DNA from: Actinacidiphila yanglinensis
GTDB taxonomy: Bacteria > Actinomycetota > Actinomycetes > Streptomycetales > Streptomycetaceae
Assembly (NCBI RefSeq): GCF_900107965.1
Contig: NZ_FNVU01000014.1
Span: 82,569-146,568, forward strand
DNA length: 64,000 bases
Reading direction: 5' to 3'
Each line of letters opens with the position of its first letter. Within the stretch, counting starts at the first letter, position 1. Shown here piece after piece: positions 1-64,000 of the stretch. The translations under genes were made by a program, and so were the position numbers. The notes beneath the pieces were generated by a model that had not been told where the DNA came from, did no database searches, and saw nothing but the letters and a program-made list of their open reading frames with translations.

Positions 1-1103
1 CGCTGGCGGAGGCCATCGACCAGGCCACCGGCCTGTGGCACGGCGACGCCTCCCGCCGCGACCTGCACACCGGTTCGCGGCTGGCCGTCTCGACGCTGCT
101 CGCGCCCAGCCGGGACTGGCTGATCGCCGTACCGGACCGCGAGGTGGCCCATATCGGGGACCAGCCGGTCACCTCCGACGAGGTCGAGCTGATCGCCCGG
201 GTCACCCGGTACGTCGGGGATCTCGACCACCGGTACGGCAGCGAGCACGTCCGGCCGCTCGCCGTGCACTACCTCGACACCGTCGTCTCCCGCATGCTCA
301 AGGGCTCCTACGGCGGCGACGTGGGACCGCAGTTGTTCGCCGCCGCCGCGCGGTTGACCGAGCTGACCGGCTCCATGGCGGCCGACAGCGGCAAACCCGC
401 CCTCGCCCAGCGCTGCTACATCCAGGCCCTGCGGCTGTCCCAGGCCGCGGACGACCGCCGCTACGGGGGCTACGTGCTGGCCGCGGGGATGAGCCACCTG
501 GCAGCCGAACTCGGCTACCCGCAGGAGGTGGCGCAACTCGCCCGCACCGCCCAGGAGGGCGCCAGAAGGAACGTCACCCCTGCGCTGGAGGCGTGCCTGT
601 ATGCCGCCGAGGCACGCGGGTACGCGCTGCTCGGCGACCGCCAGTCCTGCAGCCTCGCGGCGGGACGGGCGCTGCAGGCCATGGACAGATCCGTGCCGGA
701 CCGCGAACCCGACTGGATCGCGCACTTCGACCGCGCCCGCCTGGCCGGCGAACTGGCGCACTGCTACGTCGATCTGCGGCATGCCGCGCTCGCCGCGCGC
801 CATGCCGAGGAGGCGATCATCGGCACCCCGGAGCACCGGGTGCGCCGGCGCGCGATCAACCTGCTGCTGCTCGCGACCGCGCAGATCCAGGCCGGCGAGG
901 TGGACGAGGCGTGCGACACCGCCACGGAGGCGGTGGGCGTGCTCGCCCGCGTCCGGTCCGGGCTGGGCGTGGAGTACCTGAAGCGGGTCCGGTACCAGCT
1001 GCGGGCCTTCGCCGAGCGGAGCGCGGTACGCGACTTCGAGGAGCTGCTGCGTGAGGGGACGGCCCGGCGGAACGCCGACTCCCTGACCGTGCAGGGCGGA
1101 TGA
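1..1103 (+). CDS. C-terminal part of a regulator-like protein (5' end outside window)
   Basis: The reading frame is open from base 3 to the TGA at 1101-1103, so the gene begins before the window; about 366 residues are visible. The visible part is an alanine-rich, all-helical tail resembling TPR-like repeats. Its first stretch (LAEAIDQATGLWHGD) resembles the central region of the roughly 470-residue actinomycete proteins that carry an N-terminal Xre-type helix-turn-helix and a helical ligand-sensing tail. The DNA-binding part, if present, lies upstream and cannot be seen. An internal ATG at 144 is not needed as a start because coding continues through it. A long hairpin terminator follows at 1168. 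Assignment to the regulator family is by recollection of sequence style only. Confidence 0.65.
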   Translation, partial: LAEAIDQATGLWHGDASRRDLHTGSRLAVSTLLAPSRDWLIAVPDREVAHIGDQPVTSDEVELIARVTRYVGDLDHRYGSEHVRPLAVHYLDTVVSRMLKGSYGGDVGPQLFAAAARLTELTGSMAADSGKPALAQRCYIQALRLSQAADDRRYGGYVLAAGMSHLAAELGYPQEVAQLARTAQEGARRNVTPALEACLYAAEARGYALLGDRQSCSLAAGRALQAMDRSVPDREPDWIAHFDRARLAGELAHCYVDLRHAALAARHAEEAIIGTPEHRVRRRAINLLLLATAQIQAGEVDEACDTATEAVGVLARVRSGLGVEYLKRVRYQLRAFAERSAVRDFEELLREGTARRNADSLTVQGG

Positions 1104-1167
1104 CCGGAGCCGCCGCGGGGACCGCGCCGTAGGCGCCCCGCGGCGGCGGCCCCGCGGCGATCACTCG

Positions 1168-1234
1168 CCTGCAGACACGTCGCCGCGCCGGCCACCGGGG
1201 CCGGCGCGGCGACGTGTTTGCAGGCACCTTTTTT
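1168..1234 (+). terminator. Strong intrinsic terminator
   Basis: A 26-bp stem (1168-1193 pairing with 1199-1224, one G-U pair) encloses a 5-nt loop and is followed by a run of six T at 1229-1234. It lies 64 bases after the stop of the first gene and reads as its rho-independent terminator. Confidence 0.85.
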
Positions 1235-1860
1235 CAGCCGCGGCGGACGAAGGGAAGCCGGATAACCGTCCGATCAGTGAATCAGCATGATTTTCACTCC
1301 GTACCCGCCGACCCGCGAAGCGGAATTCCGCATGGCCCAAAACGGCCCGGTCAATGCCGAATTCCGGAATTCCGGCGGCAGGGAAGAACCGCCGGATCGC
1401 GGCCGGATGGCACCGGGCCGCACCGGTGGGCAGGGGCGCCGACGCGTGACAGCGCACGCGCAAGCGGCACCGAACAGACCGCCATGACACATGAAACTAG
1501 CAGGTCAGGCAGACCGTTCCGGTGGGGCACGGGTGGACCGCAGGGGGGCGAGGAAGCACTGGGGGGGTGCGGCGTTGGCACGCAGGGGTGGTACACCGAA
1601 TACGCGCAATTCCGCGCGCCACGTTATACGACTACTTTCCCCGCCTTGCTTTCCATTCCCCCTGGTGATTTGCTGTGCGCATCCAAACCGGTGGACCGCC
1701 CATCTTTCTGGGGGAGCTCGACAGGCGGTCCCCACCGGCCCGAAAATCCGAAAGGGATGTCGTTCGTCCGCCTGTGTCGTGGGCACACTCCTCCCGGAGA
1801 TGTGAATCCGCCATCCGGTGCAATTCCGGACAGTGGCTGGTGCGGCCCGCGACCCAGGAC
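1235..1860. other. Intergenic stretch of about 625 bp, no gene seen
   Basis: No convincing coding frame is present; composition is less GC-rich than the flanking genes. It holds two palindromes built on GGAATTCC: GCGGAATTCCGC at 1320-1331 and CCGGAATTCCGG at 1364-1375. It also has an AT-richer patch around 1620-1680. It probably contains the promoter region for the small gene set starting at 1875. Confidence 0.5.
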
Positions 1861-1874
1861 GAAGGAGCATCCCC

Positions 1875-2087
1875 ATGAGGCGCCGCACGCGCGCCGCCCC
1901 CGGACCGGGGAACCTCTGGGAGTTCCCCAGCCGCCGGACCCCGGCCGACCGAACACCCCCACGATCGGCCGGGGTTCCGCGTGGGCCCGCAGGAGCGATC
2001 CGCAGCGGGCGATCCACACCGGGCGACCCGTTCCTCGCGGCTCCCGCGACAGAACCCCGAATCGGCCCGAAAGCACCCCCCTCATGA
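1875..2087 (+). CDS. Small Arg/Pro-rich hypothetical protein (70 aa)
   Basis: This short gene starts at ATG 1875 behind a clear ribosome binding site, GAAGGAG at 1861-1867, 7 bases upstream. Its TGA overlaps the ATG of the next gene in an ATGA at 2084-2087. That overlap plus the ribosome binding site is the main evidence that it is translated. The product is basic and rich in arginine and proline, with no membrane segment and no motif I recognise. It may be a small accessory protein, or a leader peptide that couples translation to the 97-residue protein after it. Confidence 0.5.
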   Translation: MRRRTRAAPGPGNLWEFPSRRTPADRTPPRSAGVPRGPAGAIRSGRSTPGDPFLAAPATEPRIGPKAPPS

Positions 2088-2377
2088 ACGAACCCACCAT
2101 GGACCTGGCGCCCCCCTCCTCGCTGTCGGTTCCGGCCCCACCCCCCGGCGGGCCCGCGATCGGTGGCTCGACGATCCCGGGCTACGGCCACCGGCTCGGG
2201 GGCTGGGCCTTCGTGCCCGCCACGTTCGGGCCGCCGGGCGGCCACACCGTGCCCTACCTCGAACGCGACGGCCTGCGGGTGCACCTGCACCACTGCGGCA
2301 CCGAGTTGGAGCGGTTCGCGGATTCGATGGCCGACATCCAGGCGAAGGTCGCACGTCTCTACGACGCCTGCCAGTGA
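2084..2377 (+). CDS. Hypothetical protein (97 aa)
   Basis: It starts at ATG 2084, overlapping the stop of the preceding small gene, so translation is probably coupled. An alternative ATG at 2099 would drop five residues. The first 50 residues are Pro/Gly-rich and look disordered. The last 45 (YLERDGLRVHLHHCGTELERF and onward) are predicted to form helices with a coiled-coil-like end. I do not recognise a family. The gene that follows 72 bases later encodes a DUF2637-like membrane protein, and the three probably act together. Confidence 0.6.
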   Translation: MNEPTMDLAPPSSLSVPAPPPGGPAIGGSTIPGYGHRLGGWAFVPATFGPPGGHTVPYLERDGLRVHLHHCGTELERFADSMADIQAKVARLYDACQ

Positions 2378-2449
2378 CCGGAGTGACCGGGGCGGGCGGG
2401 CCAGGATGCCCGACCGGTCCGGCATCCGACTAAGGACGCATCTACTTTC

Positions 2450-3202
2450 ATGTACGACTTCCCCTACGCTCCCTACCCGCGCGACCTTGACGGCAACGAC
2501 CTCTTCCCGCCGCCGCGTTCGGAGCCGTGGCCCGACCTGGAGACGACGAAGCCGCAGGTCGTCGTCGCCGAGTACGAGGGACTCGACGGGATCTGGCGGC
2601 CGGACCCCGAACCGGCACACCCGTCGAACATGCCCGGCATCCAGGTCGAACCCGCGCGGGTGCAGGTGCCGTTCGCGGCGGGCGAGGACCCCGTGCCCCG
2701 GCAGCGTCACCGCAAGCCGCGCCGAACGCAGCAGCCGGGGCAGGAGACGGGCCGGTGGGAGAGACTCGGGCTCGCGATGCTCTACATGACCATCGCCATC
2801 CTCGGCATGGTCTGCGTCCTGGGCGGCACCGTCACCCACGGTTCGCTGCGCCACCTGGCCGGGACGGACACCCCGCAGGGGCTCGCCGCGTACTGCCCGC
2901 TGCTCGTCTACGGGCCCTGGACGGTCGCCTCGCTGTCCATCCTGCACGCCACGTTCCACCGCCGCCGGGCACCGCATGCCTGGTGCGTGGTCCTCTTCTT
3001 CTCGGTGCTCACCATCGTCTTCTGCGTCCACCAGGCCGCTCCGCTCACCGTGTTCACCACGACCGCGGCGAGCCTCCCGCCGGTCGCGACGGTGATCTGC
3101 CTGCACCAGCTCGTCCGGCAGATCACCCTCACCCGCCCGCTCCAGCCCCGACGTGCCGTCAACCTCACCAAGCCCTGGACGTCCTCCGAGACCCCCGGCT
3201 GA
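2450..3202 (+). CDS. DUF2637/SpdB-like membrane protein
   Basis: The 250-residue product has a charged, Pro-rich cytoplasmic N-terminal part (about residues 1-100). Four predicted membrane segments follow, at about 106-128, 148-168, 178-196 and 200-222, then a short basic tail. The layout and phrases such as THGSLRHLAG and the PLLVYGPWTVASLSILHATF segment resemble actinomycete DUF2637 proteins. That family includes SpdB plasmid-spread proteins and many chromosomal copies next to regulators. Function is unknown here. The ribosome binding site is weak (AAGGA about 12 bases upstream). It is the last gene of the set starting at 1875. Confidence 0.65.
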   Translation: MYDFPYAPYPRDLDGNDLFPPPRSEPWPDLETTKPQVVVAEYEGLDGIWRPDPEPAHPSNMPGIQVEPARVQVPFAAGEDPVPRQRHRKPRRTQQPGQETGRWERLGLAMLYMTIAILGMVCVLGGTVTHGSLRHLAGTDTPQGLAAYCPLLVYGPWTVASLSILHATFHRRRAPHAWCVVLFFSVLTIVFCVHQAAPLTVFTTTAASLPPVATVICLHQLVRQITLTRPLQPRRAVNLTKPWTSSETPG

Positions 3203-3257
3203 ACCACTCCTCCGGGCCGCGGCGTCCGTTCGGCCGTCGGCGGCCGGGTCGGCCTGC

Positions 3258-3263
3258 TACCTT
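3258..3263 (+). promoter_or_regulatory. Leaderless-type -10 element before DUF1152 gene
   Basis: TACCTT sits six bases before the GTG start at 3270 and no ribosome binding site is present. This is the spacing seen for leaderless transcripts in Streptomyces, where transcription begins on the start codon. A clear -35 is not visible. Confidence 0.5.
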
Positions 3264-3269
3264 CCCCCG

Positions 3270-4235
3270 GTGCATTCCCTCACCGAGCAGGCCCTGTTCA
3301 CCCGGCTGCGGGAGGCGCGGCGGGTGCTGGTCGCAGGCGCCGGCGGAGGATTCGACATCTACGCGGGGCTCCCGCTGGCCCTCGCCCTGCGTGCGGCCGG
3401 CAAGGAGGTGCACCTGGCCAACCTCTCCTTCGCCGACCTCCACGGCCTGAGCCTGGACGTGTGGCTGGACCAGGACGTCGCCGCCATCCGCCCGGACACC
3501 GATGCCCGCGGCGACTACTTCCCGGAACGGACGCTCGCCCGCTGGCTCGACGCCAACGGGCTCCCGTCGACCGTCCACGCCCTCAGCCGCACCGGTGTGC
3601 AACCGCTGCGCGCCGCCTACCGGGCGCTGCTCGCCCACCTGGGCGGCGTGGACGCCGTCATCCTCGTCGACGGCGGCACCGACATCCTCATGCGCGGCGA
3701 CGAGCACGGCCTCGGCACCCCCGAGGAGGACATGGCCAGCCTCGCCGCGGTGGACGGGCTGCCCGAGGTGCCCCACCGGCTGGTGGCCTGCCTCGGCTTC
3801 GGCGTGGACGCCTACCACGGGGTCAACCACTCCCTGGCGCTGGAGAACCTGGCCGCCCTGGAGCGCGACGGCGCCTACCTCGGCGCCTTCTCCCTCTCCC
3901 GGGACAGCACCGAGGGCGCCCTGTACCTCCAGGCCGTCGCCCACGCCCAGGCGTCCACCCCCGACCACCCGAGCATCGTCAACGGCTCCATAGCCGCGGC
4001 CGTCCGCGGGGACTTCGGGAACGTCCAGTTCACCGAACGCACCCGGCGCAGCGAGCTCTTCATCAACCCGCTCATGACCCTCTACTTCTGCGTGGACCTG
4101 CCGGGCCTGGCCCGCCGCAACCTCTACCTCGACCGCCTGGAGCACACCCACCTCACCCGCCAGATCAGCTCCGCCATCGAGGACTTCCGCGCCGCCCTCC
4201 CCCGCCAGCGCCCTCCGCGCACCTTCCCCCACTGA
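3270..4235 (+). CDS. DUF1152 family protein
   Basis: The 321-residue product opens with a nucleotide-binding-like strand-loop-helix (LVAGAGGGFDIYAGLPLALAL). It contains VDAVILVDGGTDILMRGDEHGLGTP in two consecutive parts, the acidic loops typical of DUF1152 proteins. The biochemical role of the family is not known to me. I chose GTG 3270 because the homology-like start MHSLTEQALF lies there and a -10 hexamer stands six bases upstream; a longer frame opens upstream but reads as low-complexity sequence. No neighbour suggests a pathway. Confidence 0.75.
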   Translation: MHSLTEQALFTRLREARRVLVAGAGGGFDIYAGLPLALALRAAGKEVHLANLSFADLHGLSLDVWLDQDVAAIRPDTDARGDYFPERTLARWLDANGLPSTVHALSRTGVQPLRAAYRALLAHLGGVDAVILVDGGTDILMRGDEHGLGTPEEDMASLAAVDGLPEVPHRLVACLGFGVDAYHGVNHSLALENLAALERDGAYLGAFSLSRDSTEGALYLQAVAHAQASTPDHPSIVNGSIAAAVRGDFGNVQFTERTRRSELFINPLMTLYFCVDLPGLARRNLYLDRLEHTHLTRQISSAIEDFRAALPRQRPPRTFPH

Positions 4236-4416
4236 GCCCACAGGGTCCGTTCCACACGGTCCGCATTCGGGGGGTGCCCCGGTCGGGCGGCGACTGGTCG
4301 TGTGGCCTGCGGGGCGCGAGCGCGGCGTGCGGGCCGGGCGAGCGGGTCGGTATCCCATGCTGATGGAGCGTCAGCAACGGGCTGGCGGGGGGCGGCTGGA
4401 GGCGGGTGTCGCGTTC

Positions 4417-5646
4417 ATGAGCTATCGGCTGCGTGCGGGATGGGCTGCTGCGCTGTGTGCCGTGTCCTTCGTCTCCGTGTGGGTCGTGCAGCGCGCCGTG
4501 CACGTCTCGCTCATCGACGTCATGGTCTACCGGGCAGCAGGGCAGACCGTGCGCGACGGCGGCGACCTGTACGCCATGCGGGCCACGCACGCGATGCTGC
4601 CGATGACGTACCCGCCCTTCGCCGGGCTGCTGTTCATCCCGCTGACCTGGCTCGACGTCGCCCACATGCGCACCGCGGTGACCGCGGGGAACCTGCTGCT
4701 GACGGTGGTCCTGGCCGCGCTGTCGCTGCGCCTGGTGCTGCGCCGCCGCCCCGGCACGGCCGCCGTGCTGGCCACGGCCGCGTGGGCGGCGTGGAGCGAG
4801 CCGGTCTGGGCCACCATCCGCTACGGCCAGGTGAACCTCCTCCTGGTGTGCCTGGTGCTGTGGGACTTCACCCGCCGGGCCGGCAACCGGTGGGCCGGCA
4901 TCGGCACCGGGCTGGCGGCGGCCATCAAGGTCACGCCGCTGCTGTTCCTGGTCGTCCTGGCCGGGGCGGCCGCGGCCACCCGCGGGCGCGACGCCCCTTG
5001 GCTGCGGCGCTGCCTCACCGCCACCGGCGCCTTCGGCGGCGCGACCCTCCTGGCGGCCGCGGCCCTCCCGCACGACTCGCTCCGCTACTGGACCAGCTGC
5101 GCCTTCGCCCCCGACCGGTCCGGCTCCGCGGTGAACATCGCCAACCAGTCGCTGCGCGGTGTCGTCGCCCGCGCCCAGCACACCGCGCATCCCGGCCCGC
5201 TCTGGCTGGTCGTCGCCGTCCTGGTCGCCCTGTGCGGCATCGCCGTCGCGGTCGCGGCGCTCGCGTCGAGCGACCGGGTGCCGGACGCCACCGCGTGGGG
5301 CGCCGTCACCTGCGGCATCACCGCGCTGCTGGTCAGCCCGATCACCTGGACCCACCACTGGGTGTGGGAGGTGCCCATGACGATCCTGCTCGTCCACGAA
5401 GCGCTGCGCCGGCGTGATCCGCGCTGGTCCGTCGGCGTGGCGGCGTGCGTGGTGGTCTTCTGCTCCGACGTGGTGTGGGCCCTCCCGCACGGCCCCGGCC
5501 GGCCCGAACTCCACGAGGGCGCCGGCCAGATACTGCTCGCCGCGAGCTACCCGCTGGCCGGGCTCGCCTTCCTCGGGACGGCCGTCGCGGTCACGGTGCG
5601 GCCCCGCGTGACCGCTCCGGCGGAGACCACCACCGTCTACCCCTGA
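4417..5646 (+). CDS. GT87/DUF2029-type membrane mannosyltransferase
   Basis: This 409-residue polytopic protein has about ten hydrophobic segments. It resembles GT-C glycosyltransferases of the DUF2029/GT87 group, to which the mycobacterial alpha-mannosyltransferase PimE belongs. The conserved early acidic loop is present (IDVMVYRAA, Asp34), followed by YPPFAGLLFIP. Such enzymes use polyprenyl-phosphate mannose on the outer membrane face to extend glycolipids or glycans. ATG 4417 follows GGAGG at 4398-4402 with a long 14-base gap; an upstream ATG at 4357 is possible. The next gene encodes a GtrA protein, a family often paired with polyprenyl-linked sugar transfer. Confidence 0.75.
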   Translation: MSYRLRAGWAAALCAVSFVSVWVVQRAVHVSLIDVMVYRAAGQTVRDGGDLYAMRATHAMLPMTYPPFAGLLFIPLTWLDVAHMRTAVTAGNLLLTVVLAALSLRLVLRRRPGTAAVLATAAWAAWSEPVWATIRYGQVNLLLVCLVLWDFTRRAGNRWAGIGTGLAAAIKVTPLLFLVVLAGAAAATRGRDAPWLRRCLTATGAFGGATLLAAAALPHDSLRYWTSCAFAPDRSGSAVNIANQSLRGVVARAQHTAHPGPLWLVVAVLVALCGIAVAVAALASSDRVPDATAWGAVTCGITALLVSPITWTHHWVWEVPMTILLVHEALRRRDPRWSVGVAACVVVFCSDVVWALPHGPGRPELHEGAGQILLAASYPLAGLAFLGTAVAVTVRPRVTAPAETTTVYP

Positions 5647-5719
5647 CAGCCGCGGCCGGGCCGCCGGACCCGCACGCCGGCCCGGCCGGCGGCGGGCCGC
5701 ACGGACGGGAGAGGGCCCC

Positions 5720-6184
5720 ATGAGCATCGCGTCGCGCGGCAGACTGGTCGACCTGGCCCGGGAAGCGGCCAGGTTCGGCGCGGTGGGAGTCTGCGGCATC
5801 TTCGTCAACCTGGGCGTGTACAACCTGCTGCGCGACTCCACGTCCCTGCTCGTGCTGCAGGCGGGGGTGATCGCCACCCTGACGGCCGTCGCCTTCAACT
5901 ACGTGGGCTTCCGCTGGTTCACCTACCGCCACTGCGACCCGCGCCGCAGGCTGCGGCGGGTCGCGCTCTTCCTCGCCTTCAGCGCGGTCGGCGTGGTCAT
6001 CGAGAACGGCGTCTTCTACGCCGCCACCCGCGGGCTCGGCTGGAGCAGCCCGCTGCGCAGCAGCACCGGCAAGGCAGTGGGGATCGCACTGGCCACCGCG
6101 TTCCGCTTCTGGGCCTACCGGACGTGGGTCTTCACCCTGCTGCCCTCCTTCCCGGAGCCCACGCGGCAGCCCGCCGGGGAGTGA
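5720..6184 (+). CDS. GtrA family membrane protein
   Basis: The 154-residue protein has four predicted membrane segments (about 18-36, 44-66, 81-103, 116-135). Its signature FNYVGFRWFTYRH after segment two matches the GtrA family. Members are proposed to flip or help present polyprenyl-linked sugars for surface glycosylation. GGAGAGG precedes the ATG by about 6 bases. It lies 73 bases after the GT87-like gene on the same strand and probably shares its transcript and lipid-linked sugar pathway. Confidence 0.85.
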   Translation: MSIASRGRLVDLAREAARFGAVGVCGIFVNLGVYNLLRDSTSLLVLQAGVIATLTAVAFNYVGFRWFTYRHCDPRRRLRRVALFLAFSAVGVVIENGVFYAATRGLGWSSPLRSSTGKAVGIALATAFRFWAYRTWVFTLLPSFPEPTRQPAGE

Positions 6185-6212
6185 GGAGCCGCGGCCGCGG
6201 GGGGCGGACCGG

Positions 6213-6530
6213 CGCCCGGGGAGCGCGGACCGGCCTCGCGCCGATCGCGCCGCACCGGACGCAGGCGCGCGGTCCGGGGAGCACGCACCGCCTCCCGCGG
6301 AGTCCGCGCCCCGGACCGGGAACCAGCCTCGCGCGGCCGCGCCGCATTGGTCCCGCCACCGCACCCGGCGCGAACCCGCGGCACAAGGAGCACGCACCGG
6401 CACCGGAGGAGTCCGCGGCCGGAGCGGTGAAGTGTCCTCGCGGGGTGGCGCCGCGGGTCCCCGGCGCGGACCCGCGGCCCGGGAAGCACCCGCCGGCGCC
6501 CGCATCGGTCCCCCGCCGCAGCCGGTGTCG
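6213..6530. repeat. Three imperfect tandem copies of a ~100-nt GC-rich unit
   Basis: The 470-bp gap between the GtrA gene and the protease gene holds degenerate tandem repeats. Landmarks are GGGGAGCACGCACCG at about 6276, AAGGAGCACGCACCG at about 6385 and GGGAAGCACCCGCCGG at 6481, each followed by a GGAGTCCGCG-like or related block and spaced 96-109 bases apart. The copies are also joined by GCCTCGCGC...GCGCCGCA blocks at about 6233 and 6327. No gene is supported here; open frames across it merely translate the repeat. Confidence 0.5.
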
Positions 6531-6654
6531 GGGGGGTCCGGGCGAAGAAGGGCCTCGTCGCATGTCCGCCCGGGGCCTCGCGGCGGGAGACTGGAAGGGG
6601 AAGGCGTCCCGCCCGGTGGCGGGCCGCCGGCCTGGAACGGGTGTGGGAGGTGCG

Positions 6655-7809
6655 ATGAACGGATCGCTGCCACTGGGCCGGATCGCCGGTGTCCCGCTGC
6701 GGATGCACTGGAGTGCCCCCCTGCTGATCGTCTTCCTGGCCTTCGGGCTGGCCGGCGGGGTGCTGCCGGTCTGGGCCCCCGGCCACTCCCAGGGGGTCTA
6801 CGACGCGCTGGCCGTGGTCGGCGCACTGCTGCTGATGGTCAGCCTGGTCGCGCACGAGGCGGCGCACGCCCTCGTGGCGCGCCGGGCCGGCGTGGAGGTC
6901 GAGGACGTCACGGTCTTCGCCCTCGGCGGGGTGACCCGGATGGGGTCGGCCACCACCCCGCGCAGCGCCGGCTGGATCGCCGCGTGGGGCCCGCTGACCA
7001 GCCTGCTGCTGGGCGGCGCCGGCCTGGGCGCGGCGGCGCTGGCCGGCCACGTCCTGCACTGGACCCTGCTCGCCGCGCTGCTGGCGTGGACCGGCTGGGC
7101 CAACGTGCTGCTCGGCGGCTTCAACCTGATCCCGGCCGCCCCGCTGGACGGCGGCCGGGTGCTGCAGGCGGTGATCTGGCGGATCCGCGGGGACCGCGAG
7201 CGGGCGGCCCGGATCGCGGCGCGCTGCGGGCAGGTGGCCGGAGCGTTGATGGTTATTGGCGGCTGGCTGGAGATCCTCACCGGCCGCGTGGGCGGCCTCT
7301 GGCTCGCCCTGCTCGGGTTGTTCGTGCTGATGGCCGCCGCCGCGGAGGTGCGCCGGGCCGCGGTGTTCGAGGCCGTGCGCGGGATGCGCGCGGCCGACGC
7401 GATGCGGCCGGTGGTCACCGGCCAGGACTGGCAGAGCGTGGACCGGTTCCTCGCCGAGACGATGCCGCGGGCCGCCGGCCAGTACGTCGTGCCGGTGACG
7501 GACCTCGACGGCCGGCCCAGCGGCGTGGTGACGCTGCCCGCGCTGAGGGCGGTGCCCGCCGCGCGGCAGGCCGGGGTCCGCGTCCGCGAGGTCGCCGCGC
7601 CCCTGGACACCTGCACGCTGGCGGGGCCCGACGATCAGCTCACCGACGTCCTCGACCACGCGGTGACGACCGCGAACCGGCCGATCCTGGTGATGGCCGA
7701 CCGGCAGCTCCTCGGGATGATCACCGCCCAGGACATCCTCGGCCTCACCCGCAAGCCGCATCCGCCGGCCTGGCCGCCCTCCACGCGCAGGGCCGGGCAC
7801 AGCCACTGA
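6655..7809 (+). CDS. M50 (site-2 type) zinc metalloprotease with CBS domains
   Basis: The 384-residue integral membrane protease has HEAAH at residues 67-71 for zinc binding. The third ligand motif NLIPAAPLDGGR has Asp165 in a later membrane segment, the pattern of M50B intramembrane proteases. After about residue 245 comes a cytosolic part with two CBS-like repeats, as in bacterial SpoIVFB/Rip3-like enzymes, where they may sense nucleotides. The start at ATG 6655 is fixed by GGGAGG four bases upstream. It probably cleaves a membrane-bound regulator, but no anti-sigma factor lies next to it. It converges with the lipoprotein gene 26 bases away. Confidence 0.9.
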   Translation: MNGSLPLGRIAGVPLRMHWSAPLLIVFLAFGLAGGVLPVWAPGHSQGVYDALAVVGALLLMVSLVAHEAAHALVARRAGVEVEDVTVFALGGVTRMGSATTPRSAGWIAAWGPLTSLLLGGAGLGAAALAGHVLHWTLLAALLAWTGWANVLLGGFNLIPAAPLDGGRVLQAVIWRIRGDRERAARIAARCGQVAGALMVIGGWLEILTGRVGGLWLALLGLFVLMAAAAEVRRAAVFEAVRGMRAADAMRPVVTGQDWQSVDRFLAETMPRAAGQYVVPVTDLDGRPSGVVTLPALRAVPAARQAGVRVREVAAPLDTCTLAGPDDQLTDVLDHAVTTANRPILVMADRQLLGMITAQDILGLTRKPHPPAWPPSTRRAGHSH

Positions 7810-7835
7810 CGAAGCGGCGCCCCCGAAGCTTGGGC

Positions 7836-9473
7836 TCAGCCGTACAGGCGCGGGACGTTGCCGCGCGGCGCGGGCCGGTGCCGGGCGGCGGGCCCCGCGG
7901 CGAACCCGGTCAGCACGTTCTCGGTGACCTGGGTGACGAAGGCGCGGGTGCGGGCGTCCATGGTGTGGTCGACGCCGTCCAGGCCGGTGCCGGCCATCAG
8001 GCCCTCGACCCAGCGCATCGTGCCGGTGGCGAAGACGCCGGCCCCGCTCGGCGCCGTGTAGTACGCCGAGTCGGAGTGGCTGCGCCGCCCCTGGCAGACC
8101 AGCGGCGAGTGCGCGACGACCTCGATCGGCGCCGGTGTGGGCGAGTCCGGGGTGACCCGGTCGTACTCGACGCCGACCAGGTGGGCGAAGCTCTCGCCGC
8201 GGCGCACGCCGGTGCCACGGAAGGCCCAGTGGTCGGGGTTCTCCACGACGTAGGGCGCGTCGGTGGGGAAGCCCTCGTAGAGGACCCCGGTCAGCGAGGA
8301 CTCGGGGTCGGATCCCGGGCCGCTGCGGAAGTCGGTGGTCGCCATCGTCGGGTGGTCGGCCAGGTAGGGGTCGGCGGAGAAGTCGGTCTTGAAGCACACC
8401 ACCGCGGGCGGCGCGGTGGCCGGGCCCGGTTGCAGGCGGATCCGCCGGAAGCAGGTGTTGGCGCCCAGGAAGAGCAGGTTGGTGCCGGCGTCGCGGGCCG
8501 CGGTGACGTGCTGCCGCTGCTCCGGGGTCCAGTACTCGTCGTGGCCGAGCGCGACCGCGGTGGTCGCGCCGGCCAGCACGCCCGGGTCGCGGTGGACGTC
8601 CATCCCCGTGGTGTACGCCAGCGGGATGCCCGACCGCTCGGCCAGCACCACCGCGGCCCGCTCGTAGGCCAGGAACTTCTCGGCGCCCCGGCCGGCGTAG
8701 GGCCGCTCGAAGGAGACCTCGTACGCGCGGCGCTCGTAGGAGCGCCCAGCGCCGTAGTAGAGGCAGTTGCCGCCCCAGTCGTTGTACGCCTGCCACGTCG
8801 CCGGGGCGTGCATGAGCAGGGTGCGGCCGCGGGCGCGGGCCGAGCGGACCACCAGGGGGACGTACCGCTGGTACCCGCTGTCGGCCTCCAGCCGCAGCAC
8901 GTAGGCGCCCTCCGGCCAGCCCCGGGCCGAGATCTCCAGGCTGGGGTCCCAGCCGGCCCGGATCATCCGGGTGTCCAGGCTGGTGCTGATGGGGCCCTGC
9001 CGCCGGCCGGGCACCGTGTGCGAGGCCCACACCAGCGCCGCCTGCGCGCCGCCGTACCAGCCGATCCGGAAGGCGGAGACGCGGAAGGCACGTGCCGTGG
9101 TCGACACGTGCAGGCCGAAGGTCTCGCCCGGCAGGACGCTGACGCGGTCGGCGTAGCCCTCGATCGCGTCGGGCGGGCCGGTCGAGGAGAGCTGCCAGCC
9201 GTCGTTGCCCTTGAGCGCCCCCTGGCCGTGGATCCGGAACCGGCCCGGGTCCGTGGTGGACGGCGTGGGGTGCGGCCGGGGCGCGCTCGCGTCGCATCCG
9301 GCTCCGGCGGCGGCGAGCAGCCCGGTGGCGGCGACCCGCAGCACCTGACGCCGTCCGGGGTGCCCGGGATGTGTAGGACCGCGCGGTGCGGCGCCGGTCC
9401 CGTCAGGACCCGGGGGGACCGGTGGAGCGGAGGCGTCGGGGCGGGGCCGGGACCGGTCCTCCCTGCTGTGCAT
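7836..9473 (-). CDS. Tat-exported lipoprotein with N,N-dimethylformamidase beta-like domain
   Basis: The 545-residue product carries a twin-arginine signal (GRRQVLRVA, Arg41-42) and a lipobox ending at Cys60 (AAAGAGC), so it should be a folded lipoprotein on the outer membrane face. The rest matches proteins annotated with the N,N-dimethylformamidase large-subunit C-terminal domain, with a WYGG motif, GHDEYWTPEQR and NTCFRRIRL. In actinomycetes such proteins stand alone, and I infer no amidase activity. GGAGAGGG precedes ATG 9473. It lies 150 bases downstream of the aminopeptidase gene on the same strand. Confidence 0.8.
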   Translation of the reverse strand: MHSREDRSRPRPDASAPPVPPGPDGTGAAPRGPTHPGHPGRRQVLRVAATGLLAAAGAGCDASAPRPHPTPSTTDPGRFRIHGQGALKGNDGWQLSSTGPPDAIEGYADRVSVLPGETFGLHVSTTARAFRVSAFRIGWYGGAQAALVWASHTVPGRRQGPISTSLDTRMIRAGWDPSLEISARGWPEGAYVLRLEADSGYQRYVPLVVRSARARGRTLLMHAPATWQAYNDWGGNCLYYGAGRSYERRAYEVSFERPYAGRGAEKFLAYERAAVVLAERSGIPLAYTTGMDVHRDPGVLAGATTAVALGHDEYWTPEQRQHVTAARDAGTNLLFLGANTCFRRIRLQPGPATAPPAVVCFKTDFSADPYLADHPTMATTDFRSGPGSDPESSLTGVLYEGFPTDAPYVVENPDHWAFRGTGVRRGESFAHLVGVEYDRVTPDSPTPAPIEVVAHSPLVCQGRRSHSDSAYYTAPSGAGVFATGTMRWVEGLMAGTGLDGVDHTMDARTRAFVTQVTENVLTGFAAGPAARHRPAPRGNVPRLYG

Positions 9474-9623
9474 GACGCCGCCCTCTCCGTCCGTGCCCGC
9501 TGCTTCCCTGCCCCGATCGTCCGGCAGCAGGTGCGCGCGGGCGAGCCGGACGGGGCCGAAGGGCGCCACCGGCTGAGCCCGTTGGCGCATCCGGGGGCGC
9601 ACCGGGGCGCCGGCCGGGCCGGG

Positions 9624-12110
9624 TCAGTGACGGTGGGCGAGGGCGCGGCGCAGGTCGTCGAGGCCGTCGGCGAGGTGGCGGCGCAGGGAGGGGGTCAGGT
9701 CGGTCCGGGCCAGGCACTCCTCCGCCGCGCGCACCGTGTCCGGGTGGGCCGCGCCCGCGGGGAAGAGCTGCCGGCCGAGGGCGGCGGTGACGGCGCCGCC
9801 GCGCTCCCCGACCGCCGGGATCTGCTCGAAGTACCTTCGTACGTAGTCCTGTTGGGCCTGCGGTGCACCGGAGCGCCAGAAGCCGTCGGCGGTCGCGGCG
9901 AGCAGCGGGCTGGAGAGCGCGTCAGGGGTGAACAGCCGCTGCCAGGCACGTTCCTTGGCGGCGTCGTCCGGGAGCGCGGCGCGGGCCCTGGCGGCGCCCC
10001 GCTCACCGGTGTCACTGGGGTCCGCCGCCAGCTCGGCGGCGATCCGCTCCTCGCCGGCCGCCCCGGTCGCGACGAGCCGGGTCAGCGCGTCCCAGCGCAG
10101 GTTCGCGTCGAAGACGACGCCGGTCGGCCGGTCGCTTCCGTCCAGCCAGCCGGACAGCTCCGCCAGCCGCTCCTCCCCCGCGGCGGTGGCGATCACGGCA
10201 CGCAGGGCGGCGATCCGCAGGCCGGGTCCGGCGTCCGGGCGGGCGAGCAGCGCCCGTGCGGCGTCGCCGAGCAGGTCCAGCGCGGCGGGCCGGTCGTCCG
10301 GGCCGAGGTACCGGGCGACGACGTGGTCGGAGGCGAACGCCAGCACCGCCGCGACGATGGAGTCCGCGCTCTCGGCCGGGAGGTGGGCGGCGACCAGGCG
10401 CAGGTAGCCGGCGGCGGTCAGTTCGGCGCTGCGGGTCAGGTCCCGGAGGTGTTCCCAGAGCACGGCCCGGGTCAGCTCGTCGGCGACGGCGGACAGCGAG
10501 GCGCCGGCAGTCGCCGCGGAGTGCGCGTCGAGCCGGATCCGCGCCCACGTCAGGTCGCCGTCGTTGGGCAGCAGCAGGTCGGGGCGCGGCGCGCCGGCGA
10601 GTTCGGGCAGCGGGGTGCGCCCGCCGGGAGCGACGTCGGCGTCCAGCCGCCGGGCCGCCACCAGCGCCCCGCCGTCCCACCGGTAGGCGCCGACCCGCAC
10701 GCGGTGCGGGCGGCTGCCCTCGTTGACCAGCACGGCGGAGGTGACGGTGCCGCCCGTCTCCTCGACCTCGATCCGCAGCGTGTCGACGCCCGTGGTGCGC
10801 AGCCACAGGTCCGCCCAGGCCGGCACGTCGGAGCTGCCGGCGGAGGTCAGTGCGGCGAGGAAGTCGGGCAGGCCGGCGTTGCCCCGGCGGTGCCGGGCGA
10901 AGTACGTGTCGAGGCCGCCGAAGAACGCCTTGTCGCCCAGCGTGTGCATCAGCTGGTGCAGCGTGGAGGCGCCCTTGGCGTACGAGATCCCGTCGAAGGT
11001 GGAGAGCGCCTCGGCGACGGAGGCCGCACCGGTGGCGGCGACCGGGTGGGTGGTGGGCCGCTGGTCGGCGTCGTAGCCCCAGCTCTTGCGGCTCGCGGAG
11101 AACAGCGTCCAGGCGCCGGTGTGGCGGGTGGCCTCGGCCGCGACCCGGTAGCCGAGCACCTCGGCGAAGGACTCGTTCAGCCACACGTCGTCCCACCAGG
11201 CCAGGGTGACCAGGTTGCCGAACCACATGTGGGCCATCTCGTGGCACACCACCACGGCCCGGAGCGTGCGCTGCTCGTCGGTCGGCGCGGAGCGGAAGAG
11301 CATCGCGTCCTGGAAGGTGACGCAGCCCGGGCTCTCCATCGCCGCCCAGTTGAGCTCGGGCAGGAACGCCTGGTCGTATCCGCCGAACGGGTAGCGCTCC
11401 GTGAAGAGTTCGTGCAGCCGGTCGAACGACGCCCGGGTCACCTCGAACAAGTCCGGCGCCTCGCGGTCGAGTTCGGCGGCCAGCGAGCGGCGGGCGTACA
11501 GGCCGAGCGGGATGCCGTCGTGCTCGGCGTGCACGGCGTGCAGGGGGCCGGCGACCACGGTGGTGAGGTAGGTGGAGATCGGGCCGATCGGCGCGATCTC
11601 CCAACGGCCGTCGGGGCGCTGCCGGGAGGCGCCGTTGCCGATCACCGTCCAGCCGTCGGGAGCGGCGACGACGAAGGTGAACGGCGCCTTCAGGTCCGGC
11701 TGGTCGAAGCAGGCGAAGACCTTCGGGGTGAGATCGGGAGCGCACGCCGCGTAGACGTACACCTCGCCGTCGGCCGGGTCGGTGAAGCGGTGCAGGCCCT
11801 CCGCGGTGCGCGAGTACGGCATGTCGGCCTCGACCAGCAGCTCGTTCCCGGCAGCCAGGGCGGGCAGCGGCAGGCGGTTGCCGTCAAGGGTGGCGGGGTC
11901 GAGCGGGCGGCCGTTCAGCTCGGCGCGCAGCAGGGTGCCGGGCTCGATGTCCACGAAGGACGCGGCGCCGGGCTCCGCGCAGTCGAAGCGGATCACCGCG
12001 GTGCTGCGGAAGACCTCCTCGCCGCGGGTGAGGTCGAGCGTGACGGTGGAGGAGAGGACGTCGAGCAGGTGCGCCCGGGTCTCGGCTTCGTTGCGCAGAA
12101 GGGCCGGCAT
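9624..12110 (-). CDS. pepN: Aminopeptidase N (M1 family) paralogue
   Basis: This 828-residue cytosolic metallopeptidase removes N-terminal residues from peptides. The gluzincin motif is intact: HEMAH at 290-294 with the third zinc ligand in WLNESFAE (Glu313). The substrate-anchoring GAMEN motif reads AAMES (256-260), so the N-terminal Gly and Asn differ while the Glu is kept. The ERAP1-like C-terminal helical domain is present. ATG 12110 fits the usual MPxLxRxEAExRAxLL start; an upstream in-frame ATG at 12146 looks unnatural. No clear ribosome binding site is seen. It is probably a second pepN of the genome. Confidence 0.9.
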   Translation of the reverse strand: MPALLRNEAETRAHLLDVLSSTVTLDLTRGEEVFRSTAVIRFDCAEPGAASFVDIEPGTLLRAELNGRPLDPATLDGNRLPLPALAAGNELLVEADMPYSRTAEGLHRFTDPADGEVYVYAACAPDLTPKVFACFDQPDLKAPFTFVVAAPDGWTVIGNGASRQRPDGRWEIAPIGPISTYLTTVVAGPLHAVHAEHDGIPLGLYARRSLAAELDREAPDLFEVTRASFDRLHELFTERYPFGGYDQAFLPELNWAAMESPGCVTFQDAMLFRSAPTDEQRTLRAVVVCHEMAHMWFGNLVTLAWWDDVWLNESFAEVLGYRVAAEATRHTGAWTLFSASRKSWGYDADQRPTTHPVAATGAASVAEALSTFDGISYAKGASTLHQLMHTLGDKAFFGGLDTYFARHRRGNAGLPDFLAALTSAGSSDVPAWADLWLRTTGVDTLRIEVEETGGTVTSAVLVNEGSRPHRVRVGAYRWDGGALVAARRLDADVAPGGRTPLPELAGAPRPDLLLPNDGDLTWARIRLDAHSAATAGASLSAVADELTRAVLWEHLRDLTRSAELTAAGYLRLVAAHLPAESADSIVAAVLAFASDHVVARYLGPDDRPAALDLLGDAARALLARPDAGPGLRIAALRAVIATAAGEERLAELSGWLDGSDRPTGVVFDANLRWDALTRLVATGAAGEERIAAELAADPSDTGERGAARARAALPDDAAKERAWQRLFTPDALSSPLLAATADGFWRSGAPQAQQDYVRRYFEQIPAVGERGGAVTAALGRQLFPAGAAHPDTVRAAEECLARTDLTPSLRRHLADGLDDLRRALAHRH

Positions 12111-12206
12111 TCCCGCATGCTGCCGCAGTCGGCGCGGGTCGGACAACCCGAATTGCCGCGGCCGCGCCCGAGGCGCGCGGCCCCGGACGCGGCGGGCGCC
12201 CGGGGT

Positions 12207-12755
12207 TCAGGGGCGGCTGCGGCCCCACGTCTGGAGCGCGTAGGGCCGCCCCTTCTCCTCCCCCGTGATCAGCGGCACGTCCAGCAGGTGGAAGCCCGCC
12301 CTGGTGGCGACGGCGACGCTGGCGGCGTTCTCGGGCTCCAGTTCCAGGATCACCTCCGCCGCGCCGAGCCGGTCGAAGGCGTACCCGGCCATCACCCGTA
12401 CCGCGCGGGCGGCGAGCCCCTGGCCGCGGTGGGCCGGGCCGATCGCGTAGCCGAGTTCGGTGCCCTCGGGGGCCCGCCGCAGCATCACCTCGCCGAGCGG
12501 CGCGCGGCCGTCGACCGTGACGGCGAGCAGGATCGCGGTGCCCTCCGCCCGCAGTTGCCGTGCCCGGTCGAGCCGGGCGCGGGCGGCCGCCTCGTCGAAG
12601 GGGGAGACGATCGGCGTCCAGTACGCGATGTCGGGATGGTCGAACAGCTCGGGCATCGCGGCCAGGTCCGCCTCGGCCCAGTCGCGCAGGACGAGGCCCT
12701 CCCCGGCCAGCTCGATCCGGTCGGGAAAGGGCGGTGCGGACGCTGCGCTGCTCAT
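12207..12755 (-). CDS. GNAT family N-acetyltransferase (RimJ/RimL-like)
   Basis: The 182-residue protein shows the GNAT fold of the ribosomal-protein acetyltransferase type. It has an N-terminal LVLRDWAEADL strand-helix and the acetyl-CoA binding loop YAIGPAHRGQGLAARAV (the RxxGxG/A motif). The late LEPENAASVAVATRAGF signature is typical of RimJ-like enzymes, many of which act on small molecules instead. ATG 12755 has GGAGAGG about 8 bases upstream. It is the first gene on the minus strand here, with pepN 96 bases downstream. Confidence 0.85.
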   Translation of the reverse strand: MSSAASAPPFPDRIELAGEGLVLRDWAEADLAAMPELFDHPDIAYWTPIVSPFDEAAARARLDRARQLRAEGTAILLAVTVDGRAPLGEVMLRRAPEGTELGYAIGPAHRGQGLAARAVRVMAGYAFDRLGAAEVILELEPENAASVAVATRAGFHLLDVPLITGEEKGRPYALQTWGRSRP

Positions 12756-12965
12756 CGGACGAACCTCTCCGGCCTGTTCGGGACGAGGCAGCATAACCGG
12801 ACGCGGGCCGTCCTCCCCGCGGACCAGGCACGCAGGCCGGAGCGATCGACGGGCACGGCCGTTCATAGCCGTTGGTTATCACCGAGGTTCTTGGACAGGG
12901 CCGCACCGGGGACCCGACGATCGAACCCGCAACGATCCGGCGCCGGTTCGACGAAGGGCACTCCT

Positions 12966-13400
12966 ATGGCCACCCTCACCCCGCACCTGGTCGTCCGCGA
13001 CGTGGAGCGCGCCGCCGAGTGGTACGCGAAGGCACTGGACGCGCGGGAGCGCGGCCGCATCCCGCTGCCCGGCGGCAAGGTCCTCACGATCGAACTCGCC
13101 TTCGGGGACTCGACCGTGATGATCGCCGACGAGTTCCCGGAGCAGGGCATCGTCTCGCCCCTGGCCCTCGGCGGTACGTACGGGGCCCTTCAGATCACCA
13201 CCGCCGACGTGGACACGCTGTGGCAGCGCGCCCTGGACGCGGGCGCCACGGTGTTCCACCCCTTGCAGGACACCTTCTGGGGCGAGCGGCACGGACAGGT
13301 GGTCGATCCGTTCGGGCACCGCTGGGGCCTGGCGCAGCACCTGCGCGACGTCTCCCCGGACGAGGTCGCGCGGGAGGCGGCGCGCTTCTTCGGCGGCTGA
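12966..13400 (+). CDS. VOC (glyoxalase/PhnB-like) family protein
   Basis: The 144-residue protein opens with LVVRDVERAAEWYAKALDA and ends with GQVVDPFGHRWGLAQH, the two beta-alpha-beta halves of the vicinal oxygen chelate fold. The second part is the PhnB-like ending in which the metal-binding residues are often degenerate. Substrate cannot be deduced. ATG 12966 is chosen on similarity; GAAGGG lies about 8 bases upstream. The gene is divergent from the GNAT gene, and 68 bases upstream of the aldo/keto reductase, with which it probably forms an operon. Confidence 0.85.
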   Translation: MATLTPHLVVRDVERAAEWYAKALDARERGRIPLPGGKVLTIELAFGDSTVMIADEFPEQGIVSPLALGGTYGALQITTADVDTLWQRALDAGATVFHPLQDTFWGERHGQVVDPFGHRWGLAQHLRDVSPDEVAREAARFFGG

Positions 13401-13468
13401 CCGGGCACGAACGCACCACCACGCACCACCACGCACGACGACAGGAACCACGAAGGGGGAGAACGACT

Positions 13469-14488
13469 GTGCGCTACCGGCTGCTGGGTCGGACCGGGCT
13501 GCGGGTCTCGGAGCTGTTCCTCGGTGCGATGACCTTCGGCGAGCAGGGCGGAGTGGGCGCCCCGCCCGAGGAGTGCCGCGCCATGCTCGACGCCTACGCC
13601 GACGCCGGCGGCAACGTCGTCGACACGGCGATCAACTACCGCGGCGGGGAGAGCGAGACCATCCTGGGCGAGCTGCTCGAAGGCCGCCGGGACCGCTTCG
13701 TCCTGGCCACGAAGTACACCGTCTCCCGGGACGGCGGCGATCCGAACGCCGCGGGCAACCACCGCAAGAACCTCACCCTGTCCCTGGAGACGAGCCTGCG
13801 GCGGCTCCGCACCGACCACGTCGACCTGTACTGGGTGCACCTGTGGGACCGGCACACCCCGGTCGAGGAGACCATGCGGGCGCTGGACGACGCCGTGCGC
13901 GCCGGGAAGATCCTCTACGTGGGCATCTCCGACGCACCGGCCTGGGTCGTCGCGCACGCCAACACGCTGTCCGAGTGGCGCGGCTGGACGCCGTTCGCGG
14001 GCCTGCAGGTCCCCTACAACGTGCTCAACCGCGACATCGAACGCGAACTCCTGCCCATGGCCGAGGCGTTCGGGATGAGCGTGGCCGCCTGGGGGCCGCT
14101 GGCGGGCGGCGTGCTGTCCGGCAAGTTCACCCGGGCCGGCGCTCCCCCCGGGCCCACCCGGATCGCCCCGGACTCGCTGGGCGAGCGCGACCTGGCCGCG
14201 GCCCGGGCCGTTCAGGAGGTCGCCGACGGGCTGGGTGCCACCGCCTCCCAGGTGGCGATCGCCTGGACCCGCGCCCGTTCCCGCGCGATCCACCCGATCC
14301 TCGGCGCCCGGAGCGTGCGGCAGCTGCGGGACAACCTCGGCGCCCTCGACGTCACCCTGCCCGCGGACGCCGTCGAACGCCTCTGCGCGGCGGTCGAATT
14401 CAGCGCGGGCTTCCCTACCGACTTCATCGACCGGACCAGCCCCTGGGTCTTCGGCGAGGCGTCCGCGCGGCTCGACGGGAGGCGTTGA
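13469..14488 (+). CDS. Aldo/keto reductase
   Basis: This 339-residue NADPH-dependent oxidoreductase of the (beta/alpha)8 aldo/keto family keeps the full catalytic tetrad: Asp52, Tyr57 (DTAINY), Lys82 (ATKY) and His124 (YWVHLWD). The C-terminal part carries a cofactor-binding block (ILGARSVRQLRDNL). GTG 13469 is fixed by GGGGGAG 7 bases upstream. Substrate is unknown; the group resembles YajO/Tas-like reductases with broad carbonyl substrates. It is convergent with the apbE-like gene. Confidence 0.9.
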   Translation: MRYRLLGRTGLRVSELFLGAMTFGEQGGVGAPPEECRAMLDAYADAGGNVVDTAINYRGGESETILGELLEGRRDRFVLATKYTVSRDGGDPNAAGNHRKNLTLSLETSLRRLRTDHVDLYWVHLWDRHTPVEETMRALDDAVRAGKILYVGISDAPAWVVAHANTLSEWRGWTPFAGLQVPYNVLNRDIERELLPMAEAFGMSVAAWGPLAGGVLSGKFTRAGAPPGPTRIAPDSLGERDLAAARAVQEVADGLGATASQVAIAWTRARSRAIHPILGARSVRQLRDNLGALDVTLPADAVERLCAAVEFSAGFPTDFIDRTSPWVFGEASARLDGRR

Positions 14489-14519
14489 CCCGGTGATCCC
14501 CGCGGACGCGGCCGCTCGG

Positions 14520-15353
14520 TCAACCGCCGGGGCCGCGGGTGGTCCACGTGGAGCCGTCCGCGGTGACCGCGAAGGAACGGGTGCCGGGAAGGGACTCCAG
14601 CCAGCCGCAGGCGAGGTCCCCCATGGCGTAGCCGGCGGTGGCGCAGGTGTCCGCCTCGGTCAGGCCGCGGCAGATCACGGTGAGGGAGGCCGGCGCGGCG
14701 CGCGGCGGCCGGCCGGTGCGGGGGTCGACGATGTGGCAGCCGCGTTCGGCGGACCCGGAGGTGGCGACGGCGAGTTCGCCGTCGGCGTGCACGACCGTCG
14801 CCAGGGCGCCCTTGCGCAGCGGGTCGCTCACGCCGATCCGCCAGGGCCCGCCGTGCACCTGGACGTCCCCGCCGCCGTTGACGCACACCGCCGCCGCGCC
14901 GGCCGAGGCGAGCATGGCGGCCGCGCGCTCCACCGCCCATCCCTTGACCAGCCCGGTGGGGTCGAAGGCGCCGCCGGCCCCGTACCGGGCGCTGAACCAG
15001 CCGTCGCTGCGACGTTCGGCGTCCTCGCAGAGCCGCATCACCTCCCACACCTCCGGCGTGCACTTCGACAGCGCCAGCGTCCCGGCGCCCAGGCGGCTGA
15101 TCTGGCTCTCGGGCCGGTAGGGGGAGAACACCTCGTCCACGTGGTGCAGCCAGGCCACCGCCGCGTCGAGGGCCGCCTCGACGCGCGGGCCCGTGCCGCC
15201 GCGCACGTCGAAGGAGAAGACGGTGCCCATGGTGTGCTCGACCCGCCGCACCCGGTCGGCCCGCGCGTCCTGATCAGCCCGGTCCACCCGGTCCACCCGG
15301 CCCGCCCTGCCGTCCGTGCCCGGCACGCCCGCCACGTCAGCCAGGTCAGCCAC
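14520..15353 (-). CDS. apbE: FAD:protein FMN transferase (ApbE-like)
   Basis: This enzyme attaches FMN covalently to a Thr of FMN-binding-domain proteins outside the membrane. Family marks are RRVEHTMGTVFSFDVRG, DPTGLVKGWAVERA, NGGGDVQVHG and HIVDPRTGRPP. No signal peptide is obvious in the conserved part. The start is uncertain: the conserved RRVEH lies before ATG 15230, so GTG 15251, 15353 or 15362 are candidates. I chose 15353, just past the upstream gene's stop, which gives 277 residues. Its substrate is very probably the protein encoded by the gene immediately upstream, which carries the flavinylation motif. Confidence 0.85.
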   Translation of the reverse strand: MADLADVAGVPGTDGRAGRVDRVDRADQDARADRVRRVEHTMGTVFSFDVRGGTGPRVEAALDAAVAWLHHVDEVFSPYRPESQISRLGAGTLALSKCTPEVWEVMRLCEDAERRSDGWFSARYGAGGAFDPTGLVKGWAVERAAAMLASAGAAAVCVNGGGDVQVHGGPWRIGVSDPLRKGALATVVHADGELAVATSGSAERGCHIVDPRTGRPPRAAPASLTVICRGLTEADTCATAGYAMGDLACGWLESLPGTRSFAVTADGSTWTTRGPGG

Positions 15354-15354
15354 C

Positions 15355-15852
15355 TCAGCCACCCGCCTTGTCGAGGGCGCTCTGCAGGGACTGGATGTAG
15401 CCCTCGCTGGTGTAGGTCGCCCCGGAGACGGTGTCGATCTTCGCGCTCTGCGCCGCGATCGCCTCCTGCGTGAGCTGGGGCACCGCGAAGGTGGTGATCT
15501 CCTGGTCGCGGGGGCTGTCCTCGGGCACCTGGAGGGCCGACACCGCGGTGATCCTTCCCGCCTTGAGGGTGACTTTGAGCTGGACCGGCCCGTAGCGGGT
15601 CTGCACGGTGTCGCCCTGCACGGTCCGGGTCCCGGCAGTACCCCCGGACGCCCCGGACGAGCCGCCCGACCCCGCGGCGGGGGACGTCGCGGAGGCGGAC
15701 GGGGCGGGCGCGGGGGCCGCGGACCGGGTGGTGGCGCCGGCCGCCTCCGCGGTGGTGTGCGGCTTGAGGCTGAGCAGGAGGACGACGCCGCCGGCGGTCG
15801 CGACGGTGCTGAGCAGGACACGCCGCAGGGGGCGGCGGGAAAGGCTGTTCAC
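15355..15852 (-). CDS. Exported FMN-binding domain protein (covalent flavin carrier)
   Basis: The 165-residue protein has an N-terminal membrane anchor or signal (residues 11-29) and an Ala/Pro/Ser/Gly-rich linker to about residue 80. An NqrC/RnfG-like FMN-binding domain follows. The motif SGATYTS (143-149) matches the ApbE target sequence, in which the later Thr (Thr148) receives FMN. It starts with GTG 15852 just 8 bases after the reductase gene. It probably passes electrons from the membrane reductase to an extracellular acceptor. Confidence 0.88.
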   Translation of the reverse strand: MNSLSRRPLRRVLLSTVATAGGVVLLLSLKPHTTAEAAGATTRSAAPAPAPSASATSPAAGSGGSSGASGGTAGTRTVQGDTVQTRYGPVQLKVTLKAGRITAVSALQVPEDSPRDQEITTFAVPQLTQEAIAAQSAKIDTVSGATYTSEGYIQSLQSALDKAGG

Positions 15853-15859
15853 GGGCGTC

Positions 15860-17224
15860 TCACAGTTCGAACGACTCGTGGTGGATGTGGCGGGCCGGTA
15901 CTCCGGCGGCGCGCAGCGCCTCGTAGGACGCCTGGGCCATGCCGGGCGGTCCGCACAGGTAGACGTCGTGCTCGGCGACGTCCGGCACCGCGACGCGCAG
16001 CAGGTCGGCGGTGAGCCGCGGGCTTCCGCCGTCGGGCTGGTTGAGCAGGTAGTGCAGGCGGGCGCCGCGGGAGCGGGCGATCGCCTCCAGCTCGCCGCGC
16101 AGTACCAGGTCGTCCGCGGTGCGGGCCCGGTGGATCAGGGTGAGGTCGCCCGGCCGTGCCGGCAGCGACTCGAACAGGGCGCGCAGCGGCGTCACCCCGA
16201 CCCCGCCGGCGAGCAGCAGCACCTTCCGCCGGGTCCTGCGGTCCGCGGTCAGCGCGCCGTACGGTCCCTCGGCCCAGATCCGGGTGCCGGGGCGCAGCCG
16301 GGCCAGCGCCGCGCTGTGGTCGCCGGACGCCTTGACGGTGATGCGCAGCAGGTCCGGCCGCGGCGCCGTGGACAGCGAGTACGGGCTCGCCGTCCACCAC
16401 AGCCCGGGGGCCAGGAAGCGCCAGCGCAGGAACTGGCCGGAGCGGGCGGCCAGCTCCGGCAGCCGGTCGCCGCACACGATCACCGACACCACGCCCGGCG
16501 CCTCCCGGACCACCCGCGCCACGCGCAGCCGGTGCCGCAGGTTCAGCCGGAGCGGCGCCGCGATCCGGTACCAGAGCACCGCCGCCGCGGCGGCCGCGTA
16601 CAGGGCGTACCAGAAGGCGCGGGCCAGGGGGTGGGTCGCGAAGTCCGCGCCGAGGGCGAGCTGGTGCCAGAAGGCGAGGAAGACCGCGAGGTAGGTGAGC
16701 AGGTGCAGGTAGTACCAGGTCTCGTAGCGGACCCGGCGGCGCACCGCCCTCGCCGAGACCACTCCCACGGCGAGCAGCAGCAGCCCCCCGATGGTGCCCT
16801 TGAGCATGTCGGGATAGGTCAGCACGACCGAGGTCGTCTCGCCGACCAGGCCGGAGTGGGCCTGCACTGCGTAGCCCCACAGGACCAGCGTCACGTGCAC
16901 CAGCAGCAGGCACACGGTGTACCGGCCCAGCGCGGCGTGCCAGCGGGCCACCCGGTCGCTGCCCACGCCCTGCTCCAGGGCGGGCACGCGCGCCATCAGG
17001 CCGACCAGCAGCGCGCAGGAGTAGCCGCAGAGCAGCCCGGCGATCCGGCCCGCGCCGATCAGCCAGTCCGCGGTGCCGACCACGGTGCTGGTGTCCTGCC
17101 ACCACAGCGCGAGCACCGCGGCGACGCCGGCCCAGCCGAGCACGAGGACCGGTACGGCCGGGGAGCGCCGCCCGGGCGTCGCCACCGCGTGCCGCGCCGG
17201 ACGCGGGCCGTATGTGGTGGTCAT
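15860..17224 (-). CDS. Membrane ferric-reductase-like heme/FAD/NAD(P)H oxidoreductase
   Basis: The 454-residue protein has a six-segment ferric-reductase domain followed by a ferredoxin-NADP reductase module. Two histidine pairs lie in membrane helices with heme-ligand spacing: His96/His110 and His174/His187. The cytosolic half has a flavin site (SPYSLS) and the NAD(P)H motifs LLLAGGVGVTP and YLCGPPGM. It should move electrons from cytosolic NAD(P)H across the membrane to the FMN protein made by the next gene. It is the first gene of a tight three-gene operon, divergent from a two-component system that may control it. Confidence 0.9.
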   Translation of the reverse strand: MTTTYGPRPARHAVATPGRRSPAVPVLVLGWAGVAAVLALWWQDTSTVVGTADWLIGAGRIAGLLCGYSCALLVGLMARVPALEQGVGSDRVARWHAALGRYTVCLLLVHVTLVLWGYAVQAHSGLVGETTSVVLTYPDMLKGTIGGLLLLAVGVVSARAVRRRVRYETWYYLHLLTYLAVFLAFWHQLALGADFATHPLARAFWYALYAAAAAAVLWYRIAAPLRLNLRHRLRVARVVREAPGVVSVIVCGDRLPELAARSGQFLRWRFLAPGLWWTASPYSLSTAPRPDLLRITVKASGDHSAALARLRPGTRIWAEGPYGALTADRRTRRKVLLLAGGVGVTPLRALFESLPARPGDLTLIHRARTADDLVLRGELEAIARSRGARLHYLLNQPDGGSPRLTADLLRVAVPDVAEHDVYLCGPPGMAQASYEALRAAGVPARHIHHESFEL

Positions 17225-17283
17225 GGGGGAAATCCTTTCCTTCGCCCTGCACGGCCACTGTGCGGGCGGAACCTCTCAACCAG

Positions 17284-17327
17284 CTCTGAGTCCGCCGTCC
17301 CCGGGACGGGTCACAGCGGATTCAGAG
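17284..17327. promoter_or_regulatory. Inverted repeat in the divergent reductase/two-component promoter
   Basis: CTCTGAGTCCGC (17284-17295) and GCGGATTCAGAG (17316-17327) form a 12-bp inverted repeat with one mismatch and 20 bases between arms. It sits in the 152-bp space between the reductase operon and the response regulator. It is a candidate binding site for that regulator; no binding data can be inferred from the sequence. Confidence 0.5.
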
Positions 17328-17376
17328 GAGAACCGGAGCCCGCCCCACCTCTTCGGCGAGGGATGCTGGACGGACC

Positions 17377-18120
17377 ATGGACACCGCACCGCGCGTTCCG
17401 CCCGCGCCCCTCACCCGCCCCGACGGCTCCCCCGTCCGGGTCCTCGTGGTCGACGACGAGCCCGACCTGACCGAGGTCCTGGCCGGTGCGCTGCGCTACG
17501 AGGGCTGGCAGGTGCGCACCGCGGGCGACGTCGCCTCCGCGCTCGCCGAGGGCGACGCCTTCCGGCCCGACGCGGTGGTCCTGGACATCATGCTGCCCGA
17601 CGGCAACGGGCTGGCCGCGCTGCGCGGGCTGCGGGCCGCCCGCCCCGACGTGTGTGTGCTCTTCCTCACCGCGCGGGACTCGGTGGAGGACCGGGTCGCG
17701 GGCATCACCGCCGGCGGCGACGACTACGTGACCAAGCCGTTCAGCCTGGAGGAGGTGCTCGCCCGGCTGCGCGGCCTGCTGCGCCGCGCGGGCATGACGC
17801 GGGAGCGGGACGACGCGGCACTGCTCGTGGTCGGCGACCTCACGATCGACGAGGACGCGCGGGAGGTCACCCGCGGCGGGGAGGCGATCGACCTCTCGCC
17901 GACCGAGTTCGAGCTCCTGCGGTACCTCATGCGCAACCCGCGCCGGGTGCTGAGCAAGGCGCAGATCCTCGACCAGGTCTGGTCGTACGACTTCGGCGGC
18001 CAGGCCCACGTGGTGGAGCTCTACATCAGCTACCTGCGCCGGAAGATCGACGCGGGCCGGCCGGCCATGATCCACACCGTGCGCGGCGCCGGGTACGTCC
18101 TGAAGGCCGCGCCGCAGTGA
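17377..18120 (+). CDS. OmpR-family response regulator
   Basis: The 247-residue regulator has a receiver domain with Asp26/Asp27, the phospho-acceptor Asp70 (VVLDIMLPDGNG), Thr98 and Lys120. A winged-helix DNA-binding domain follows (LSPTEFELLRYLMRNPRRVLSK ... VVELYISYLRRKID, ending GAGYVL). It starts at ATG 17377. Its last four bases (GTGA) overlap the start of the kinase gene, so the two are translationally coupled. It is divergent from the flavin electron-transfer operon, its most obvious candidate target. Confidence 0.93.
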   Translation: MDTAPRVPPAPLTRPDGSPVRVLVVDDEPDLTEVLAGALRYEGWQVRTAGDVASALAEGDAFRPDAVVLDIMLPDGNGLAALRGLRAARPDVCVLFLTARDSVEDRVAGITAGGDDYVTKPFSLEEVLARLRGLLRRAGMTRERDDAALLVVGDLTIDEDAREVTRGGEAIDLSPTEFELLRYLMRNPRRVLSKAQILDQVWSYDFGGQAHVVELYISYLRRKIDAGRPAMIHTVRGAGYVLKAAPQ

Positions 18121-19571
18121 GGCGGTTCCTGCCGCGCACCCTGCGGGCCCGGCTCACCTGCGGTCTGGTGGTGCTGCTGGCGGTGAGCTGCGCAGCGGTC
18201 GGGATCGCGGCCGTCGTCACGCTGCGCTCGTTCCTCACCGAGCGGCTGGACCAGCAGCTCACGCAGGCCGGCGGGACGTTCCCGGCCAGCCTCGAACACC
18301 CCGGGCACGGTGAGCCGGACGGCGACAACCACCACGTGGACACCCGCCGGCAGACGCCCGGCACCTTCGGCGCCCGGCTGCTGGACGGCAAGGTCACCGC
18401 GGCCGGCGTGGTCCGGTCGGGCGCGAACACGTCCGTGGCCCTGACCGCCGCGGACCGGGCGGCCATCGCCGCGGTCCCGGTGGACGGGCGGAGCCACAAG
18501 CTGGAGCTGTCGGCGCTGGACGACTACCGGGTGCGGGCCGTCGACGGGGACGACGGCGACGTGCTGGTGACCGGCCTCCCGCTCAGCGGGGTGGAGGACG
18601 CCGTGACCCGGCTGGTCGCGGTGGAGGGCGCCGTGTTCGGCGGGGCGCTGCTGGTCGCGGGAGCGGCGGGCGCGTTCTGGGTGCGGTGGTCGCTGCGGCC
18701 GCTGCGCAGGGTCGCGGCCACCGCGGCCGCCGTGACCGCGCTGCCGCTGGCCAGCGGGGAGGTGGCGCTGCCCGACCGGGTCCCGGACGCCGATCCGCGC
18801 ACCGAGGTCGGCCAGGTCGGCATCGCCCTGAACCGGATGCTGGGCCACGTCGAGAACGCGCTGGGCAAGCGGCACGCCAGCGAGGAGCGGCTGCGCCGGT
18901 TCGCCGCCGACGCCAGCCACGAGCTGCGCACCCCCGTCGCCTCCATCCGCGGTCACGCGGAACTGGCCGGGCTGCACCCGGGCCCCGTGCCGCCCGGGGT
19001 GGCCCGCGCGCTGGAACGGATCACCGCCGAGTCGGCACGGATGGGCAGCATGGTCGACGACCTGCTGCTGCTGGCCCGCCTGGACGCCGGCCGGCCGCTC
19101 GCCCGCGAGCCGGTCGACCTCACCCGGCTCGTCCTGGACGCCGTCGACGACGCGCGCGCCGCGGGCCCCGGCCACCGCTGGGTGCTCGACCTGCCCGAGG
19201 CCCCGGTCACGACCACCGGGGACCCGCTGCGGCTGCAGCAGATCACCGGGAACCTCCTGGCCAACGCCCGCCTGCACACCCCCGCCGGCACCCGCGTCAC
19301 CGTACGGCTCCGGCAGGACGGCCCGCGGGTCCGGCTCGTGGTCGAGGACGACGGTCCCGGCATCCCCGAGGACCTCCTCGGCACCGTCTTCGAGCGCTTC
19401 GCCCGCGCCGACCACACCCGGCCCGGCCCGCAGGGCCACGGCGCCGGGCTCGGCCTCGCGATCGTCCACGCCGTCGCGACCGCGCACGGCGGCGCCGCCG
19501 AGGTGCGCAGCCGCGCGGGCGCGACCGTCTTCACCGTCACCCTGCCCGGGGGGCACCCGGCGGCGGGGTGA
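18117..19571 (+). CDS. Sensor histidine kinase
   Basis: This 484-residue membrane kinase starts at GTG 18117. Segments at about 13-37 and 169-191 enclose an extracellular sensor of about 130 residues that contains an Asp/His-rich stretch (HGEPDGDNHHVD), possibly metal-binding. After a HAMP linker comes the phospho-acceptor His268 (ASHELRTP), an N box (NLLANARLHTP) and G boxes (DDGPGIP, GAGLGLAI). It phosphorylates the regulator encoded immediately upstream. The sensed signal is unknown; redox or metal state would fit the neighbouring reductase operon. Confidence 0.93.
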   Translation: MRRFLPRTLRARLTCGLVVLLAVSCAAVGIAAVVTLRSFLTERLDQQLTQAGGTFPASLEHPGHGEPDGDNHHVDTRRQTPGTFGARLLDGKVTAAGVVRSGANTSVALTAADRAAIAAVPVDGRSHKLELSALDDYRVRAVDGDDGDVLVTGLPLSGVEDAVTRLVAVEGAVFGGALLVAGAAGAFWVRWSLRPLRRVAATAAAVTALPLASGEVALPDRVPDADPRTEVGQVGIALNRMLGHVENALGKRHASEERLRRFAADASHELRTPVASIRGHAELAGLHPGPVPPGVARALERITAESARMGSMVDDLLLLARLDAGRPLAREPVDLTRLVLDAVDDARAAGPGHRWVLDLPEAPVTTTGDPLRLQQITGNLLANARLHTPAGTRVTVRLRQDGPRVRLVVEDDGPGIPEDLLGTVFERFARADHTRPGPQGHGAGLGLAIVHAVATAHGGAAEVRSRAGATVFTVTLPGGHPAAG

Positions 19572-19585
19572 CCCGGCCGGGGCGG

Positions 19586-20713
19586 TCAGGCCACGATCAG
19601 GCGCAGCCCGAGTTCCGCCGCGTCGAGGGCGACGAGGTCGCGGTTGCGGTCCGCCCAGCGGCCCGAGGACAGGTCGTCGCGCAGGCCGTTCACGGCCCGC
19701 TGCTCGGCCTCGGGCCCGACCCTGGTCCAGACCGACACCGCCCGGCGCACCTCCTCGTCCAGATACGCCTCGGGCCGGCGCCAGTACGCCTCGAAGAAGC
19801 CGTCGGCGCAGTCCCACGGGACGAGCACCGGCTCCGCGCGGCCCCCGATCGCCTCGGTCAGGTCGGCCAGCGAGGGCCAGTCGACGAGGAGTTCGGCGAA
19901 TTCGGGCAGGTAGTCGCGGGTGAGCCAGAACCGCCGCTGCCAGCCTGTCCCGCTCGCGTCGTAGGTGAACACCACCACCCGGCGGGCCACCCGCCGCATC
20001 TCGCGCAGCCCGGCGATCGGGTCCTGCCAGTGGTGGACGGTGCTGAAGGCCATCGCGGCGTCGAAGGACTGGTCCGGGAAGGGGAGGCTCTCCGCGGCGG
20101 CGGCCACGCACGGCGCCGCGCCCGCGGGACGCTGCGCCCGCATGACCGCCGACGGTTCCACCGCGGTGACCTCGCGGTCCGTGGGCTCGTAGGAGCCGGT
20201 GCCCGCCCCGACGTTCAGCACCGTCCGCGCGTCGCCGAGCGCCTCCCACACCCGCGCGGCGATCCGCGGCTCGGTGCGCCGTGTCGCCGGGTAGGCGGAC
20301 CCGATCGTGTCGTACAACTGTGCGCCGAACACGCGTAGTTGCTCCTCGGGAGTGGTCCTGATCCCCATGGCCCGTGCCTCCAGTTCCCTGTCGATGGCCG
20401 TCACCATGGCCGCGGCGCGGTCCCGCTGCTCCCGCAGCAGGCCGCGCAGCCGGCGCAGGTGCGCGACCGCGTCGGTGGCGGGGTCGTCGACGAGGTCCGC
20501 GATCTCGCGCAGTCCGAAGCCCAGCCGCCGGTAGGCGAGCACCTCCCGCAGCCGCTCCACGTCGCCCGAGGAGTAGGCCCGGTACCCGGCGGCCGTCCGG
20601 GCGGACGGCTGCACGAGGCCGATCTCGTCGTAGTGGTGCAGCGTGCGGACGGTCACGCCGGCCAGTTCGGCCACACGCCCCACGGTCAGGTGCTCTTCCA
20701 CGCCCCCGACCAT
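19586..20713 (-). CDS. MerR-type regulator fused to a SAM methyltransferase
   Basis: In a single frame of 375 residues, the first 75 form a MerR winged helix (LTVGRVAELAGVTVRTLHHYDEIGLV). A dimerisation helix follows to about residue 120. Then comes a class I methyltransferase domain (VLNVGAGTGSYEP, a VHHWQDP catalytic-region motif and a C-terminal part with WDCADGFFEAYWRRP). MerR proteins usually end in a small effector domain, so this fusion may methylate its own inducer. ATG 20713 has no clear ribosome binding site; GTG 20701 is an alternative. It is divergent from a NUDIX gene 63 bases away. Confidence 0.85.
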   Translation of the reverse strand: MVGGVEEHLTVGRVAELAGVTVRTLHHYDEIGLVQPSARTAAGYRAYSSGDVERLREVLAYRRLGFGLREIADLVDDPATDAVAHLRRLRGLLREQRDRAAAMVTAIDRELEARAMGIRTTPEEQLRVFGAQLYDTIGSAYPATRRTEPRIAARVWEALGDARTVLNVGAGTGSYEPTDREVTAVEPSAVMRAQRPAGAAPCVAAAAESLPFPDQSFDAAMAFSTVHHWQDPIAGLREMRRVARRVVVFTYDASGTGWQRRFWLTRDYLPEFAELLVDWPSLADLTEAIGGRAEPVLVPWDCADGFFEAYWRRPEAYLDEEVRRAVSVWTRVGPEAEQRAVNGLRDDLSSGRWADRNRDLVALDAAELGLRLIVA

Positions 20714-20764
20714 GCGGCATGACGCCACGTGAGGGTCAAGGGCCCCGCCGCCGCGTTCCGCCCG

Positions 20765-20770
20765 CAGACT
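20765..20770 (+). promoter_or_regulatory. Leaderless-type -10 element before NUDIX gene
   Basis: CAGACT stands six bases before ATG 20777, with no ribosome binding site, which is the leaderless arrangement common in Streptomyces. Confidence 0.5.
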
Positions 20771-20776
20771 GGGCCG

Positions 20777-21244
20777 ATGACCGACATCAAGCGCAGCGCG
20801 GGCCTGCTCCTCTTCCGCCGGACCGGTTCCGGGGTGGAGGTGCTGCTCGGCCACATGGGCGGGCCGTTCTGGGCCCGCAAGGACGCCGGCGCGTGGACGG
20901 TGCCGAAGGGCGAGTACGAGGGCGGCGAGGAGCCCTGGGACGCCGCGCGGCGCGAGTTCCGCGAGGAGTTGGGGCTGCCCGCGCCGGAGGGCGAGGCGCT
21001 GCCGCTGGGCGAGGTGGTGCAGTCCGGGGGCAAGCACGTGACGGTGTGGGCGGTGGAGGGGGACCTCGATCCGGCGGACGTGGTGCCGGGCACCTTCACG
21101 ATGGAGTGGCCGCGCGGCTCGGGGCGCACCGCCGCCTTCCCGGAGTTGGACCGGGTGGCGTGGTTCGGGCTCGACGCGGCGCGCGGTGTCGTCGTCCGGG
21201 CGCAGGCGGAGTTCCTGGACCGCCTCGCGGTGGCGGTCGGGTGA
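20777..21244 (+). CDS. NUDIX hydrolase
   Basis: The 155-residue protein contains the complete Nudix box: GEYEGGE, seven residues, then REFREELGL. It starts with the DIKRSAGLLLFRR pattern of proteins that handle capped or damaged nucleotides. The residues WARKDAGAWTVPKGEYE resemble the bacterial group related to diadenosine polyphosphate hydrolases. Substrate cannot be fixed from sequence. ATG 20777 is supported by a leaderless-type -10 directly upstream. Confidence 0.9.
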   Translation: MTDIKRSAGLLLFRRTGSGVEVLLGHMGGPFWARKDAGAWTVPKGEYEGGEEPWDAARREFREELGLPAPEGEALPLGEVVQSGGKHVTVWAVEGDLDPADVVPGTFTMEWPRGSGRTAAFPELDRVAWFGLDAARGVVVRAQAEFLDRLAVAVG

Positions 21245-21254
21245 CCACGCAGGA

Positions 21255-21293
21255 GCCCCCGGCCGCGGCGACGTGCGCGCCGCGGCCGGGGGC
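21255..21293. terminator. Bidirectional hairpin between convergent genes
   Basis: A perfect 16-bp stem (21255-21270 with 21278-21293) has a 7-base loop. It lies between the convergent NUDIX and amidase genes and can stop transcription from both sides. There is no T-run, as is common in GC-rich actinomycetes. Confidence 0.75.
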
Positions 21294-21311
21294 CCTGGGA
21301 GCCGGGTGGCG

Positions 21312-23237
21312 TCAGCCCACCGCGACGTCCGAGGAGTTGACCAGGGCCAGACGGTGGTTGTACTGGATCGTGTACACCGTGCCGGCGCCCGGGATGTAGG
21401 TCTCGGTGGGGCGCGTGGTGCCGTTGGCCGGGTAGAAGTCGTCCCGCTGGACCGGCTGTTGCGTCGCCACGTACGCCTGCCCGGAGGGGAAGGCGTACTT
21501 GCTGAGCGCGGGTGCGGAGTCCGGGGCGAGGCCCGCGGGGTACTCCGACGCGTCCGGGTACGCCTCACCGAAGAGCGGTGCGGTGGCACCGGTCGGCTGG
21601 ACGATCTTCACGTGCTTCGCCCGGACCGTGTTGGCGCCGTCCGGGTTGTCGAACCACACCTTCTGGCCGCCGTACCAGATCGCCGTCCAGTCGCCCTGCT
21701 GGTCCGCGACGACGAACTGCTGGCCCGCCGAGACCGTGGCGCTCCAGTCGTTGATCTCGTCGGTGCCCGGCGCGGCGTTCGCGTGCACGTACGGGTCACC
21801 GGCCAGCGGCGCGGTCGCGCCGGGCGCGCTGCGCACGAACAGGAAGTTCGACGGGGCGGTCTGGTCGGTGCAGGAGGTCGTCGCGCCGGTCGGGTCGTCC
21901 GCCGGGCAGACGCTCACCGTCTGGTCGTCGGACGCGAACTCCGGGGCGATCGTCACCGCGGTGCCGACCGGGCCCACGCCGTGCCGGCCCGCGTCCGTCG
22001 GCGCGCCGAGCATGGCCATGAACCGGTTCCAGTCCCAGTACGGTCCCGGGTCCCAGTGCATGCCGGAGACGAGCGAGTCGACCGGTCCGGGCACGTTGTC
22101 GTGGCCGATGATGTGCTCGCGGTCCAGCGTCACGTGGTACTTCCTGGCCAGGTACTTCACCAGGTCGGCCGTGTTCTGGTACTGCACCTGCGTGTACCAG
22201 CTCGCGCCGTGGGCCGCGAAGCCCTCGTGCTCGACGCCCACCGAGTGCATGTTGAACCAGTAGTTGCCGGCGTGGAACGCGAGGTCCTTGTCGGCCACCG
22301 ACTGCGTCACGGCGCCGTCGGAGGACCGCATCACGTAGTTCGCCGCGTCCCCGCTGGCCGGGTTCTGGAAGGCGTCGATCGCGGTCTGGTAGGAGGTCTC
22401 GGTGTCGTGGATGACGATGTAGTCGACCTTCATCCCGTCCGCGGGACGGTTCGCCACCTGGTAGTTGGTCGTCGCCGCCGGGGCGAGCTGGCAGTCCAGG
22501 TTCACCGGGCAGTCGGTGCCCGAGGACGTCGTCTTCTTCAGGTGCAGGGACGCCACCCGGCCGGTGTCCGCCCGCAGCGACGGCTGGGACGCCAGGTCCA
22601 CGTGCTGGCCGTCGGCGGTGGTGCGCGCGGCGCCCGCCTTCATCGTCGCGAACACGCGGTTGGCGAAGCTCTCGGCCGCCGCCTGGTCGGTGGATCCGCT
22701 GTACTTGGCCACCGCGGCGTACCAGTCCGCCGGATCGGTGGGGGTACCGCCTTGCAGGTCCTTCTCGTACGACGCCAGCAGCGCCGCCGCGGCACGGACG
22801 TTGTCCCGCCGGTCGGTGCGCACCTGCTGGGCGGGCGCGCCGATCAGCTTGGCGCCCGCGGTCAGCGTGTGCAGCGACGGGTCGGCCGCGAGCGACGCGA
22901 GGTCCGCGCGGCCGGCCGCACCGGCCTCACCGCCCCCGACCATCGACGGCGTCACGTCGGTCAGGCTCATCGGCCCGTACCCGCCACTGGTGTTGTGGCC
23001 CTGGTGGACGTCCCACTGGGACTCCTCGTACGCGACGGCCATCAGTACCGACTCCGGCACCTTGGACTCGTGCGCCGCGAAGGCGAAGTCCTGCTGCTCC
23101 CCCGAGGAACTCGACCCCGAGCCGCCGCCGTGCGGGCTCGCCAGCGCCATCGGCGCCGACACACCCCCGGCGACGACCAGCGTCGCGCCCACGACGTACG
23201 CGGTGAGCTTCCGCCTCGATCTGCGCCTGTGCCCCAA
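21312..23237 (-). CDS. Secreted N-acetylmuramoyl-L-alanine amidase, multidomain
   Basis: This 641-residue exported wall hydrolase has a signal peptide (residues 1-33). A lysozyme/transglycosylase-like part follows (SVLMAVAYEESQWD ... GGYGPMSL, about 60-190). An Amidase_2 domain (about 255-430) shows zinc-ligand positions in YIVIHDTE and HIIGHDNVPGP. The C-terminal 200 residues look like SH3b-type repeats for wall binding. The start is TTG 23237, supported by GAGGG just upstream. It cuts the glycan-peptide amide bond of peptidoglycan during growth or lysis. Confidence 0.85.
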   Translation of the reverse strand: MGHRRRSRRKLTAYVVGATLVVAGGVSAPMALASPHGGGSGSSSSGEQQDFAFAAHESKVPESVLMAVAYEESQWDVHQGHNTSGGYGPMSLTDVTPSMVGGGEAGAAGRADLASLAADPSLHTLTAGAKLIGAPAQQVRTDRRDNVRAAAALLASYEKDLQGGTPTDPADWYAAVAKYSGSTDQAAAESFANRVFATMKAGAARTTADGQHVDLASQPSLRADTGRVASLHLKKTTSSGTDCPVNLDCQLAPAATTNYQVANRPADGMKVDYIVIHDTETSYQTAIDAFQNPASGDAANYVMRSSDGAVTQSVADKDLAFHAGNYWFNMHSVGVEHEGFAAHGASWYTQVQYQNTADLVKYLARKYHVTLDREHIIGHDNVPGPVDSLVSGMHWDPGPYWDWNRFMAMLGAPTDAGRHGVGPVGTAVTIAPEFASDDQTVSVCPADDPTGATTSCTDQTAPSNFLFVRSAPGATAPLAGDPYVHANAAPGTDEINDWSATVSAGQQFVVADQQGDWTAIWYGGQKVWFDNPDGANTVRAKHVKIVQPTGATAPLFGEAYPDASEYPAGLAPDSAPALSKYAFPSGQAYVATQQPVQRDDFYPANGTTRPTETYIPGAGTVYTIQYNHRLALVNSSDVAVG

Positions 23238-23424
23238 GGTCCCTCATCCTCTGCCGTTGTACCGTCTGTTCACTCTCACCCCACGGGTGATCGGACGTCA
23301 GCCTACGCGCGATCATCATTCCGGTTGATCGGACCGCGCGGGGGCGGCGCGGCGTGGCGCGGCTCTGCCCGGGATGTGCGCACCACGGACACGGAACGGA
23401 CACCGAACGGACAGGCCGCGGACA

Positions 23425-23458
23425 GAAAAGGGCCCCGGGCCGGCAGCCCGGGGCCTTC
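23425..23458 (-). terminator. Intrinsic terminator after beta-lactamase-like gene
   Basis: A perfect 10-bp stem, GGCCCCGGGC (23431-23440) and its partner (23446-23455), is followed on the minus strand by a short T-run (CCCTTTTC). It lies 28 bases after the stop of the serine-hydrolase-like gene. Confidence 0.8.
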
Positions 23459-23482
23459 CTGCGAGCGGGATCGGACGGGGTC

Positions 23483-24838
23483 TCAGTCCCCGAAGACGTC
23501 CGCGAGAACCCGCTTCGTCAGCTCGGTGGACGGCGTGGTGCCGTCGGGAGCCCGGTCGGAGTTGACCAGGACGACGATGGTGGCCTGCTTCTTCGGGTCG
23601 TAGCCGACGAAGCTGGAGTAGCCCGGGATCGCGCCGTCGTGGCCGACGAACCCGGCGTAGTCGCCCACCGCCAGGCCGTAGGAGGCGGCGTCGGACGCGG
23701 CCGGCCGTGCCTTGACCGTCGCCGCGGTGGTGGCGGCCGGAGCCGCGGTGGAGGTGAAGGTCATCTGCTCCTTCCGCATCTGGGGGGTGAGCAGCTTGCC
23801 GGTGGCCAGCGCCGGGGCCCAGCGGTTCAGGTCGGCGAGGGTGGAGGTGACGGCCCCCGAGGCCCACGTCCAGGAGGCGTTCGCCTGGGTGGCGTCCGCC
23901 GGCTTGCCGGCCGAGTAGTCGGCCCAGGCCGCGTCCTTGCCGGTGAGGACGGGCGCGGTCAGCGAGGCGGTGTCGCTGAGGTACTGGTAGCCGTGGGCGG
24001 CCGGTGCGGCGATCGCGGTGCCGCTGGCGACGCGGGTGTCCTTCATGCCCAGCGGCGTGAAGATCCGCTGCTGGAACAGCGTCTGCAGGGACTGCCCCGT
24101 GACGTGCTCGGCGGCCATCCCGAGCAGCACGGTGTCCGTGGCGGAGGAGTGGAACCCCTTGCCCGGCGCGAAGTAGGGCTGGTGTTTGAAGGCGACGTCG
24201 AGGAGGGCCTGCGGGGTGTACTTCGTGGCCGGGTGCGCGTCGAGGGCCTTGTTGAGGGCCGGGTCCTGGGCGTAGTCGTACAGCCCGCTGGTCATCTTCA
24301 GCAGCTGGCGGACCGTGATGTGCTGCCCGTTGGGCACGCCGGCGACGAGCCGGGAGACGGGTTCGTCAAGGGTGATCTTGTGCGCGCCGGCGAGTTGCAG
24401 GATGACGGTCCCGGTGAAGGTCCGGGTGACGTCGCCGATGCGCATGTGGTCGGCGGCGGACATCGCCTGGCCGGTGCCGAGGTTGTCGGTGCCGAGCGCC
24501 GTGGTGGTGGTCCCCCACTTCGGCATGGTCACCGAGACGATGGCGCCGGGGATGCGCAGCTTCTGCATCGTGCCGAGAAGGTCGGGGACGAGCTTCTTCT
24601 CCACCAGCCCGGTCTTGTTCGGGTCCGGTGCGGGGTGGGCGATGGCCGGGCCGCGCGCGCTCGCGGGCAGGGCGGCCGTGAGGGGCAGGATCGAGGCGAT
24701 CAGCACCGCCCGCCAGGCGCGTCCGCGCGTGAGCACGGGTCGCTTCCGGAAGACGCGGGAGGGGTCGGGGGAGGTGGCCTGCGCCGGAGCGGTGAGTGCC
24801 GGACGGCGCGTCCGTGCGGTTTGCGTACGGGGGGTCAT
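23483..24838 (-). CDS. Secreted beta-lactamase-fold (serine hydrolase family) protein with altered active site
   Basis: The 451-residue exported protein is clearly of the class C beta-lactamase/D-Ala-D-Ala carboxypeptidase family: signal segment about 41-64, then MRIGDVTRTFTGTVILQLA, LLKMTSGLYDY, VLLGMAAEHVTG and GHDGAIPGYSSFVGYDP. The catalytic SxxK position reads DVTR (Asp136, Arg139), and the YxN position reads HSS (His230-Ser232). Only the third motif HxG (His400-Gly402) is normal. I checked the codons for the first two motifs. It should lack the usual acylation chemistry and may only bind peptidoglycan or act by another mechanism. ATG 24838 has GGAAG upstream. Confidence 0.85.
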   Translation of the reverse strand: MTPRTQTARTRRPALTAPAQATSPDPSRVFRKRPVLTRGRAWRAVLIASILPLTAALPASARGPAIAHPAPDPNKTGLVEKKLVPDLLGTMQKLRIPGAIVSVTMPKWGTTTTALGTDNLGTGQAMSAADHMRIGDVTRTFTGTVILQLAGAHKITLDEPVSRLVAGVPNGQHITVRQLLKMTSGLYDYAQDPALNKALDAHPATKYTPQALLDVAFKHQPYFAPGKGFHSSATDTVLLGMAAEHVTGQSLQTLFQQRIFTPLGMKDTRVASGTAIAAPAAHGYQYLSDTASLTAPVLTGKDAAWADYSAGKPADATQANASWTWASGAVTSTLADLNRWAPALATGKLLTPQMRKEQMTFTSTAAPAATTAATVKARPAASDAASYGLAVGDYAGFVGHDGAIPGYSSFVGYDPKKQATIVVLVNSDRAPDGTTPSTELTKRVLADVFGD

Positions 24839-25515
24839 AGCTCGCTTCCAGTTCGCCGCGAGGGTGGGTTGGGGCAGCAGTGTCACCCGCGGTGCCCGAT
24901 TCACGGCTTTTGCTCCATCGGTGAGCGTGTCCCCGGCTCCGCCGGCCGACCCGGCGGCAGCAGCGGCCGGACGTCCCGGTTCACCAGCGCCGGCACGGCA
25001 GTTGGGTGAGCGCGCGGGTTGTCACCGCGACCGGGACCGTCACCGGAACGGCGCCCGGCCCGGCAGCGCCGGGGTCCACCGATCGGTGGACGGAAGGTTC
25101 GACCGGGCGATCCTCCTGCCGCCGGGGGGCGTGCGACCGGCATCGAGGGCATGCGCAATCCTCCTGTCCGCAGGTCTCGTCGGAGCGCCGGGCGCCCCTG
25201 GCGGGCGAGGGTCGGCTGGTTCCTGGCCGGGTTCGTCTTCGTGGCGCTGTGCCTGGGCGCCGGTGCGGCCCCGGGCGGGCACGCCACGTCCACCGCCACG
25301 CGGTGGTGACCGCGATCGACGGCGGCCTGATCACCCGCCGTCCCGGCCCGCGCCGGCCGTCGCCGTCCCGGCCGGGTGCGCCGGCAGCCCGGGGTCCCGC
25401 ACGGCCGCGGCACGCCCGGGCTCACCCGTTCGGCGGTCAGTGGGTGGCCGGGCGGCGGACGGCGGAAGACCCTGGTGAGGGGCACGGAACCGGGGTGGAC
25501 AAGGAGCGTCACCTG
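24839..25515. other. Intergenic stretch of about 680 bp with one possible small membrane ORF
   Basis: No strong gene is seen. A 52-residue frame at 25151-25309 (+) would encode a basic N-terminus and one hydrophobic segment (VGWFLAGFVFVALCLGAGAA). Its GAGG lies only two bases before the ATG, so it is doubtful. The rest is GC-rich non-coding sequence carrying the promoters of the beta-lactamase-like gene and the GYD gene. Confidence 0.35.
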
Positions 25516-25836
25516 ATGGCCAAATACCTCATCCAGGCGAGCTACACCACCGAGGGCGCCAAGGGCCTGCTGAAGGAGGGCGGCACGGGGCGCCGCAGGG
25601 CGATGGAGGACGTCGTCGCCGGTCTGGGCGGCACCATCGAGGCGGTGTACTTCGCGTTCGGGGAGTACGACCTGGTGAGCATCATCGACTTCCCCGACGC
25701 GACATCCATGGCCGCGGTGAGCCTGCGGGTCAAGGCGAGCGGCGCCATCGACACCAGGGCGACCCCGCTGCTGACCGTCGAGGAGATCGACGAGGCGGCC
25801 CGCACCGAGGTCGCGTTCCGGCCGCCGAAGGCGTGA
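25516..25836 (+). CDS. GYD domain protein
   Basis: The 106-residue soluble protein has the GYD family pattern: KYLIQASYTTEGAKGLLKEGGTGRRRA, followed by FGEYDLVSIIDFPD, from which the domain takes its name. The fold is a small ferredoxin-like alpha/beta unit; the function of the family is unknown. AAGGAG at 25501-25506 is 9 bases before ATG 25516. A 34-residue membrane peptide gene follows 93 bases later on the same strand. Confidence 0.88.
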   Translation: MAKYLIQASYTTEGAKGLLKEGGTGRRRAMEDVVAGLGGTIEAVYFAFGEYDLVSIIDFPDATSMAAVSLRVKASGAIDTRATPLLTVEEIDEAARTEVAFRPPKA

Positions 25837-25929
25837 CGTGAGCGACGGCGTGCGTAGGGGCGTGAGCGTGAACGTGCGGCAGACGCGGGGCGGGCGCGGC
25901 GACGGCCCGGCCGGAAGGAGGAGCGGGCG

Positions 25930-26034
25930 ATGAGGGCACTGGAGACGATCGGTTTCTCGCTGCTGGTGATCGCGATCTGTATCGGGACCCTGCTGTTCCT
26001 CATGGGCGGCACCCACTACCAGCGGAAGAAGTAG
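25930..26034 (+). CDS. 34-residue single-pass membrane peptide
   Basis: A very strong ribosome binding site (GGAAGGAGGAG, 25913-25923) precedes ATG 25930. The product has one hydrophobic segment (IGFSLLVIAICIGTLLFLMGG) and a basic end (HYQRKK). The length and shape recall small transporter or signalling subunits. It converges on the kup gene 21 bases away but is on the opposite strand, so a link to potassium uptake is only a guess. It may be co-transcribed with the GYD gene. Confidence 0.7.
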   Translation: MRALETIGFSLLVIAICIGTLLFLMGGTHYQRKK

Positions 26035-26055
26035 GGAAGCAGCGGCGCCGCGGGG

Positions 26056-28029
26056 TCAGACCTCGATGTTCGACCCCATGATGACGGTCCGCTCGCGGGG
26101 CAGGCCGAAGTGCTCGGCCGCGTCGGCGGTGATGTACGAGGTCGCGACGAACAGCCGCTTGCGCCACGGCCGCATCGTGGGCGCCTTCCCGCGGCGCAGC
26201 TCGATGGTCGACAGGAAGTAGGACGCGCTGTCGAGGTTCAGGCGCCCCTCGGTCCTGGCCGGGTCCAGCATGGCCAGCGCGGCGGGCACGTCGGGCTTCT
26301 CCATGTAGCCGTAGCGGGCGGTGACATGGATGATCCCGTCGTCGGAGTAGCCGAGGCCGTCGATGATGACGCGCTCGTCGGGCCCGACCCGGGGCATCGG
26401 CACCGTCTCGATGCACAGGATCACCACGTGGTCGTGGCGCACGTGGTTGTGCTCGACGTTGGCCCGCATGGCCAGCGGGGTGGTGTGCTTGTCCCGGTTG
26501 AGGAAGACCGCCGTGCCCGGGACCTGGAGCACCTCCGGCTTCCCCTCGCGCAGGTCGTCCACGAACTCCCGCAGCGAGCCCTCGCGCCGGGCCCGCTCCT
26601 CGGTGACCGTGCGGCGGCCGCGCTGCCAGGTGGTCATCACGGTGAACGCGGTGAGGCCGATCAGCAGCGGCAGCCACGCGCCGTGGATGAGCTTGGTCAG
26701 GTTGGCCGCCACGAACAGCAGGTCGACCAGGAGCAGGAAGGTCGCCCCGATGCCCACCAGCCAGGCCGGCGTGCCCCACCGGGTCCGCGCGACGTAGAAG
26801 AACAGCAGGGTGGTGATCGTGATGGTGCCGGTGACCGCCATGCCGAAGGCGAACGCCAGGGCCGTGGAACTACGGAAGGCGAAGATCAGGGTGAGCACCG
26901 AGGCCAGCAGCAGCCAGTTGATGAAGGGCACGTAGATCTGGCCGATGGTGGACTCGGAGGTGTGCGCGATCCGCATCCGCGGCAGGTAGCCGAGTTGGGC
27001 GGCCTGCGAGGTGACCGAGTAGGCGCCGGTGATCACCGCCTGGGAGGCGATCACCGTGGCCGCGGTGGCCAGGAACACCATCGGCAGCCGCCCCCAGTGC
27101 GGCACCAGCAGGAAGAACGGGCTGCTGATGTTGCGGGGGTTGTCCAGGATCAGCGCCCCCTGGCCGAAGTAGCTCAGGATGCAGGCCGGGAAGACGAGGA
27201 ACAGCCATGCGCGGGTGATCGACCGGCGGCCGAAGTGCCCCATGTCGGCGTACAGCGCCTCGGCGCCGGTGACCGCGAGCACGACCGCGGCCAGCGCGAA
27301 GAACGCCGTGCCGAAGTGGCCGGCCAGGAAGCCCAACGCGTAGCCGGGCGAGAGGGCCTTGAGGATGCCGGGGTGGTCGGCGATGCCGCCGATGCCGCAG
27401 GCGGCGATCACCGAGAACCACAGCACCATCACCGGCCCGAACACGCGGCCCACCGCGGCGGTTCCCCTGCGCTGGACCAGGAAGAGCACCACGATGATCG
27501 CCGCGGTGATCGGCACGACGGCGTCTTTCAGGGACGGTTGGACGACCTTGAGCCCTTCGACCGCGGACAGCACCGAGATCGCCGGGGTGATCATGCTGTC
27601 GCCGAAGAACAGCGACGCGCCGAAGATCCCCAGCGCCGCCAGCACCATGGCCGCCCGCCGGCTCCGCTGCGCCTTCCCCTGCCGGAGCAGGGTGATCAGC
27701 GCCATGATGCCGCCCTCGCCGTCGTTGTCGGCGCGCATCGCGAGGAGCACGTAGGTGACCGACACGATGATCGTGACCGACCAGAACACGAGCGACACGA
27801 CGCCGTACACGTTCTGCGAGGAGACCGGCACGGGGTGCGGGTCGTCGGGGTCGAACACGGTCTGCAGCGTGTAGAGCGGGCTGGTCCCCAGGTCCCCGAA
27901 GACGACGCCGAGCGCGCCGATCGTCAGGGCCAGTTGGGCCGTTTTCCGCGCGCCCGACCCGGGTTCCCGGACCTCCGGCGCCGGCTCCGAGCCGCCGTCA
28001 GGCACGTTTCCCCGCCCACGATCAGGCAT
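26056..28029 (-). CDS. kup: Kup-type potassium uptake protein
   Basis: This 657-residue KUP/HAK transporter probably imports K+ with protons. It has the family start ALTIGALGVVFGDLGTSPLYTLQTVF, then about twelve membrane segments including GDSMITPAISVLSAVEGL and GAEALYADMGHFG. A roughly 170-residue cytosolic tail follows. The start at ATG 28029 is fixed by GGAGGAGGA six bases upstream. It is divergent from a sigma factor gene. With the kdp operon at 52-57 kb, the window has a low- and a high-affinity K+ system. Confidence 0.95.
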   Translation of the reverse strand: MPDRGRGNVPDGGSEPAPEVREPGSGARKTAQLALTIGALGVVFGDLGTSPLYTLQTVFDPDDPHPVPVSSQNVYGVVSLVFWSVTIIVSVTYVLLAMRADNDGEGGIMALITLLRQGKAQRSRRAAMVLAALGIFGASLFFGDSMITPAISVLSAVEGLKVVQPSLKDAVVPITAAIIVVLFLVQRRGTAAVGRVFGPVMVLWFSVIAACGIGGIADHPGILKALSPGYALGFLAGHFGTAFFALAAVVLAVTGAEALYADMGHFGRRSITRAWLFLVFPACILSYFGQGALILDNPRNISSPFFLLVPHWGRLPMVFLATAATVIASQAVITGAYSVTSQAAQLGYLPRMRIAHTSESTIGQIYVPFINWLLLASVLTLIFAFRSSTALAFAFGMAVTGTITITTLLFFYVARTRWGTPAWLVGIGATFLLLVDLLFVAANLTKLIHGAWLPLLIGLTAFTVMTTWQRGRRTVTEERARREGSLREFVDDLREGKPEVLQVPGTAVFLNRDKHTTPLAMRANVEHNHVRHDHVVILCIETVPMPRVGPDERVIIDGLGYSDDGIIHVTARYGYMEKPDVPAALAMLDPARTEGRLNLDSASYFLSTIELRRGKAPTMRPWRKRLFVATSYITADAAEHFGLPRERTVIMGSNIEV

Positions 28030-28172
28030 GACGTTCCTCCTCCGCGCGGTCTTCGTGGCCGGATCGGCGCACCAGCGGACGATATCCCGATCCTCGCGCG
28101 CGGCCGGGATGCCGGGCGCCCCCGTCCCGGCGCCTCCTCCACCACCCCGTCTTCCTCGCGGAGCCGGTCCGT

Positions 28173-28197
28173 AACGTTTCCCGGGCCCCGGCGCGTC
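28173..28197 (+). promoter_or_regulatory. Possible ECF-type promoter upstream of the sigma gene
   Basis: AAC at 28173-28175 and CGTC at 28194-28197, 18 bases apart, match the usual ECF sigma pattern (AAC near -35, CGT near -10). It lies 37 bases before the sigma gene, and autoregulation would be expected for this family. Confidence 0.4.
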
Positions 28198-28233
28198 ATT
28201 GGAGTGTGGACCGTACGGGAGGGGTGGGGCCGG

Positions 28234-28746
28234 ATGCGTAGTGCGGCGACCGATGCGTACCGGGAGTTCGCGGCGGCGCGGGCGGGGCACCTCTTCCGCT
28301 CCGCGTGCCTGCTGGCCGGGGGCGACACCCACCTGGCCGAGGACCTCGTCCAGGAGACGCTGGGCCGGATGTACGTGGTGTGGGGCCGGATGGGCAAGGT
28401 CGACAACCCGGCCGGCTACGCCCAGACGGTGCTGGTGCGCACCTTCCTCACCCACCAGAGGCGGCGCAGCAGCCGGGAGAGACCGTCCGCCGAGCTGCCG
28501 GACCGCCCCGCGCACGACTCCGGCGGGGACGCCACGCTGCGGGTCACCCTGCTGACCGCGCTCGCCGCGCTCGGGCCCAAGGACCGGGCCGTGCTGGTGC
28601 TGCGCTACTGGGAGGACCACAGCGTCGAGGAGACCGCCGCGGCCCTGCAGTCCACGCCCGGCGCGGTACGCACCCGCTCCGCACGCGCCCTCGCCCGGCT
28701 CCGCCACGAACTGGACGGCAGCCTGGTCGATCTCGTGACCGGCTGA
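28234..28746 (+). CDS. SigE-family RNA polymerase sigma factor (ECF)
   Basis: The 170-residue protein has region 2 (LFRSACLLAGGDTHLAEDLVQETLGRMYVVWGRM, NPAGYAQTVLVRTFL) and region 4 (LGPKDRAVLVLRYWEDHSVEETAAAL). This is the pattern of the SigE-family group abundant in Streptomyces. It directs RNA polymerase to a small regulon. GGGAGGGG precedes ATG 28234 by 9 bases. The next gene encodes a single-pass membrane protein in the place where the partner of such sigma factors normally stands. Confidence 0.92.
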   Translation: MRSAATDAYREFAAARAGHLFRSACLLAGGDTHLAEDLVQETLGRMYVVWGRMGKVDNPAGYAQTVLVRTFLTHQRRRSSRERPSAELPDRPAHDSGGDATLRVTLLTALAALGPKDRAVLVLRYWEDHSVEETAAALQSTPGAVRTRSARALARLRHELDGSLVDLVTG

Positions 28747-28922
28747 ACGGGCCCCGACGATCGGCTCGTTCGGCCGGCCGGCCCCGAACGCGGCCGTGCC
28801 CGCGCGGTCCTGTCCCTCCCGGGGTGCGCCCCACGCACCTGGCCGCTCCCCCGCTTTCCCTCCCCCCCGCTCGCTTCCGTTCCCCCTTCACCGACCGTGC
28901 CCCCAGAAGACGGAGATCCCGC

Positions 28923-29843
28923 ATGCCCAACCACCCTGACCCGACCGCGTACGACGCCTCCGACGACCCGGCCGGCGCCGCCGAGGCGGACGCCTTCACC
29001 ACCGCGTTGCGACGCGCCGCGGACGGCCTCCCGCCCGCCGACGGCCGGGCCCTGGTCGCCGCCGGGTTCGCCCGCGGCCGTACGCTGCGCCGCCGCCGCG
29101 CGGCGGTGGTCACCGCGGGGGTGGCGGTGCTCGCGCTCGCCGGAACCGGCGGCGTGCTGGCGGCCGGTGCCGGCCACGGCACGGCGACCGGCACCGCGAC
29201 CGGCGTCGCCGCCGCCCCGGACCGGTCCGGCGGCTCGCCCGCGTCGGGGAGCCTCGCGGCCACCGCCAAGGCCGTCCCGCCGGTGAGCGCACGGCGGATG
29301 GAGGACCTGCTGGTCTCGCTGCTGCCGCCCGGCACGATCTCCGGGCGGGACGGGCGCGGCACCGACGACCCCCTGCCGCCGTACGCGCACGTGGTGTTCG
29401 ACGACGGCCACGGCCCGGCCGCGATCGAGGTCATCGTCGAGAACGGCGGTGCGGCCCCCGCGGAGTGCTCCTCCGACGCGCCCGCCGGCACCTCCTGCAC
29501 GCAGTCCCACGTCCACGGCGGCACCCTCACCGTGCTGAAGACCTTCGAGTACCCGGACCACCGCGCCGAGACCAAGGACTGGGAGGCCGTCTTCCGCACG
29601 AAGGACGGCGCCCAGGTCACGGTCAACGAGTGGAACGCCGCCGCGGAGAAGGGCGCTCCGGTGAGCCGCCCCGAACCGCCGCTCAGCGCGGCCCGGTTGG
29701 GCGCCCTCGCGACCAGCGACGTGTGGCGGAAGGTGATCGCCGCGACGCCGCGCGCGGACAAGGCCGGTGTGCCCGGGAAGGCCGGTGCCGGCACGAAGGA
29801 CGGGGCGGTCCCGAACACGTCCACCGGCGTGGTGGCGGGCTGA
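28923..29843 (+). CDS. Single-pass membrane protein, probable partner of the sigma factor
   Basis: The 306-residue product has an acidic cytosolic N-terminus (DDPAGAAEADAFTTALRRAADGLPP), one membrane segment (about 60-83) and an extracytoplasmic domain of about 220 residues containing two cysteines. This is the usual layout of the gene after SigE-family sigma factors, where the N-terminal helix is thought to hold the sigma factor. No zinc-binding anti-sigma motif (HxxxCxxC) is visible, so anti-sigma action is inferred from position. GGAGA lies upstream of ATG 28923. Confidence 0.75.
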   Translation: MPNHPDPTAYDASDDPAGAAEADAFTTALRRAADGLPPADGRALVAAGFARGRTLRRRRAAVVTAGVAVLALAGTGGVLAAGAGHGTATGTATGVAAAPDRSGGSPASGSLAATAKAVPPVSARRMEDLLVSLLPPGTISGRDGRGTDDPLPPYAHVVFDDGHGPAAIEVIVENGGAAPAECSSDAPAGTSCTQSHVHGGTLTVLKTFEYPDHRAETKDWEAVFRTKDGAQVTVNEWNAAAEKGAPVSRPEPPLSAARLGALATSDVWRKVIAATPRADKAGVPGKAGAGTKDGAVPNTSTGVVAG

Positions 29844-29853
29844 GCACGGCCGC

Positions 29854-29896
29854 GGCGGCGCCCCTCCCGGCCCGGCAGGGCGGGAGGGGCGCCGCC
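29854..29896 (+). terminator. Long GC hairpin after the sigma/partner genes
   Basis: A 16-bp perfect stem (29854-29869 with 29881-29896) and 11-base loop begin ten bases after the stop. There is no T-run. Confidence 0.7.
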
Positions 29897-30045
29897 GTAC
29901 GTCCGCGGGTGCTCCGCCCGCTCCCGGAGCGCCGTCCGGACCCGTCCGGCGTAGCGTGGGAACCAGGAACGTGCTGCCGTCTCCGTCGGACCGCCTGCCG
30001 GGAGCGACCGCCTTCCGCCGCGGTGCGACGGGCGGAGGAGGAGCG

Positions 30046-31110
30046 ATGTCCGTTGCGGAACTCGACCAGGCGAAGCAGGAGGCGTTCGCGGGCCGGATGA
30101 TCCAGGTGGTGAACGACACCTGCCTGGGGCTGATGGCGGGCCTGGGCCACGAGACCGGCCTGTTCGACACGATGGCCGGCATGGCGCCGGCGACCAGCAC
30201 CGAGATCGCCCGGGCCGCCGGGCTGCACGAGCGCTACGTCCGGGAGTGGCTGGGCGCGATGGTGACCGGCGGCATCGTCGACTACGAGCCCGAGCGGGAG
30301 GCGTACACCCTGCCGCCCGAGCACGCCGCCTCGCTCACGCGGGCGGCCGGCCCCGACAACCTGGCCAGGATCGCCCAGGACTTCGGGATGATGGGCGAGG
30401 TGGAGCAGCGGGTGGTGGACGCCTTCCGCACCGGGGCGGGGGTGCCGTACTCCGCGTACCCGCGGTTCCAGGCGCTGCAGGCGGAGGAGTCCGGCGAGGT
30501 CTTCGACCGCTCCCTGGTCGACGGGATCATCCCGCTGGCGCCCGGCCTCACCGAGCGGCTGCGCGCGGGCATCGACGTGCTGGACATCGGGACCGGGCAG
30601 GGCCGCGCGGTGAACGTGCTGGCCAGGGCCTTCCCGGCCAGCCGGTGCCACGGCCTGGACGTGTCCGAGGAGGGCATCACCACGGCACGCGCCGAGGCGG
30701 CCGAATGGGGCCTGGACAACGCGGAGTTCCACCTCGGTGACAGTACGCAGCCGCCCGGCACCTACGACCTGGTCACGGCGTTCGACGTCATCCACGACCT
30801 GGCCCGGCCGGCCCGCACCCTTGACGCCGTCGCCCGGGCGCTGCGGGACGGGGGCGTGTTCCTGATGGGGGACATCGCGGCGTCCAGCCGGCTGGAGGAG
30901 AACATCGACCACCCGCTGGGGCCCGGGCTCTACACCTTCTCCGTCTTCTACTGCCTGAGCGTCTCGCTCGGCGAGGGCGGCGCGGGCCTGGGCACCGTAT
31001 GGGGCGAGCAGACCGCCCGGCGGATGCTCGCCGAGGCGGGGTTCGGCCGCGTCGACACCCGGCGGATCGAGAGCGACATCCTGAACGTCTACTACGTGGC
31101 GAGGCGTTAG
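30046..31110 (+). CDS. SAM-dependent methyltransferase with N-terminal winged helix
   Basis: The 354-residue protein begins with a helical, winged-helix-like dimerisation part (STEIARAAGLHERYVREWLGAMVTGGIV, about 50-80). The Rossmann methyltransferase domain follows (VLDIGTGQGRAVNVL from 178, then VTAFDVIHDLARP). This layout matches proteins like mycobacterial Rv2258c. The methyl acceptor is unknown. GGAGGAGGAG precedes ATG 30046. It stands alone between two terminator-like hairpins. Confidence 0.85.
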   Translation: MSVAELDQAKQEAFAGRMIQVVNDTCLGLMAGLGHETGLFDTMAGMAPATSTEIARAAGLHERYVREWLGAMVTGGIVDYEPEREAYTLPPEHAASLTRAAGPDNLARIAQDFGMMGEVEQRVVDAFRTGAGVPYSAYPRFQALQAEESGEVFDRSLVDGIIPLAPGLTERLRAGIDVLDIGTGQGRAVNVLARAFPASRCHGLDVSEEGITTARAEAAEWGLDNAEFHLGDSTQPPGTYDLVTAFDVIHDLARPARTLDAVARALRDGGVFLMGDIAASSRLEENIDHPLGPGLYTFSVFYCLSVSLGEGGAGLGTVWGEQTARRMLAEAGFGRVDTRRIESDILNVYYVARR

Positions 31111-31526
31111 GGCCTGTCGCTCGGATCTGCGCGGCGCCGGATCGGGGCCCGGTGACGAGGTGTTATCGCACCTCGGACGCCGCCGGTCACGCCGGGAGAC
31201 GCTATGGTTGCGGCTTGCTCGGACCCGTCCCCACGGCCCACTGATCTGCGGTGCACGAGAACATGGCACGACCCGGCAGTCCACGCGTGCGCGCCACCGG
31301 AACGCCGGCGGCGCGGCGGGTGCGTGCCACCGCACGTCCCACCCATGAATTCCGAAGACCCGGCAAGACACCTTCCACCAGCTCGTCCCTCGATCAATCG
31401 GGGCCGGAGCGACGGTGCGCGTGCCGGGTCACGTCCGGGGCGGGCGGGTAGGCCCACCTCCTCCGCCGGCGGCTGCTCGGCCGGCCCGCCGCCGTCATGC
31501 CTTCCGGTCACGGGAATGGGTAAGAC
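31111..31526. other. Intergenic region before the LAL regulator
   Basis: No gene is seen in these 416 bases. A hairpin with a 7-bp stem and 6-base loop (CGAGGTG 31156-31162 with CACCTCG 31169-31175) lies shortly after the methyltransferase stop. A TATGGT hexamer at 31202-31207 could be a -10. Palindromic GGATC/GATCC-like patches occur near 31130-31145. Confidence 0.4.
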
Positions 31527-34475
31527 ATGCAGACGGCGCAGTCAGGACTGGTCGGCCGCGACCGGGAGATCGGCGAGGTCGAGGCGATGCTCACCGCGGC
31601 CGCGGGCGGCGCCGGCCGGGTGGTGGTGGTCAGCGCGGGCGCGGGGACGGGGAAGTCCGCGCTCCTCGACACCGCCCTCGACCGGGCCCGGCGCGAGGGG
31701 TTCACGGTGCTGTCGGCCCGCGGGATATCCTCCGAGCGCGAGCTGCCGTTCGGGCTGGTGAGCAGGCTGTTCGAGCCGGTCGCCGCCGAACTGGCGCAGG
31801 CCGGGCCGCCGTTCACCGGACTCGGCCACGAGGCGCCGCACCCGCCCGCCGGCTGCTTGCCCGACCACGCCCTCTCGGTCGAACTCCACGCCTTCCACCG
31901 GGCGCTGGCGCGGCTGTCCACCCGGGCGCCCGTGCTCGTCGCCGTCGACGACCTCCAGTACCTCGACCGCGAGTCGCTGCGCTGGCTCAGCGCCCTGCCG
32001 CAACGCGTCGACCACGCACGGATCGCGGTGATGCTCACCGTGTGCCCGGGCGAGCCGTGCGCCGACCCCGCGGTGCTGGACGAGCTGCTGTCCGTGAGCG
32101 CGGTGGAGTTGCACCCGGCGGCCCTGAGCGCGCCCGCCACCTCGACAGTGATCGAACGCGCGCTGGACGCCGCGCCCGACGCGCCGTTCGTCGCGGCCGT
32201 CATGCGGGAGGCGGGCGGAAACCCGCTGTCCGTCACCGAGTTGACCTCGGTGCTGCGGGACCGGGCGGTCACCCCCACCTCCGACTCGGCGGGCGTGCTC
32301 GACGACATCGCGGTCCCCCGGCTCGCCGCCCGGCTGCGCGCCCGGCTGCGCCGGATATCGCCGCACGCCCTCGACATCGCCCGCGCCACCGCCGTGCTGG
32401 GGGCCGAGGCGGACCTCGCCCGGGTCGCCCGGCTGTGCGGTCTGGCCCCCGAGGCGGTCATGGCGGTCGCGACGGCGCTCGGCCGGGCCGGGCTGATGGA
32501 GCCCGCGGGCGAATCCCTGGCGTTCGCCCAGCCCTTGACCCGCAGCACGCTGCTGAGGGACGTGCCGCTCGCGGACCTGCACGCGCTGCACACCAGGGCG
32601 GCCGGAATCCTGCGGGCCACCGGCGCGCCCGGCGACCGGGCGGCCGAGCAGCTCATGGCGGCGTCCGCGCCCGGGGAAGGGTGGGCCGCCCAGCCGTGGG
32701 CGGCCGACGTCCTGCGCGAGGCCGCCGCGACCGCGCTCGGCCGCGGCGAGCCCGAACGGGCCGGCGCCTACCTCGCCAGGGCCCTGCGCGAACCGCTCCC
32801 GGCCGCCACCCGCACCACCCTGCTGGCCGAACTGGGCCACGCCGAGGGGTTCGTGGACCTCGGCGCGGCGATCGGCCACCTGACGGCGGCGACCCGGGAC
32901 CAGCGCGTCCGGGACGGCAGTCCCCGGGCGGAGCGGGGCGTGCGTTCCGAACACGGACGGGCCGACGACGTGCTGCCGGACGACGTGCGGGCCGTACCGG
33001 CCGGGCAGCCGCCCGAGCACGCCCTCCCCGAGCGGGCGCTGCGCGAGCTGGCCGAGCACCTCACCGCCACCGGCCGCCCCGACGAGGCCCGGCACCTGCT
33101 CTCCGAGCGGCCGGAGTCGATACCCGGCGCGCGCGCCCTGTGGCTCGCGGAGCTGCGGTGCGACACCGAGGCGGAGAACGCCGGCGGCCCGCTGCCCCGC
33201 CTGCGCCGGCCGGCCCGGCCCGACGGCGTCGACGAGGGCCGCTACCTCGGCCTGCTCGCCACGCGCACCGCGCGGGCCGGCCGCTCCCGGTCCCGGGCCG
33301 TGGCATTCGCCGAACAGGCGCTGGCGGTCCTCCCGGTCACCCCGGAGGCGCTGCCGCCCACCCTGCGCGCCGTGCAGGTGCTCGCGCAGGCCGGCCGGGC
33401 CGAGGACGCGATCGAGCGCTGCGACGAGCTGGCCGGGCAGGCAGCGCGCTGGGGTCACCGGCCGGGCCTGGCCGCCGTCCGGTCGCTGCGCGGGCTGGTC
33501 GCGCACCGGCTGGGCCGGATGCCGGCCGCGGCCGAGGACGCCGCGGCCGCGCTGGAGCTCCTCGTCGGGTGCCGCGCCCCCCGGCACAGCGGCGCGACCG
33601 TGGAACTGCTGGCCCGGCTGGTCGAGATCCACGTCGAGCTGGGCGGGTACGACGAGGCCGCGGCCCTGATCGTGCAGGCGGAACCGCGCCCCGAGGCGTG
33701 GCGGACCTGGGGCGGCACCGCGCTGCTGCTCGCCCGGGGCCGGCTGCGGGTCGCCGCCGGGCAGCCGGCGGACGGGCTGCGGGACCTGCTGGCGGCCGGC
33801 GGCCGGCTGCCGGCCTGGAAGGTGGACAACCCGGCCGTCGCGCCGTGGCGGTCCGGCGCCGCGCGGGCGCTGCTGGCGCTCGGCGAGCCGGCCGAGGCCC
33901 GCCGGTACGCCGCGGACGAGGTGGAGCAGGCGCGGCGCTGGGGCACGCCCGGCCCGCTCGCGGCCGCCCTGCGCGCGATGGGCGCCGTCGCGGGCGGCGC
34001 CGAGGGGCTCGCGGTGCTGGAGAAGTCGGTCTCCGTGGCGGAGCGTTCGGACGGCCGGCTGGACCTGGCGCGGTCGCTGGCGGAGCACGGTGCGGCGCTG
34101 AACCGCGCGAAGCGCCGCGAGCCGGCCCGGCGGGCGCTGCGTGCGGCGCTCGACCTCGCAGAGGAGTGCGGCTGCGCCGACCTGGCCGGCCGGGCCCGGA
34201 TCGAGCTGTACGCGTCCGGTGGCCGCCCACCGAGGTCCACCGACACCGCGGGGGTCGCCGCCCTCACGGCGGCCGAGCTGCGAACCGCCACCCTCGCCGC
34301 GGAGGGCCGCACCAACCGGGAACTCGCGGAGATCCTGCTGGTGGGCCTGCGGACCGTCGAGGTGCACCTCACCCACGCCTACCGCAAGCTCGGCATCGAG
34401 GGCCGCGAGCACCTGCCCGCGGTGCTGCTCGGCCGCGCGGACCCCCGGGTCGAGTCCCGCGCAGACTCCCGCTGA
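31527..34475 (+). CDS. LuxR-family transcriptional regulator, LAL type
   Basis: The 982-residue regulator has an N-terminal AAA/STAND ATPase (GLVGRDREIGEVE, Walker A GAGTGKSALL at 38-47, Walker B-like VLVAVDDLQYLD) and a long TPR-like middle. The C-terminal LuxR helix-turn-helix reads LTAAELRTATLAAEGRTNRELAEILLVGLRTVEVHL in consecutive parts. Proteins of this LAL type often activate secondary-metabolite or secretion clusters. It ends 520 bases before the precursor peptide gene on the same strand, making it a candidate activator of the peptide-export operon. A good ribosome binding site is not obvious before ATG 31527. Confidence 0.9.
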   Translation: MQTAQSGLVGRDREIGEVEAMLTAAAGGAGRVVVVSAGAGTGKSALLDTALDRARREGFTVLSARGISSERELPFGLVSRLFEPVAAELAQAGPPFTGLGHEAPHPPAGCLPDHALSVELHAFHRALARLSTRAPVLVAVDDLQYLDRESLRWLSALPQRVDHARIAVMLTVCPGEPCADPAVLDELLSVSAVELHPAALSAPATSTVIERALDAAPDAPFVAAVMREAGGNPLSVTELTSVLRDRAVTPTSDSAGVLDDIAVPRLAARLRARLRRISPHALDIARATAVLGAEADLARVARLCGLAPEAVMAVATALGRAGLMEPAGESLAFAQPLTRSTLLRDVPLADLHALHTRAAGILRATGAPGDRAAEQLMAASAPGEGWAAQPWAADVLREAAATALGRGEPERAGAYLARALREPLPAATRTTLLAELGHAEGFVDLGAAIGHLTAATRDQRVRDGSPRAERGVRSEHGRADDVLPDDVRAVPAGQPPEHALPERALRELAEHLTATGRPDEARHLLSERPESIPGARALWLAELRCDTEAENAGGPLPRLRRPARPDGVDEGRYLGLLATRTARAGRSRSRAVAFAEQALAVLPVTPEALPPTLRAVQVLAQAGRAEDAIERCDELAGQAARWGHRPGLAAVRSLRGLVAHRLGRMPAAAEDAAAALELLVGCRAPRHSGATVELLARLVEIHVELGGYDEAAALIVQAEPRPEAWRTWGGTALLLARGRLRVAAGQPADGLRDLLAAGGRLPAWKVDNPAVAPWRSGAARALLALGEPAEARRYAADEVEQARRWGTPGPLAAALRAMGAVAGGAEGLAVLEKSVSVAERSDGRLDLARSLAEHGAALNRAKRREPARRALRAALDLAEECGCADLAGRARIELYASGGRPPRSTDTAGVAALTAAELRTATLAAEGRTNRELAEILLVGLRTVEVHLTHAYRKLGIEGREHLPAVLLGRADPRVESRADSR

Positions 34476-34995
34476 GCGCACCACGCTTCCGCCGCCTGCG
34501 TTCGAACTCCCTTGGCGCGCACCGCACTTCGTCCCACGCCCGCGGACTCCCGCTGACCACCGCGGACTTCCGCGCTGCCCGCGTGGACCCCCGCTGCGTG
34601 CCCGAACGCTTCCCCAGCGTGGCCCCGGCCAATCCTGCACACAGTGAACGCATAAGGCGCACAGCATCCTGACGGGATCCGCTGCGGGCGGCAGCCGTAA
34701 ATCGTAAGTCGCAGGAATGTCCGCATCGCGGTCGACGCCGTGCCGCGGTGGGAGGAATAGCCGTTCGAAGTATGTGAAGAAATCGTCGGCATCCGGTGGG
34801 CGATCGGCCACGAATACCGGTAGCGGTACCGAAAGGCTGACCGAAACATCGAGGTGACCGGGGTGGCCGGGGGGCCGGAACGCGTACTAGCGTCCAGCGT
34901 CGAACGGGAGTTGTGAAATACGTTCGGACCGTCATTCGAACATCCGGCTCCCGCTCACCACGGAATTCCGCAGAGCCACGAAGGGAACGCAATTC
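34476..34995. promoter_or_regulatory. Regulatory region upstream of the double-glycine peptide operon
   Basis: This 520-bp non-coding region, with lower GC from about 34,630, separates the LAL gene from the precursor gene. It has three TTCGAA motifs (GTTCGAAC 34500-34507, GTTCGAAG 34763-34770, ATTCGAAC 34934-34941). The last is half of an inverted repeat with GTTCG at 34922. TAGCGT at 34888-34893 could be a -10 about 100 bases before the start. CGGAATTCCGC occurs at 34961-34971. Just after the LAL stop, variants of GCGGACTCCCGCTGACC recur (34458, 34542, 34561 and 34583). Confidence 0.5.
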
Positions 34996-35214
34996 ATGCG
35001 TAACACCACTCCTCAGGTCGAGACCCGCGAGCTTGCCGACGGCGACCTGGACAACATCTCCGGTGGCCTCGGCGTCGGCGTGGACCTCAACGGTCTGGGC
35101 CTGGACAGCCTGCTCGCCCCGGTCGCCAACGCGCTGCCCGTCGGCGAGGTCACCGGCCTGGTCGGCGGCGCCACCAACACGCTGACGGGCCTCACCGGTC
35201 TCGCGGGTCTCTGA
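34996..35214 (+). CDS. Double-glycine leader precursor peptide (72 aa), putative bacteriocin-like peptide
   Basis: The leader (residues 1-24) ends ELADGDLDNISGG. Counting back from the cut site, it has Gly-1, Gly-2, Ile-4, Leu-7, Asp-8 and Leu-12, the exact hydrophobic/acidic pattern read by C39 peptidases. The predicted 48-residue product is Gly/Leu/Val-rich, has no Cys, Lys, Arg, His, Trp, Tyr or Phe and only three acidic residues. It contains overlapping GxxxG motifs (core G26-G30-G34) and repeated TGL units at the end. AAGGGA lies upstream of ATG 34996. The adaptor, C39 transporter and second ABC transporter follow on the same strand. No modifying enzyme is near, so I infer an unmodified exported peptide of unknown role. 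Confidence 0.85.
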   Translation: MRNTTPQVETRELADGDLDNISGGLGVGVDLNGLGLDSLLAPVANALPVGEVTGLVGGATNTLTGLTGLAGL

Positions 35215-35235
35215 TCGCGAGATGCCCGACCATGG

Positions 35236-35260
35236 CCCCGGAACTGCCTGTTCCGGGGCT
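35236..35260 (+). terminator. Hairpin between precursor and exporter genes (possible attenuator)
   Basis: GCCCCGGAAC (35236-35245) and GTTCCGGGGC (35251-35260) form a perfect 10-bp stem with a TGCCT loop, 21 bases after the precursor stop, without a long T-run. Partial termination here would yield more precursor than exporter transcript, a common design in bacteriocin operons. The following leader holds direct repeats GCCGTGCCCGGCCG (35264, 35283) and CCGGCCGGGTCCGGCC (35290, 35333). Confidence 0.65.
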
Positions 35261-35377
35261 TGGCCGTGCCCGGCCGCACCTCGCCGTGCCCGGCCGGGTC
35301 CGGCCCTTCTCCCCCGGGTCCGTCCCGTACTTCCGGCCGGGTCCGGCCGAGACGAACGCCGTTGAAGGAATGGTCCC

Positions 35378-36184
35378 GTGCAGTTCCGGCAGAAGGCGCT
35401 CGACAAGCTCGATGCGCCCGAAGAGCTCGACATACCGGTCCGCTTCGCCCGCCCGCAGGGCCGGCTGGCGCTCGCCGTCGCCGCGGTCGTCCTCGCCGCC
35501 GCGACCTTCTGGGCGGTGACCGGCACGGTCTCCTCGAAGCTGACCGCCCCGGGCATCCTGACCCGGGTGCAGGGGAGTTACGTCCTCCAGAGCCCGTTCG
35601 CCGGCCAGGTCACCGAGGTGTACGCCAAGGAGGGCGACGAGGTGGCGAGCGGCGCGCGGCTGCTGAGCGTGCGCACGGCCACCGCCGTCGAGGCGGTCCG
35701 CGCGGTGGCCGCGGGGCGGGTGACCGCACTGACCGCCAAGATCGGCTCGGTGGTCGCCACCGGTGCCGACCTGGCGACGCTGGAACACGCCGATACCCCC
35801 AACGACCCGCTGGTGGCGGTGCTGTACGCGCAGGGCGGCAGCGCGTCGTCGATCGTGGCGGGCGCCGCGGTCGACCTGACCGTGCAGACCGTGCCGACGC
35901 AGGCATACGGCGTGCTGCGCGGGCGCGTGCTCGCCGTCGGACGGGTGCCGGAGACCCGGCAGCAGATCACCAGCTTCCTGGGCGACGAGCAACTGGGCGA
36001 GCAGTTCTCCGCGAAGGGCCAACCCGTGGCCGTCGTCGTGCAGTTGAACCGCTCGTCGCACACGAGGTCCGGCTACACGTGGTCGTCGACGAGCGGGCCG
36101 CCGTACACGGTCGACTCGCGGACGCTGATCAGCGGCGCCGTCCACCTGGCCGCCCAGCATCCGATCGACTGGGTGAAGCCGTGA
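35378..36184 (+). CDS. HlyD-like adaptor of the NHLM-type peptide exporter
   Basis: The 268-residue protein has a short cytosolic start, one membrane segment (about 30-48) and a lipoyl-like extracytoplasmic part (GSYVLQSPFAGQVTEVYAKEGDEV), followed by a beta-barrel region. This is the shape of the secretion protein of NHLM/NHLP bacteriocin export systems. It is shorter than Gram-negative HlyD and suits a monoderm. GAAGGA is 9 bases before GTG 35378. Its stop overlaps the start of the C39 transporter (GTGA at 36181), so the subunits are translationally coupled. Confidence 0.85.
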   Translation: MQFRQKALDKLDAPEELDIPVRFARPQGRLALAVAAVVLAAATFWAVTGTVSSKLTAPGILTRVQGSYVLQSPFAGQVTEVYAKEGDEVASGARLLSVRTATAVEAVRAVAAGRVTALTAKIGSVVATGADLATLEHADTPNDPLVAVLYAQGGSASSIVAGAAVDLTVQTVPTQAYGVLRGRVLAVGRVPETRQQITSFLGDEQLGEQFSAKGQPVAVVVQLNRSSHTRSGYTWSSTSGPPYTVDSRTLISGAVHLAAQHPIDWVKP

Positions 36185-38379
36185 CCGCGCGGCACACACC
36201 GGCGCCGGCCGCGCGCCGCCCGAAGCGCCAGAAGACCGTTCGCACGCCCAGCGTCCTGCAGATGGAGGCCGTGGAGTGCGGCGCCGCCGCGCTCGCCATG
36301 GTGCTCGGCCACTACGGCCGCCACGTGCCCCTGGAGGAACTCCGGATCGCCTGCGGGGTCTCCCGCGACGGCTCCCGAGCGAGCAACGTGCTGAAGGCCG
36401 CCCGCGGTTACCGCCTTGAGGCCAAGGGCATGCAGATGGAGTCGGAGGCTCTGGCGGGAGTACGCACCCCCGCCGTCCTGTTCTGGGAGTTCAACCACTT
36501 CGTCGTCTACGAGGGAACGGTGCGGCGCTTCGGCCGCCGCGGTGTGCGCCTCAACGACCCCGCGCGCGGACGCAGGTTCGTCCCCGAGGACGAGTTCGAC
36601 GCCGGCTTCACCGGCGTGGTGCTGACCTTCGAGCCCGGTGCCCGGTTCCGGCCCGGCGGCCGCAGACCCGGGATCGCCGGCGCGCTCCCGGCCCGGCTGC
36701 GCGGCACCCGGGGCACGACGCTGGCCGCGCTGATCGCCAGCTTCCTGCTGGTGGCCGTGGGGGTGGCGGTGCCCGCGCTGAGCCGCGCGTACATCGACAG
36801 CTTCCTGTTCGGCGACCGGACCTCGCTGCTCCCGGTGATCTTCTCGTCGATGGCCGCGCTGGTGCTGCTGACCGCGGTGCTCACCGGGGTGCAGCAGTCC
36901 AACCTGCTGCGCGGCCGGATCATCTCCTCCACCCTCGGCAGCGCCCGGTTCCTGCGGCACCTGCTCCGGCTGCCCGTGACGTTCTTCGCCCAGCGCAGTC
37001 CCGCCGACCTGGTGCAGCGGCTCCAGTCCAACGACTCGGTGGCCGAGACGCTGGCCCGGGACCTCGCCTCGGCGGGCGTGGACGCGGTGGTCGTGGTCCT
37101 CTACGCGGTCCTGCTGTGGACCTACGACCCCCAGTTGACCCTGCTCGGGGTGGGTCTGGCGCTGCTGAACATCCTCGCGCTGCGCGTGGTGGCCCGGATC
37201 AGGAGCACCCGGGTGCACAAACTGCGGGCCGATGGCGCCCGGTTGACCAACACCGCTTACAGCGGGCTGCAGTTGATCGAGACGATGAAGGCCACCGGGG
37301 GCGAGAACGGCTACTTCCGGCGCTGGGCCGGCCAGCACGCCACGACCCTCGACGGTCAGCAGCGGCTGGGCGTACCGAGCGCGGCGCTGTCCGTCGTCGC
37401 GCCCACCCTGGCGGCGCTCAACAGCGCGCTGATCCTGCTGATCGGTGGCACGCGGGCGGTGGAGGGCAGCATCTCGATCGGGCTGCTGGTCGCCTTCCAG
37501 ACCCTGGTCACCAGCTTCACCGCGCCGGTCAGCCGGCTGAGCGCGGTGGCCGGCCGGGTGCAGGACTTCACCGCGGACGTGGCCCGGCTCAAGGACGTCG
37601 AGCGTTTCCCGGCGGACCCGCTCTTCACCCGCGACCGGCCGGCCGACGGCACCCGCCGGCTCAGCGGCCATGTGACGCTCGACCACATCACCTTCGGGTA
37701 CAGCCCGCTCGACGAGCCGCTGCTCACCGACTTCTCGCTGTCGGTCGGCCCCGGCCGCCAGGTGGCGCTGGTCGGCGGCTCCGGCAGCGGCAAGTCCACG
37801 GTCTCCCGGCTGATCTCGGGCCTGTACCAGCCGTGGGAGGGCGAGATCCGGATCGACGGGCACCTGCTGTCCGACCTGTCCCGCGGCTCGCTGTCCGCGT
37901 CGGTGTCCTTCGTCGACCAGGACATCTTCCTGTTCGAGGGCACCGTGCGCGACAACGTGGCCCTGTGGGACCCGTCGATCCCCGACGAGGCCGTCGTCGC
38001 CGCGCTGGAGGACGCCGCCGTGCTCGACGCGGTCGCCCGGCGCCCCGGCGGGATCCACGCCCGGGTGGAGCAGGACGGCCGGAACTTCTCCGGCGGGCAG
38101 CGGCAGCGGCTGGAGATCGCCAGGGCGCTGGTCCGCCGGCCGAGCGTGCTGGTCCTCGACGAGGTGACCAGCGCCCTCGACGCGGAGACCGAGCAGGTGA
38201 TTATCGACAACCTCCGGCGGCGCGGCTGCGCCTGCGTGGTGATCGCACACCGGCTCAGCACGGTCCGCGACAGCGACGAGATCGTGGTCCTGGACCGCGG
38301 CCGGGTCGTGGAGCGCGGCCGGCACGAGGACCTGGTCGCGGCCGGCGGGCCGTACGCCGAACTCGTCAGGGAGCGCTGA
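36181..38379 (+). CDS. C39-peptidase-containing ABC transporter (peptide cleavage and export)
   Basis: The 732-residue transporter has an N-terminal C39 peptidase with Gln27, Cys33 (QMEAVECGAAALAMVL), His106 (FNHFVVYEG) and Asp126 (RLNDPARG). A six-segment exporter domain follows (about 180-460), then an ATPase with Walker A GGSGSGKST (~532), signature FSGGQRQ (~636) and Walker B VLVLDEVTSA. It should cut after the Gly-Gly of the precursor encoded at 34996 and export the rest. All catalytic residues are intact. It starts with GTG overlapping the adaptor's stop and is followed one base later by the second transporter. Confidence 0.95.
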   Translation: MTARHTPAPAARRPKRQKTVRTPSVLQMEAVECGAAALAMVLGHYGRHVPLEELRIACGVSRDGSRASNVLKAARGYRLEAKGMQMESEALAGVRTPAVLFWEFNHFVVYEGTVRRFGRRGVRLNDPARGRRFVPEDEFDAGFTGVVLTFEPGARFRPGGRRPGIAGALPARLRGTRGTTLAALIASFLLVAVGVAVPALSRAYIDSFLFGDRTSLLPVIFSSMAALVLLTAVLTGVQQSNLLRGRIISSTLGSARFLRHLLRLPVTFFAQRSPADLVQRLQSNDSVAETLARDLASAGVDAVVVVLYAVLLWTYDPQLTLLGVGLALLNILALRVVARIRSTRVHKLRADGARLTNTAYSGLQLIETMKATGGENGYFRRWAGQHATTLDGQQRLGVPSAALSVVAPTLAALNSALILLIGGTRAVEGSISIGLLVAFQTLVTSFTAPVSRLSAVAGRVQDFTADVARLKDVERFPADPLFTRDRPADGTRRLSGHVTLDHITFGYSPLDEPLLTDFSLSVGPGRQVALVGGSGSGKSTVSRLISGLYQPWEGEIRIDGHLLSDLSRGSLSASVSFVDQDIFLFEGTVRDNVALWDPSIPDEAVVAALEDAAVLDAVARRPGGIHARVEQDGRNFSGGQRQRLEIARALVRRPSVLVLDEVTSALDAETEQVIIDNLRRRGCACVVIAHRLSTVRDSDEIVVLDRGRVVERGRHEDLVAAGGPYAELVRER

Positions 38380-38380
38380 C

Positions 38381-41300
38381 GTGACGTCCGTGCACCCGCC
38401 GGTGGCCGGCGGCGCCGGACCGGGTGACCCGGTGCTGGACGCGATGGGCGGGCTGGGCGAGCCGGTCGCACCCGCCGGGCGGCGCAGCCTGTCCCTGGAG
38501 GGCCCGCATGTGCTGTGGCTGGTCGCGCGCGGAGCGATGGACCTGTTCGCGGTCGACGCGGCGCAGCAGGGCCGCTGGCACTTCCTCGGCCGGCTCGGCA
38601 CCGGCACGCTGCTGCTCGGACCGGCGGAGGGACCGCAACACACCCTGGTGAGCCGCCCGTTGGAGGGCTGCGAGCTGCGCCGGATCACGCTGCGGGAGCT
38701 GTTCGGCACCGGCTACGGCGACCAGGGCGCGCAGGGCGGGTACGCCGACGGCTCGGTGTACTTCGACGGCGACGGAGGCTGGGCCGAGAGCAGCCAGGCG
38801 TGGGGCGGCGGCCCGCTGGAGAACGCGTTCGCCCGGGGGATCGGCCGCGGCCTGAGCGTCCTGTTCGACGCACCCGTGGACGGCCGCCCGGTGCCGGGCG
38901 GGGGACCCGGCGCGACCGGCACCGGCGAGGGGCCGACCGATGAGGGCATCCTGTGGATGCCGGTGGCGCCCGGCAGCGTGCAGTACGCCGGCCCGTACGG
39001 AGCCGGGTACGGGAACGGCTGGGTCGACGGGTACGGGTACGGGCAGGACGGCGGCACCGCGAACGGCATGCCGTACCAGGGCGGTTACACCGGGGAGCCG
39101 GGCGGGGAACTGCTCGTCGACGGCCGGATGTGGCGGCGCATGGTGGACCAGCAGACCCGGCTGCTGCTCGCCCTCGACCGCTGGATCGAGCAGTCGGAGC
39201 AGGCGCACGAGGACCGGGCGGCCGCCGGGATCAAGGCCGGTGAGGCGGTCCGCGAGCAGGCCGACCACACCCTGCTCTCCGCGCTCGGCAAGCCCGGCTC
39301 CGCCCGGCCCGGCTCGGGCCGGACAGCGGCCGTACCGGGGGGCACCGCCGGTGACGACGGCACCCTCGCCGCCTGCCGTCTGGTCGCCGACGCGGCCGGG
39401 ATCGATCTCGGGGCGGCCGCGAAGGGCGGCGCAGGTCCGGACGGGACCGACCGGCTGAGCGCGGTCGAGCGGATTGCCGTGGTCGCGCGGGTGCGGACCC
39501 GCAACGTCCGGCTCAGCGGCCGATGGTGGCGGGAGAACGCCGGCCCGCTGGTGGGTCACCGCGCCGCCAGCGGCGCCCCGGTCGCCCTGCTGTGGCGCCG
39601 CGGCGGATACGAGGCGGTCACCCCGGCCACCGGGCGCCGCGCGCGGATCGACGGCGACAACGCGGCCGAGTTCGCGCCCCGCGCGGTGATGTTCTACCGG
39701 CCACTGCCCGACGAGCCCATGTCCGCCCGCCGGTTGCTCGCTTTCTGCATGCGCGGCACCGGCGCGGACCTGCGGGCCCTGCTGCTGGGCGGGCTGGTGG
39801 CGGTCGGCCTGGGCACCCTGGTGCCGATCGCCACCGGCCGGGTGCTCGGGACGTACGTACCGAACGCCGAGAACAGCCTGATCGTCCAGACGTCGCTGGC
39901 GCTCGTGGCCACCACCGTGGTCTCCGCCGCCTTCAGCCTGATGCAGAGCACTGCCGTGCTGCGCGTCGAGGGCCGGGTCGAGGCCACCCTCCAACCCGCC
40001 GTCTGGGACCGGCTGCTGAGGCTGCCGACGCGGTTCTTCGCCGAGCGCTCCACCGGCGAGCTGGCGAGTGCGGCGATGGGCATCAGCGCGATCCGCCGGG
40101 TGCTGTCCGGCACCAGCTCGGTGATCGTGCAGTCCGGCACGGTCGGCGCGGTGAACCTCGTCCTGCTGCTCTGGTACAGCGTGCCGCTGGCCCTGGTCGC
40201 GCTCGGGATGCTGGCCGTGATCGGGGCGGTCTTCGTCGGCCTCGGGCTGACCCAGCTGCGCTGGCAGCGCAAGCTGGTCGTGCTCACCAACAAGCTCAAC
40301 AACCTGGCCTTCCAGACGCTGCGCGGCCTGCCGAAGCTGCGGGTCTCGGCGGCGGAGAGCTTCGCCTACGGCGCCTGGGCCGGGGAGTTCGCGCACAGCC
40401 GCGAGCTGCAGCAGCGGGTCGGCCGGACGAAGAACCTCGTCACCGCCTTCAACGCGGTCTGCCTGCCCTTCTGCACGCTCACCATGTTCATGCTGCTGGC
40501 GGGCCCGGCCCGCGGCAGCCTGTCGGCCGGCGCCTTCCTCACCTTCAACACCGCGGTCGCGATGATGCTGACCTCGGTCACGCAGCTGACCGGCGCGCTG
40601 CTCTCGGCCGCCGCCGTACTGCCCCTGTTCGAGCAGGTCAGGCCGATCCTCGAGGCGGCTCCCGAGGTGCGCGGCGGCAGCACGCAGCCCGCGGCACTGT
40701 CCGGCGCGATCGACGTCCGGAACCTCTCCTTCCGGTACGGCGACAGCGCCCCCCTGGTCCTGGACGACGTGTCCTTCCAGGTGCGGCCGGGCGAGTTCAC
40801 CGCGATCGTGGGTGCCAGCGGCTGCGGCAAGTCCACGCTGCTGCGGCTGCTCATCGGCTTCGACCGGCCGGTCTCGGGCGGCGTGCACTACGACGGTCAG
40901 GATCTGGCGGCCCTGGACCAGGCCGCGGTGCGCCGCCAGTGCGGGGTCGTCCTGCAGAACGCGCAGCCGTTCACCGGCTCGATCCTCGACTGCATCCGCG
41001 GCACCGGGACGTACTCCCTCGAAGAGGCCTGGGCGGCCGCCGAACTGGCCGGCCTGGCGGCGGACATCAAGCAGATGCCGATGGGGATGCACACCGTGCT
41101 CTCCGACGGCGGCGGCGCCGTCTCGGGCGGGCAGCGGCAGCGCCTGATGATCGCGCAGGCACTGATCCGCCGCCCCCGCGTCCTCTTCTTCGACGAGGCC
41201 ACCAGCGCGCTCGACAACGAGACCCAGCGCGTGGTGATGGAGAGCACCCGCGCGCTGCGGGCCACCCGAGTGGTGATCGCCCACCGGCTGTCCACGATCA

Positions 41301-41422
41301 TGGATGCCGACCGGGTGATCGTGCTGGCCGACGGGCGCGTGGTCCAGCAGGGTCCGCCGGCCGAGCTGCTCGCCGACACCGACGGCCTCTTCCACCTCCT
41401 GGTCCGCCGCCAACTCCAGTGA
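38381..41422 (+). CDS. NHLM-type bacteriocin-system ABC transporter (second, peptidase-less)
   Basis: The 1013-residue protein has an N-terminal cytosolic domain of about 450 residues, a membrane domain (about 455-740) and an ATPase with Walker A GASGCGKST (~810), VSGGQRQ (~913), VLFFDEATSAL and the IAHRLS switch. This matches the second ATP-binding protein of NHLM bacteriocin systems, which lacks C39. Its N-terminal domain is longer than I would expect because of two Gly/Tyr-rich inserts (about 108-145 and 195-242, e.g. YGAGYGNGWVDGYGYGQDGG). GTG 38381 starts one base after the previous stop. It probably works with the C39 transporter. Confidence 0.9.
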   Translation: MTSVHPPVAGGAGPGDPVLDAMGGLGEPVAPAGRRSLSLEGPHVLWLVARGAMDLFAVDAAQQGRWHFLGRLGTGTLLLGPAEGPQHTLVSRPLEGCELRRITLRELFGTGYGDQGAQGGYADGSVYFDGDGGWAESSQAWGGGPLENAFARGIGRGLSVLFDAPVDGRPVPGGGPGATGTGEGPTDEGILWMPVAPGSVQYAGPYGAGYGNGWVDGYGYGQDGGTANGMPYQGGYTGEPGGELLVDGRMWRRMVDQQTRLLLALDRWIEQSEQAHEDRAAAGIKAGEAVREQADHTLLSALGKPGSARPGSGRTAAVPGGTAGDDGTLAACRLVADAAGIDLGAAAKGGAGPDGTDRLSAVERIAVVARVRTRNVRLSGRWWRENAGPLVGHRAASGAPVALLWRRGGYEAVTPATGRRARIDGDNAAEFAPRAVMFYRPLPDEPMSARRLLAFCMRGTGADLRALLLGGLVAVGLGTLVPIATGRVLGTYVPNAENSLIVQTSLALVATTVVSAAFSLMQSTAVLRVEGRVEATLQPAVWDRLLRLPTRFFAERSTGELASAAMGISAIRRVLSGTSSVIVQSGTVGAVNLVLLLWYSVPLALVALGMLAVIGAVFVGLGLTQLRWQRKLVVLTNKLNNLAFQTLRGLPKLRVSAAESFAYGAWAGEFAHSRELQQRVGRTKNLVTAFNAVCLPFCTLTMFMLLAGPARGSLSAGAFLTFNTAVAMMLTSVTQLTGALLSAAAVLPLFEQVRPILEAAPEVRGGSTQPAALSGAIDVRNLSFRYGDSAPLVLDDVSFQVRPGEFTAIVGASGCGKSTLLRLLIGFDRPVSGGVHYDGQDLAALDQAAVRRQCGVVLQNAQPFTGSILDCIRGTGTYSLEEAWAAAELAGLAADIKQMPMGMHTVLSDGGGAVSGGQRQRLMIAQALIRRPRVLFFDEATSALDNETQRVVMESTRALRATRVVIAHRLSTIMDADRVIVLADGRVVQQGPPAELLADTDGLFHLLVRRQLQ

Positions 41423-41427
41423 GCCGC

Positions 41428-41463
41428 CGGCCCGGGCCGGGCTCCCGCGCCCGGCCCGGGCCG
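41428..41463. terminator. Bidirectional hairpin closing the peptide-export operon
   Basis: A perfect 14-bp stem (41428-41441 with 41450-41463) and 8-base loop fill the 51-bp gap between the convergent exporter and rhamnosidase genes. It marks the end of the transcript that begins upstream of 34996. Confidence 0.75.
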
Positions 41464-41473
41464 ACCCGACGTG

Positions 41474-44400
41474 TCAGCCCTGGGAGCAGATGCCGGTGAG
41501 CCTGGCGTCCTGGGCGGCGGAGTGCCCCCGGTCGGTGCTGAGCACGTGGCAGCCCGGTGCCATGCCGTCCACCCGCAGCGAGCCGTTGTCGTACGTGGCG
41601 GTGACGCGCCGGCCGTCCACATAGACGGTGGTGTCGGTGGCCGAGCCGCCCGGCAGGTAGACGTCCGCGCGGGTGTTGGGCGGGATCTCCACCCCGACGT
41701 CGACCCTGCTGCCGACGGTGTCGAAGGCCGCGCCGATCTCGCCCTTGCCGGTGGGCACCGTGACGTGCGCCCACCCGACCGCGGCGGGCCGCGGCCGGAT
41801 GTCGAAGGTCGCGTATCCCGCGGTGGTGGGCCGGATGCCGAACATGTCCTGCGGGATGTCGAAGGCCGGGGAGGCCGCCCAGGGGTGCGAGTAGGTGGTG
41901 TTGGACTTCAGGGACAGGTCCCACGCCTCCATGGTGGCGCCCGCCCCGGCCTTGATCATGTTCAGCCAGCTGTCGGTGCCGGTGGACGTGAGCATGCTGT
42001 GCGCCAGGTCCGGCCGGTTCCCGTCGTAGAGCGCCTGGATCATGAACGCGGCGCAATAGACGCTGCAGGCCATGCCGCGGGTGCCGAGGTAGCTCGCGAC
42101 CTGCGCGGCCTGCTGGTCGTCGGCGAGGCCGAACGCGGTGGCGAACACGCTGGCCTGGACGGCGTAGTGGTCGATCGGGGCGCCGCTGTTGTCGAGGCCG
42201 TCGCGGTAGGCGCCCTTGGCGGGATCCCACATCGTCGCGTTGACCGCGGACCTGATGGCAGTGGCCTTCGCGGTGTCGGCGGCGGCGTCCGCGGTGCGGC
42301 CGAGCGCCGTGGCGATGTCGGCCATGTCCTCGTAGGCGCGGTACGAGATCGCGTTGATCACGGTGTTGTACGAGCTGAACACGTACCCGTCGCGCTCGGA
42401 CGCCGGCCAGTCCACGATGTCGCAGTCGGTGCAGCTGCTCGCGCCGGTGTCGCCGGTGGTCTTGTGGATCAGCCCGCTCGCCGGGTCGAACCAGCGGTCC
42501 GGCAACTTGCCCTGGAGCGCGGTGTAGTCGGCGGCGAGCGCGGTGGTGTCGCCGGTCGCCTCGTAGCTGTCGTGCATGGCCAGCACCAGGTACATCGGCC
42601 ACTCGGTCGGCCAGGTACGGGTCGACAGCAGGAAGTTGAGCGAGTAATCGCCGAGGGTCGCGTCGCCACCGGTGTAGAGGTTCGCCATCAACTGCAGGTA
42701 GGAGTCGGCCTCGTAGACCCCGCGCTCACGCTCCCAGGAGTCCACGTAGAGGTTCTGGTTCGACATCTCCACGGTGTTCCGGGACAGCGCCCACACCTGG
42801 TCGAGCGCGCTGTCGGAGGAGTCGAAGGTGCCGGCCGAGGTGTCGAACGGGTAGACGTACGCCTCCGCCGTGAGGTCCTTCGCGGTCAGGCCGGTGGGGG
42901 CGCCGGTGATCTGGACGTAGCGGAAGACCCGCAGCCCCCACGTCTCCAGGTGCTGGGTGCCGGACCGCAGCGTCCACCTGTCCTCGTAGGTGTTGCCCGC
43001 CGAGGTCTGGTAGCGGACGGTGTCGGTACCCGACGGCACCTGGCCGTAGCGGATGTCGAGCACCTGCCCGGCGCTGCCGGTGAGGTCGAGCGACAGGCCG
43101 CCGATCCAGCTGCGGCCGTAGTCGACGTAGTAGTCGCCCGGGGCGTACTCGACGACCGAGGCGGGGGTCTCCCGCCGCTGCCCCACCTTGGCGGTCGGCG
43201 TGGGCTCCAAATCGGTGAAGGCGCCCTTGAGCGCGGGCGCGGACCAGGAGGAGTCGTCGAATCCGGGCGCGGCGAAACCGGTCGGGTAGGCGCGGGAGTC
43301 GAAGTCCTCCACCGGGGCGGTGTAGTAGCTGGTGCCGATGCTGCCCGCGCTCGGCAGGACCGCGGCGCCGTTCTCCGCCTTCCAGCCGGCCCCGGTGCCG
43401 AAGGTCCGGGTGGTGCCGTCGGTGAACCGGACCACCAGGTCGGCCAGGAAGCGCCGGTCGCTGGTGGTGTAGGCGAGCGCGCCCAGGGTGTTGGCCGCGC
43501 CGGGGCGCAGCAGCGAGGTGACGTCGTAGCCGTCGTAGCGGGTCTCCGCGCCCAGCGGCCGGGTCGGGCCGACCCCGACGAAGCGGCCGTTGACCCACAT
43601 CTTGTAGACGAACTGCCGGGTCGGGGCGGTGGAGGAACCGGTGGCGTACAGGTGCGCCCAGGCGATGTGCCGGCCGGCGGGCAGGGTGACGTCGCCGCGC
43701 AGGAACGCCCAGTCGGCCGAGCCGAAGCCGGTGCCGCAGTTCTTGCTCCGGTCGATGAACAGCGCCTGGCCGGTGACGGTGCCGCAGCTGAAGTCGGTGC
43801 CGGCCGGGTCGCTGAAGTCGTTGGCGTACAACTGCGTGCCGTCGGGGCCGGTGACGGTGATGTCGTCGAACGTGGCCTGCTCGGTGCTGCCGGTGCGGAA
43901 GCCGATGCCGCCGGAGGCGAAGGTGGCGTCCGTGGTGGTGTCCACCAGGGTCCAGCCGGTGTCGGCGGCGGGCTTGAGGTAGGTGGTGAAGGTCGACCCG
44001 TCGGCGACGATCCGGAAGTCGTACGCCGTGCCGTCGGCGAGCGCGAAGGGCAGCGGCTCGGCCGGCTTCAGGTTGGAGAAAGTGCCCTTCTTCTGGACCT
44101 GCGGGGCGATGGTGTTCTCGCCGTTGCCCTTGAACTGCCACAGGTAGAAGTCGCTGGTGTCGGACTCGCGGAAGGTGACGCTGGCGTACTTCGCGTCGAT
44201 GACGAAGCTGCCCTGGAAGGTGTAGTCGGTCCACGGCGCCGGGTCGGCGGCCCAGACGGGGGTGGCGCCCGGCCAGGCCGTGCCGGGTCCGGTGCCGAAG
44301 GAGGCGGCGGCGGACCACGCGGAGGCGGTGCGCGCGTCCCAGGTGCGCACCCGCCACGCGTAGCCGGCCGCGGCGCCCAACGCGGGGCCGCCGTAGGCGA

Positions 44401-44752
44401 TGTCGCCGCTCGCCGCGGAGGCGATCCGGCCCGAGTCCCACACGTCGTGGCCGCGGGCGAGGTCGGCGGCGGTGGCCGCGACCTCGATCTCGTAGCCGCT
44501 CTGCCGGCCCGCGCCCACCTTCCACCCCAGCAGGGGCGTGCTGTTCGGGTCGACGTCGACGGGTGCGGTCAGCCCGCCGACGGTCAGGCCGTGCGGTGCG
44601 GCGCCGGCGCTTCCCCGGCCGGAGTCCGGGTGGGGTGCGGCGACAGCGGAGGGAGCCGCGACGCCGAGGACGACGCCGGCCGCGGTCAGCCACGCGGTCA
44701 ACGCGGCGAGCAGGACCGTACGTCGGTGACCGGCCGATCGGGACTGCGCCAT
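41474..44752 (-). CDS. Secreted alpha-L-rhamnosidase-like glycoside hydrolase (GH78)
   Basis: The 1092-residue exported enzyme has a signal peptide (residues 1-39). A fibronectin/N-terminal rhamnosidase domain follows (GLTVGGLTAPVDVDPNSTPLLGWKV). A jelly-roll insert comes next (TFQGSFVIDAKYASVTFRESD ... FDDITVTG). The carbohydrate-binding and (alpha/alpha)6 catalytic domains of the GH78 type complete it. The catalytic region carries SWERERGVYEADSYLQL (about 670-687), a variant of the usual acidic loop. It would release terminal rhamnose from plant or microbial glycans. GGAGG precedes ATG 44752, directly downstream of a LacI-type operator. Confidence 0.85.
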   Translation of the reverse strand: MAQSRSAGHRRTVLLAALTAWLTAAGVVLGVAAPSAVAAPHPDSGRGSAGAAPHGLTVGGLTAPVDVDPNSTPLLGWKVGAGRQSGYEIEVAATAADLARGHDVWDSGRIASAASGDIAYGGPALGAAAGYAWRVRTWDARTASAWSAAASFGTGPGTAWPGATPVWAADPAPWTDYTFQGSFVIDAKYASVTFRESDTSDFYLWQFKGNGENTIAPQVQKKGTFSNLKPAEPLPFALADGTAYDFRIVADGSTFTTYLKPAADTGWTLVDTTTDATFASGGIGFRTGSTEQATFDDITVTGPDGTQLYANDFSDPAGTDFSCGTVTGQALFIDRSKNCGTGFGSADWAFLRGDVTLPAGRHIAWAHLYATGSSTAPTRQFVYKMWVNGRFVGVGPTRPLGAETRYDGYDVTSLLRPGAANTLGALAYTTSDRRFLADLVVRFTDGTTRTFGTGAGWKAENGAAVLPSAGSIGTSYYTAPVEDFDSRAYPTGFAAPGFDDSSWSAPALKGAFTDLEPTPTAKVGQRRETPASVVEYAPGDYYVDYGRSWIGGLSLDLTGSAGQVLDIRYGQVPSGTDTVRYQTSAGNTYEDRWTLRSGTQHLETWGLRVFRYVQITGAPTGLTAKDLTAEAYVYPFDTSAGTFDSSDSALDQVWALSRNTVEMSNQNLYVDSWERERGVYEADSYLQLMANLYTGGDATLGDYSLNFLLSTRTWPTEWPMYLVLAMHDSYEATGDTTALAADYTALQGKLPDRWFDPASGLIHKTTGDTGASSCTDCDIVDWPASERDGYVFSSYNTVINAISYRAYEDMADIATALGRTADAAADTAKATAIRSAVNATMWDPAKGAYRDGLDNSGAPIDHYAVQASVFATAFGLADDQQAAQVASYLGTRGMACSVYCAAFMIQALYDGNRPDLAHSMLTSTGTDSWLNMIKAGAGATMEAWDLSLKSNTTYSHPWAASPAFDIPQDMFGIRPTTAGYATFDIRPRPAAVGWAHVTVPTGKGEIGAAFDTVGSRVDVGVEIPPNTRADVYLPGGSATDTTVYVDGRRVTATYDNGSLRVDGMAPGCHVLSTDRGHSAAQDARLTGICSQG

Positions 44753-44762
44753 CGTGACCTCC

Positions 44763-44780
44763 GGATGAAACGATTCATCC
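44763..44780 (-). promoter_or_regulatory. LacI-family type operator of the rhamnosidase gene
   Basis: GGATGAAACGATTCATCC is an 18-bp palindrome with a central CG, the form recognised by LacI-family repressors. It abuts the ribosome binding site of the rhamnosidase gene, so a bound repressor would block transcription. A related GTGAAACGTATTC stands near 44869. The repressor gene is not in the window. Confidence 0.7.
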
Positions 44781-45024
44781 GAGGAGACCGCGACGGCCTC
44801 CCTCGGAGCAGTGGTGAGACGGCTGCCATCCTGATGGGTCCGGGAACGGCTGTCAATGAAAGTGAAACGTATTCGCGCTCCCGCCAGGCACGTTGCCGCC
44901 ACCGGCGCGCGACCCCGGTCCCCGTCAGCAACGCGTCGCCGGTGCGGCCACCCGTCGACCCGCGTCAAGAACCCGATAAACTGCTCGCGGTGAGCCGGGA
45001 AGTCTGGTCGGCACAGGGAGTCGG

Positions 45025-45054
45025 CTGTCACAGGAGGTGACAGCGACCCCGCTG
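45025..45054 (+). promoter_or_regulatory. Two small hairpins in the antiporter 5' leader
   Basis: CTGTCAC (45025-45031) and GTGACAG (45037-45043) enclose AGGAG. Immediately after, CAGCG (45041) and CGCTG (45050) can pair in a competing stem. Because the arms overlap, only one stem can form at a time. This could be a simple regulatory leader; it fits no riboswitch class I know. Confidence 0.35.
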
Positions 45055-45075
45055 TAGCGATCGGGAGAACAGTTC

Positions 45076-46620
45076 ATGCGAGCGGTGGGATCGATCCTCT
45101 TCCTGGTGGTCCTGGCCACCGCCGTCGCCACCTTCGCCCGCCGCTGGCGGATCCCCGCACCGTCGCTGCTGGTGATCGCCGGCCTGGGTGTGGCGCTCAT
45201 ACCGGGCACGCCCGCACTCCACATCGCACCGGACACCATCGCCTTGGTGGTGCTGCCGCCCCTGCTGTACGCCTCGGCCGAGGAACTGTCCCTGCGCGAC
45301 CTGCGGTTGGTGTGGCGGCCGGTGACCGTCCTCGCCTTCGGGCTGGTCCTGGCCTCCGCCGCCGCCGTGGGCGCCCTGGCGGTCGCCCTCACCCCGCTCC
45401 CCCCGTCGATGGCCTTCGTGCTCGGCGCGGTGCTGGCGAGCACCGACCCGGTGGCGGTGACCGCGCTGGGACGGCGGCTGTCGCTGCCCGGCCGGGTCCA
45501 GGTGCTGGTGCAGGCCGAGAGCCTGTTCAACGACGCGACCTCGCTGGTGCTGTTCAAGGTGGCCGTCGGCGTGGCGGTCGCCTCGACGACGGTGCACTGG
45601 CCCCTGGCCGGCGGCGAGTTCGTACTGCTGGCCGGGGGCGGCACGGTGGTCGGCGCGCTGCTGGCCTGGCTGGTGGCGCTGATCAGGCGGCGGACCACGG
45701 ACCCCGTACTGGACACGGTGATCGCGCTGGTCACGCCGTACGCCGCCTACGTGCTCGCCGAGTCGGCCCGCACCTCGGGGGTCACCGCGGTGGTCGTGGC
45801 GGGCGTGCTGCTCGGCCGTTCCGGGCACCGGCTCAGCGACGCGCGCATCCGGCTCCAGGTGCAGGCGGTCTACGCCGTGGTGGTGTTCCTGCTGGAGAGC
45901 GTGGTGTTCAGCATCATCGGCCTCGAACTGCCCACGCTGGTGCGCGACCTGCCCGACGGCACCGGGTGGTGGCCCCTGCAGGCGCTGGCGATCGCGGTCG
46001 CGCTGCTCGGCATCCGCGTGCTGTGGATGCTGCTGCTGCCCGCGGCGGGCGGGCCCGCCGGCCACCGGCCGTCCTGGCGGGTCGCGGCGGTGGTGACCTG
46101 GGCCGGCACCCGCGGCGTGATGCCGCTGGCCGCCGCGCTGTCCATCCCGCTCACCGCCACCGCGGGCCGGGCGCTGCCGGGGCGCGAGCTGGTCCTGGTC
46201 CTCACCACGGCGGTGGTGGTGCTCACCCTGGTCGTCCAGGGGCTGACCCTCGCCCCGCTGGTGAACCGCAGCGGGATCGCGCTGGAGCCGGAGCACACCG
46301 CGCAGGAGGAGGCCACGGCACGCGACGCGCTCACCCGCGCAGCGCTGACCCACCTCGACCACCTCACCGGCCTGGAGACCCTCCCGGAGATCGTGCTCCA
46401 CCGCATGCAGCACCACCTGACCGCCCGGCTCGACGACGGGGCCGGCGACCCGCGGACCGCCTCGACCGACGCCACCTACCGGGACCTGCGGCTGGAGATC
46501 ATCGCCCTGCAGAACACCGAGCTGCGCCGCCTGTACGACGACCACCGGATCAGCGACACCACCCGCCGCCGCCTGCAGAACGACCTGGACCGCGAGGAGT
46601 CGGCGCTCGGCGGACGGTGA
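45076..46620 (+). CDS. Cation/H+ antiporter, NhaP/CPA1 type
   Basis: The 514-residue membrane protein has about twelve segments, with LASTDPVAVTALGRRL and AESLFNDATSLVLF, the ion-binding region of the CPA1 family. A hydrophilic tail of about 110 residues follows. It exchanges Na+ or K+ for protons for pH and salt balance. GGGAG lies upstream of ATG 45076. It is divergent from the rhamnosidase gene. Confidence 0.92.
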   Translation: MRAVGSILFLVVLATAVATFARRWRIPAPSLLVIAGLGVALIPGTPALHIAPDTIALVVLPPLLYASAEELSLRDLRLVWRPVTVLAFGLVLASAAAVGALAVALTPLPPSMAFVLGAVLASTDPVAVTALGRRLSLPGRVQVLVQAESLFNDATSLVLFKVAVGVAVASTTVHWPLAGGEFVLLAGGGTVVGALLAWLVALIRRRTTDPVLDTVIALVTPYAAYVLAESARTSGVTAVVVAGVLLGRSGHRLSDARIRLQVQAVYAVVVFLLESVVFSIIGLELPTLVRDLPDGTGWWPLQALAIAVALLGIRVLWMLLLPAAGGPAGHRPSWRVAAVVTWAGTRGVMPLAAALSIPLTATAGRALPGRELVLVLTTAVVVLTLVVQGLTLAPLVNRSGIALEPEHTAQEEATARDALTRAALTHLDHLTGLETLPEIVLHRMQHHLTARLDDGAGDPRTASTDATYRDLRLEIIALQNTELRRLYDDHRISDTTRRRLQNDLDREESALGGR

Positions 46621-47289
46621 GTGCGGCCGGCCGCCGGCCGGGAGTGAGGGCGCCGCTCCGGACCCCGGCGGGGCGGGCGGGACGGGCCGTTCACGGCCGG
46701 GCCGCGGGCCGGACCGAAGAGGCGCGGCGGACCGGAAGCGGACGCGTGTCAGGGACGCGTCCCGCTCCGTACGGTCCACCGCGCCGCGGGGCCGGACCGC
46801 CGCGGGGAAGGACACGGCGGTGCGGCGGGCAGGCCCGGACCCTCGGGGCCCTGGACCCGCACCCGCCGCGGGCGGCCGGGACGTGCCGCTCGCCGCGGGC
46901 CCGGCCACCCGGGGAGCCTCCGATCCGCGGGGCCGGGCGGTCCCTCCGCCCCTCCGGTGAACCAGCCTGCTACGAACCTCCCAGCTCAGGGCCCCTTTTG
47001 ACGACCCCCTGTCGGCGGTACCGGAGGTCTTGACGCCCCGTTGACGACACCGCCGATGACCGCGCTCCCCCGAGGGGGATCAGGTGGCGGCGCGGCGAAC
47101 TTCTCCGGTCGGGCAGGCGAGCGGGCCGTCAACTCTCCGCTTCACAGGTTTGATTGACACCTTTTGTCATCTTTTCGGGCGTACGCCTCACGTAGCGTGA
47201 AGCTCTCTTCGGGATCACCCGCACCGCGCGTGGAACCGCGCGCTCGCGGCGACAAAAAGGCAGGCCACCAGCGCAGGCAGGGGCGACAG
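46621..47289. other. Intergenic stretch of about 670 bp
   Basis: No gene is supported; the first 330 bases are GC-rich. From about 46,960 there are several TTGACG motifs (46998, 47029, 47041) and then an AT-richer promoter-like patch at 47145-47180. Confidence 0.4.
47155..47169. promoter_or_regulatory. Operator-like inverted repeat before the acyltransferase gene
   Basis: TGACA (47155-47159), five bases and TGTCA (47165-47169) form an inverted repeat in an AT-rich patch. It overlaps TTGACA (47154-47159), a perfect -35 hexamer. No good -10 is seen at 17 bases; TAGCGT at 47193 is further than usual. Confidence 0.4.
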
Positions 47290-48609
47290 ATGAGCCACAC
47301 GGGGACCGGCGCGCAGAGCCGGCCGCAGCGTCACGCGGCAGCGCCCGGCGGAACGGAGCGGGCCGGCGGGACCGGCCCGGGGTCCGGAAACGGAACCCTC
47401 CCGGTCGACCGGACCGGACCGGTATCCGGCGGCGGACCGGGACCGGAGGCGCTGCCGGAAGCGGTCCCCGCACCGGCCCCCGCGCCATCTCCCACGGCCG
47501 CCACCTCCGCCACGGCCTCCGCCGGCGCCGGCCGGCGGCGGGGACGCGAGCGCCCGCGGCTGTACGCCATCGACGCCCTGCGGCTGACCGCCGCGCTGAT
47601 GGTCGCGGTGCACCACTACGTCGGTACCTACCGCGTGGACAAGCCGCACAACCCGATCTGGGACCAGCGCGCGTCCCACATGATGCCGACCGTCTTCCGG
47701 CTCGCCGCCTACGGCTGGGTGGGCGTCGAGATCTTCTTCGTCATCAGCGGGTTCGTGATCTGCATGTCCTGCTGGGACCGCCGGCCGAGGGACTTCTTCG
47801 TCTCCCGGGTGATCCGGCTCTACCCCGCGTACTGGTTCGGGGTGGTGTTCACCACCGCGGTCCTGACCGCGCTCCCCGCGGTGTGGCCGCGGCCGTCGAT
47901 CCGGCAGATGGTCTTCAACCTCTCGATGCTCCAGTCGGGTGCCAAGATCGGCAGCGTGGACAGCGTCTACTGGACGCTCTGGTCCGAACTGCGCTTCTAC
48001 CTGGTCTTCCTGGTGGTGGTCGCCACCGGCCTGACGTACCGCAAGGTCGTCGTCTTCTGCTGCGTGTGGGGCACCCTGGCCGCGCTCGCCCCGGTGTCCG
48101 GCTTCCCCGCCCTGCAGTTGCTCGCCGACCGCGACTCGACCTGGTACTTCATCGCCGGCCTCGCGCTGTACCTGATGCACCGCTTCGGGCCGGACCTGCT
48201 GCTCTGGGGCATCCTCGCGATGTCCTGGGTGATGGCGTCCGACGAGCTGGGGCGGCGCATCGTCCACGAGGGGGTCTCCAGCTGGCGCGGGGCGATGATC
48301 CTCTTCACCCTCTTCCTGCTGGTCATGGTCGGGGTCGCGGTCGGCTGGACCGACCGGTTGCAATGGAAGTGGCTCGCCACCGCCGGCTCCCTGACCTACC
48401 CCTTCTATCTGATCCACTACGCCGCCGGGACCACGGCGATCCACTACCTGCACGACCGGGCCGACCCGCGCGTCCTGGTCGTCTCGGTGCTGGCGGCGGC
48501 GCTGCTGCTCAGCTACGGCGTGCACCAGCTGGTGGAGCGCCCCCTCGCCCGCTCCTTGAAGCGCGGCCTCACCGGCGCCTTCGACCGCCTCGGCTCGCCC
48601 CCGGGGTAG
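47290..48609 (+). CDS. Acyltransferase family 3 membrane protein
   Basis: The 439-residue protein has a low-complexity Gly/Pro/Ala cytosolic start (about 90 residues), then about ten membrane segments. It bears the acyltransferase-3 signatures: IDALRLTAALMVAVHHYVG, FFVISGFVICMS and a RDFFVSRVIRLYPAYWFG motif. Such enzymes O-acylate sugars in surface polymers or antibiotics; the donor and acceptor are unknown here. ATG 47290 is the first start after the promoter-like region and no other gene follows closely. Confidence 0.88.
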   Translation: MSHTGTGAQSRPQRHAAAPGGTERAGGTGPGSGNGTLPVDRTGPVSGGGPGPEALPEAVPAPAPAPSPTAATSATASAGAGRRRGRERPRLYAIDALRLTAALMVAVHHYVGTYRVDKPHNPIWDQRASHMMPTVFRLAAYGWVGVEIFFVISGFVICMSCWDRRPRDFFVSRVIRLYPAYWFGVVFTTAVLTALPAVWPRPSIRQMVFNLSMLQSGAKIGSVDSVYWTLWSELRFYLVFLVVVATGLTYRKVVVFCCVWGTLAALAPVSGFPALQLLADRDSTWYFIAGLALYLMHRFGPDLLLWGILAMSWVMASDELGRRIVHEGVSSWRGAMILFTLFLLVMVGVAVGWTDRLQWKWLATAGSLTYPFYLIHYAAGTTAIHYLHDRADPRVLVVSVLAAALLLSYGVHQLVERPLARSLKRGLTGAFDRLGSPPG

Positions 48610-48660
48610 GGCGCGTCCAACGCCCCTCCCCCGCCCGGGAATCCGGTCGCGTCGGGCACC

Positions 48661-48720
48661 TTGACGTGAACCTGTCCGACGCTGACACTTCACTTCGACC
48701 CGCGGGTGAGAGCGCTCTCA
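48661..48720 (+). promoter_or_regulatory. Promoter with CebR-like operator for the glucanase gene
   Basis: TTGACG (48661-48666), 17 bases and GACACT (48684-48689) form a plausible promoter. Just downstream, TGAGAGCGCTCTCA (48707-48720) is a perfect 14-bp palindrome. It differs at two symmetric positions from the CebR box TGGGAGCGCTCCCA known from Streptomyces. A LacI-family repressor bound there would block the transcript of the GH16 gene at 48833. Confidence 0.7.
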
Positions 48721-48832
48721 GAACTCGGCGCGGAAGGAGACCGGCCCCCCACCCCGGTGCGCGCCTTCCGGTCTCCGCGCCGGGTCCGGGCTCACCGCGG
48801 CCCTGTCGCACCGGCAGAAAGGTCAGCATCCC

Positions 48833-50194
48833 GTGAAACGCACGCTGCCGTCCGGAACCGCACCCGACCGCCGCTCCCGCGGGCGCCGCGGCCCCCGCGG
48901 GCCGCTCGCCGTCCTCAGCTCCCTCCTCCTGCTGCTCGCCGGCGCGCTGGCGCTGACGGTCTCCGGCGGTTCGGCCGCGGTGGCCGCACCCGCACCCCCC
49001 ACCGGCTGGACCACCGTGTTCAGCGACGACTTCAACGGGGCCTCGGGCACCGGCCTCGACCGCTCCAACTGGCTCTACGACACCGGCACCGGCTACAACT
49101 ACCCCGGCGCGGCCGGGAACTGGGGCACCGGCGAGCTGGAGACGGCCACCGACTCGACCACGAACGTCTACCAGGACGGCGCGGGCCACCTCGTGATCAA
49201 GCCGGTCAGGAACGCGGCCGGGCAGTGGACCTCGGGCCGGATCGAGACCCAGCGCACCGACTTCGCCGCCCCCGCGGGCGGGCAGTTGGAGATCAGCGCC
49301 TCCCTCCAGCAGCCCAACCCGCAGAGCGGGCTCGGCTACTGGCCGGCGTTCTGGGCGATGGGCGCGGCCGCGCGGCCGGTCGGGGCGACCAACTGGCCGG
49401 GCATCGGCGAGATGGACATCATGGAGGACGTCAACGCGCTCAGCCAGCACTCCACCACCTTCCACTGCGGGGTCTGGGCCGGGGAGTGCCATGACCCGGA
49501 CGGCATCAGCAGCGGGCTCCAGGCCTGCGCCGGCTGCCAGACCGGCTACCACACCTACTCGGTGATCGTGGACCGCACCAACACCGCGGCGGAGCAGCTG
49601 CGGTTCTACCTCGACGGCGCCCTGACCTACACCGTCAACGAGAACGAGGTCTCCACGGCCACCTGGCAGGCGGCGGTCGACCACGGCTTCTTCGCCATCT
49701 TCGACGTGGCGATCGGCGGTTCGTACCCCAACAAGGTCTGCGGCTGCACCTCGCCCTCGGCGGACATCACCTCCGGCGCGGGCATGAGCGTGGACTGGTT
49801 CGCGGTCTACCAGACCGGCAGCGGGAGCAGCGGCACCACCGGCGGGACGACGACCGGAGGCACCACGACCGGCGGAACCACCACGGGAGGCACCGCCACC
49901 GGCGGCACCACGGGCGGCGGCACCACCACTCCCGACTTCACCGAGAACGCCACCCGGGTCGACGCGAGCCACGCCCTGATCAGCTTCACGCCGACCACCG
50001 CCGCCGCCTACGTCGACGTGCACTACCTGGTCAACGGCGCCGGCCAGCAGAACTTCCGGATGGCCGACAACGGCGGGACCTGGACGCAGACCGTCGGTTC
50101 CCTGACCGCCGGCTCGGTGCTGACCTACTGGTTCACCTACGAGAAGAGCGGCCCGCAGTACGACTCCCCGCACTACACCTACACCCAGAGCTGA
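48833..50194 (+). CDS. Secreted GH16 beta-1,3-glucanase with CBM56-like domain
   Basis: This 453-residue exported enzyme has a signal peptide of about 52 residues. The GH16 jelly-roll catalytic domain has GIGEMDIMEDV, with nucleophile Glu193, helper Asp195 and acid/base Glu198. A Thr/Gly linker (about 330-365) leads to a C-terminal domain of about 90 residues like CBM56, which binds beta-1,3-glucan. It should cut laminarin or fungal cell-wall glucan. GTG 48833 has GAAAGG upstream. Control by a LacI-type repressor is suggested by the palindrome in its leader. Confidence 0.92.
   Translation: MKRTLPSGTAPDRRSRGRRGPRGPLAVLSSLLLLLAGALALTVSGGSAAVAAPAPPTGWTTVFSDDFNGASGTGLDRSNWLYDTGTGYNYPGAAGNWGTGELETATDSTTNVYQDGAGHLVIKPVRNAAGQWTSGRIETQRTDFAAPAGGQLEISASLQQPNPQSGLGYWPAFWAMGAAARPVGATNWPGIGEMDIMEDVNALSQHSTTFHCGVWAGECHDPDGISSGLQACAGCQTGYHTYSVIVDRTNTAAEQLRFYLDGALTYTVNENEVSTATWQAAVDHGFFAIFDVAIGGSYPNKVCGCTSPSADITSGAGMSVDWFAVYQTGSGSSGTTGGTTTGGTTTGGTTTGGTATGGTTGGGTTTPDFTENATRVDASHALISFTPTTAAAYVDVHYLVNGAGQQNFRMADNGGTWTQTVGSLTAGSVLTYWFTYEKSGPQYDSPHYTYTQS
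49838..49930 (+). repeat. Short repeats encoding the Thr-Gly linker
   Basis: Twelve-to-fifteen-base units such as GGCACCACGACCGG repeat about seven times and encode TTGG/TTTGG blocks joining the two domains of the glucanase. Synonymous changes between copies suggest an old expansion kept for protein flexibility. Confidence 0.8.
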
Positions 50195-50216
50195 GCGGCC
50201 CGCACGGACCGCTCCC

Positions 50217-50272
50217 CCGGCCGCCCGCGCCCCCGGGCCCGCGCCACACGCGGACCCGGCGCGGGCGGCCGG
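50217..50272 (+). terminator. Terminator hairpin after the glucanase gene
   Basis: A perfect 15-bp stem (50217-50231 with 50258-50272) begins 23 bases after the GH16 stop, with a 26-base GC-rich loop that can fold further. Confidence 0.65.
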
Positions 50273-50276
50273 CACG

Positions 50277-50545
50277 TCACGGCTCGGGCACCGTCTGCTG
50301 CCCGGGGTGCCCGATCCCCTCCGGCACCTCGACCAGCAGGCCCGAGGAGTTGGTGGGCCCGACCGCGCCCGCGCCCGGTCGGGTCGGGCCGCGCCGTCCT
50401 GCTGGTGCACGGCCAGCGCCTCGTTGCCCGGCACCGGGTGCCCCCGGCGTCGGATCCGCTGTGGCCGAAGGAGTAAACGTGCCGGCCCGTCGCGGAGTTG
50501 AAGGCGGTGCCCGCGGCCCCGGCCGTGGTGATCAGCGGTCAGCCG
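50277..50545 (-). pseudogene. Decayed remnant of a secreted-protein gene
   Basis: On the minus strand three protein-like segments follow one another in different frames. They are GTAFNSATGRHVYSFGHSG, then VPGNEALAVHQQDGAA, then PTNSSGLLVEVPEGIGHPGQ followed by a stop at about 50277. Each looks like natural secreted-protein sequence, but no single frame joins them, so at least two frameshifts have occurred. No start is visible. It lies directly downstream of the secreted protein ending at 50556 and may be the wreck of a neighbouring secreted enzyme. I cannot name the family. Confidence 0.45.
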
Positions 50546-50555
50546 CCGATCACCG

Positions 50556-51524
50556 TCACCCCACGTCCTTCCAGTGGTCGTAGGCGCTGACCATCTGGAA
50601 CGAGCGGCCAGGACAGGAGAAGGAGCTGTTCCCCGTGTCGTAGTGGGAGTCGGAGTTCGCCGAGGACGCGGCGGACCAGACACCGCTCTTGCGCACCGAT
50701 ATCCCGCTGGACTCGAAGGTCAGGCCGGCCATGTCGTCGCACGAATGGGCCTGGCCCGAGGTGCCGACCGAGGAGTAGAGCTCCTCGATGTCCCAGCCGT
50801 CGGTGCGACCGGACTGGTTGGTGCCGGACTGGGTGAACAGGGTGTCCCACCGGCCGGTCGCGTAGTCGTAGAGGGCCGCGGCCCAGGTGTTCGTGGCGGA
50901 GTCGGTCTTGATCACCCGCCCGGTATAGGCGCCGGAGCCGTTGGTGTAGGTGGCCAGGAAGGAGCTGTCGACGGTCACCGAGGCCGCGAAGCTGACGCTC
51001 CCGCACCAGTCCCAGGCGGAGACGGAACGTCCCGATGTCGTGTAGACCGTGACCAGTTCGACGCAGGAGCCGCCGGGCGGGTACATGGTCGGGGTGTAGA
51101 TGGTGGTGTCGCCGTTGTGGACCGTGAACCGGGTGGAGACCGACTGGGTGGCGCAGGACCCGTCCGCGCCCGACTGCGACAGGAAGGCGGTGCCCTGCGA
51201 CGGGTGGATGTCGGTCAGCGGCCGCAGCGCGGGGTTCACCCCGGCCGTGCCGAGCGGGCCCTTGGCCGCGATGCCGTACTGCGCGCGGCGCTGCGCGGTG
51301 AGGGTGGAGAGCCGGCTCTTCACCTCGGCCGGGGACAGCGACCCGTGGACGGCGCCGCCCGAGGCGGCGGAGGCGGCGGAACTGCACGCGGCCGCGGCCG
51401 CCCGGGGGCTCGCCGCGGCGCGGGCGGGATGCGCGGGACTGGCGGCGGCGGTGCCCAGGCCGCAGCCCAGGACCAGGGCGACGGTGGCGGCGAGGACGGT
51501 CGCCGCGGACTTCGGACTTCTCAC
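50556..51524 (-). CDS. Secreted protein of unknown function (322 aa)
   Basis: GTG 51524 gives a signal peptide (VRSPKSAATVLAATVALVLGCG, likely cut before about residue 30), a low-complexity Ala/Ser stretch, then a globular Ser/Thr/Tyr-rich domain with several cysteines (GSCATQ, GSCVELV, WDWCGSV, HSCDDM, FSCPGR) that could form disulfides. Repeated aromatic/Thr-rich strands suggest a beta-sandwich, perhaps carbohydrate-binding, but I do not recognise the family. GAGAGGA lies about 11 bases upstream. Its neighbour on the other side is a secreted glucanase. Confidence 0.75.
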   Translation of the reverse strand: MRSPKSAATVLAATVALVLGCGLGTAAASPAHPARAAASPRAAAAACSSAASAASGGAVHGSLSPAEVKSRLSTLTAQRRAQYGIAAKGPLGTAGVNPALRPLTDIHPSQGTAFLSQSGADGSCATQSVSTRFTVHNGDTTIYTPTMYPPGGSCVELVTVYTTSGRSVSAWDWCGSVSFAASVTVDSSFLATYTNGSGAYTGRVIKTDSATNTWAAALYDYATGRWDTLFTQSGTNQSGRTDGWDIEELYSSVGTSGQAHSCDDMAGLTFESSGISVRKSGVWSAASSANSDSHYDTGNSSFSCPGRSFQMVSAYDHWKDVG

Positions 51525-51843
51525 GCTGATGCGATCCTCTCGGGAGGGGGGAACGGGACCGGGAAACGGATCCCGTAATGCATGTCCATGACAATGCCTC
51601 GCCAACCGGGACGGCGGCCCCCGGCTGATCCCGACCGGCACCCGGCGGATGCGTGGGCGGTGCGCGGCCCGCGCGTCAAGGCCGCGTCAGACGGAGGGCG
51701 CCGCGCGTACGGATCGCGTAAGGGAGGGCGTCCCACCTGCCGCGACAGCGCTTCCCTGGGGACGTACGGCAGCGCGCGGGCGCGGCGGGTGAACGACGTG
51801 GCGCCCGGCGGGGCCGGTGGCGGCACGGAAAGGAGCGGGCACC
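51525..51843. other. Divergent intergenic region of about 320 bp
   Basis: No gene is seen. A loose inverted repeat GCATGTC/GACAATGC around CAT (51580-51597) lies upstream of the secreted-protein gene. AAAGGAG near 51829 is the ribosome binding site of the stress-protein gene. Confidence 0.4.
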
Positions 51844-52395
51844 GTGGCAGAAGGCGGCCGAGTGATCCTCGGAATCAGCGGTTCGCTGCGCGGACTGGCC
51901 GCGCTGCACCGCGCGGTGGACGAGGCCCGGCGGCGTGACGCCGAGCTCACCGCGGTGCTGGCCTGGACACCAGTGGGCGGGGAGGTGGCCTACCGCAGGT
52001 ACCCGTGCCCGCCGCTGCTGCGGGAGTGCGAGAGCGCCGCCGCCGCCCGGCTCCAGCAGGCGTTCCTCGACGCCTTCGGCGGGTGCCCCGAGGGTGTGCG
52101 GGTCCAGCTGGCCACGGCCCGCGGCGAACCGGGGGCCGCCCTGACCGTGCTCGCGGACCGGCCGGACGACCTGCTGGTGGTCGGGACGGGCCGGCAGGGC
52201 GCGTTCCGGCGGCTGCTGCACGGCGGGGTCAGCCGGTACTGCCTGGCGCACGCCCGCTGCCCGGTGCTCGCCGTCCCGCCGTCGGAGCTGATGCGCGACC
52301 TGGACCGCACCACCCGCATCCTCGGCGAGCGCCCCCTCAAGCGCCCGGCCCGGCACGTCGCCGACCTCGCCTCCCGCCGGCGCGCGGTCGGCTGA
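51844..52395 (+). CDS. Universal stress protein family
   Basis: The 183-residue protein has one UspA-like domain: VILGISGSLRGLAALHRAVDEARRR at the start and LLVVGTGRQGAFRRLLHGGVSRYCLAHARCPVLAVP at the end, in consecutive parts. The latter resembles the ATP-binding G-x2-G-x9-G-S motif. GTG 51844 follows AAAGGAG. It converges with kdpC across a short hairpin; the short KdpD-like protein at 59187 also contains a Usp domain. Confidence 0.88.
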   Translation: MAEGGRVILGISGSLRGLAALHRAVDEARRRDAELTAVLAWTPVGGEVAYRRYPCPPLLRECESAAAARLQQAFLDAFGGCPEGVRVQLATARGEPGAALTVLADRPDDLLVVGTGRQGAFRRLLHGGVSRYCLAHARCPVLAVPPSELMRDLDRTTRILGERPLKRPARHVADLASRRRAVG

Positions 52396-52402
52396 GCGGG
52401 CC

Positions 52403-52427
52403 GGCCCGCGCCGGCACCGCGCGGGCC
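52403..52427. terminator. Hairpin between the stress-protein gene and kdpC
   Basis: GGCCCGCGC (52403-52411) pairs with GCGCGGGCC (52419-52427) around a 7-base loop, in the 49-bp gap between convergent genes. Confidence 0.55.
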
Positions 52428-52444
52428 GCGCCCCCGGTGCCGCC

Positions 52445-53065
52445 TCAGCGCATCGTGGACAGGGCGCGGTTGAGCCGCACGACGTTGACGTGCGGCTCGC
52501 CCAGGAAGCCGAGCGCGCGCCCCTGGACGTGGCTGTCGACCAGGCGGCGCACGGCGGCCGGCGCCAGCCCGCGGGCCCTGGCGACGCGCGCGACCTGCTC
52601 GCGCGCGTAGGCCGGGGAGATGTCGGGGTCGAGTCCGGAGCCGCTGGCCGTGAGGGCGTCGACGGGCACCGTCCGGGGCGCGACGCCGTCGAACGCGGCG
52701 ACGGCGGCCCGCCGCTGCCCGACCGAGTCGATCAGGACGCCGTTGTTGGGGCCCAGGTTGGACGCGCCCGAGGCCAGCGGGTCGTAGCCGCCCGCGGAGG
52801 GCCGCGGCTGGAACCACTTCGGGTCCGGCGACGGGGTTGTCCGGCCCTTCTGGAGCGGCAGGTCGAAGTTCTGCCCGAGCCGGCTGGAGGCCACCTTCCT
52901 GCCGTCGACGCTGATCAGCGAACCGTCGGCACTGTGGGTGAACGCGGCCTGGGCGATGCCGGTGACCGCCAGCGGGTAGACGACGCCGGTGATGACGCTG
53001 AGCACCAGCAGCAGCCGCAGCGCCGCCAGGTACTGCCGGACCAGGGGGCCGGGGCGCGGGGCCAT
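52445..53065 (-). CDS. kdpC: Potassium-transporting ATPase subunit C
   Basis: The 206-residue subunit has one N-terminal membrane segment (LRLLLVLSVITGVVYPLAVTGIAQ) and the family signatures LGQNFD, FQPRPSA, SGSGLDPDISP and FLGEPHVNVVRLN. It supports nucleotide binding in the KdpFABC complex. It is the last gene of the kdp operon, 42 bases after kdpB. Confidence 0.95.
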   Translation of the reverse strand: MAPRPGPLVRQYLAALRLLLVLSVITGVVYPLAVTGIAQAAFTHSADGSLISVDGRKVASSRLGQNFDLPLQKGRTTPSPDPKWFQPRPSAGGYDPLASGASNLGPNNGVLIDSVGQRRAAVAAFDGVAPRTVPVDALTASGSGLDPDISPAYAREQVARVARARGLAPAAVRRLVDSHVQGRALGFLGEPHVNVVRLNRALSTMR

Positions 53066-53107
53066 GGGATCGCCTCTCTCTCGGTGGGGTCGCGGTCCGC
53101 CGGGGTG

Positions 53108-55243
53108 TCAGCGCAGGCCGGGGATGAACTGCACGACGAGGTCGATGAGTTTGATGCCGGCGAAGGGCGCGACGAGGCCGCCGAGGCCGTACACCCAGAT
53201 GTTGCGGTTGAGCAGCGCCGCCGCCGACGAGGGCCGGTAGCGCACGCCGCGCAGGGCCAGCGGGATCAGCGCGATGATGATCAGCGCGTTGAAGACGATC
53301 GCGGAGGTGATCGCCGAGGTCGGGCTGTGCAGGCCCATGATGTTGAGGTGGCGCAGGCCCGGGTACACGCCGGCGAACATCGCGGGGATGATCGCGAAGT
53401 ACTTCGCGACGTCGTTGGCGATCGAGAAAGTGGTCAGCGCGCCGCGGGTGATGAGGAGTTGCTTGCCGATCTCGACGATCTCGATCAGCTTGGTCGGGTT
53501 GGAGTCGAGGTCCACCATGTTCCCGGCCTCCTTGGCGGCCGAGGTGCCGGTGTTCATCGCCACGCCGACGTCGGCCTGGGCCAGCGCGGGGGCGTCGTTG
53601 GTGCCGTCGCCGGTCATCGCGACCAGCTTCCCGCCCTCCTGCTCCCGCCGGATCAGGGCCATCTTGTCCTCGGGCGTGGCCTCGGCGAGGAAGTCGTCCA
53701 CGCCGGCCTCGTCCGCGATCGCCCTGGCCGTCAGCGGGTTGTCGCCGGTGATCATCACCGTGCGGATGCCCATCCGGCGCAGCTCGTCGAAGCGGTCGCG
53801 CATCCCCGCCTTGACGACGTCCTTGAGGTGGATCACCCCGAGCACCCGGGCCGACCCCGAGCCGTCGTGCCGGAGCACCTCCCCGACGACCAGCGGGGTG
53901 CCGCCGCTCGCGGAGATGCCGTCGACGATCCCGCCGACATCCGGTGCGGTGTGCCCGCCGGCCTCGCGCACCCAGCGCATCACCGACGCGGCGGCGCCCT
54001 TGCGCAGCGCCCGGTTGTCCTGCGGATCGTCGAGGTCCACGCCGCTCATCCGGCTCTGGGCGGTGAAGGGGACGAAGGTGGCGTGCGCGAGTTCGCCCTC
54101 CGTGCGCGCGCGCAGCGCGTGCCGCTCCTTGGCCAGGACCACGATGGAGCGGCCCTCCGGCGTCTCGTCGGCCAGCGACGACAGCTGGGCGGCGTCGGCG
54201 AGTTCCTCGATCCCCACGCCCTGGGCCGGGAGGAACTCGGCGGCCTGCCGGTTGCCCAGGGTGATGGTGCCGGTCTTGTCCAGCAGCAGCGTGTTGACGT
54301 CGCCCGCCGCCTCCACGGCGCGGCCGGACACCGCGAGCACGTTGCGCTGCACCAGCCGGTCCATGCCCGCGATGCCGATCGCGGACAGCAGCGCCCCGAT
54401 CGTTGTCGGGATCAGCGCGACGGTCAGCGCGGCCAGGACGACGAGCGTCTGCCCCGCCCCCGCGAAGATCGCGAAGGGCTGGAGGGTCACCACGGCGATC
54501 AGGAAGACGATCGTCAGCGACGCCAGCAGGATGTTCAGCGCGATCTCGTTCGGCGTCTTCTGCCGGGAGGCGCCCTCGACCAGGGCGATCATCCGGTCGA
54601 TGAAGGTCTCACCGGGCTTGGAGGTGATCCGCACGACGATCCGGTCCGACAGGACCTGCGTGCCCCCGGTCACCGCGGAACGGTCACCGCCGGACTCCCG
54701 GATCACCGGCGCCGACTCGCCGGTGATCGCCGACTCGTCGACGCTCGCGATCCCCTCGACGACGTCCCCGTCCCCCGGGATCACCTGCCCGGCCTCGACC
54801 ACCACGTGGTCGCCCAACCCCAGGGCGGTGGCCTGTACCTCCTCCTCCGCCGCGGCCTCCGCCCCCGGGTGCCAGCCGGTCAGCCGCCGCGCGGTGGTGG
54901 CGGTCTTGGCCCGGCGCAGGGTCTCGGCCTGCGCCTTGCCCCGCCCCTCCGCGACGGCCTCGGCGAGGTTGGCGAAGACCACGGTCAGGTACAGCCAGGC
55001 GGTGATCACCCAGGCGAACACGCTCGGGTCCTTGATCGCGGACACGGTGGTCAGGACGGCGCCGGCCTCCACCACGAACATGACCGGGTTGCGGTACATC
55101 ACCCGCGGATCGAGCTTGCGCAGCGCGTCCGGGGCCGACCGCAGCAGCAGCCTCGGGTCGAGCAGGCCCCCGGCGACGCGGTGCTGGTCGGTGCCGGGAT
55201 CGCCGCCGGCCGGGAGGGGCGCCGGTCCGCCGGTGACGGCCAT
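53108..55243 (-). CDS. kdpB: Potassium-transporting ATPase ATP-binding subunit
   Basis: The 711-residue P-type ATPase powers K+ uptake. It has the actuator loop ITGESAP, the phosphorylated Asp in [11 protein letters not shown], the TGDNPLTA hinge and [22 protein letters not shown] 55243 overlaps the kdpA stop by one base (TGATG), so the two are coupled. Residues required for transport look intact. Confidence 0.97.
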
Positions 55244-56907
55244 CAGTGCAGCCCTTCCGCGAGCGGCCCGAGTGCGAGCGCGGGGAAGTAGGTGAGCCCG
55301 ACGACGATGAGGACCACCGCCGTGAGCAGGCCGACGAACTGCGGCCGGTGCGTGGGCAGGGTGCCCGCGGTGACCGGCACCGGCTGCTGGGCGGCGAGGG
55401 AGCCGGCCAGCGCGAGCACGAAGATCATCGGCAGGAAGCGGCCGAGCAGCATGGCCAGGCCGAGCACGGTGTTGTACCAGGTCGTGTTGACGGACAGGCC
55501 GGCGAAGGCCGAGCCGTTGTTGTTCGCGGCGGAGGTGAAGGCGTACAGCACCTCGGAGAAGCCGTGCGGGCCGGTGTTGAGCATGGCCGCCCGCTCGCCG
55601 GGCAGCGCCATCGCGATGCCCGTCCCGATCAGCACGACCGCGGGGGTGGTGAGGATGTACAGCGAGGCGAACTTCATCTCCCGGCTGCGCAGCTTCTTGC
55701 CCAGGTACTCCGGGGTGCGGCCGACCATCAGGCCGGCCACGAAGACCGTGACGACGGCGAGCACGAGGATGCCGTAGAGCCCCGATCCGGTGCCGCCGGG
55801 CGCGATCTCGCCCAGCATCATGTTGAAGATCGTCATCCCGCCGCCGCCGGGCGTGTACGAGTCGTGGGCGGAGTTGACGGCTCCGGTCGAGGTGAGCGTG
55901 GTGGACGCCGCGAACAGCGCCGAGGCCCAGATGCCGAACCGCTGTTCCTTGCCCTCCATCATCCCGCCGGCGTCGTGCCCGGCGGTGCTGCTCACGCTGT
56001 GCAGCTCGTTGGCCGTGATCAGCGCGACGGACGCGGCCCAGATCAGCACCATCACCGCGACGATCGCGTAGCTCTGCCGCCGGTCGCCGGCCATCACCCC
56101 GAAGGTGCGCGGCAGGGAGAAGGAGATGACCAGCAGCAGGTAGATCTCGATCAGGTTGGTGAAGGCGGTCGGGTTCTCGAACGGGTGGGCCGAGTTGGCG
56201 TTGTAGAACCCGCCGCCGTTGGTGCCCAGTTCCTTGATGGCCTCCTGCGAGGCGACCGGCCCGCCGGTGATGCTCTGGTGGCCGCCGGCGAGGGCCGGGA
56301 CGTCCTGGACGCCGTGCAGGTTCTGCACGACCCCCGCCGCCACCAGCACGATCGCGAAGACGAACGCCATCGGCAGCAGCACCCGGAGCACCACCCGGGT
56401 CAGGTCCACCCAGAAGTTGCCCACCCGTTCGGTCCTCGTGCGGGTGAAGCCGCGGATCAGCGCGGCGACGACGGCGATCCCGACCGCGGCCGACAGGAAG
56501 TTCTGCACCGCCAGCCCGGTCATCTGCACGAAGTAGCCGAGCGCCGACTCCCCCGCGTACGACTGCCAGTTCGTGTTCGTCACGAACGACGCGGCCGTGT
56601 CGAACGCCTGGCTCGCCTTCATCCGGGGCGTGCCCAGGGCGAGCAGCAGGTGGTTCTGCAGCCGCAGGAAGCCGTAGAGGAACAGCACCGAGATCAGCGA
56701 GAAGGCGAGCACGGCGCGCAGGTAGCCGGTCCAGCGCTGGTCGGCGTCCGGGTCCATGCCGCCCGCCCGGTACACCAGGCGCTCCACCCGCCAGTGCCGC
56801 GGTGAGGTCAGCACGTGCGCGAGGTAGTCGCCCAGCGGGCGGAACGACAGGGCGACGACGACGACCAGGGCCAGGATCTCCAGCCATCCGCCGAGGGTGT
56901 CGTTCAC
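55243..56907 (-). CDS. kdpA: Potassium-transporting ATPase subunit A
   Basis: The 554-residue channel-like subunit has the four expected pore regions: [38 protein letters not shown] and [10 protein letters not shown], which form the selectivity filter. It starts at GTG 56907, one base after the kdpF stop, with GAGAGG upstream. It conducts K+ into KdpFABC. Confidence 0.97.
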
Positions 56908-56908
56908 C

Positions 56909-56998
56909 TCAGAACCTCTCGGGGAAGATCAGGCAGACCACCAGGTAGACGACGAGGATCGCGGAGACCACCAGGCCGAGGACGTCGTCCGCGCTCAC
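56909..56998 (-). CDS. kdpF: KdpF small stabilising subunit (29 aa)
   Basis: GTG 56998 gives a 29-residue peptide with one membrane segment ([23 protein letters not shown]), the typical KdpF ending. It stabilises the KdpABC complex. Its GTG overlaps the stop of the tiny upstream gene. Confidence 0.9.
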
Positions 56999-57078
56999 AA
57001 CCGGCCGACTCCTTTGGAGATCAGCCCCAGCACGACGAACACCAGGATGGAGAGGCCGATGAAGGCAAGGTCGTCCAT
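56995..57078 (-). CDS. 27-residue membrane peptide leading the kdp operon
   Basis: ATG 57078 with GAGG upstream opens a 27-residue frame: an acidic start (MDDLAF), one hydrophobic segment (IGLSILVFVVLGLISKG) and a basic end. Its TGA overlaps the kdpF GTG (GTGA), so translation is coupled and it is almost certainly made. It may be an extra KdpFABC-associated peptide. TAGCGT at 57152-57157 on this strand is a possible -10 for the operon. Confidence 0.75.
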   Translation of the reverse strand: MDDLAFIGLSILVFVVLGLISKGVGRL

Positions 57079-57284
57079 CGCCGCGGTACACCTCACTCGA
57101 CTCGTTCGGCGACCGGCCGGGCCGCGTGCCGCCTGCGCGTTGTGCGATCCGACGCTAGTGGCGATCCGTTCGGGCACGGCTCCACGCCTCACGGCCGATG
57201 GGGTGAATGCCGTCAGGACGGAGAAAAGCCGCCTTCGGGGCATGCCCCCGGGCCGGACCGGAGCCCGTGCCCGGCCCGGCCGGA

Positions 57285-58853
57285 CTACCTGAACTCCGCC
57301 AGCCTGGGCCGCAGTCCGAGCACGGTGAGCGCGGCGGCGACCAGCAACGCCGCGCCGGCGCCCGGAAGGCGGCCGGTCAGCGATCCGCGGCCGTCCGACA
57401 CCGCGCGGGCGTAGGCGGCGTGGTTGATCCCGATCAGCTTCTCCAGGTCGGCGTCGTACCGGGCGAACTCGTAGTTGGAGGCGCCCTGGTCGTAGCCGAT
57501 GCAGAACTCGACGGCCTGCTGCGCCTGCCCCTGCCGGACCAGCGTCCGGAAGGTGCGGTCGTCCCGCTCGTACCGGGCGTACGCCTGCACGGTCGCCTCG
57601 GCGGCGGCGCGCTCCCCGGGGAAGGTGATGTTGCGGAACTCGTCGCCGAAGTACCCGGTGAAGCGCAGGTCCGCGTGGTCGGCGCGGTACGCGTCCAGCG
57701 CCGCGGCCAGCCGCGCGTCGTAGGAGCCCAGGGTGGCCTGCGGCAGGGTGAGCAGCCGCTGCGAGGTGTCCTCGAAGGCCTGCTCGTAGGCGCCGCGCCG
57801 GCCCGGGTCGAGGAGATAGCGGCTCTCGTCGGCGTTCGCGTCGTACGACATCGCGCGGGCCTGGGACAGGGCGACCACCGAGTCGAAGGCGTCCCGGCGG
57901 GCCACCGTCAGGTCGTGCGACTGGCCGGCCAGGACCGACCAGCCCAGCGCGCACGCGGCCACCGCGCAGGCGGTGGCGGCGGCCAGCGCGGGGTTCAGCA
58001 GCCGCCGGAACCGCCGGGCCAGCACGAGTTGGGTGGCGAGCAGCGCCGCGATCAGGGCGCCGCCGAGCACCAGCAGGGCCACCGTCCGGGCGTCGATCCC
58101 GGAGCGGGCGCTGCGGTAGGTGTCCTCGAACGCGCCGTCGTTGGTCTGGCCGAGCCGCTCGGCGGCGGGCAGCAGGGACTGGCGCAGCAGGTCGGTGGCG
58201 GTGCGGTAGTCGGTGAGGGCGTTCGCCTTCTCCTGGGGGTGAAGGTCGTTCTCCAGCGCCCGGCCGACGAGTTCCTGGTAGCGGGCGAAGTCGTCGTCGA
58301 AGCGGACGACGGTGGCGGTGGCCCGGGGGTCGCCCTGCGCCGCGGCGGCCAGCGTCTGCAGGTCGGTGCTGATGGTGTGCCGCGCGGCGGTGTAGAGCCG
58401 CTGGGCCGCGGAGTGCTGGGCCGGCATCGGGGTCAGACCGCCGCGGCCACCGCTGGACAGCAGCAGGTTCGCGGCCTGGGCGTCCATGTCGTTGAGCGCG
58501 AAGTACAGGTCGTCCGCGCCGGTGACCCGGGGGGCGGCCCGGTGGTCGATGCCGTTCCAGACGCCGGACGCGGACAGCCCGGCGAGTAGCAGCAGCGTGC
58601 CCAGGGCGGCGGCGAGCGCCACCACCGTCGCCCGCAGCAGCCGCAGCCGTACCGGGGTGTGGCGCCGGGTACGGGCGCGCAGCCGGGCCCAGCGGTCCGC
58701 CGAGGGCGGCAGGGACTCCGCCGCGGCGCCCCGCGCGGGCGGCGGCGGCCCGCCGGACGGGCCCTGCCCGCTCTCCGCCGGGTGCTCCGGCGGCTCGGCG
58801 GGACCGACGGCTCCGCCGCCGGCCGGCGTTCCGGTCACCACGGTCCCGGCCAT
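57285..58853 (-). CDS. Four-segment membrane protein with two extracytoplasmic helical domains
   Basis: The 522-residue protein has a disordered Pro/Gly-rich start, then membrane segments at about 72-95, 255-278, 290-312 and near the C-terminus (LPGAGAALLVAAALTVLGL). They bracket two exported, mainly helical domains of 160-180 residues. Both look like four-helix-bundle sensors (DLYFALNDMDAQAANLLLSSGG; VALSQARAMSYDANADESRYLLDP), suggesting internal duplication. No kinase or cyclase part is present. GGAGG precedes ATG 58853. It lies between the kdp operon and the short KdpD-like gene and may be a receptor, but its function is unknown. Confidence 0.75.
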   Translation of the reverse strand: MAGTVVTGTPAGGGAVGPAEPPEHPAESGQGPSGGPPPPARGAAAESLPPSADRWARLRARTRRHTPVRLRLLRATVVALAAALGTLLLLAGLSASGVWNGIDHRAAPRVTGADDLYFALNDMDAQAANLLLSSGGRGGLTPMPAQHSAAQRLYTAARHTISTDLQTLAAAAQGDPRATATVVRFDDDFARYQELVGRALENDLHPQEKANALTDYRTATDLLRQSLLPAAERLGQTNDGAFEDTYRSARSGIDARTVALLVLGGALIAALLATQLVLARRFRRLLNPALAAATACAVAACALGWSVLAGQSHDLTVARRDAFDSVVALSQARAMSYDANADESRYLLDPGRRGAYEQAFEDTSQRLLTLPQATLGSYDARLAAALDAYRADHADLRFTGYFGDEFRNITFPGERAAAEATVQAYARYERDDRTFRTLVRQGQAQQAVEFCIGYDQGASNYEFARYDADLEKLIGINHAAYARAVSDGRGSLTGRLPGAGAALLVAAALTVLGLRPRLAEFR

Positions 58854-59186
58854 CCGGGCGCCTCCAGCCGCACTCGATCGGACGGCCCGCCCGTCCCCCC
58901 GTACGCCACGAGCGTCGGCCCCGACTCCGCCGGCCGGCGCGGGTATTGACGCGCCCCTAACACCCCGAGAAGGCGTTTTGACGCCGTCCTGACACCCCCG
59001 CGGCGGCGGGACCCGCACGGGTGCCGGCGCGGGCGGCGGGCGCCCCGCCGATTCGTGCGGAGGGCCCGGGGTCGACGATGATGGAGGGGTGGGGACGACG
59101 GCCTCCGGACCTGCTGGAGACCGGCCGGGGACCTCGTCCCGACGCCGGACCGGGCTCCCGGCCCGGCCCGCCCGGAAGGAGCGGCC
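58854..59186. promoter_or_regulatory. Divergent regulatory region with a 21-bp direct repeat
   Basis: Between the membrane protein and the KdpD-like gene, two copies of TTGACGCnnnCCTnACACCCC-like sequence (58946-58966 and 58978-58998) lie 32 bases apart, three helical turns. Between them GGCGT/ACGCC can form a small hairpin. Same-face spacing suggests binding of a dimeric regulator. Confidence 0.5.
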
Positions 59187-60326
59187 ATGGCGCGCGGCGA
59201 GCTGCGGGTCTACCTCGGGGCGGCGCCCGGCGTGGGCAAGACCTACGCCATGCTCGCCGAGGGCCACCGCCGGGCCGACCGGGGCACCGACGTCGTCGTC
59301 GCCTTCGCCGAGGACTACGACCGGCCGCTGACCCGGAGGATGGCGGAGGGCCTGGAACAGGTGCCGCGCAGCACCCTGACGTACCGCTCCTGCACGTTTG
59401 CCGAGATGGACCTGGACGCGGTCCTGGCCCGGCACCCGCGGGTGGCCCTGGTCGACGAGCTCGCGCACACCAACATCCCCGGCAGCCGGCACGCGAAGCG
59501 CTGGCAGGACATCGAGGAACTGCTGGACGCCGGCATCGACGTGGTCTCCACCGTCAACGTCCAGCACCTGGAGTCGCTCAACGACGTCGTCCACACGATC
59601 ACCGGGGTCCGGCAGCGCGAGACCGTCCCCGACGACGTGGTCCGCCGGGCCGAGCAGATCGAGCTGGTGGACATGTCGGCGGAGGCGCTGCGCCGCCGGA
59701 TGACGCACGGCAACATCTACCCGCCGGACAAGATCGAGGCGGCGCTGGCGCACTACTTCCGGGCCGGCAACCTCTCCGCGCTGCGGGAGATCGCCCTGCT
59801 GTGGGCGGCCGACCGGGTCGAGGAGGCGCTGCAGCGCTACCGCGTCGACCACGGCATCAAGGAGCCCTGGTCCACCCGCGAGCGCGTCCTGGTCGCGCTG
59901 TCCGGCGGCCCCGAGGGCGACACCCTGATCCGGCGCGGGAAGCGCACCGCCTCGCGCGGGGCGGGCGGCGAGATCCTCGCCGTCCACGTCGATCCCGACG
60001 ACGCGGCCAGGGCCGCCCCCGCGCCGCTGCTGGAGCGCCAGCGGGCGCTGGTGGAGGAACTCGGCGGCAGCTACCACGCGATCTCCGGCGACCATCCCGC
60101 GACGGCCATCCTCGCCTTCGCCCGGGAGGTGAACGCCAGCCAGATCCTGATCGGCGCCAGCCGCCGCAGCCCGCTGAAGCGGCTGTTCAGCCGCGGCATC
60201 GGCGAGACCGTCATCGAGGGGTCGGGGGACGACATCGACGTGCACGTCGTCACCCATTCCGAGGCGGTGCACGGCAGCCTGGCGCGGCTGCGCGGCCACG
60301 CCGACCACGGTGACGAGGCCACCTGA
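59187..60326 (+). CDS. Short KdpD-like protein lacking the kinase half
   Basis: The 379-residue protein covers only the cytosolic N-terminal part of KdpD. The KdpD domain has Walker A (GAAPGVGKTYAML, 11-23), DELAHTNIPGSRHAKRW and NVQHLESLNDVV. A Usp-like domain follows (LIGASRRSPLKRLFSRGIGETVI). The membrane segments, the phospho-accepting His and the ATPase are absent; the TGA is followed by unrelated sequence and no kdpE. Truncated KdpD proteins are known from cyanobacteria such as Anabaena. GGAAGGAG precedes ATG 59187. It may tune a distant kinase or KdpFABC directly. Confidence 0.88.
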   Translation: MARGELRVYLGAAPGVGKTYAMLAEGHRRADRGTDVVVAFAEDYDRPLTRRMAEGLEQVPRSTLTYRSCTFAEMDLDAVLARHPRVALVDELAHTNIPGSRHAKRWQDIEELLDAGIDVVSTVNVQHLESLNDVVHTITGVRQRETVPDDVVRRAEQIELVDMSAEALRRRMTHGNIYPPDKIEAALAHYFRAGNLSALREIALLWAADRVEEALQRYRVDHGIKEPWSTRERVLVALSGGPEGDTLIRRGKRTASRGAGGEILAVHVDPDDAARAAPAPLLERQRALVEELGGSYHAISGDHPATAILAFAREVNASQILIGASRRSPLKRLFSRGIGETVIEGSGDDIDVHVVTHSEAVHGSLARLRGHADHGDEAT

Positions 60327-60433
60327 GCGCGGGTGGGTGGGCCGACGGCGCATGAGCGCGCGCGGGTGGGCCGACGGCGCGTGCGCGCGGCACGCCGCCG
60401 GCGGGATCGCCCGCCGGACCGGGACCGGGCGGA

Positions 60434-60439
60434 CACAAT
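60434..60439 (+). promoter_or_regulatory. Leaderless-type -10 element before the serine-repeat gene
   Basis: CACAAT stands seven bases before ATG 60447 and no ribosome binding site is present. This supports the second of two in-frame ATGs as the start. Just upstream a 16-bp direct repeat GGTGGGCCGACGGCGC occurs at 60336 and 60365. Confidence 0.45.
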
Positions 60440-60446
60440 GGATGCC

Positions 60447-60809
60447 ATGTCCTCACGCTGGTCGATCGGTTCGCACAACTCGCTGCTGTCCGTCGCGTCC
60501 ACGGAGTCGGTGCTGTCCGTCGGCTCGGCCGGCTCGGCCCTGTCCATCGGGTCGGTGGCGTCCTTCGGGTCCTTCGGCTCGCTCGGGTCGTCCATGTCCG
60601 CGCTGTCGTTCGGGTCGTTCCAGTCGTTCGGCTCGCTGCTGTCCGGCCAGTCGAACGGCTCGGTGCTCAGCTGGCAGTCCCGCGGCGCCGCGTACGCGCA
60701 GCGTACGAACGCCCCGGACGGGAAGGTGCTGCCGCGCGCCGCGCTCGCCGTGGCCGCCACCGCCGTCGCGGGAATCGTGTGGTGGCAGATCCAACGCGCC
60801 GTCAAGTGA
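60447..60809 (+). CDS. Serine-triplet-repeat protein with C-terminal membrane anchor (120 aa)
   Basis: Counting from ATG 60447, a serine occupies every third residue from 3 to 78 without exception (26 Ser-x-x triplets, e.g. SVLSVGSAGSALSIGSVAS). The other positions are mostly Gly, Leu, Val, Phe or Ala. A short polar linker and one C-terminal membrane segment follow (about 97-115, ALAVAATAVAGIVWW), then a basic end. I know of no assigned function. The repeat could form a beta-solenoid or other regular fibre-like fold. It stands alone, 120 bases after the KdpD-like gene. Confidence 0.75.
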   Translation: MSSRWSIGSHNSLLSVASTESVLSVGSAGSALSIGSVASFGSFGSLGSSMSALSFGSFQSFGSLLSGQSNGSVLSWQSRGAAYAQRTNAPDGKVLPRAALAVAATAVAGIVWWQIQRAVK

Positions 60810-61014
60810 GCCTGCCTGCGGCGCCGTCGACGTCAACCGCAGACGGCCGGAACTGATCCCGCAGGTGAAGCCTGGTCGACATGCTCTCGTCCACCGGCGG
60901 GGCATCGCAGCGGGGGGCGTCGGTCGTCCCGCGTTCCCCGAGCGTTCAACTTGAGGTTCCTGCCGATGCTGTGCGCCGTCCCTTAACTTCCTTGGGGTTT
61001 GGGAAGAAGGGACT

Positions 61015-61956
61015 ATGGACAATCTCCTCGCAGTCCGGGCTCGTGGGATCACCAAGTGCTTCGCCGACGTCGTCGCGCTCGACGGCGTCGATCTGGATGT
61101 GGCGCAGGGTCAGATCCACGGCCTGGTAGGACCGAACGGCGCCGGCAAGACCACCCTGCTGGGCCTGCTGCTGGGCCTGGCCGTCGCCGACGAGGGCCGC
61201 CTCGACATCCTCGGCACGCAGGTCGGCCGGGCGCTCGCCGCCCCCGACGGCGTCGCCGGCTTCGTCGACGGTCCCGGCCTCTACCCCTCTCTCAGCGCCC
61301 GGCAGAACCTCGCGGCGCTGGCCGCCCTGCGCGGTCGCGACGCGCGGACGATGGCGATCGAGGACGCGCTCGACCAGGTCGGGCTCACCGACGTCGCCGA
61401 CGAGCGGGTCCGCGGCTTCTCGCTGGGCATGCGCCAGCGGCTGGGCCTGGCCGCCGCCCTGCTCACCAGGCCGCGGCTGCTCGTGCTCGACGAGCCGTCC
61501 AACGGCCTGGACCCGGCCGGGAAGAACCACGTGCACGGGGTCCTCACCCGGCTGGCGGCGGAGGGCACCGCGGTCGTGCTCTCCAGCCACCGCATGGACG
61601 ACCTCACGGTGCTGTGCTCGGACGTGACCATCCTCGCCACCGGCCGGGTGGTGTTCTCCGGACCGCTCGGCAAGCTCGCCGCCGAGAACCGGGACCTGGA
61701 CTACCGGCTGGTCACCTCCGATCCGCCGGCCGCCCGCGAACTCGCCGCCGGCACCGCCGGGATCGCCGTCGACGACGACGCGGCGTCGCGGCAGGGCGCC
61801 GGGACGCTCGTCATCCGGGCGAGGACACCCGCCCTCGACGAGCTGGTGGTGGCGCTCGTGCACGCCGGCATCGCGGTGCGCGAGCTCGCCCCCGTGGTGT
61901 CACCGCTCGAGGCCGCGTTCCTCGCCCTCACCGAACAGCAGGAGGCCGGCCGATGA
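61015..61956 (+). CDS. ABC transporter ATP-binding protein
   Basis: The 313-residue ATPase has Walker A GPNGAGKTT (39-47), signature FSLGMRQ (134-140), Walker B LLVLDEPSNGLDP and SSHRMDD. This is the pattern of two-component drug/bacteriocin-type (CcmA/NatA-like) exporters. GAAGGGA precedes ATG 61015. Its stop overlaps the start of the permease gene (ATGA at 61953), so the two form a unit. Substrate is unknown. Confidence 0.93.
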   Translation: MDNLLAVRARGITKCFADVVALDGVDLDVAQGQIHGLVGPNGAGKTTLLGLLLGLAVADEGRLDILGTQVGRALAAPDGVAGFVDGPGLYPSLSARQNLAALAALRGRDARTMAIEDALDQVGLTDVADERVRGFSLGMRQRLGLAAALLTRPRLLVLDEPSNGLDPAGKNHVHGVLTRLAAEGTAVVLSSHRMDDLTVLCSDVTILATGRVVFSGPLGKLAAENRDLDYRLVTSDPPAARELAAGTAGIAVDDDAASRQGAGTLVIRARTPALDELVVALVHAGIAVRELAPVVSPLEAAFLALTEQQEAGR

Positions 61957-63335
61957 CCGCCCACGCCACCGAGGCCGACACCGCGGCGGCAGCCGACGAC
62001 AACGTTGCCGTGTTCCACCCCGTGTCGATCGCCCGCGGCTACCGCTTCGAAGTGGTCAAGCTCGTCTCGCAGTGGCGGATCCGGCTGCTGGTCGCGGTCT
62101 GCTGGATCGTTCCGGGGCTGTTCGTCGCTGCGGTGAGCCAGCAGAGCACGCTTCCCTCCGACACCCTCTTCGGCCGCTGGATGCACGCCACCGGGTGGGC
62201 GGGGCCGCTGGTGGTGCTCGGCTTCGCGGGCAGCTGGGCGCTGCCGCTGCTGACCTCGCTGGTCGCCGGCGACGTGTTCGCCGCCGAGGACCGGCTCGGC
62301 ACCTGGCGCCACCTGCTGGTGGCCGTCCGCTCGCCCCGCCGGATCTTCGCGGCGAAGGCGCTGGCCAGCCTGACGGTGCTGCTGGCACTGGTGGTGGGCC
62401 TGGTCGTCTCCAGCGTGGTCGGCGGGCTCGCGGCGATCGGCAACCAGCCGCTGGTCGGCCTCGACGGGCACCTGCTGTCGCCGTCGGACGCCGCCGGGAA
62501 CGTCTTCCTCGCCTGGCTCTGCGCGCTGGCCCCGACCCTCGCGCTCGCGGCGATCGGCCTGCTCGGGTCGGTGTCGCTCGGCAAGTCCCCGATGGGGCTG
62601 CTGCTGCCCGCGATCGTCGCGCTCGCGATGCAGCTCGCCCAGTTGCTGCCGCTGCCGGTGGCCCTGCGGCTGGCCCTGCCCGGGTACGCCTTCATCTCCT
62701 GGAACGGCCTGTTCACCAACCCGGGGCAGCTCGAACCGCTGCTGACAGCGGTCGCGGTCAGCCTGGTCTGGGCCGTGGTCGCGACCGTGCTGGCCTATCT
62801 GGTCTTCGTCCGGCGCGACTTCACCAACCTGACCCACGACGGTGCCGAGCGCCGCGCGATCACCCTGGGCCTCGTGCCGCTGGTCGCGCTGCTGGCCGCC
62901 ACGTTCGGGATCGTCGCCGCGGCGACCCCGTCGACGGGTTCCGGCATCACCCAACCCAAGATCCAGCGTTCGGTGGCGACGGCCTTCGGCCACCTCTACC
63001 GGATGCAGACCAAGGAGCTCAACCGCCCCGCCGTCACCGAGGCCCAGTTGCGGACCTCGGCGGCGTGCACCAAGAGCGACGGCCAGGTCGCGCAGCAAGG
63101 GGCGGGCAACGACTGGCGCTGCGTCGTGTCATGGCATCTCCCCGGCGTCCAGGTCACGGGGACGGCCATCTACCAACTCGACGTCACATCGGACGGGCGG
63201 TACGTCGCCGACGGCGACGGACCGAAGGAAGTGAACGGCTACTTCCTGGTGCACACCCAGCAGGGCGACGCACCCAACCCGTTGTGGCAGTTCGACGGCA
63301 ACGTCGTGCTGCTCGAATCCTCCTCGAAGGGATAA
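61953..63335 (+). CDS. ABC transporter permease with extracytoplasmic C-terminal domain
   Basis: The 460-residue protein has about six membrane segments in ABC2-like order (YRFEVVKLVSQWRIRLLVAVCW ... GDVFAAEDRLGTWRHLLVAVRSP). After the last segment comes a domain of about 130 residues with two cysteines (SAACTKSDG, WRCVVSW), probably outside the cell. It pairs with the ATPase just upstream. The next gene encodes an exported propeller protein, as in other Streptomyces clusters I recall. Confidence 0.88.
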   Translation: MTAHATEADTAAAADDNVAVFHPVSIARGYRFEVVKLVSQWRIRLLVAVCWIVPGLFVAAVSQQSTLPSDTLFGRWMHATGWAGPLVVLGFAGSWALPLLTSLVAGDVFAAEDRLGTWRHLLVAVRSPRRIFAAKALASLTVLLALVVGLVVSSVVGGLAAIGNQPLVGLDGHLLSPSDAAGNVFLAWLCALAPTLALAAIGLLGSVSLGKSPMGLLLPAIVALAMQLAQLLPLPVALRLALPGYAFISWNGLFTNPGQLEPLLTAVAVSLVWAVVATVLAYLVFVRRDFTNLTHDGAERRAITLGLVPLVALLAATFGIVAAATPSTGSGITQPKIQRSVATAFGHLYRMQTKELNRPAVTEAQLRTSAACTKSDGQVAQQGAGNDWRCVVSWHLPGVQVTGTAIYQLDVTSDGRYVADGDGPKEVNGYFLVHTQQGDAPNPLWQFDGNVVLLESSSKG

Positions 63336-63339
63336 TTCC

Positions 63340-64000
63340 ATGCAGGTCACTCGGCAGCGTCGAACCACCGAGAGGGCGCAGATCACCCTGCTCGGCAGAC
63401 GCGTGGGCCGCCGGACCGCTCTGGTGTCGGCGTGCATCACCGTCGTCCTCGGCGTCACCGGCACCGCGGTCGCCTCGACGCAGCAGTTCGGGACCCAGCA
63501 GGTGGGCCAGAGCACGGACCACGGCCAGGTCATCTCCAGCGACCAGTACATCGACCCCTACGGCAGCCACACGGTCATCAACGACGGCAAGATCATGTCG
63601 TCGTCGGTGAGCCCGGACGGCACCCACCTCGCCGCCGCCGTCACCGACGGTGACGCGGCGCTGGACATCGTGGACCTGAAGACCTGGAAGGTCCAGCAGC
63701 TGGTCGGCAAGTCGTCGGCTGCGAGCCTGCAGATCAGCGGCAACGACGTGGGCCAGGAGGGCCCCACCTACTCCCCCGACGGTTCGCAGCTGTGGCTGGG
63801 ACGGACCGACGGCTACACGAAGTTCACCGTGAACGCCGACGGCAGCCTTGCCAACCCCGTCGACATCAAGATCCCGGCGGACGGGGCCAAGCACGCGCTG
63901 GTGGGCGCCGCGGTCTTCTCGGCCGACGGCTCCACCGTGTACTCCGCGGTCAACGGCCAGAACCGGGTGGTCGCGCTCAACGCGGCCACCGGGGCCATCG
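63340..64000 (+). CDS. YncE-type beta-propeller protein (3' end outside window), probably fused to an alkaline-phosphatase-like domain
   Basis: The frame is open from ATG 63340 to the window edge (220 residues). An N-terminal signal segment (RRTALVSACITVVLGVTGTAVAS) is followed by propeller blades with SPDGTHLAAAVTDG, YSPDGSQLWLG and FSADGSTVYSAVNG. The start closely resembles the Streptomyces proteins in which a YncE propeller precedes an alkaline phosphatase-like domain; that second part lies beyond the window. It begins four bases after the permease gene, so it probably belongs to the same transcript. Confidence 0.8.
   Translation, partial: MQVTRQRRTTERAQITLLGRRVGRRTALVSACITVVLGVTGTAVASTQQFGTQQVGQSTDHGQVISSDQYIDPYGSHTVINDGKIMSSSVSPDGTHLAAAVTDGDAALDIVDLKTWKVQQLVGKSSAASLQISGNDVGQEGPTYSPDGSQLWLGRTDGYTKFTVNADGSLANPVDIKIPADGAKHALVGAAVFSADGSTVYSAVNGQNRVVALNAATGAI

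Follow-up and report, generated by a model that had tools for sequence, protein, structure and literature searches.

The 64,000-nucleotide stretch of DNA analysed here (the window), from the soil bacterium Actinacidiphila yanglinensis, carries a cassette in which a precursor peptide gene is followed by those for an HlyD adaptor, a C39 peptidase-ABC transporter and a second ABC transporter (Table 1). The best overall explanation, which has about an even prospect of being right in its entirety, would be a dedicated cassette for the production and export of one peptide, the counterpart of sco0753–sco0756 of Streptomyces coelicolor. Taken separately, it is very probable that the product is a dedicated, unmodified, C39-processed secreted peptide, and the case for a surface or morphogenic role is evenly balanced. 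What is new here is that regulatory elements recur, that core chemistry is shared across the family and that there are unlinked precursor paralogues. Around one in two of the Streptomycetaceae genomes sampled has the cassette, and in S. coelicolor, where the layout is the same, it includes the top-induced gene of a strain whose growth form is altered.

Table 1. Features of the cassette (window coordinates)
Feature	Position	Strand	Details
Operator-like element E1	34773..34790	+	223 nt 5' of precursor start; recurs in family upstream regions
Promoter-like element GCGTACTAGCGTC	34882..34894	+	Lies where family element GCGTGCTTTGATC sits; assigned by position and comparison by eye
Ribosome-binding-site-like GAAGGGAA	34980..34987	+	Assigned from sequence; GAAGGGAAG recurs in family upstream regions
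Precursor peptide gene	34996..35214	+	ATG start; 72 aa; 24-residue double-Gly leader and predicted 48-residue Cys-free core
Perfect hairpin, 10 bp, loop TGCCT	35235..35259	+	3' of precursor gene; stems recur in family loci
HlyD-type adaptor	35378..36184	+	GTG start; 268 aa; TIGR03794 161.6 bits (cut-off 156.2); HlyD_3
C39 peptidase-ABC transporter	36181..38379	+	GTG start; 732 aa; TIGR03796 989.8 bits (cut-off 853.3)
Second NHLM ABC transporter, without C39 match	38381..41422	+	GTG start; 1013 aa; TIGR03797 873.2 bits (cut-off 709.4)

The precursor described in an earlier note on this DNA is present as an open reading frame, and its leader, MRNTTPQVETRELADGDLDNISGG, has all six of the key positions claimed for it (Leu-12, Asp-8, Leu-7, Ile-4, Gly-2 and Gly-1), among them positions that the protease LahT150 uses (PMC6363468). 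The exporter is likewise intact, as had been claimed: the C39 protein keeps Q27, C33, H106 and D126, and Walker A, SGGQ and Walker B are complete in both ATPases. The C39 domain matches LahT150 (6mpz) with an E-value of 1.3e-41, and C33, H106 and D126 align with the protease, the triad of which is Cys27/His101/Asp117 (PMC6363468). The hlyD and C39-ABC reading frames share 4 nt. Within the second transporter, the TIGR03797 match spans residues 326–1012, and residues 1–340 matched no Pfam family. Since all three genes score above the cut-offs of TIGR03794, TIGR03796 and TIGR03797, the exporter is, on these models, the described NHLP/NHLM three-gene set (Haft 2010, PMC2887384), and the 'new peptide-export system' of the earlier note does not stand.

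The precursor itself, a short sequence of low complexity, gave zero matches in Pfam and NCBIfam searches. Neither it nor five relatives matched the NHLP/N11P precursor models TIGR03793 and TIGR03798, and none of these six precursors exceeded the cut-off of any bacteriocin family model; the window precursor gave no match to these at all, and the relatives gave sub-cut-off matches such as TIGR01847 in one of them (14.6 versus 15.7 bits). AlphaFold models the precursor poorly (mean pLDDT 59), with a C-terminal helix predicted at low confidence.

Precursor relatives are found at E ≤ 1e-3 in 161 of 297 sampled Streptomycetaceae genomes and at E ≤ 1e-10 in 135; the 26 genomes between these thresholds may include non-members, and in three of them (G038, G063 and G069) the matches, at 8e-4 to 9e-4, are as weak as that to the leader from the TOMM locus of A. 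yanglinensis itself. The sample contains all 35 genomes of the genus, 22 of which have precursor relatives (own genome counted), and its members are related rather than independent. The second transporter (E ≤ 1e-200) accompanies the precursor in 161/161 genomes and is present alone in 15 of the 297, with neither gene in 121; given the relatedness of the genomes, the p value of this association is nominal. Adjacency was scored in 80 named loci, the best 80 of 386 precursor relatives: in 76, HlyD, C39 and ABC2 matches lie directly behind the precursor (one exporter match being partial in each of L101, L109, L112 and L132), and the four loci lacking the exporter include L103, which ends ~1 kb past the precursor, and L104, which starts ~1 kb before it. 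The search of relatives named in the earlier note thus returned a conserved precursor beside the exporter. Across the phylum (396 genomes, E ≤ 1e-4), the 11 matches are all from Streptomycetaceae, with none outside the family, and at least one further Streptomycetaceae genome (G056) gave no precursor match; nor did the precursor match plasmid records. In a C39 tree built by a quick method from the window and 75 loci, and rooted on the TOMM-type C39 of the same genome, the Streptomyces rows mostly fall together and the Actinacidiphila rows are scattered in several places; strict vertical descent is therefore not supported.

The core was described in the earlier note as cysteine-free, and this holds for the window core and for 69/69 family cores. 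Moreover, 65 of the 69 lack Lys, Arg and His, each carries one to four acidic residues, and the mean GRAVY is +1.01. Core composition was not directly selected for in the locus search or the precursor extraction; the conservation of the leader is partly by construction, because the named loci were found via leader-residue patterns and the extraction rule demanded SGG or AGG. Pooling 28 disjoint pairs gives a pN/pS of 0.49 for the core versus 0.17 for the leader; the core value is 0.94 for the window paired with its nearest partner, L060, and 1.2 for a further pair. Cores are alike inside lineages and different between them.

Several DNA elements recur around the precursor gene. The consensus of E1 is TGTGAAGAAGTCGTCACC (GTGA-N8-TCAC), from which the window copy, TGTGAAGAAATCGTCGGC, departs by three mismatches; 41 of the 68 non-redundant upstream regions contain it with up to four mismatches, where block-shuffled sequence would give 0.1. 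A mismatch-free TGTGAAGAANTCGTC occurs once in the genome, at the window site, and allowing two mismatches gives 45 genomic matches versus 16 for a reversed-pattern control. The element GCGTGCTTTGATC is present with three mismatches or fewer in 58/68 upstream regions (3.4 expected from shuffles), to which the promoter-like element of the window is a weak match with five mismatches, and 46 of 81 upstream regions have GAAGGGAAG near position −16. A scan for sigma-70 and terminator consensus sequences gave no match. Perfect stems of at least 8 bp lie 3' of the precursor in 54 of the 80 loci (again the best 80 of 386) versus 3% of shuffles; no T run follows the window hairpin, which may be attenuator-like or transcript-stabilizing. 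Additionally, some unlinked precursor paralogues carry the same upstream element as the cassette.

By gene order, the locus has been reported before, as S. coelicolor sco0753–sco0756, in which a gene for a small hydrophobic Cys-free peptide precedes those for an HlyD homologue and two ABC transporters, in an organization kept in many Streptomyces (PMC6629963). We match the two by description, on how the genes are ordered, on traits of the peptide and on the neighbouring exopolyphosphatase. In the same account, the sco0753–sco0756 genes respond with strong induction to activation of the Sco5282/Sco5283 system: sco0753 heads the list of overexpressed genes in a strain that grows dispersed and has activated Sco5282, the genes are nearly silent in the null mutant, and the authors, linking the locus to hyphal morphology, suggest an effect on the hyphal surface and cite van Keulen and Dyson 2014 for a lanthipeptide prediction; the term 'binding site' is absent from its main text (PMC6629963). 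Many genes are involved in the dispersed growth of the kinase mutant. Elsewhere, sco0753 is reported to be up, along with two SapB cluster genes, in an aor1 mutant, and sco0756 to be up in a polyprenol-phosphate-mannose-synthase mutant and slightly down (0.6) in a copper-handling mutant.

We propose that an envelope-sensing regulator would act via the recurring upstream element and the promoter, and that precursor message would outnumber exporter message because of the hairpin between them. Cleavage by the C39 domain would follow Gly24, yielding a peptide of 48 residues, acidic, hydrophobic and Cys-free, that would leave unmodified through the NHLM exporter. The case for export comes from the fit of the leader to C39 recognition, the intact C39 transporter and the co-conserved adaptor and second ABC transporter. 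Once outside, the peptide would most likely have a structural, surface-active or morphogenic function on the hyphal surface or in the envelope. A bolder scheme, advanced tentatively and doubtful in its full form, is that one class of hydrophobic, acidic peptides, unmodified and poor in aromatic residues and Cys, spans the Streptomycetaceae and is switched by a GTGA-N8-TCAC operator specific to the cassette. Linked precursor and unlinked paralogues would use one NHLM exporter, and the peptides would coat or remodel hyphae under envelope stress; if true, this would constitute a secreted-peptide layer distinct from those of SapB, chaplins and rodlins. Because the core chemistry is uniform, the operator-like element recurs and paralogues exist, concrete tests can be designed, and the same features speak against labelling these peptides lanthipeptides.

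An unlikely alternative, albeit the best of those considered, is an unmodified class II-like bacteriocin, the exported core of which would permeabilize membranes of related bacteria. The double-Gly leader, C39-ABC transporter and HlyD protein are as in bacteriocin exporters, GxxxG occurs in 67/69 cores alongside the low-confidence C-terminal helix, and the core is more variable than the leader. Bacteriocins are, however, mostly cationic, whereas these cores are net acidic with almost no cationic residue; the pooled core pN/pS gives no pointer to strong diversification, the cassette is present in about half of the sampled family, and no immunity gene was recognized among its recurrent neighbours, although the ORF caller (60-aa floor and GC3 score) may miss small genes. 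Of the two, the surface-peptide reading has more circumstantial support.

That the peptide is a signal passing from hypha to hypha or from strain to strain, with the processing of other double-Gly pheromones, appears improbable. The lineage-specific cores would suit such a role, but a very hydrophobic core of 48 residues is unusual for a pheromone, and receptor or kinase genes are not common neighbours of the cassette: among the best 80 of 386 loci, a response-regulator cluster is seen in four and an upstream LuxR-type AAA regulator in one (L060, from the same genome as L004), the latter also in L011. Quorum-signalling peptides do also leave via C39 exporters (PMC6363468).

Very unlikely is a modified RiPP with its tailoring enzyme encoded elsewhere, as the labels 'lantibiotic-like' and 'type A2 lantipeptide' imply. 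Ser and Thr make up ~20% of core residues, LanC-like domains are present elsewhere in the genome, and genes for an iron-containing redox enzyme family and a small-domain methyltransferase each lie 7–9 kb downstream of the precursor in 16 of the best 80 of 386 loci; they are, however, missing from most loci, and the cores are Cys-free. The earlier note saw no enzyme of the lanthionine, YcaO or radical-SAM kind nearby; indeed, genome-wide family searches placed no YcaO, LanC-like or radical-SAM domain on the entire 203-kb contig of the window (C38). Of 31 ORF clusters recurring in at least four of these 80 loci, three are the cassette, and for the remaining 28, Pfam searches on a single representative per cluster gave no YcaO, LanC-like, radical-SAM or ATP-grasp domain (four matched no family). 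A lanthipeptide reading was dropped on the Cys-free cores and the lack of LanC-like domains on C38 or among recurrent neighbours, and a radical-SAM reading on the lack of that domain on C38. A TOMM reading was also dropped, as the genome has a single YcaO match, on contig C37, in a TOMM-type locus with its own C39 gene and a precursor with a Cys-rich core. Finally, that the short, low-complexity precursor, without Pfam or NCBIfam match, is a chance ORF in GC-rich DNA beside an exporter is in effect refuted by its relatives in 161/297 genomes, conserved leader and pooled pN/pS below 1.

Among known systems, SapB, the surfactant, morphogenic lanthipeptide of Streptomyces, differs from the Cys-free window core. 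It provides an analogy only, as a small secreted morphogenic peptide (PMC6629963). A Streptomyces peptide from a C39-gene region has been named a type A2 lantipeptide by BLAST (PMC13047742), and may belong to the present precursor family. The C39 proteases LahT150/PCAT share the catalytic residues, but LahT sits in a lanthipeptide operon (PMC6363468). The double-Gly leader and C39-ABC exporter are also traits of class II unmodified bacteriocins. All three exporter genes fit the TIGR models of the NHLP/NHLM set, the leaders of which comprise 69–87 residues as against 24 here; unlike NHLP/Nif11 precursors, ours matches no nitrile-hydratase or Nif11 model and has no YcaO or LanC-like gene on its contig, although some precursors of those families do occur in species without a known modifying enzyme (Haft 2010, PMC2887384). 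The cyanobacterial bacteriocin clusters of group V likewise pair double-Gly precursors with a transport cassette of three genes, and 16 of the 37 precursors lie outside NHLP and N11P, so that this kind of cassette was already catalogued (PMC3140520); they belong to another lineage, have about three precursors per cluster, and are likened here by cassette layout. No isolated product of such a cassette is reported in the literature found. Closest is sco0753–sco0756 (PMC6629963): the peptide has 77 aa there and 72 here, and the next gene there, sco0757, is an exopolyphosphatase, whereas the window cassette is followed by a rhamnosidase gene and a Ppx/GppA gene lies downstream, within the fetched flank, in 19 of the best 80 of 386 loci; the order of peptide, HlyD, ABC and ABC is the same, and both peptides are hydrophobic and Cys-free.

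The precursor gene and three exporter genes that the earlier note had reported were recovered at the same positions among the window ORFs (see the table). The HlyD and C39-ABC genes overlap by 4 nt, the ABC2 gene begins directly after the latter, and in an NCBIfam search their products score above the curated thresholds for TIGR03794, TIGR03796 and TIGR03797, respectively, the NCBI models for the NHLP/NHLM export set. Gln27, Cys33, His106 and Asp126 are all present in C39-ABC; judged from these catalytic residues and the motifs of both ATPases, the exporter appears intact, as had been claimed. The closest solved structure to its C39 domain is LahT150 (PDB code: 6mpz; E 1.3e-41), a protease whose hydrophobic pockets, according to the available part of its description (PMC6363468), seat leader residues -4, -7 and -12; these are Ile, Leu and Leu, respectively, in the window leader. 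A Pfam search matched no family to residues 1-340 of ABC2. The genome measures 9.59 Mb, the window being part of contig C38. Among the best 80 of 386 loci with precursor relatives, the closest to come from a named relative is that of Actinacidiphila guanduensis (C39 transporter 90% identical).

Features discussed in the text and their locations
Feature	Location	Strand	Remark
LuxR-type AAA/TPR regulator gene (large)	window 31527-34475	+	directly upstream of precursor
Precursor	window 34996-35214	+	72 residues
HlyD	window 35378-36184	+	
C39-ABC	window 36181-38379	+	
ABC2 (second NHLM transporter)	window 38381-41422	+	residues 1-340 at 38381-39400
TOMM-type NHLM locus	own contig C37, about 190-203 kb (L002, L140, L142)		C39 gene, YcaO gene, Cys-rich-core precursor
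SpoIIE/GAF phosphatase and alpha-lytic-type protease genes	L074:5346-9425		example of upstream flank, Streptomyces locus
Two tandem precursor-like ORFs	L079:9989-10737		Streptomyces sp. WMMB 322; similar leader

The window precursor matched no Pfam or NCBIfam family, nor did five of its relatives above cut-off. Relatives occur in 22 of 35 genus genomes, the same 22 that give the best HlyD-family scores (E ≤ 4.2e-12, versus ≥ 6.3e-11 in the other 13). Among 297 genomes of the family, 161 have a precursor match (E ≤ 1e-3; 135 of them at E ≤ 1e-10), and all 161 encode the second transporter (E ≤ 1e-200); at these thresholds, 15 have the transporter without the precursor and 121 lack both. The 15 (for example G032, G035 and G053), whose second NHLM transporter is strong, may hold other precursor types. 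In three genomes (G038, G063 and G069), only a very weak precursor match (E 8e-4 to 9e-4) accompanies a strong second transporter; as it is no stronger than that of the TOMM-type precursor leader of the own genome (E 9.1e-4), these are probably not members of the precursor family, and the matches may be leaders of the NHLP type, as at the C37 locus. In the phylum sample, matches were confined to 11 of 396 genomes, all Streptomycetaceae. The search for homologous precursors beside an exporter, proposed in the earlier note, found HlyD, C39 and ABC2 matches right behind the precursor in 76 of the best 80 of 386 loci. Across 28 disjoint precursor pairs, pN/pS is 0.17 for the leader and 0.49 for the core, the window's own pair having a core value of 0.94.

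The 81 precursors (the window's plus those of the best 80 of 386 loci) yield 69 unique cores of 39-56 residues. All lack Cys and carry one to four acidic residues; Lys, Arg and His are all missing from 65, and aromatic residues from 64. Mean hydropathy is +1.01, 55 end in AGL, and a single mid-core Pro is invariant in 29 aligned precursors.

Modifying enzymes were sought by whole-genome profile searches (E ≤ 0.001). Contig C38 gave no YcaO, LanC-like or radical-SAM match, extending what had been noted for the window; the LanC-like matches lie on contigs C39, C7, C30 and C31, and all 22 radical-SAM matches on contigs other than C38. Both the only YcaO match and the only other C39 peptidase match fall on contig C37, where, a few kb from the C39 gene, a precursor ends in the Cys-rich core SGGDNTYCCCCCPCCTCT; alongside the plain NHLM locus, the genome thus carries one of TOMM type.

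Among the best 80 of 386 loci, 31 ORF clusters recur in at least four, three of them being the cassette; a Pfam search with a single representative from each of the 28 others gave no match to YcaO, LanC-like, radical-SAM or ATP-grasp families. The most frequent neighbours are genes for a SpoIIE/GAF phosphatase (34/80) and a secreted alpha-lytic-type protease (32/80), both recurring in the DNA upstream of Streptomyces cassettes, and then Ppx/GppA (19/80). A gene of the iron-containing redox enzyme family and one for a small-domain methyltransferase follow with 16 each, 7-9 kb downstream of the precursor, most loci being without them. Two near relatives share a gene similar to the LuxR-type regulator upstream: L011 and L004, the latter being from the genome that also gave L060. 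The remaining loci of the 80 showed none.

Of 68 non-redundant regions upstream of the precursor, 41 contain the operator-like element E1, TGTGAAGAAGTCGTCACC, with up to four mismatches, and 58 contain a second element, GCGTGCTTTGATC, with up to three; shuffles, a lenient control because the regions are related, would give 0.1 and 3.4, respectively. The window's own sites have three and five mismatches. The only exact genomic match to TGTGAAGAANTCGTC is at the cassette, and a single one-mismatch match lies elsewhere; allowing up to two mismatches brings the matches to 45, compared with 16 when the pattern is reversed. In 54 of the best 80 of 386 loci, versus 3% of shuffles, the precursor gene is followed by a perfect stem of at least 8 bp. 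Paralogous precursors with no exporter within the fetched DNA occur in A. oryziradicis (L103 and L117) and A. soli (L104), and are possibly exported in trans by the same-species cassette at another locus (L067, L068); the tandem ORFs of L079 likewise have no HlyD, C39 or ABC2 match within the 20-kb locus. E1 mismatches number 0 at L117 and 2 at L103, both good matches, 5 at L104 and 7 at L079.

The precursor, its leader, an intact processing exporter and their co-conservation are established at the sequence level. The precursor would be processed after Gly24 and exported as an unmodified 48-mer, under the presumed control of the recurring upstream elements, and the peptide may act at the hyphal surface. 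The core could instead, with lower probability, be a bacteriocin or a signal; we prefer action at the hyphal surface, since the core is acidic, no recognisable immunity or receptor gene recurs with the cassette, and the expression data in the available parts of the literature point the same way.

In these data, overexpression in a dispersed-growth Streptomyces coelicolor strain with activated Sco5282 kinase was strongest for sco0753, and sco0753-sco0756 showed almost no expression in the null mutant (PMC6629963). According to partial accounts, expression of sco0753 also rose in an aor1 mutant; that of sco0756 rose when polyprenol-phosphate-mannose synthase was mutated and fell slightly in a copper-handling mutant. 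As far as the accessible text of PMC6629963 describes it, sco0753 encodes a hydrophobic, Cys-free 77-residue peptide of unknown function, upstream of an HlyD homologue (sco0754) and ABC genes (sco0755-sco0756), an organization conserved across many Streptomyces; the adjacent sco0757 is an exopolyphosphatase, and a Ppx/GppA gene lies downstream of the cassette in 19 of our best 80 of 386 loci. On this published description (gene organization, Cys-free hydrophobic peptide and exopolyphosphatase neighbour), we class the window cassette as a new member of the sco0753-sco0756 cassette.
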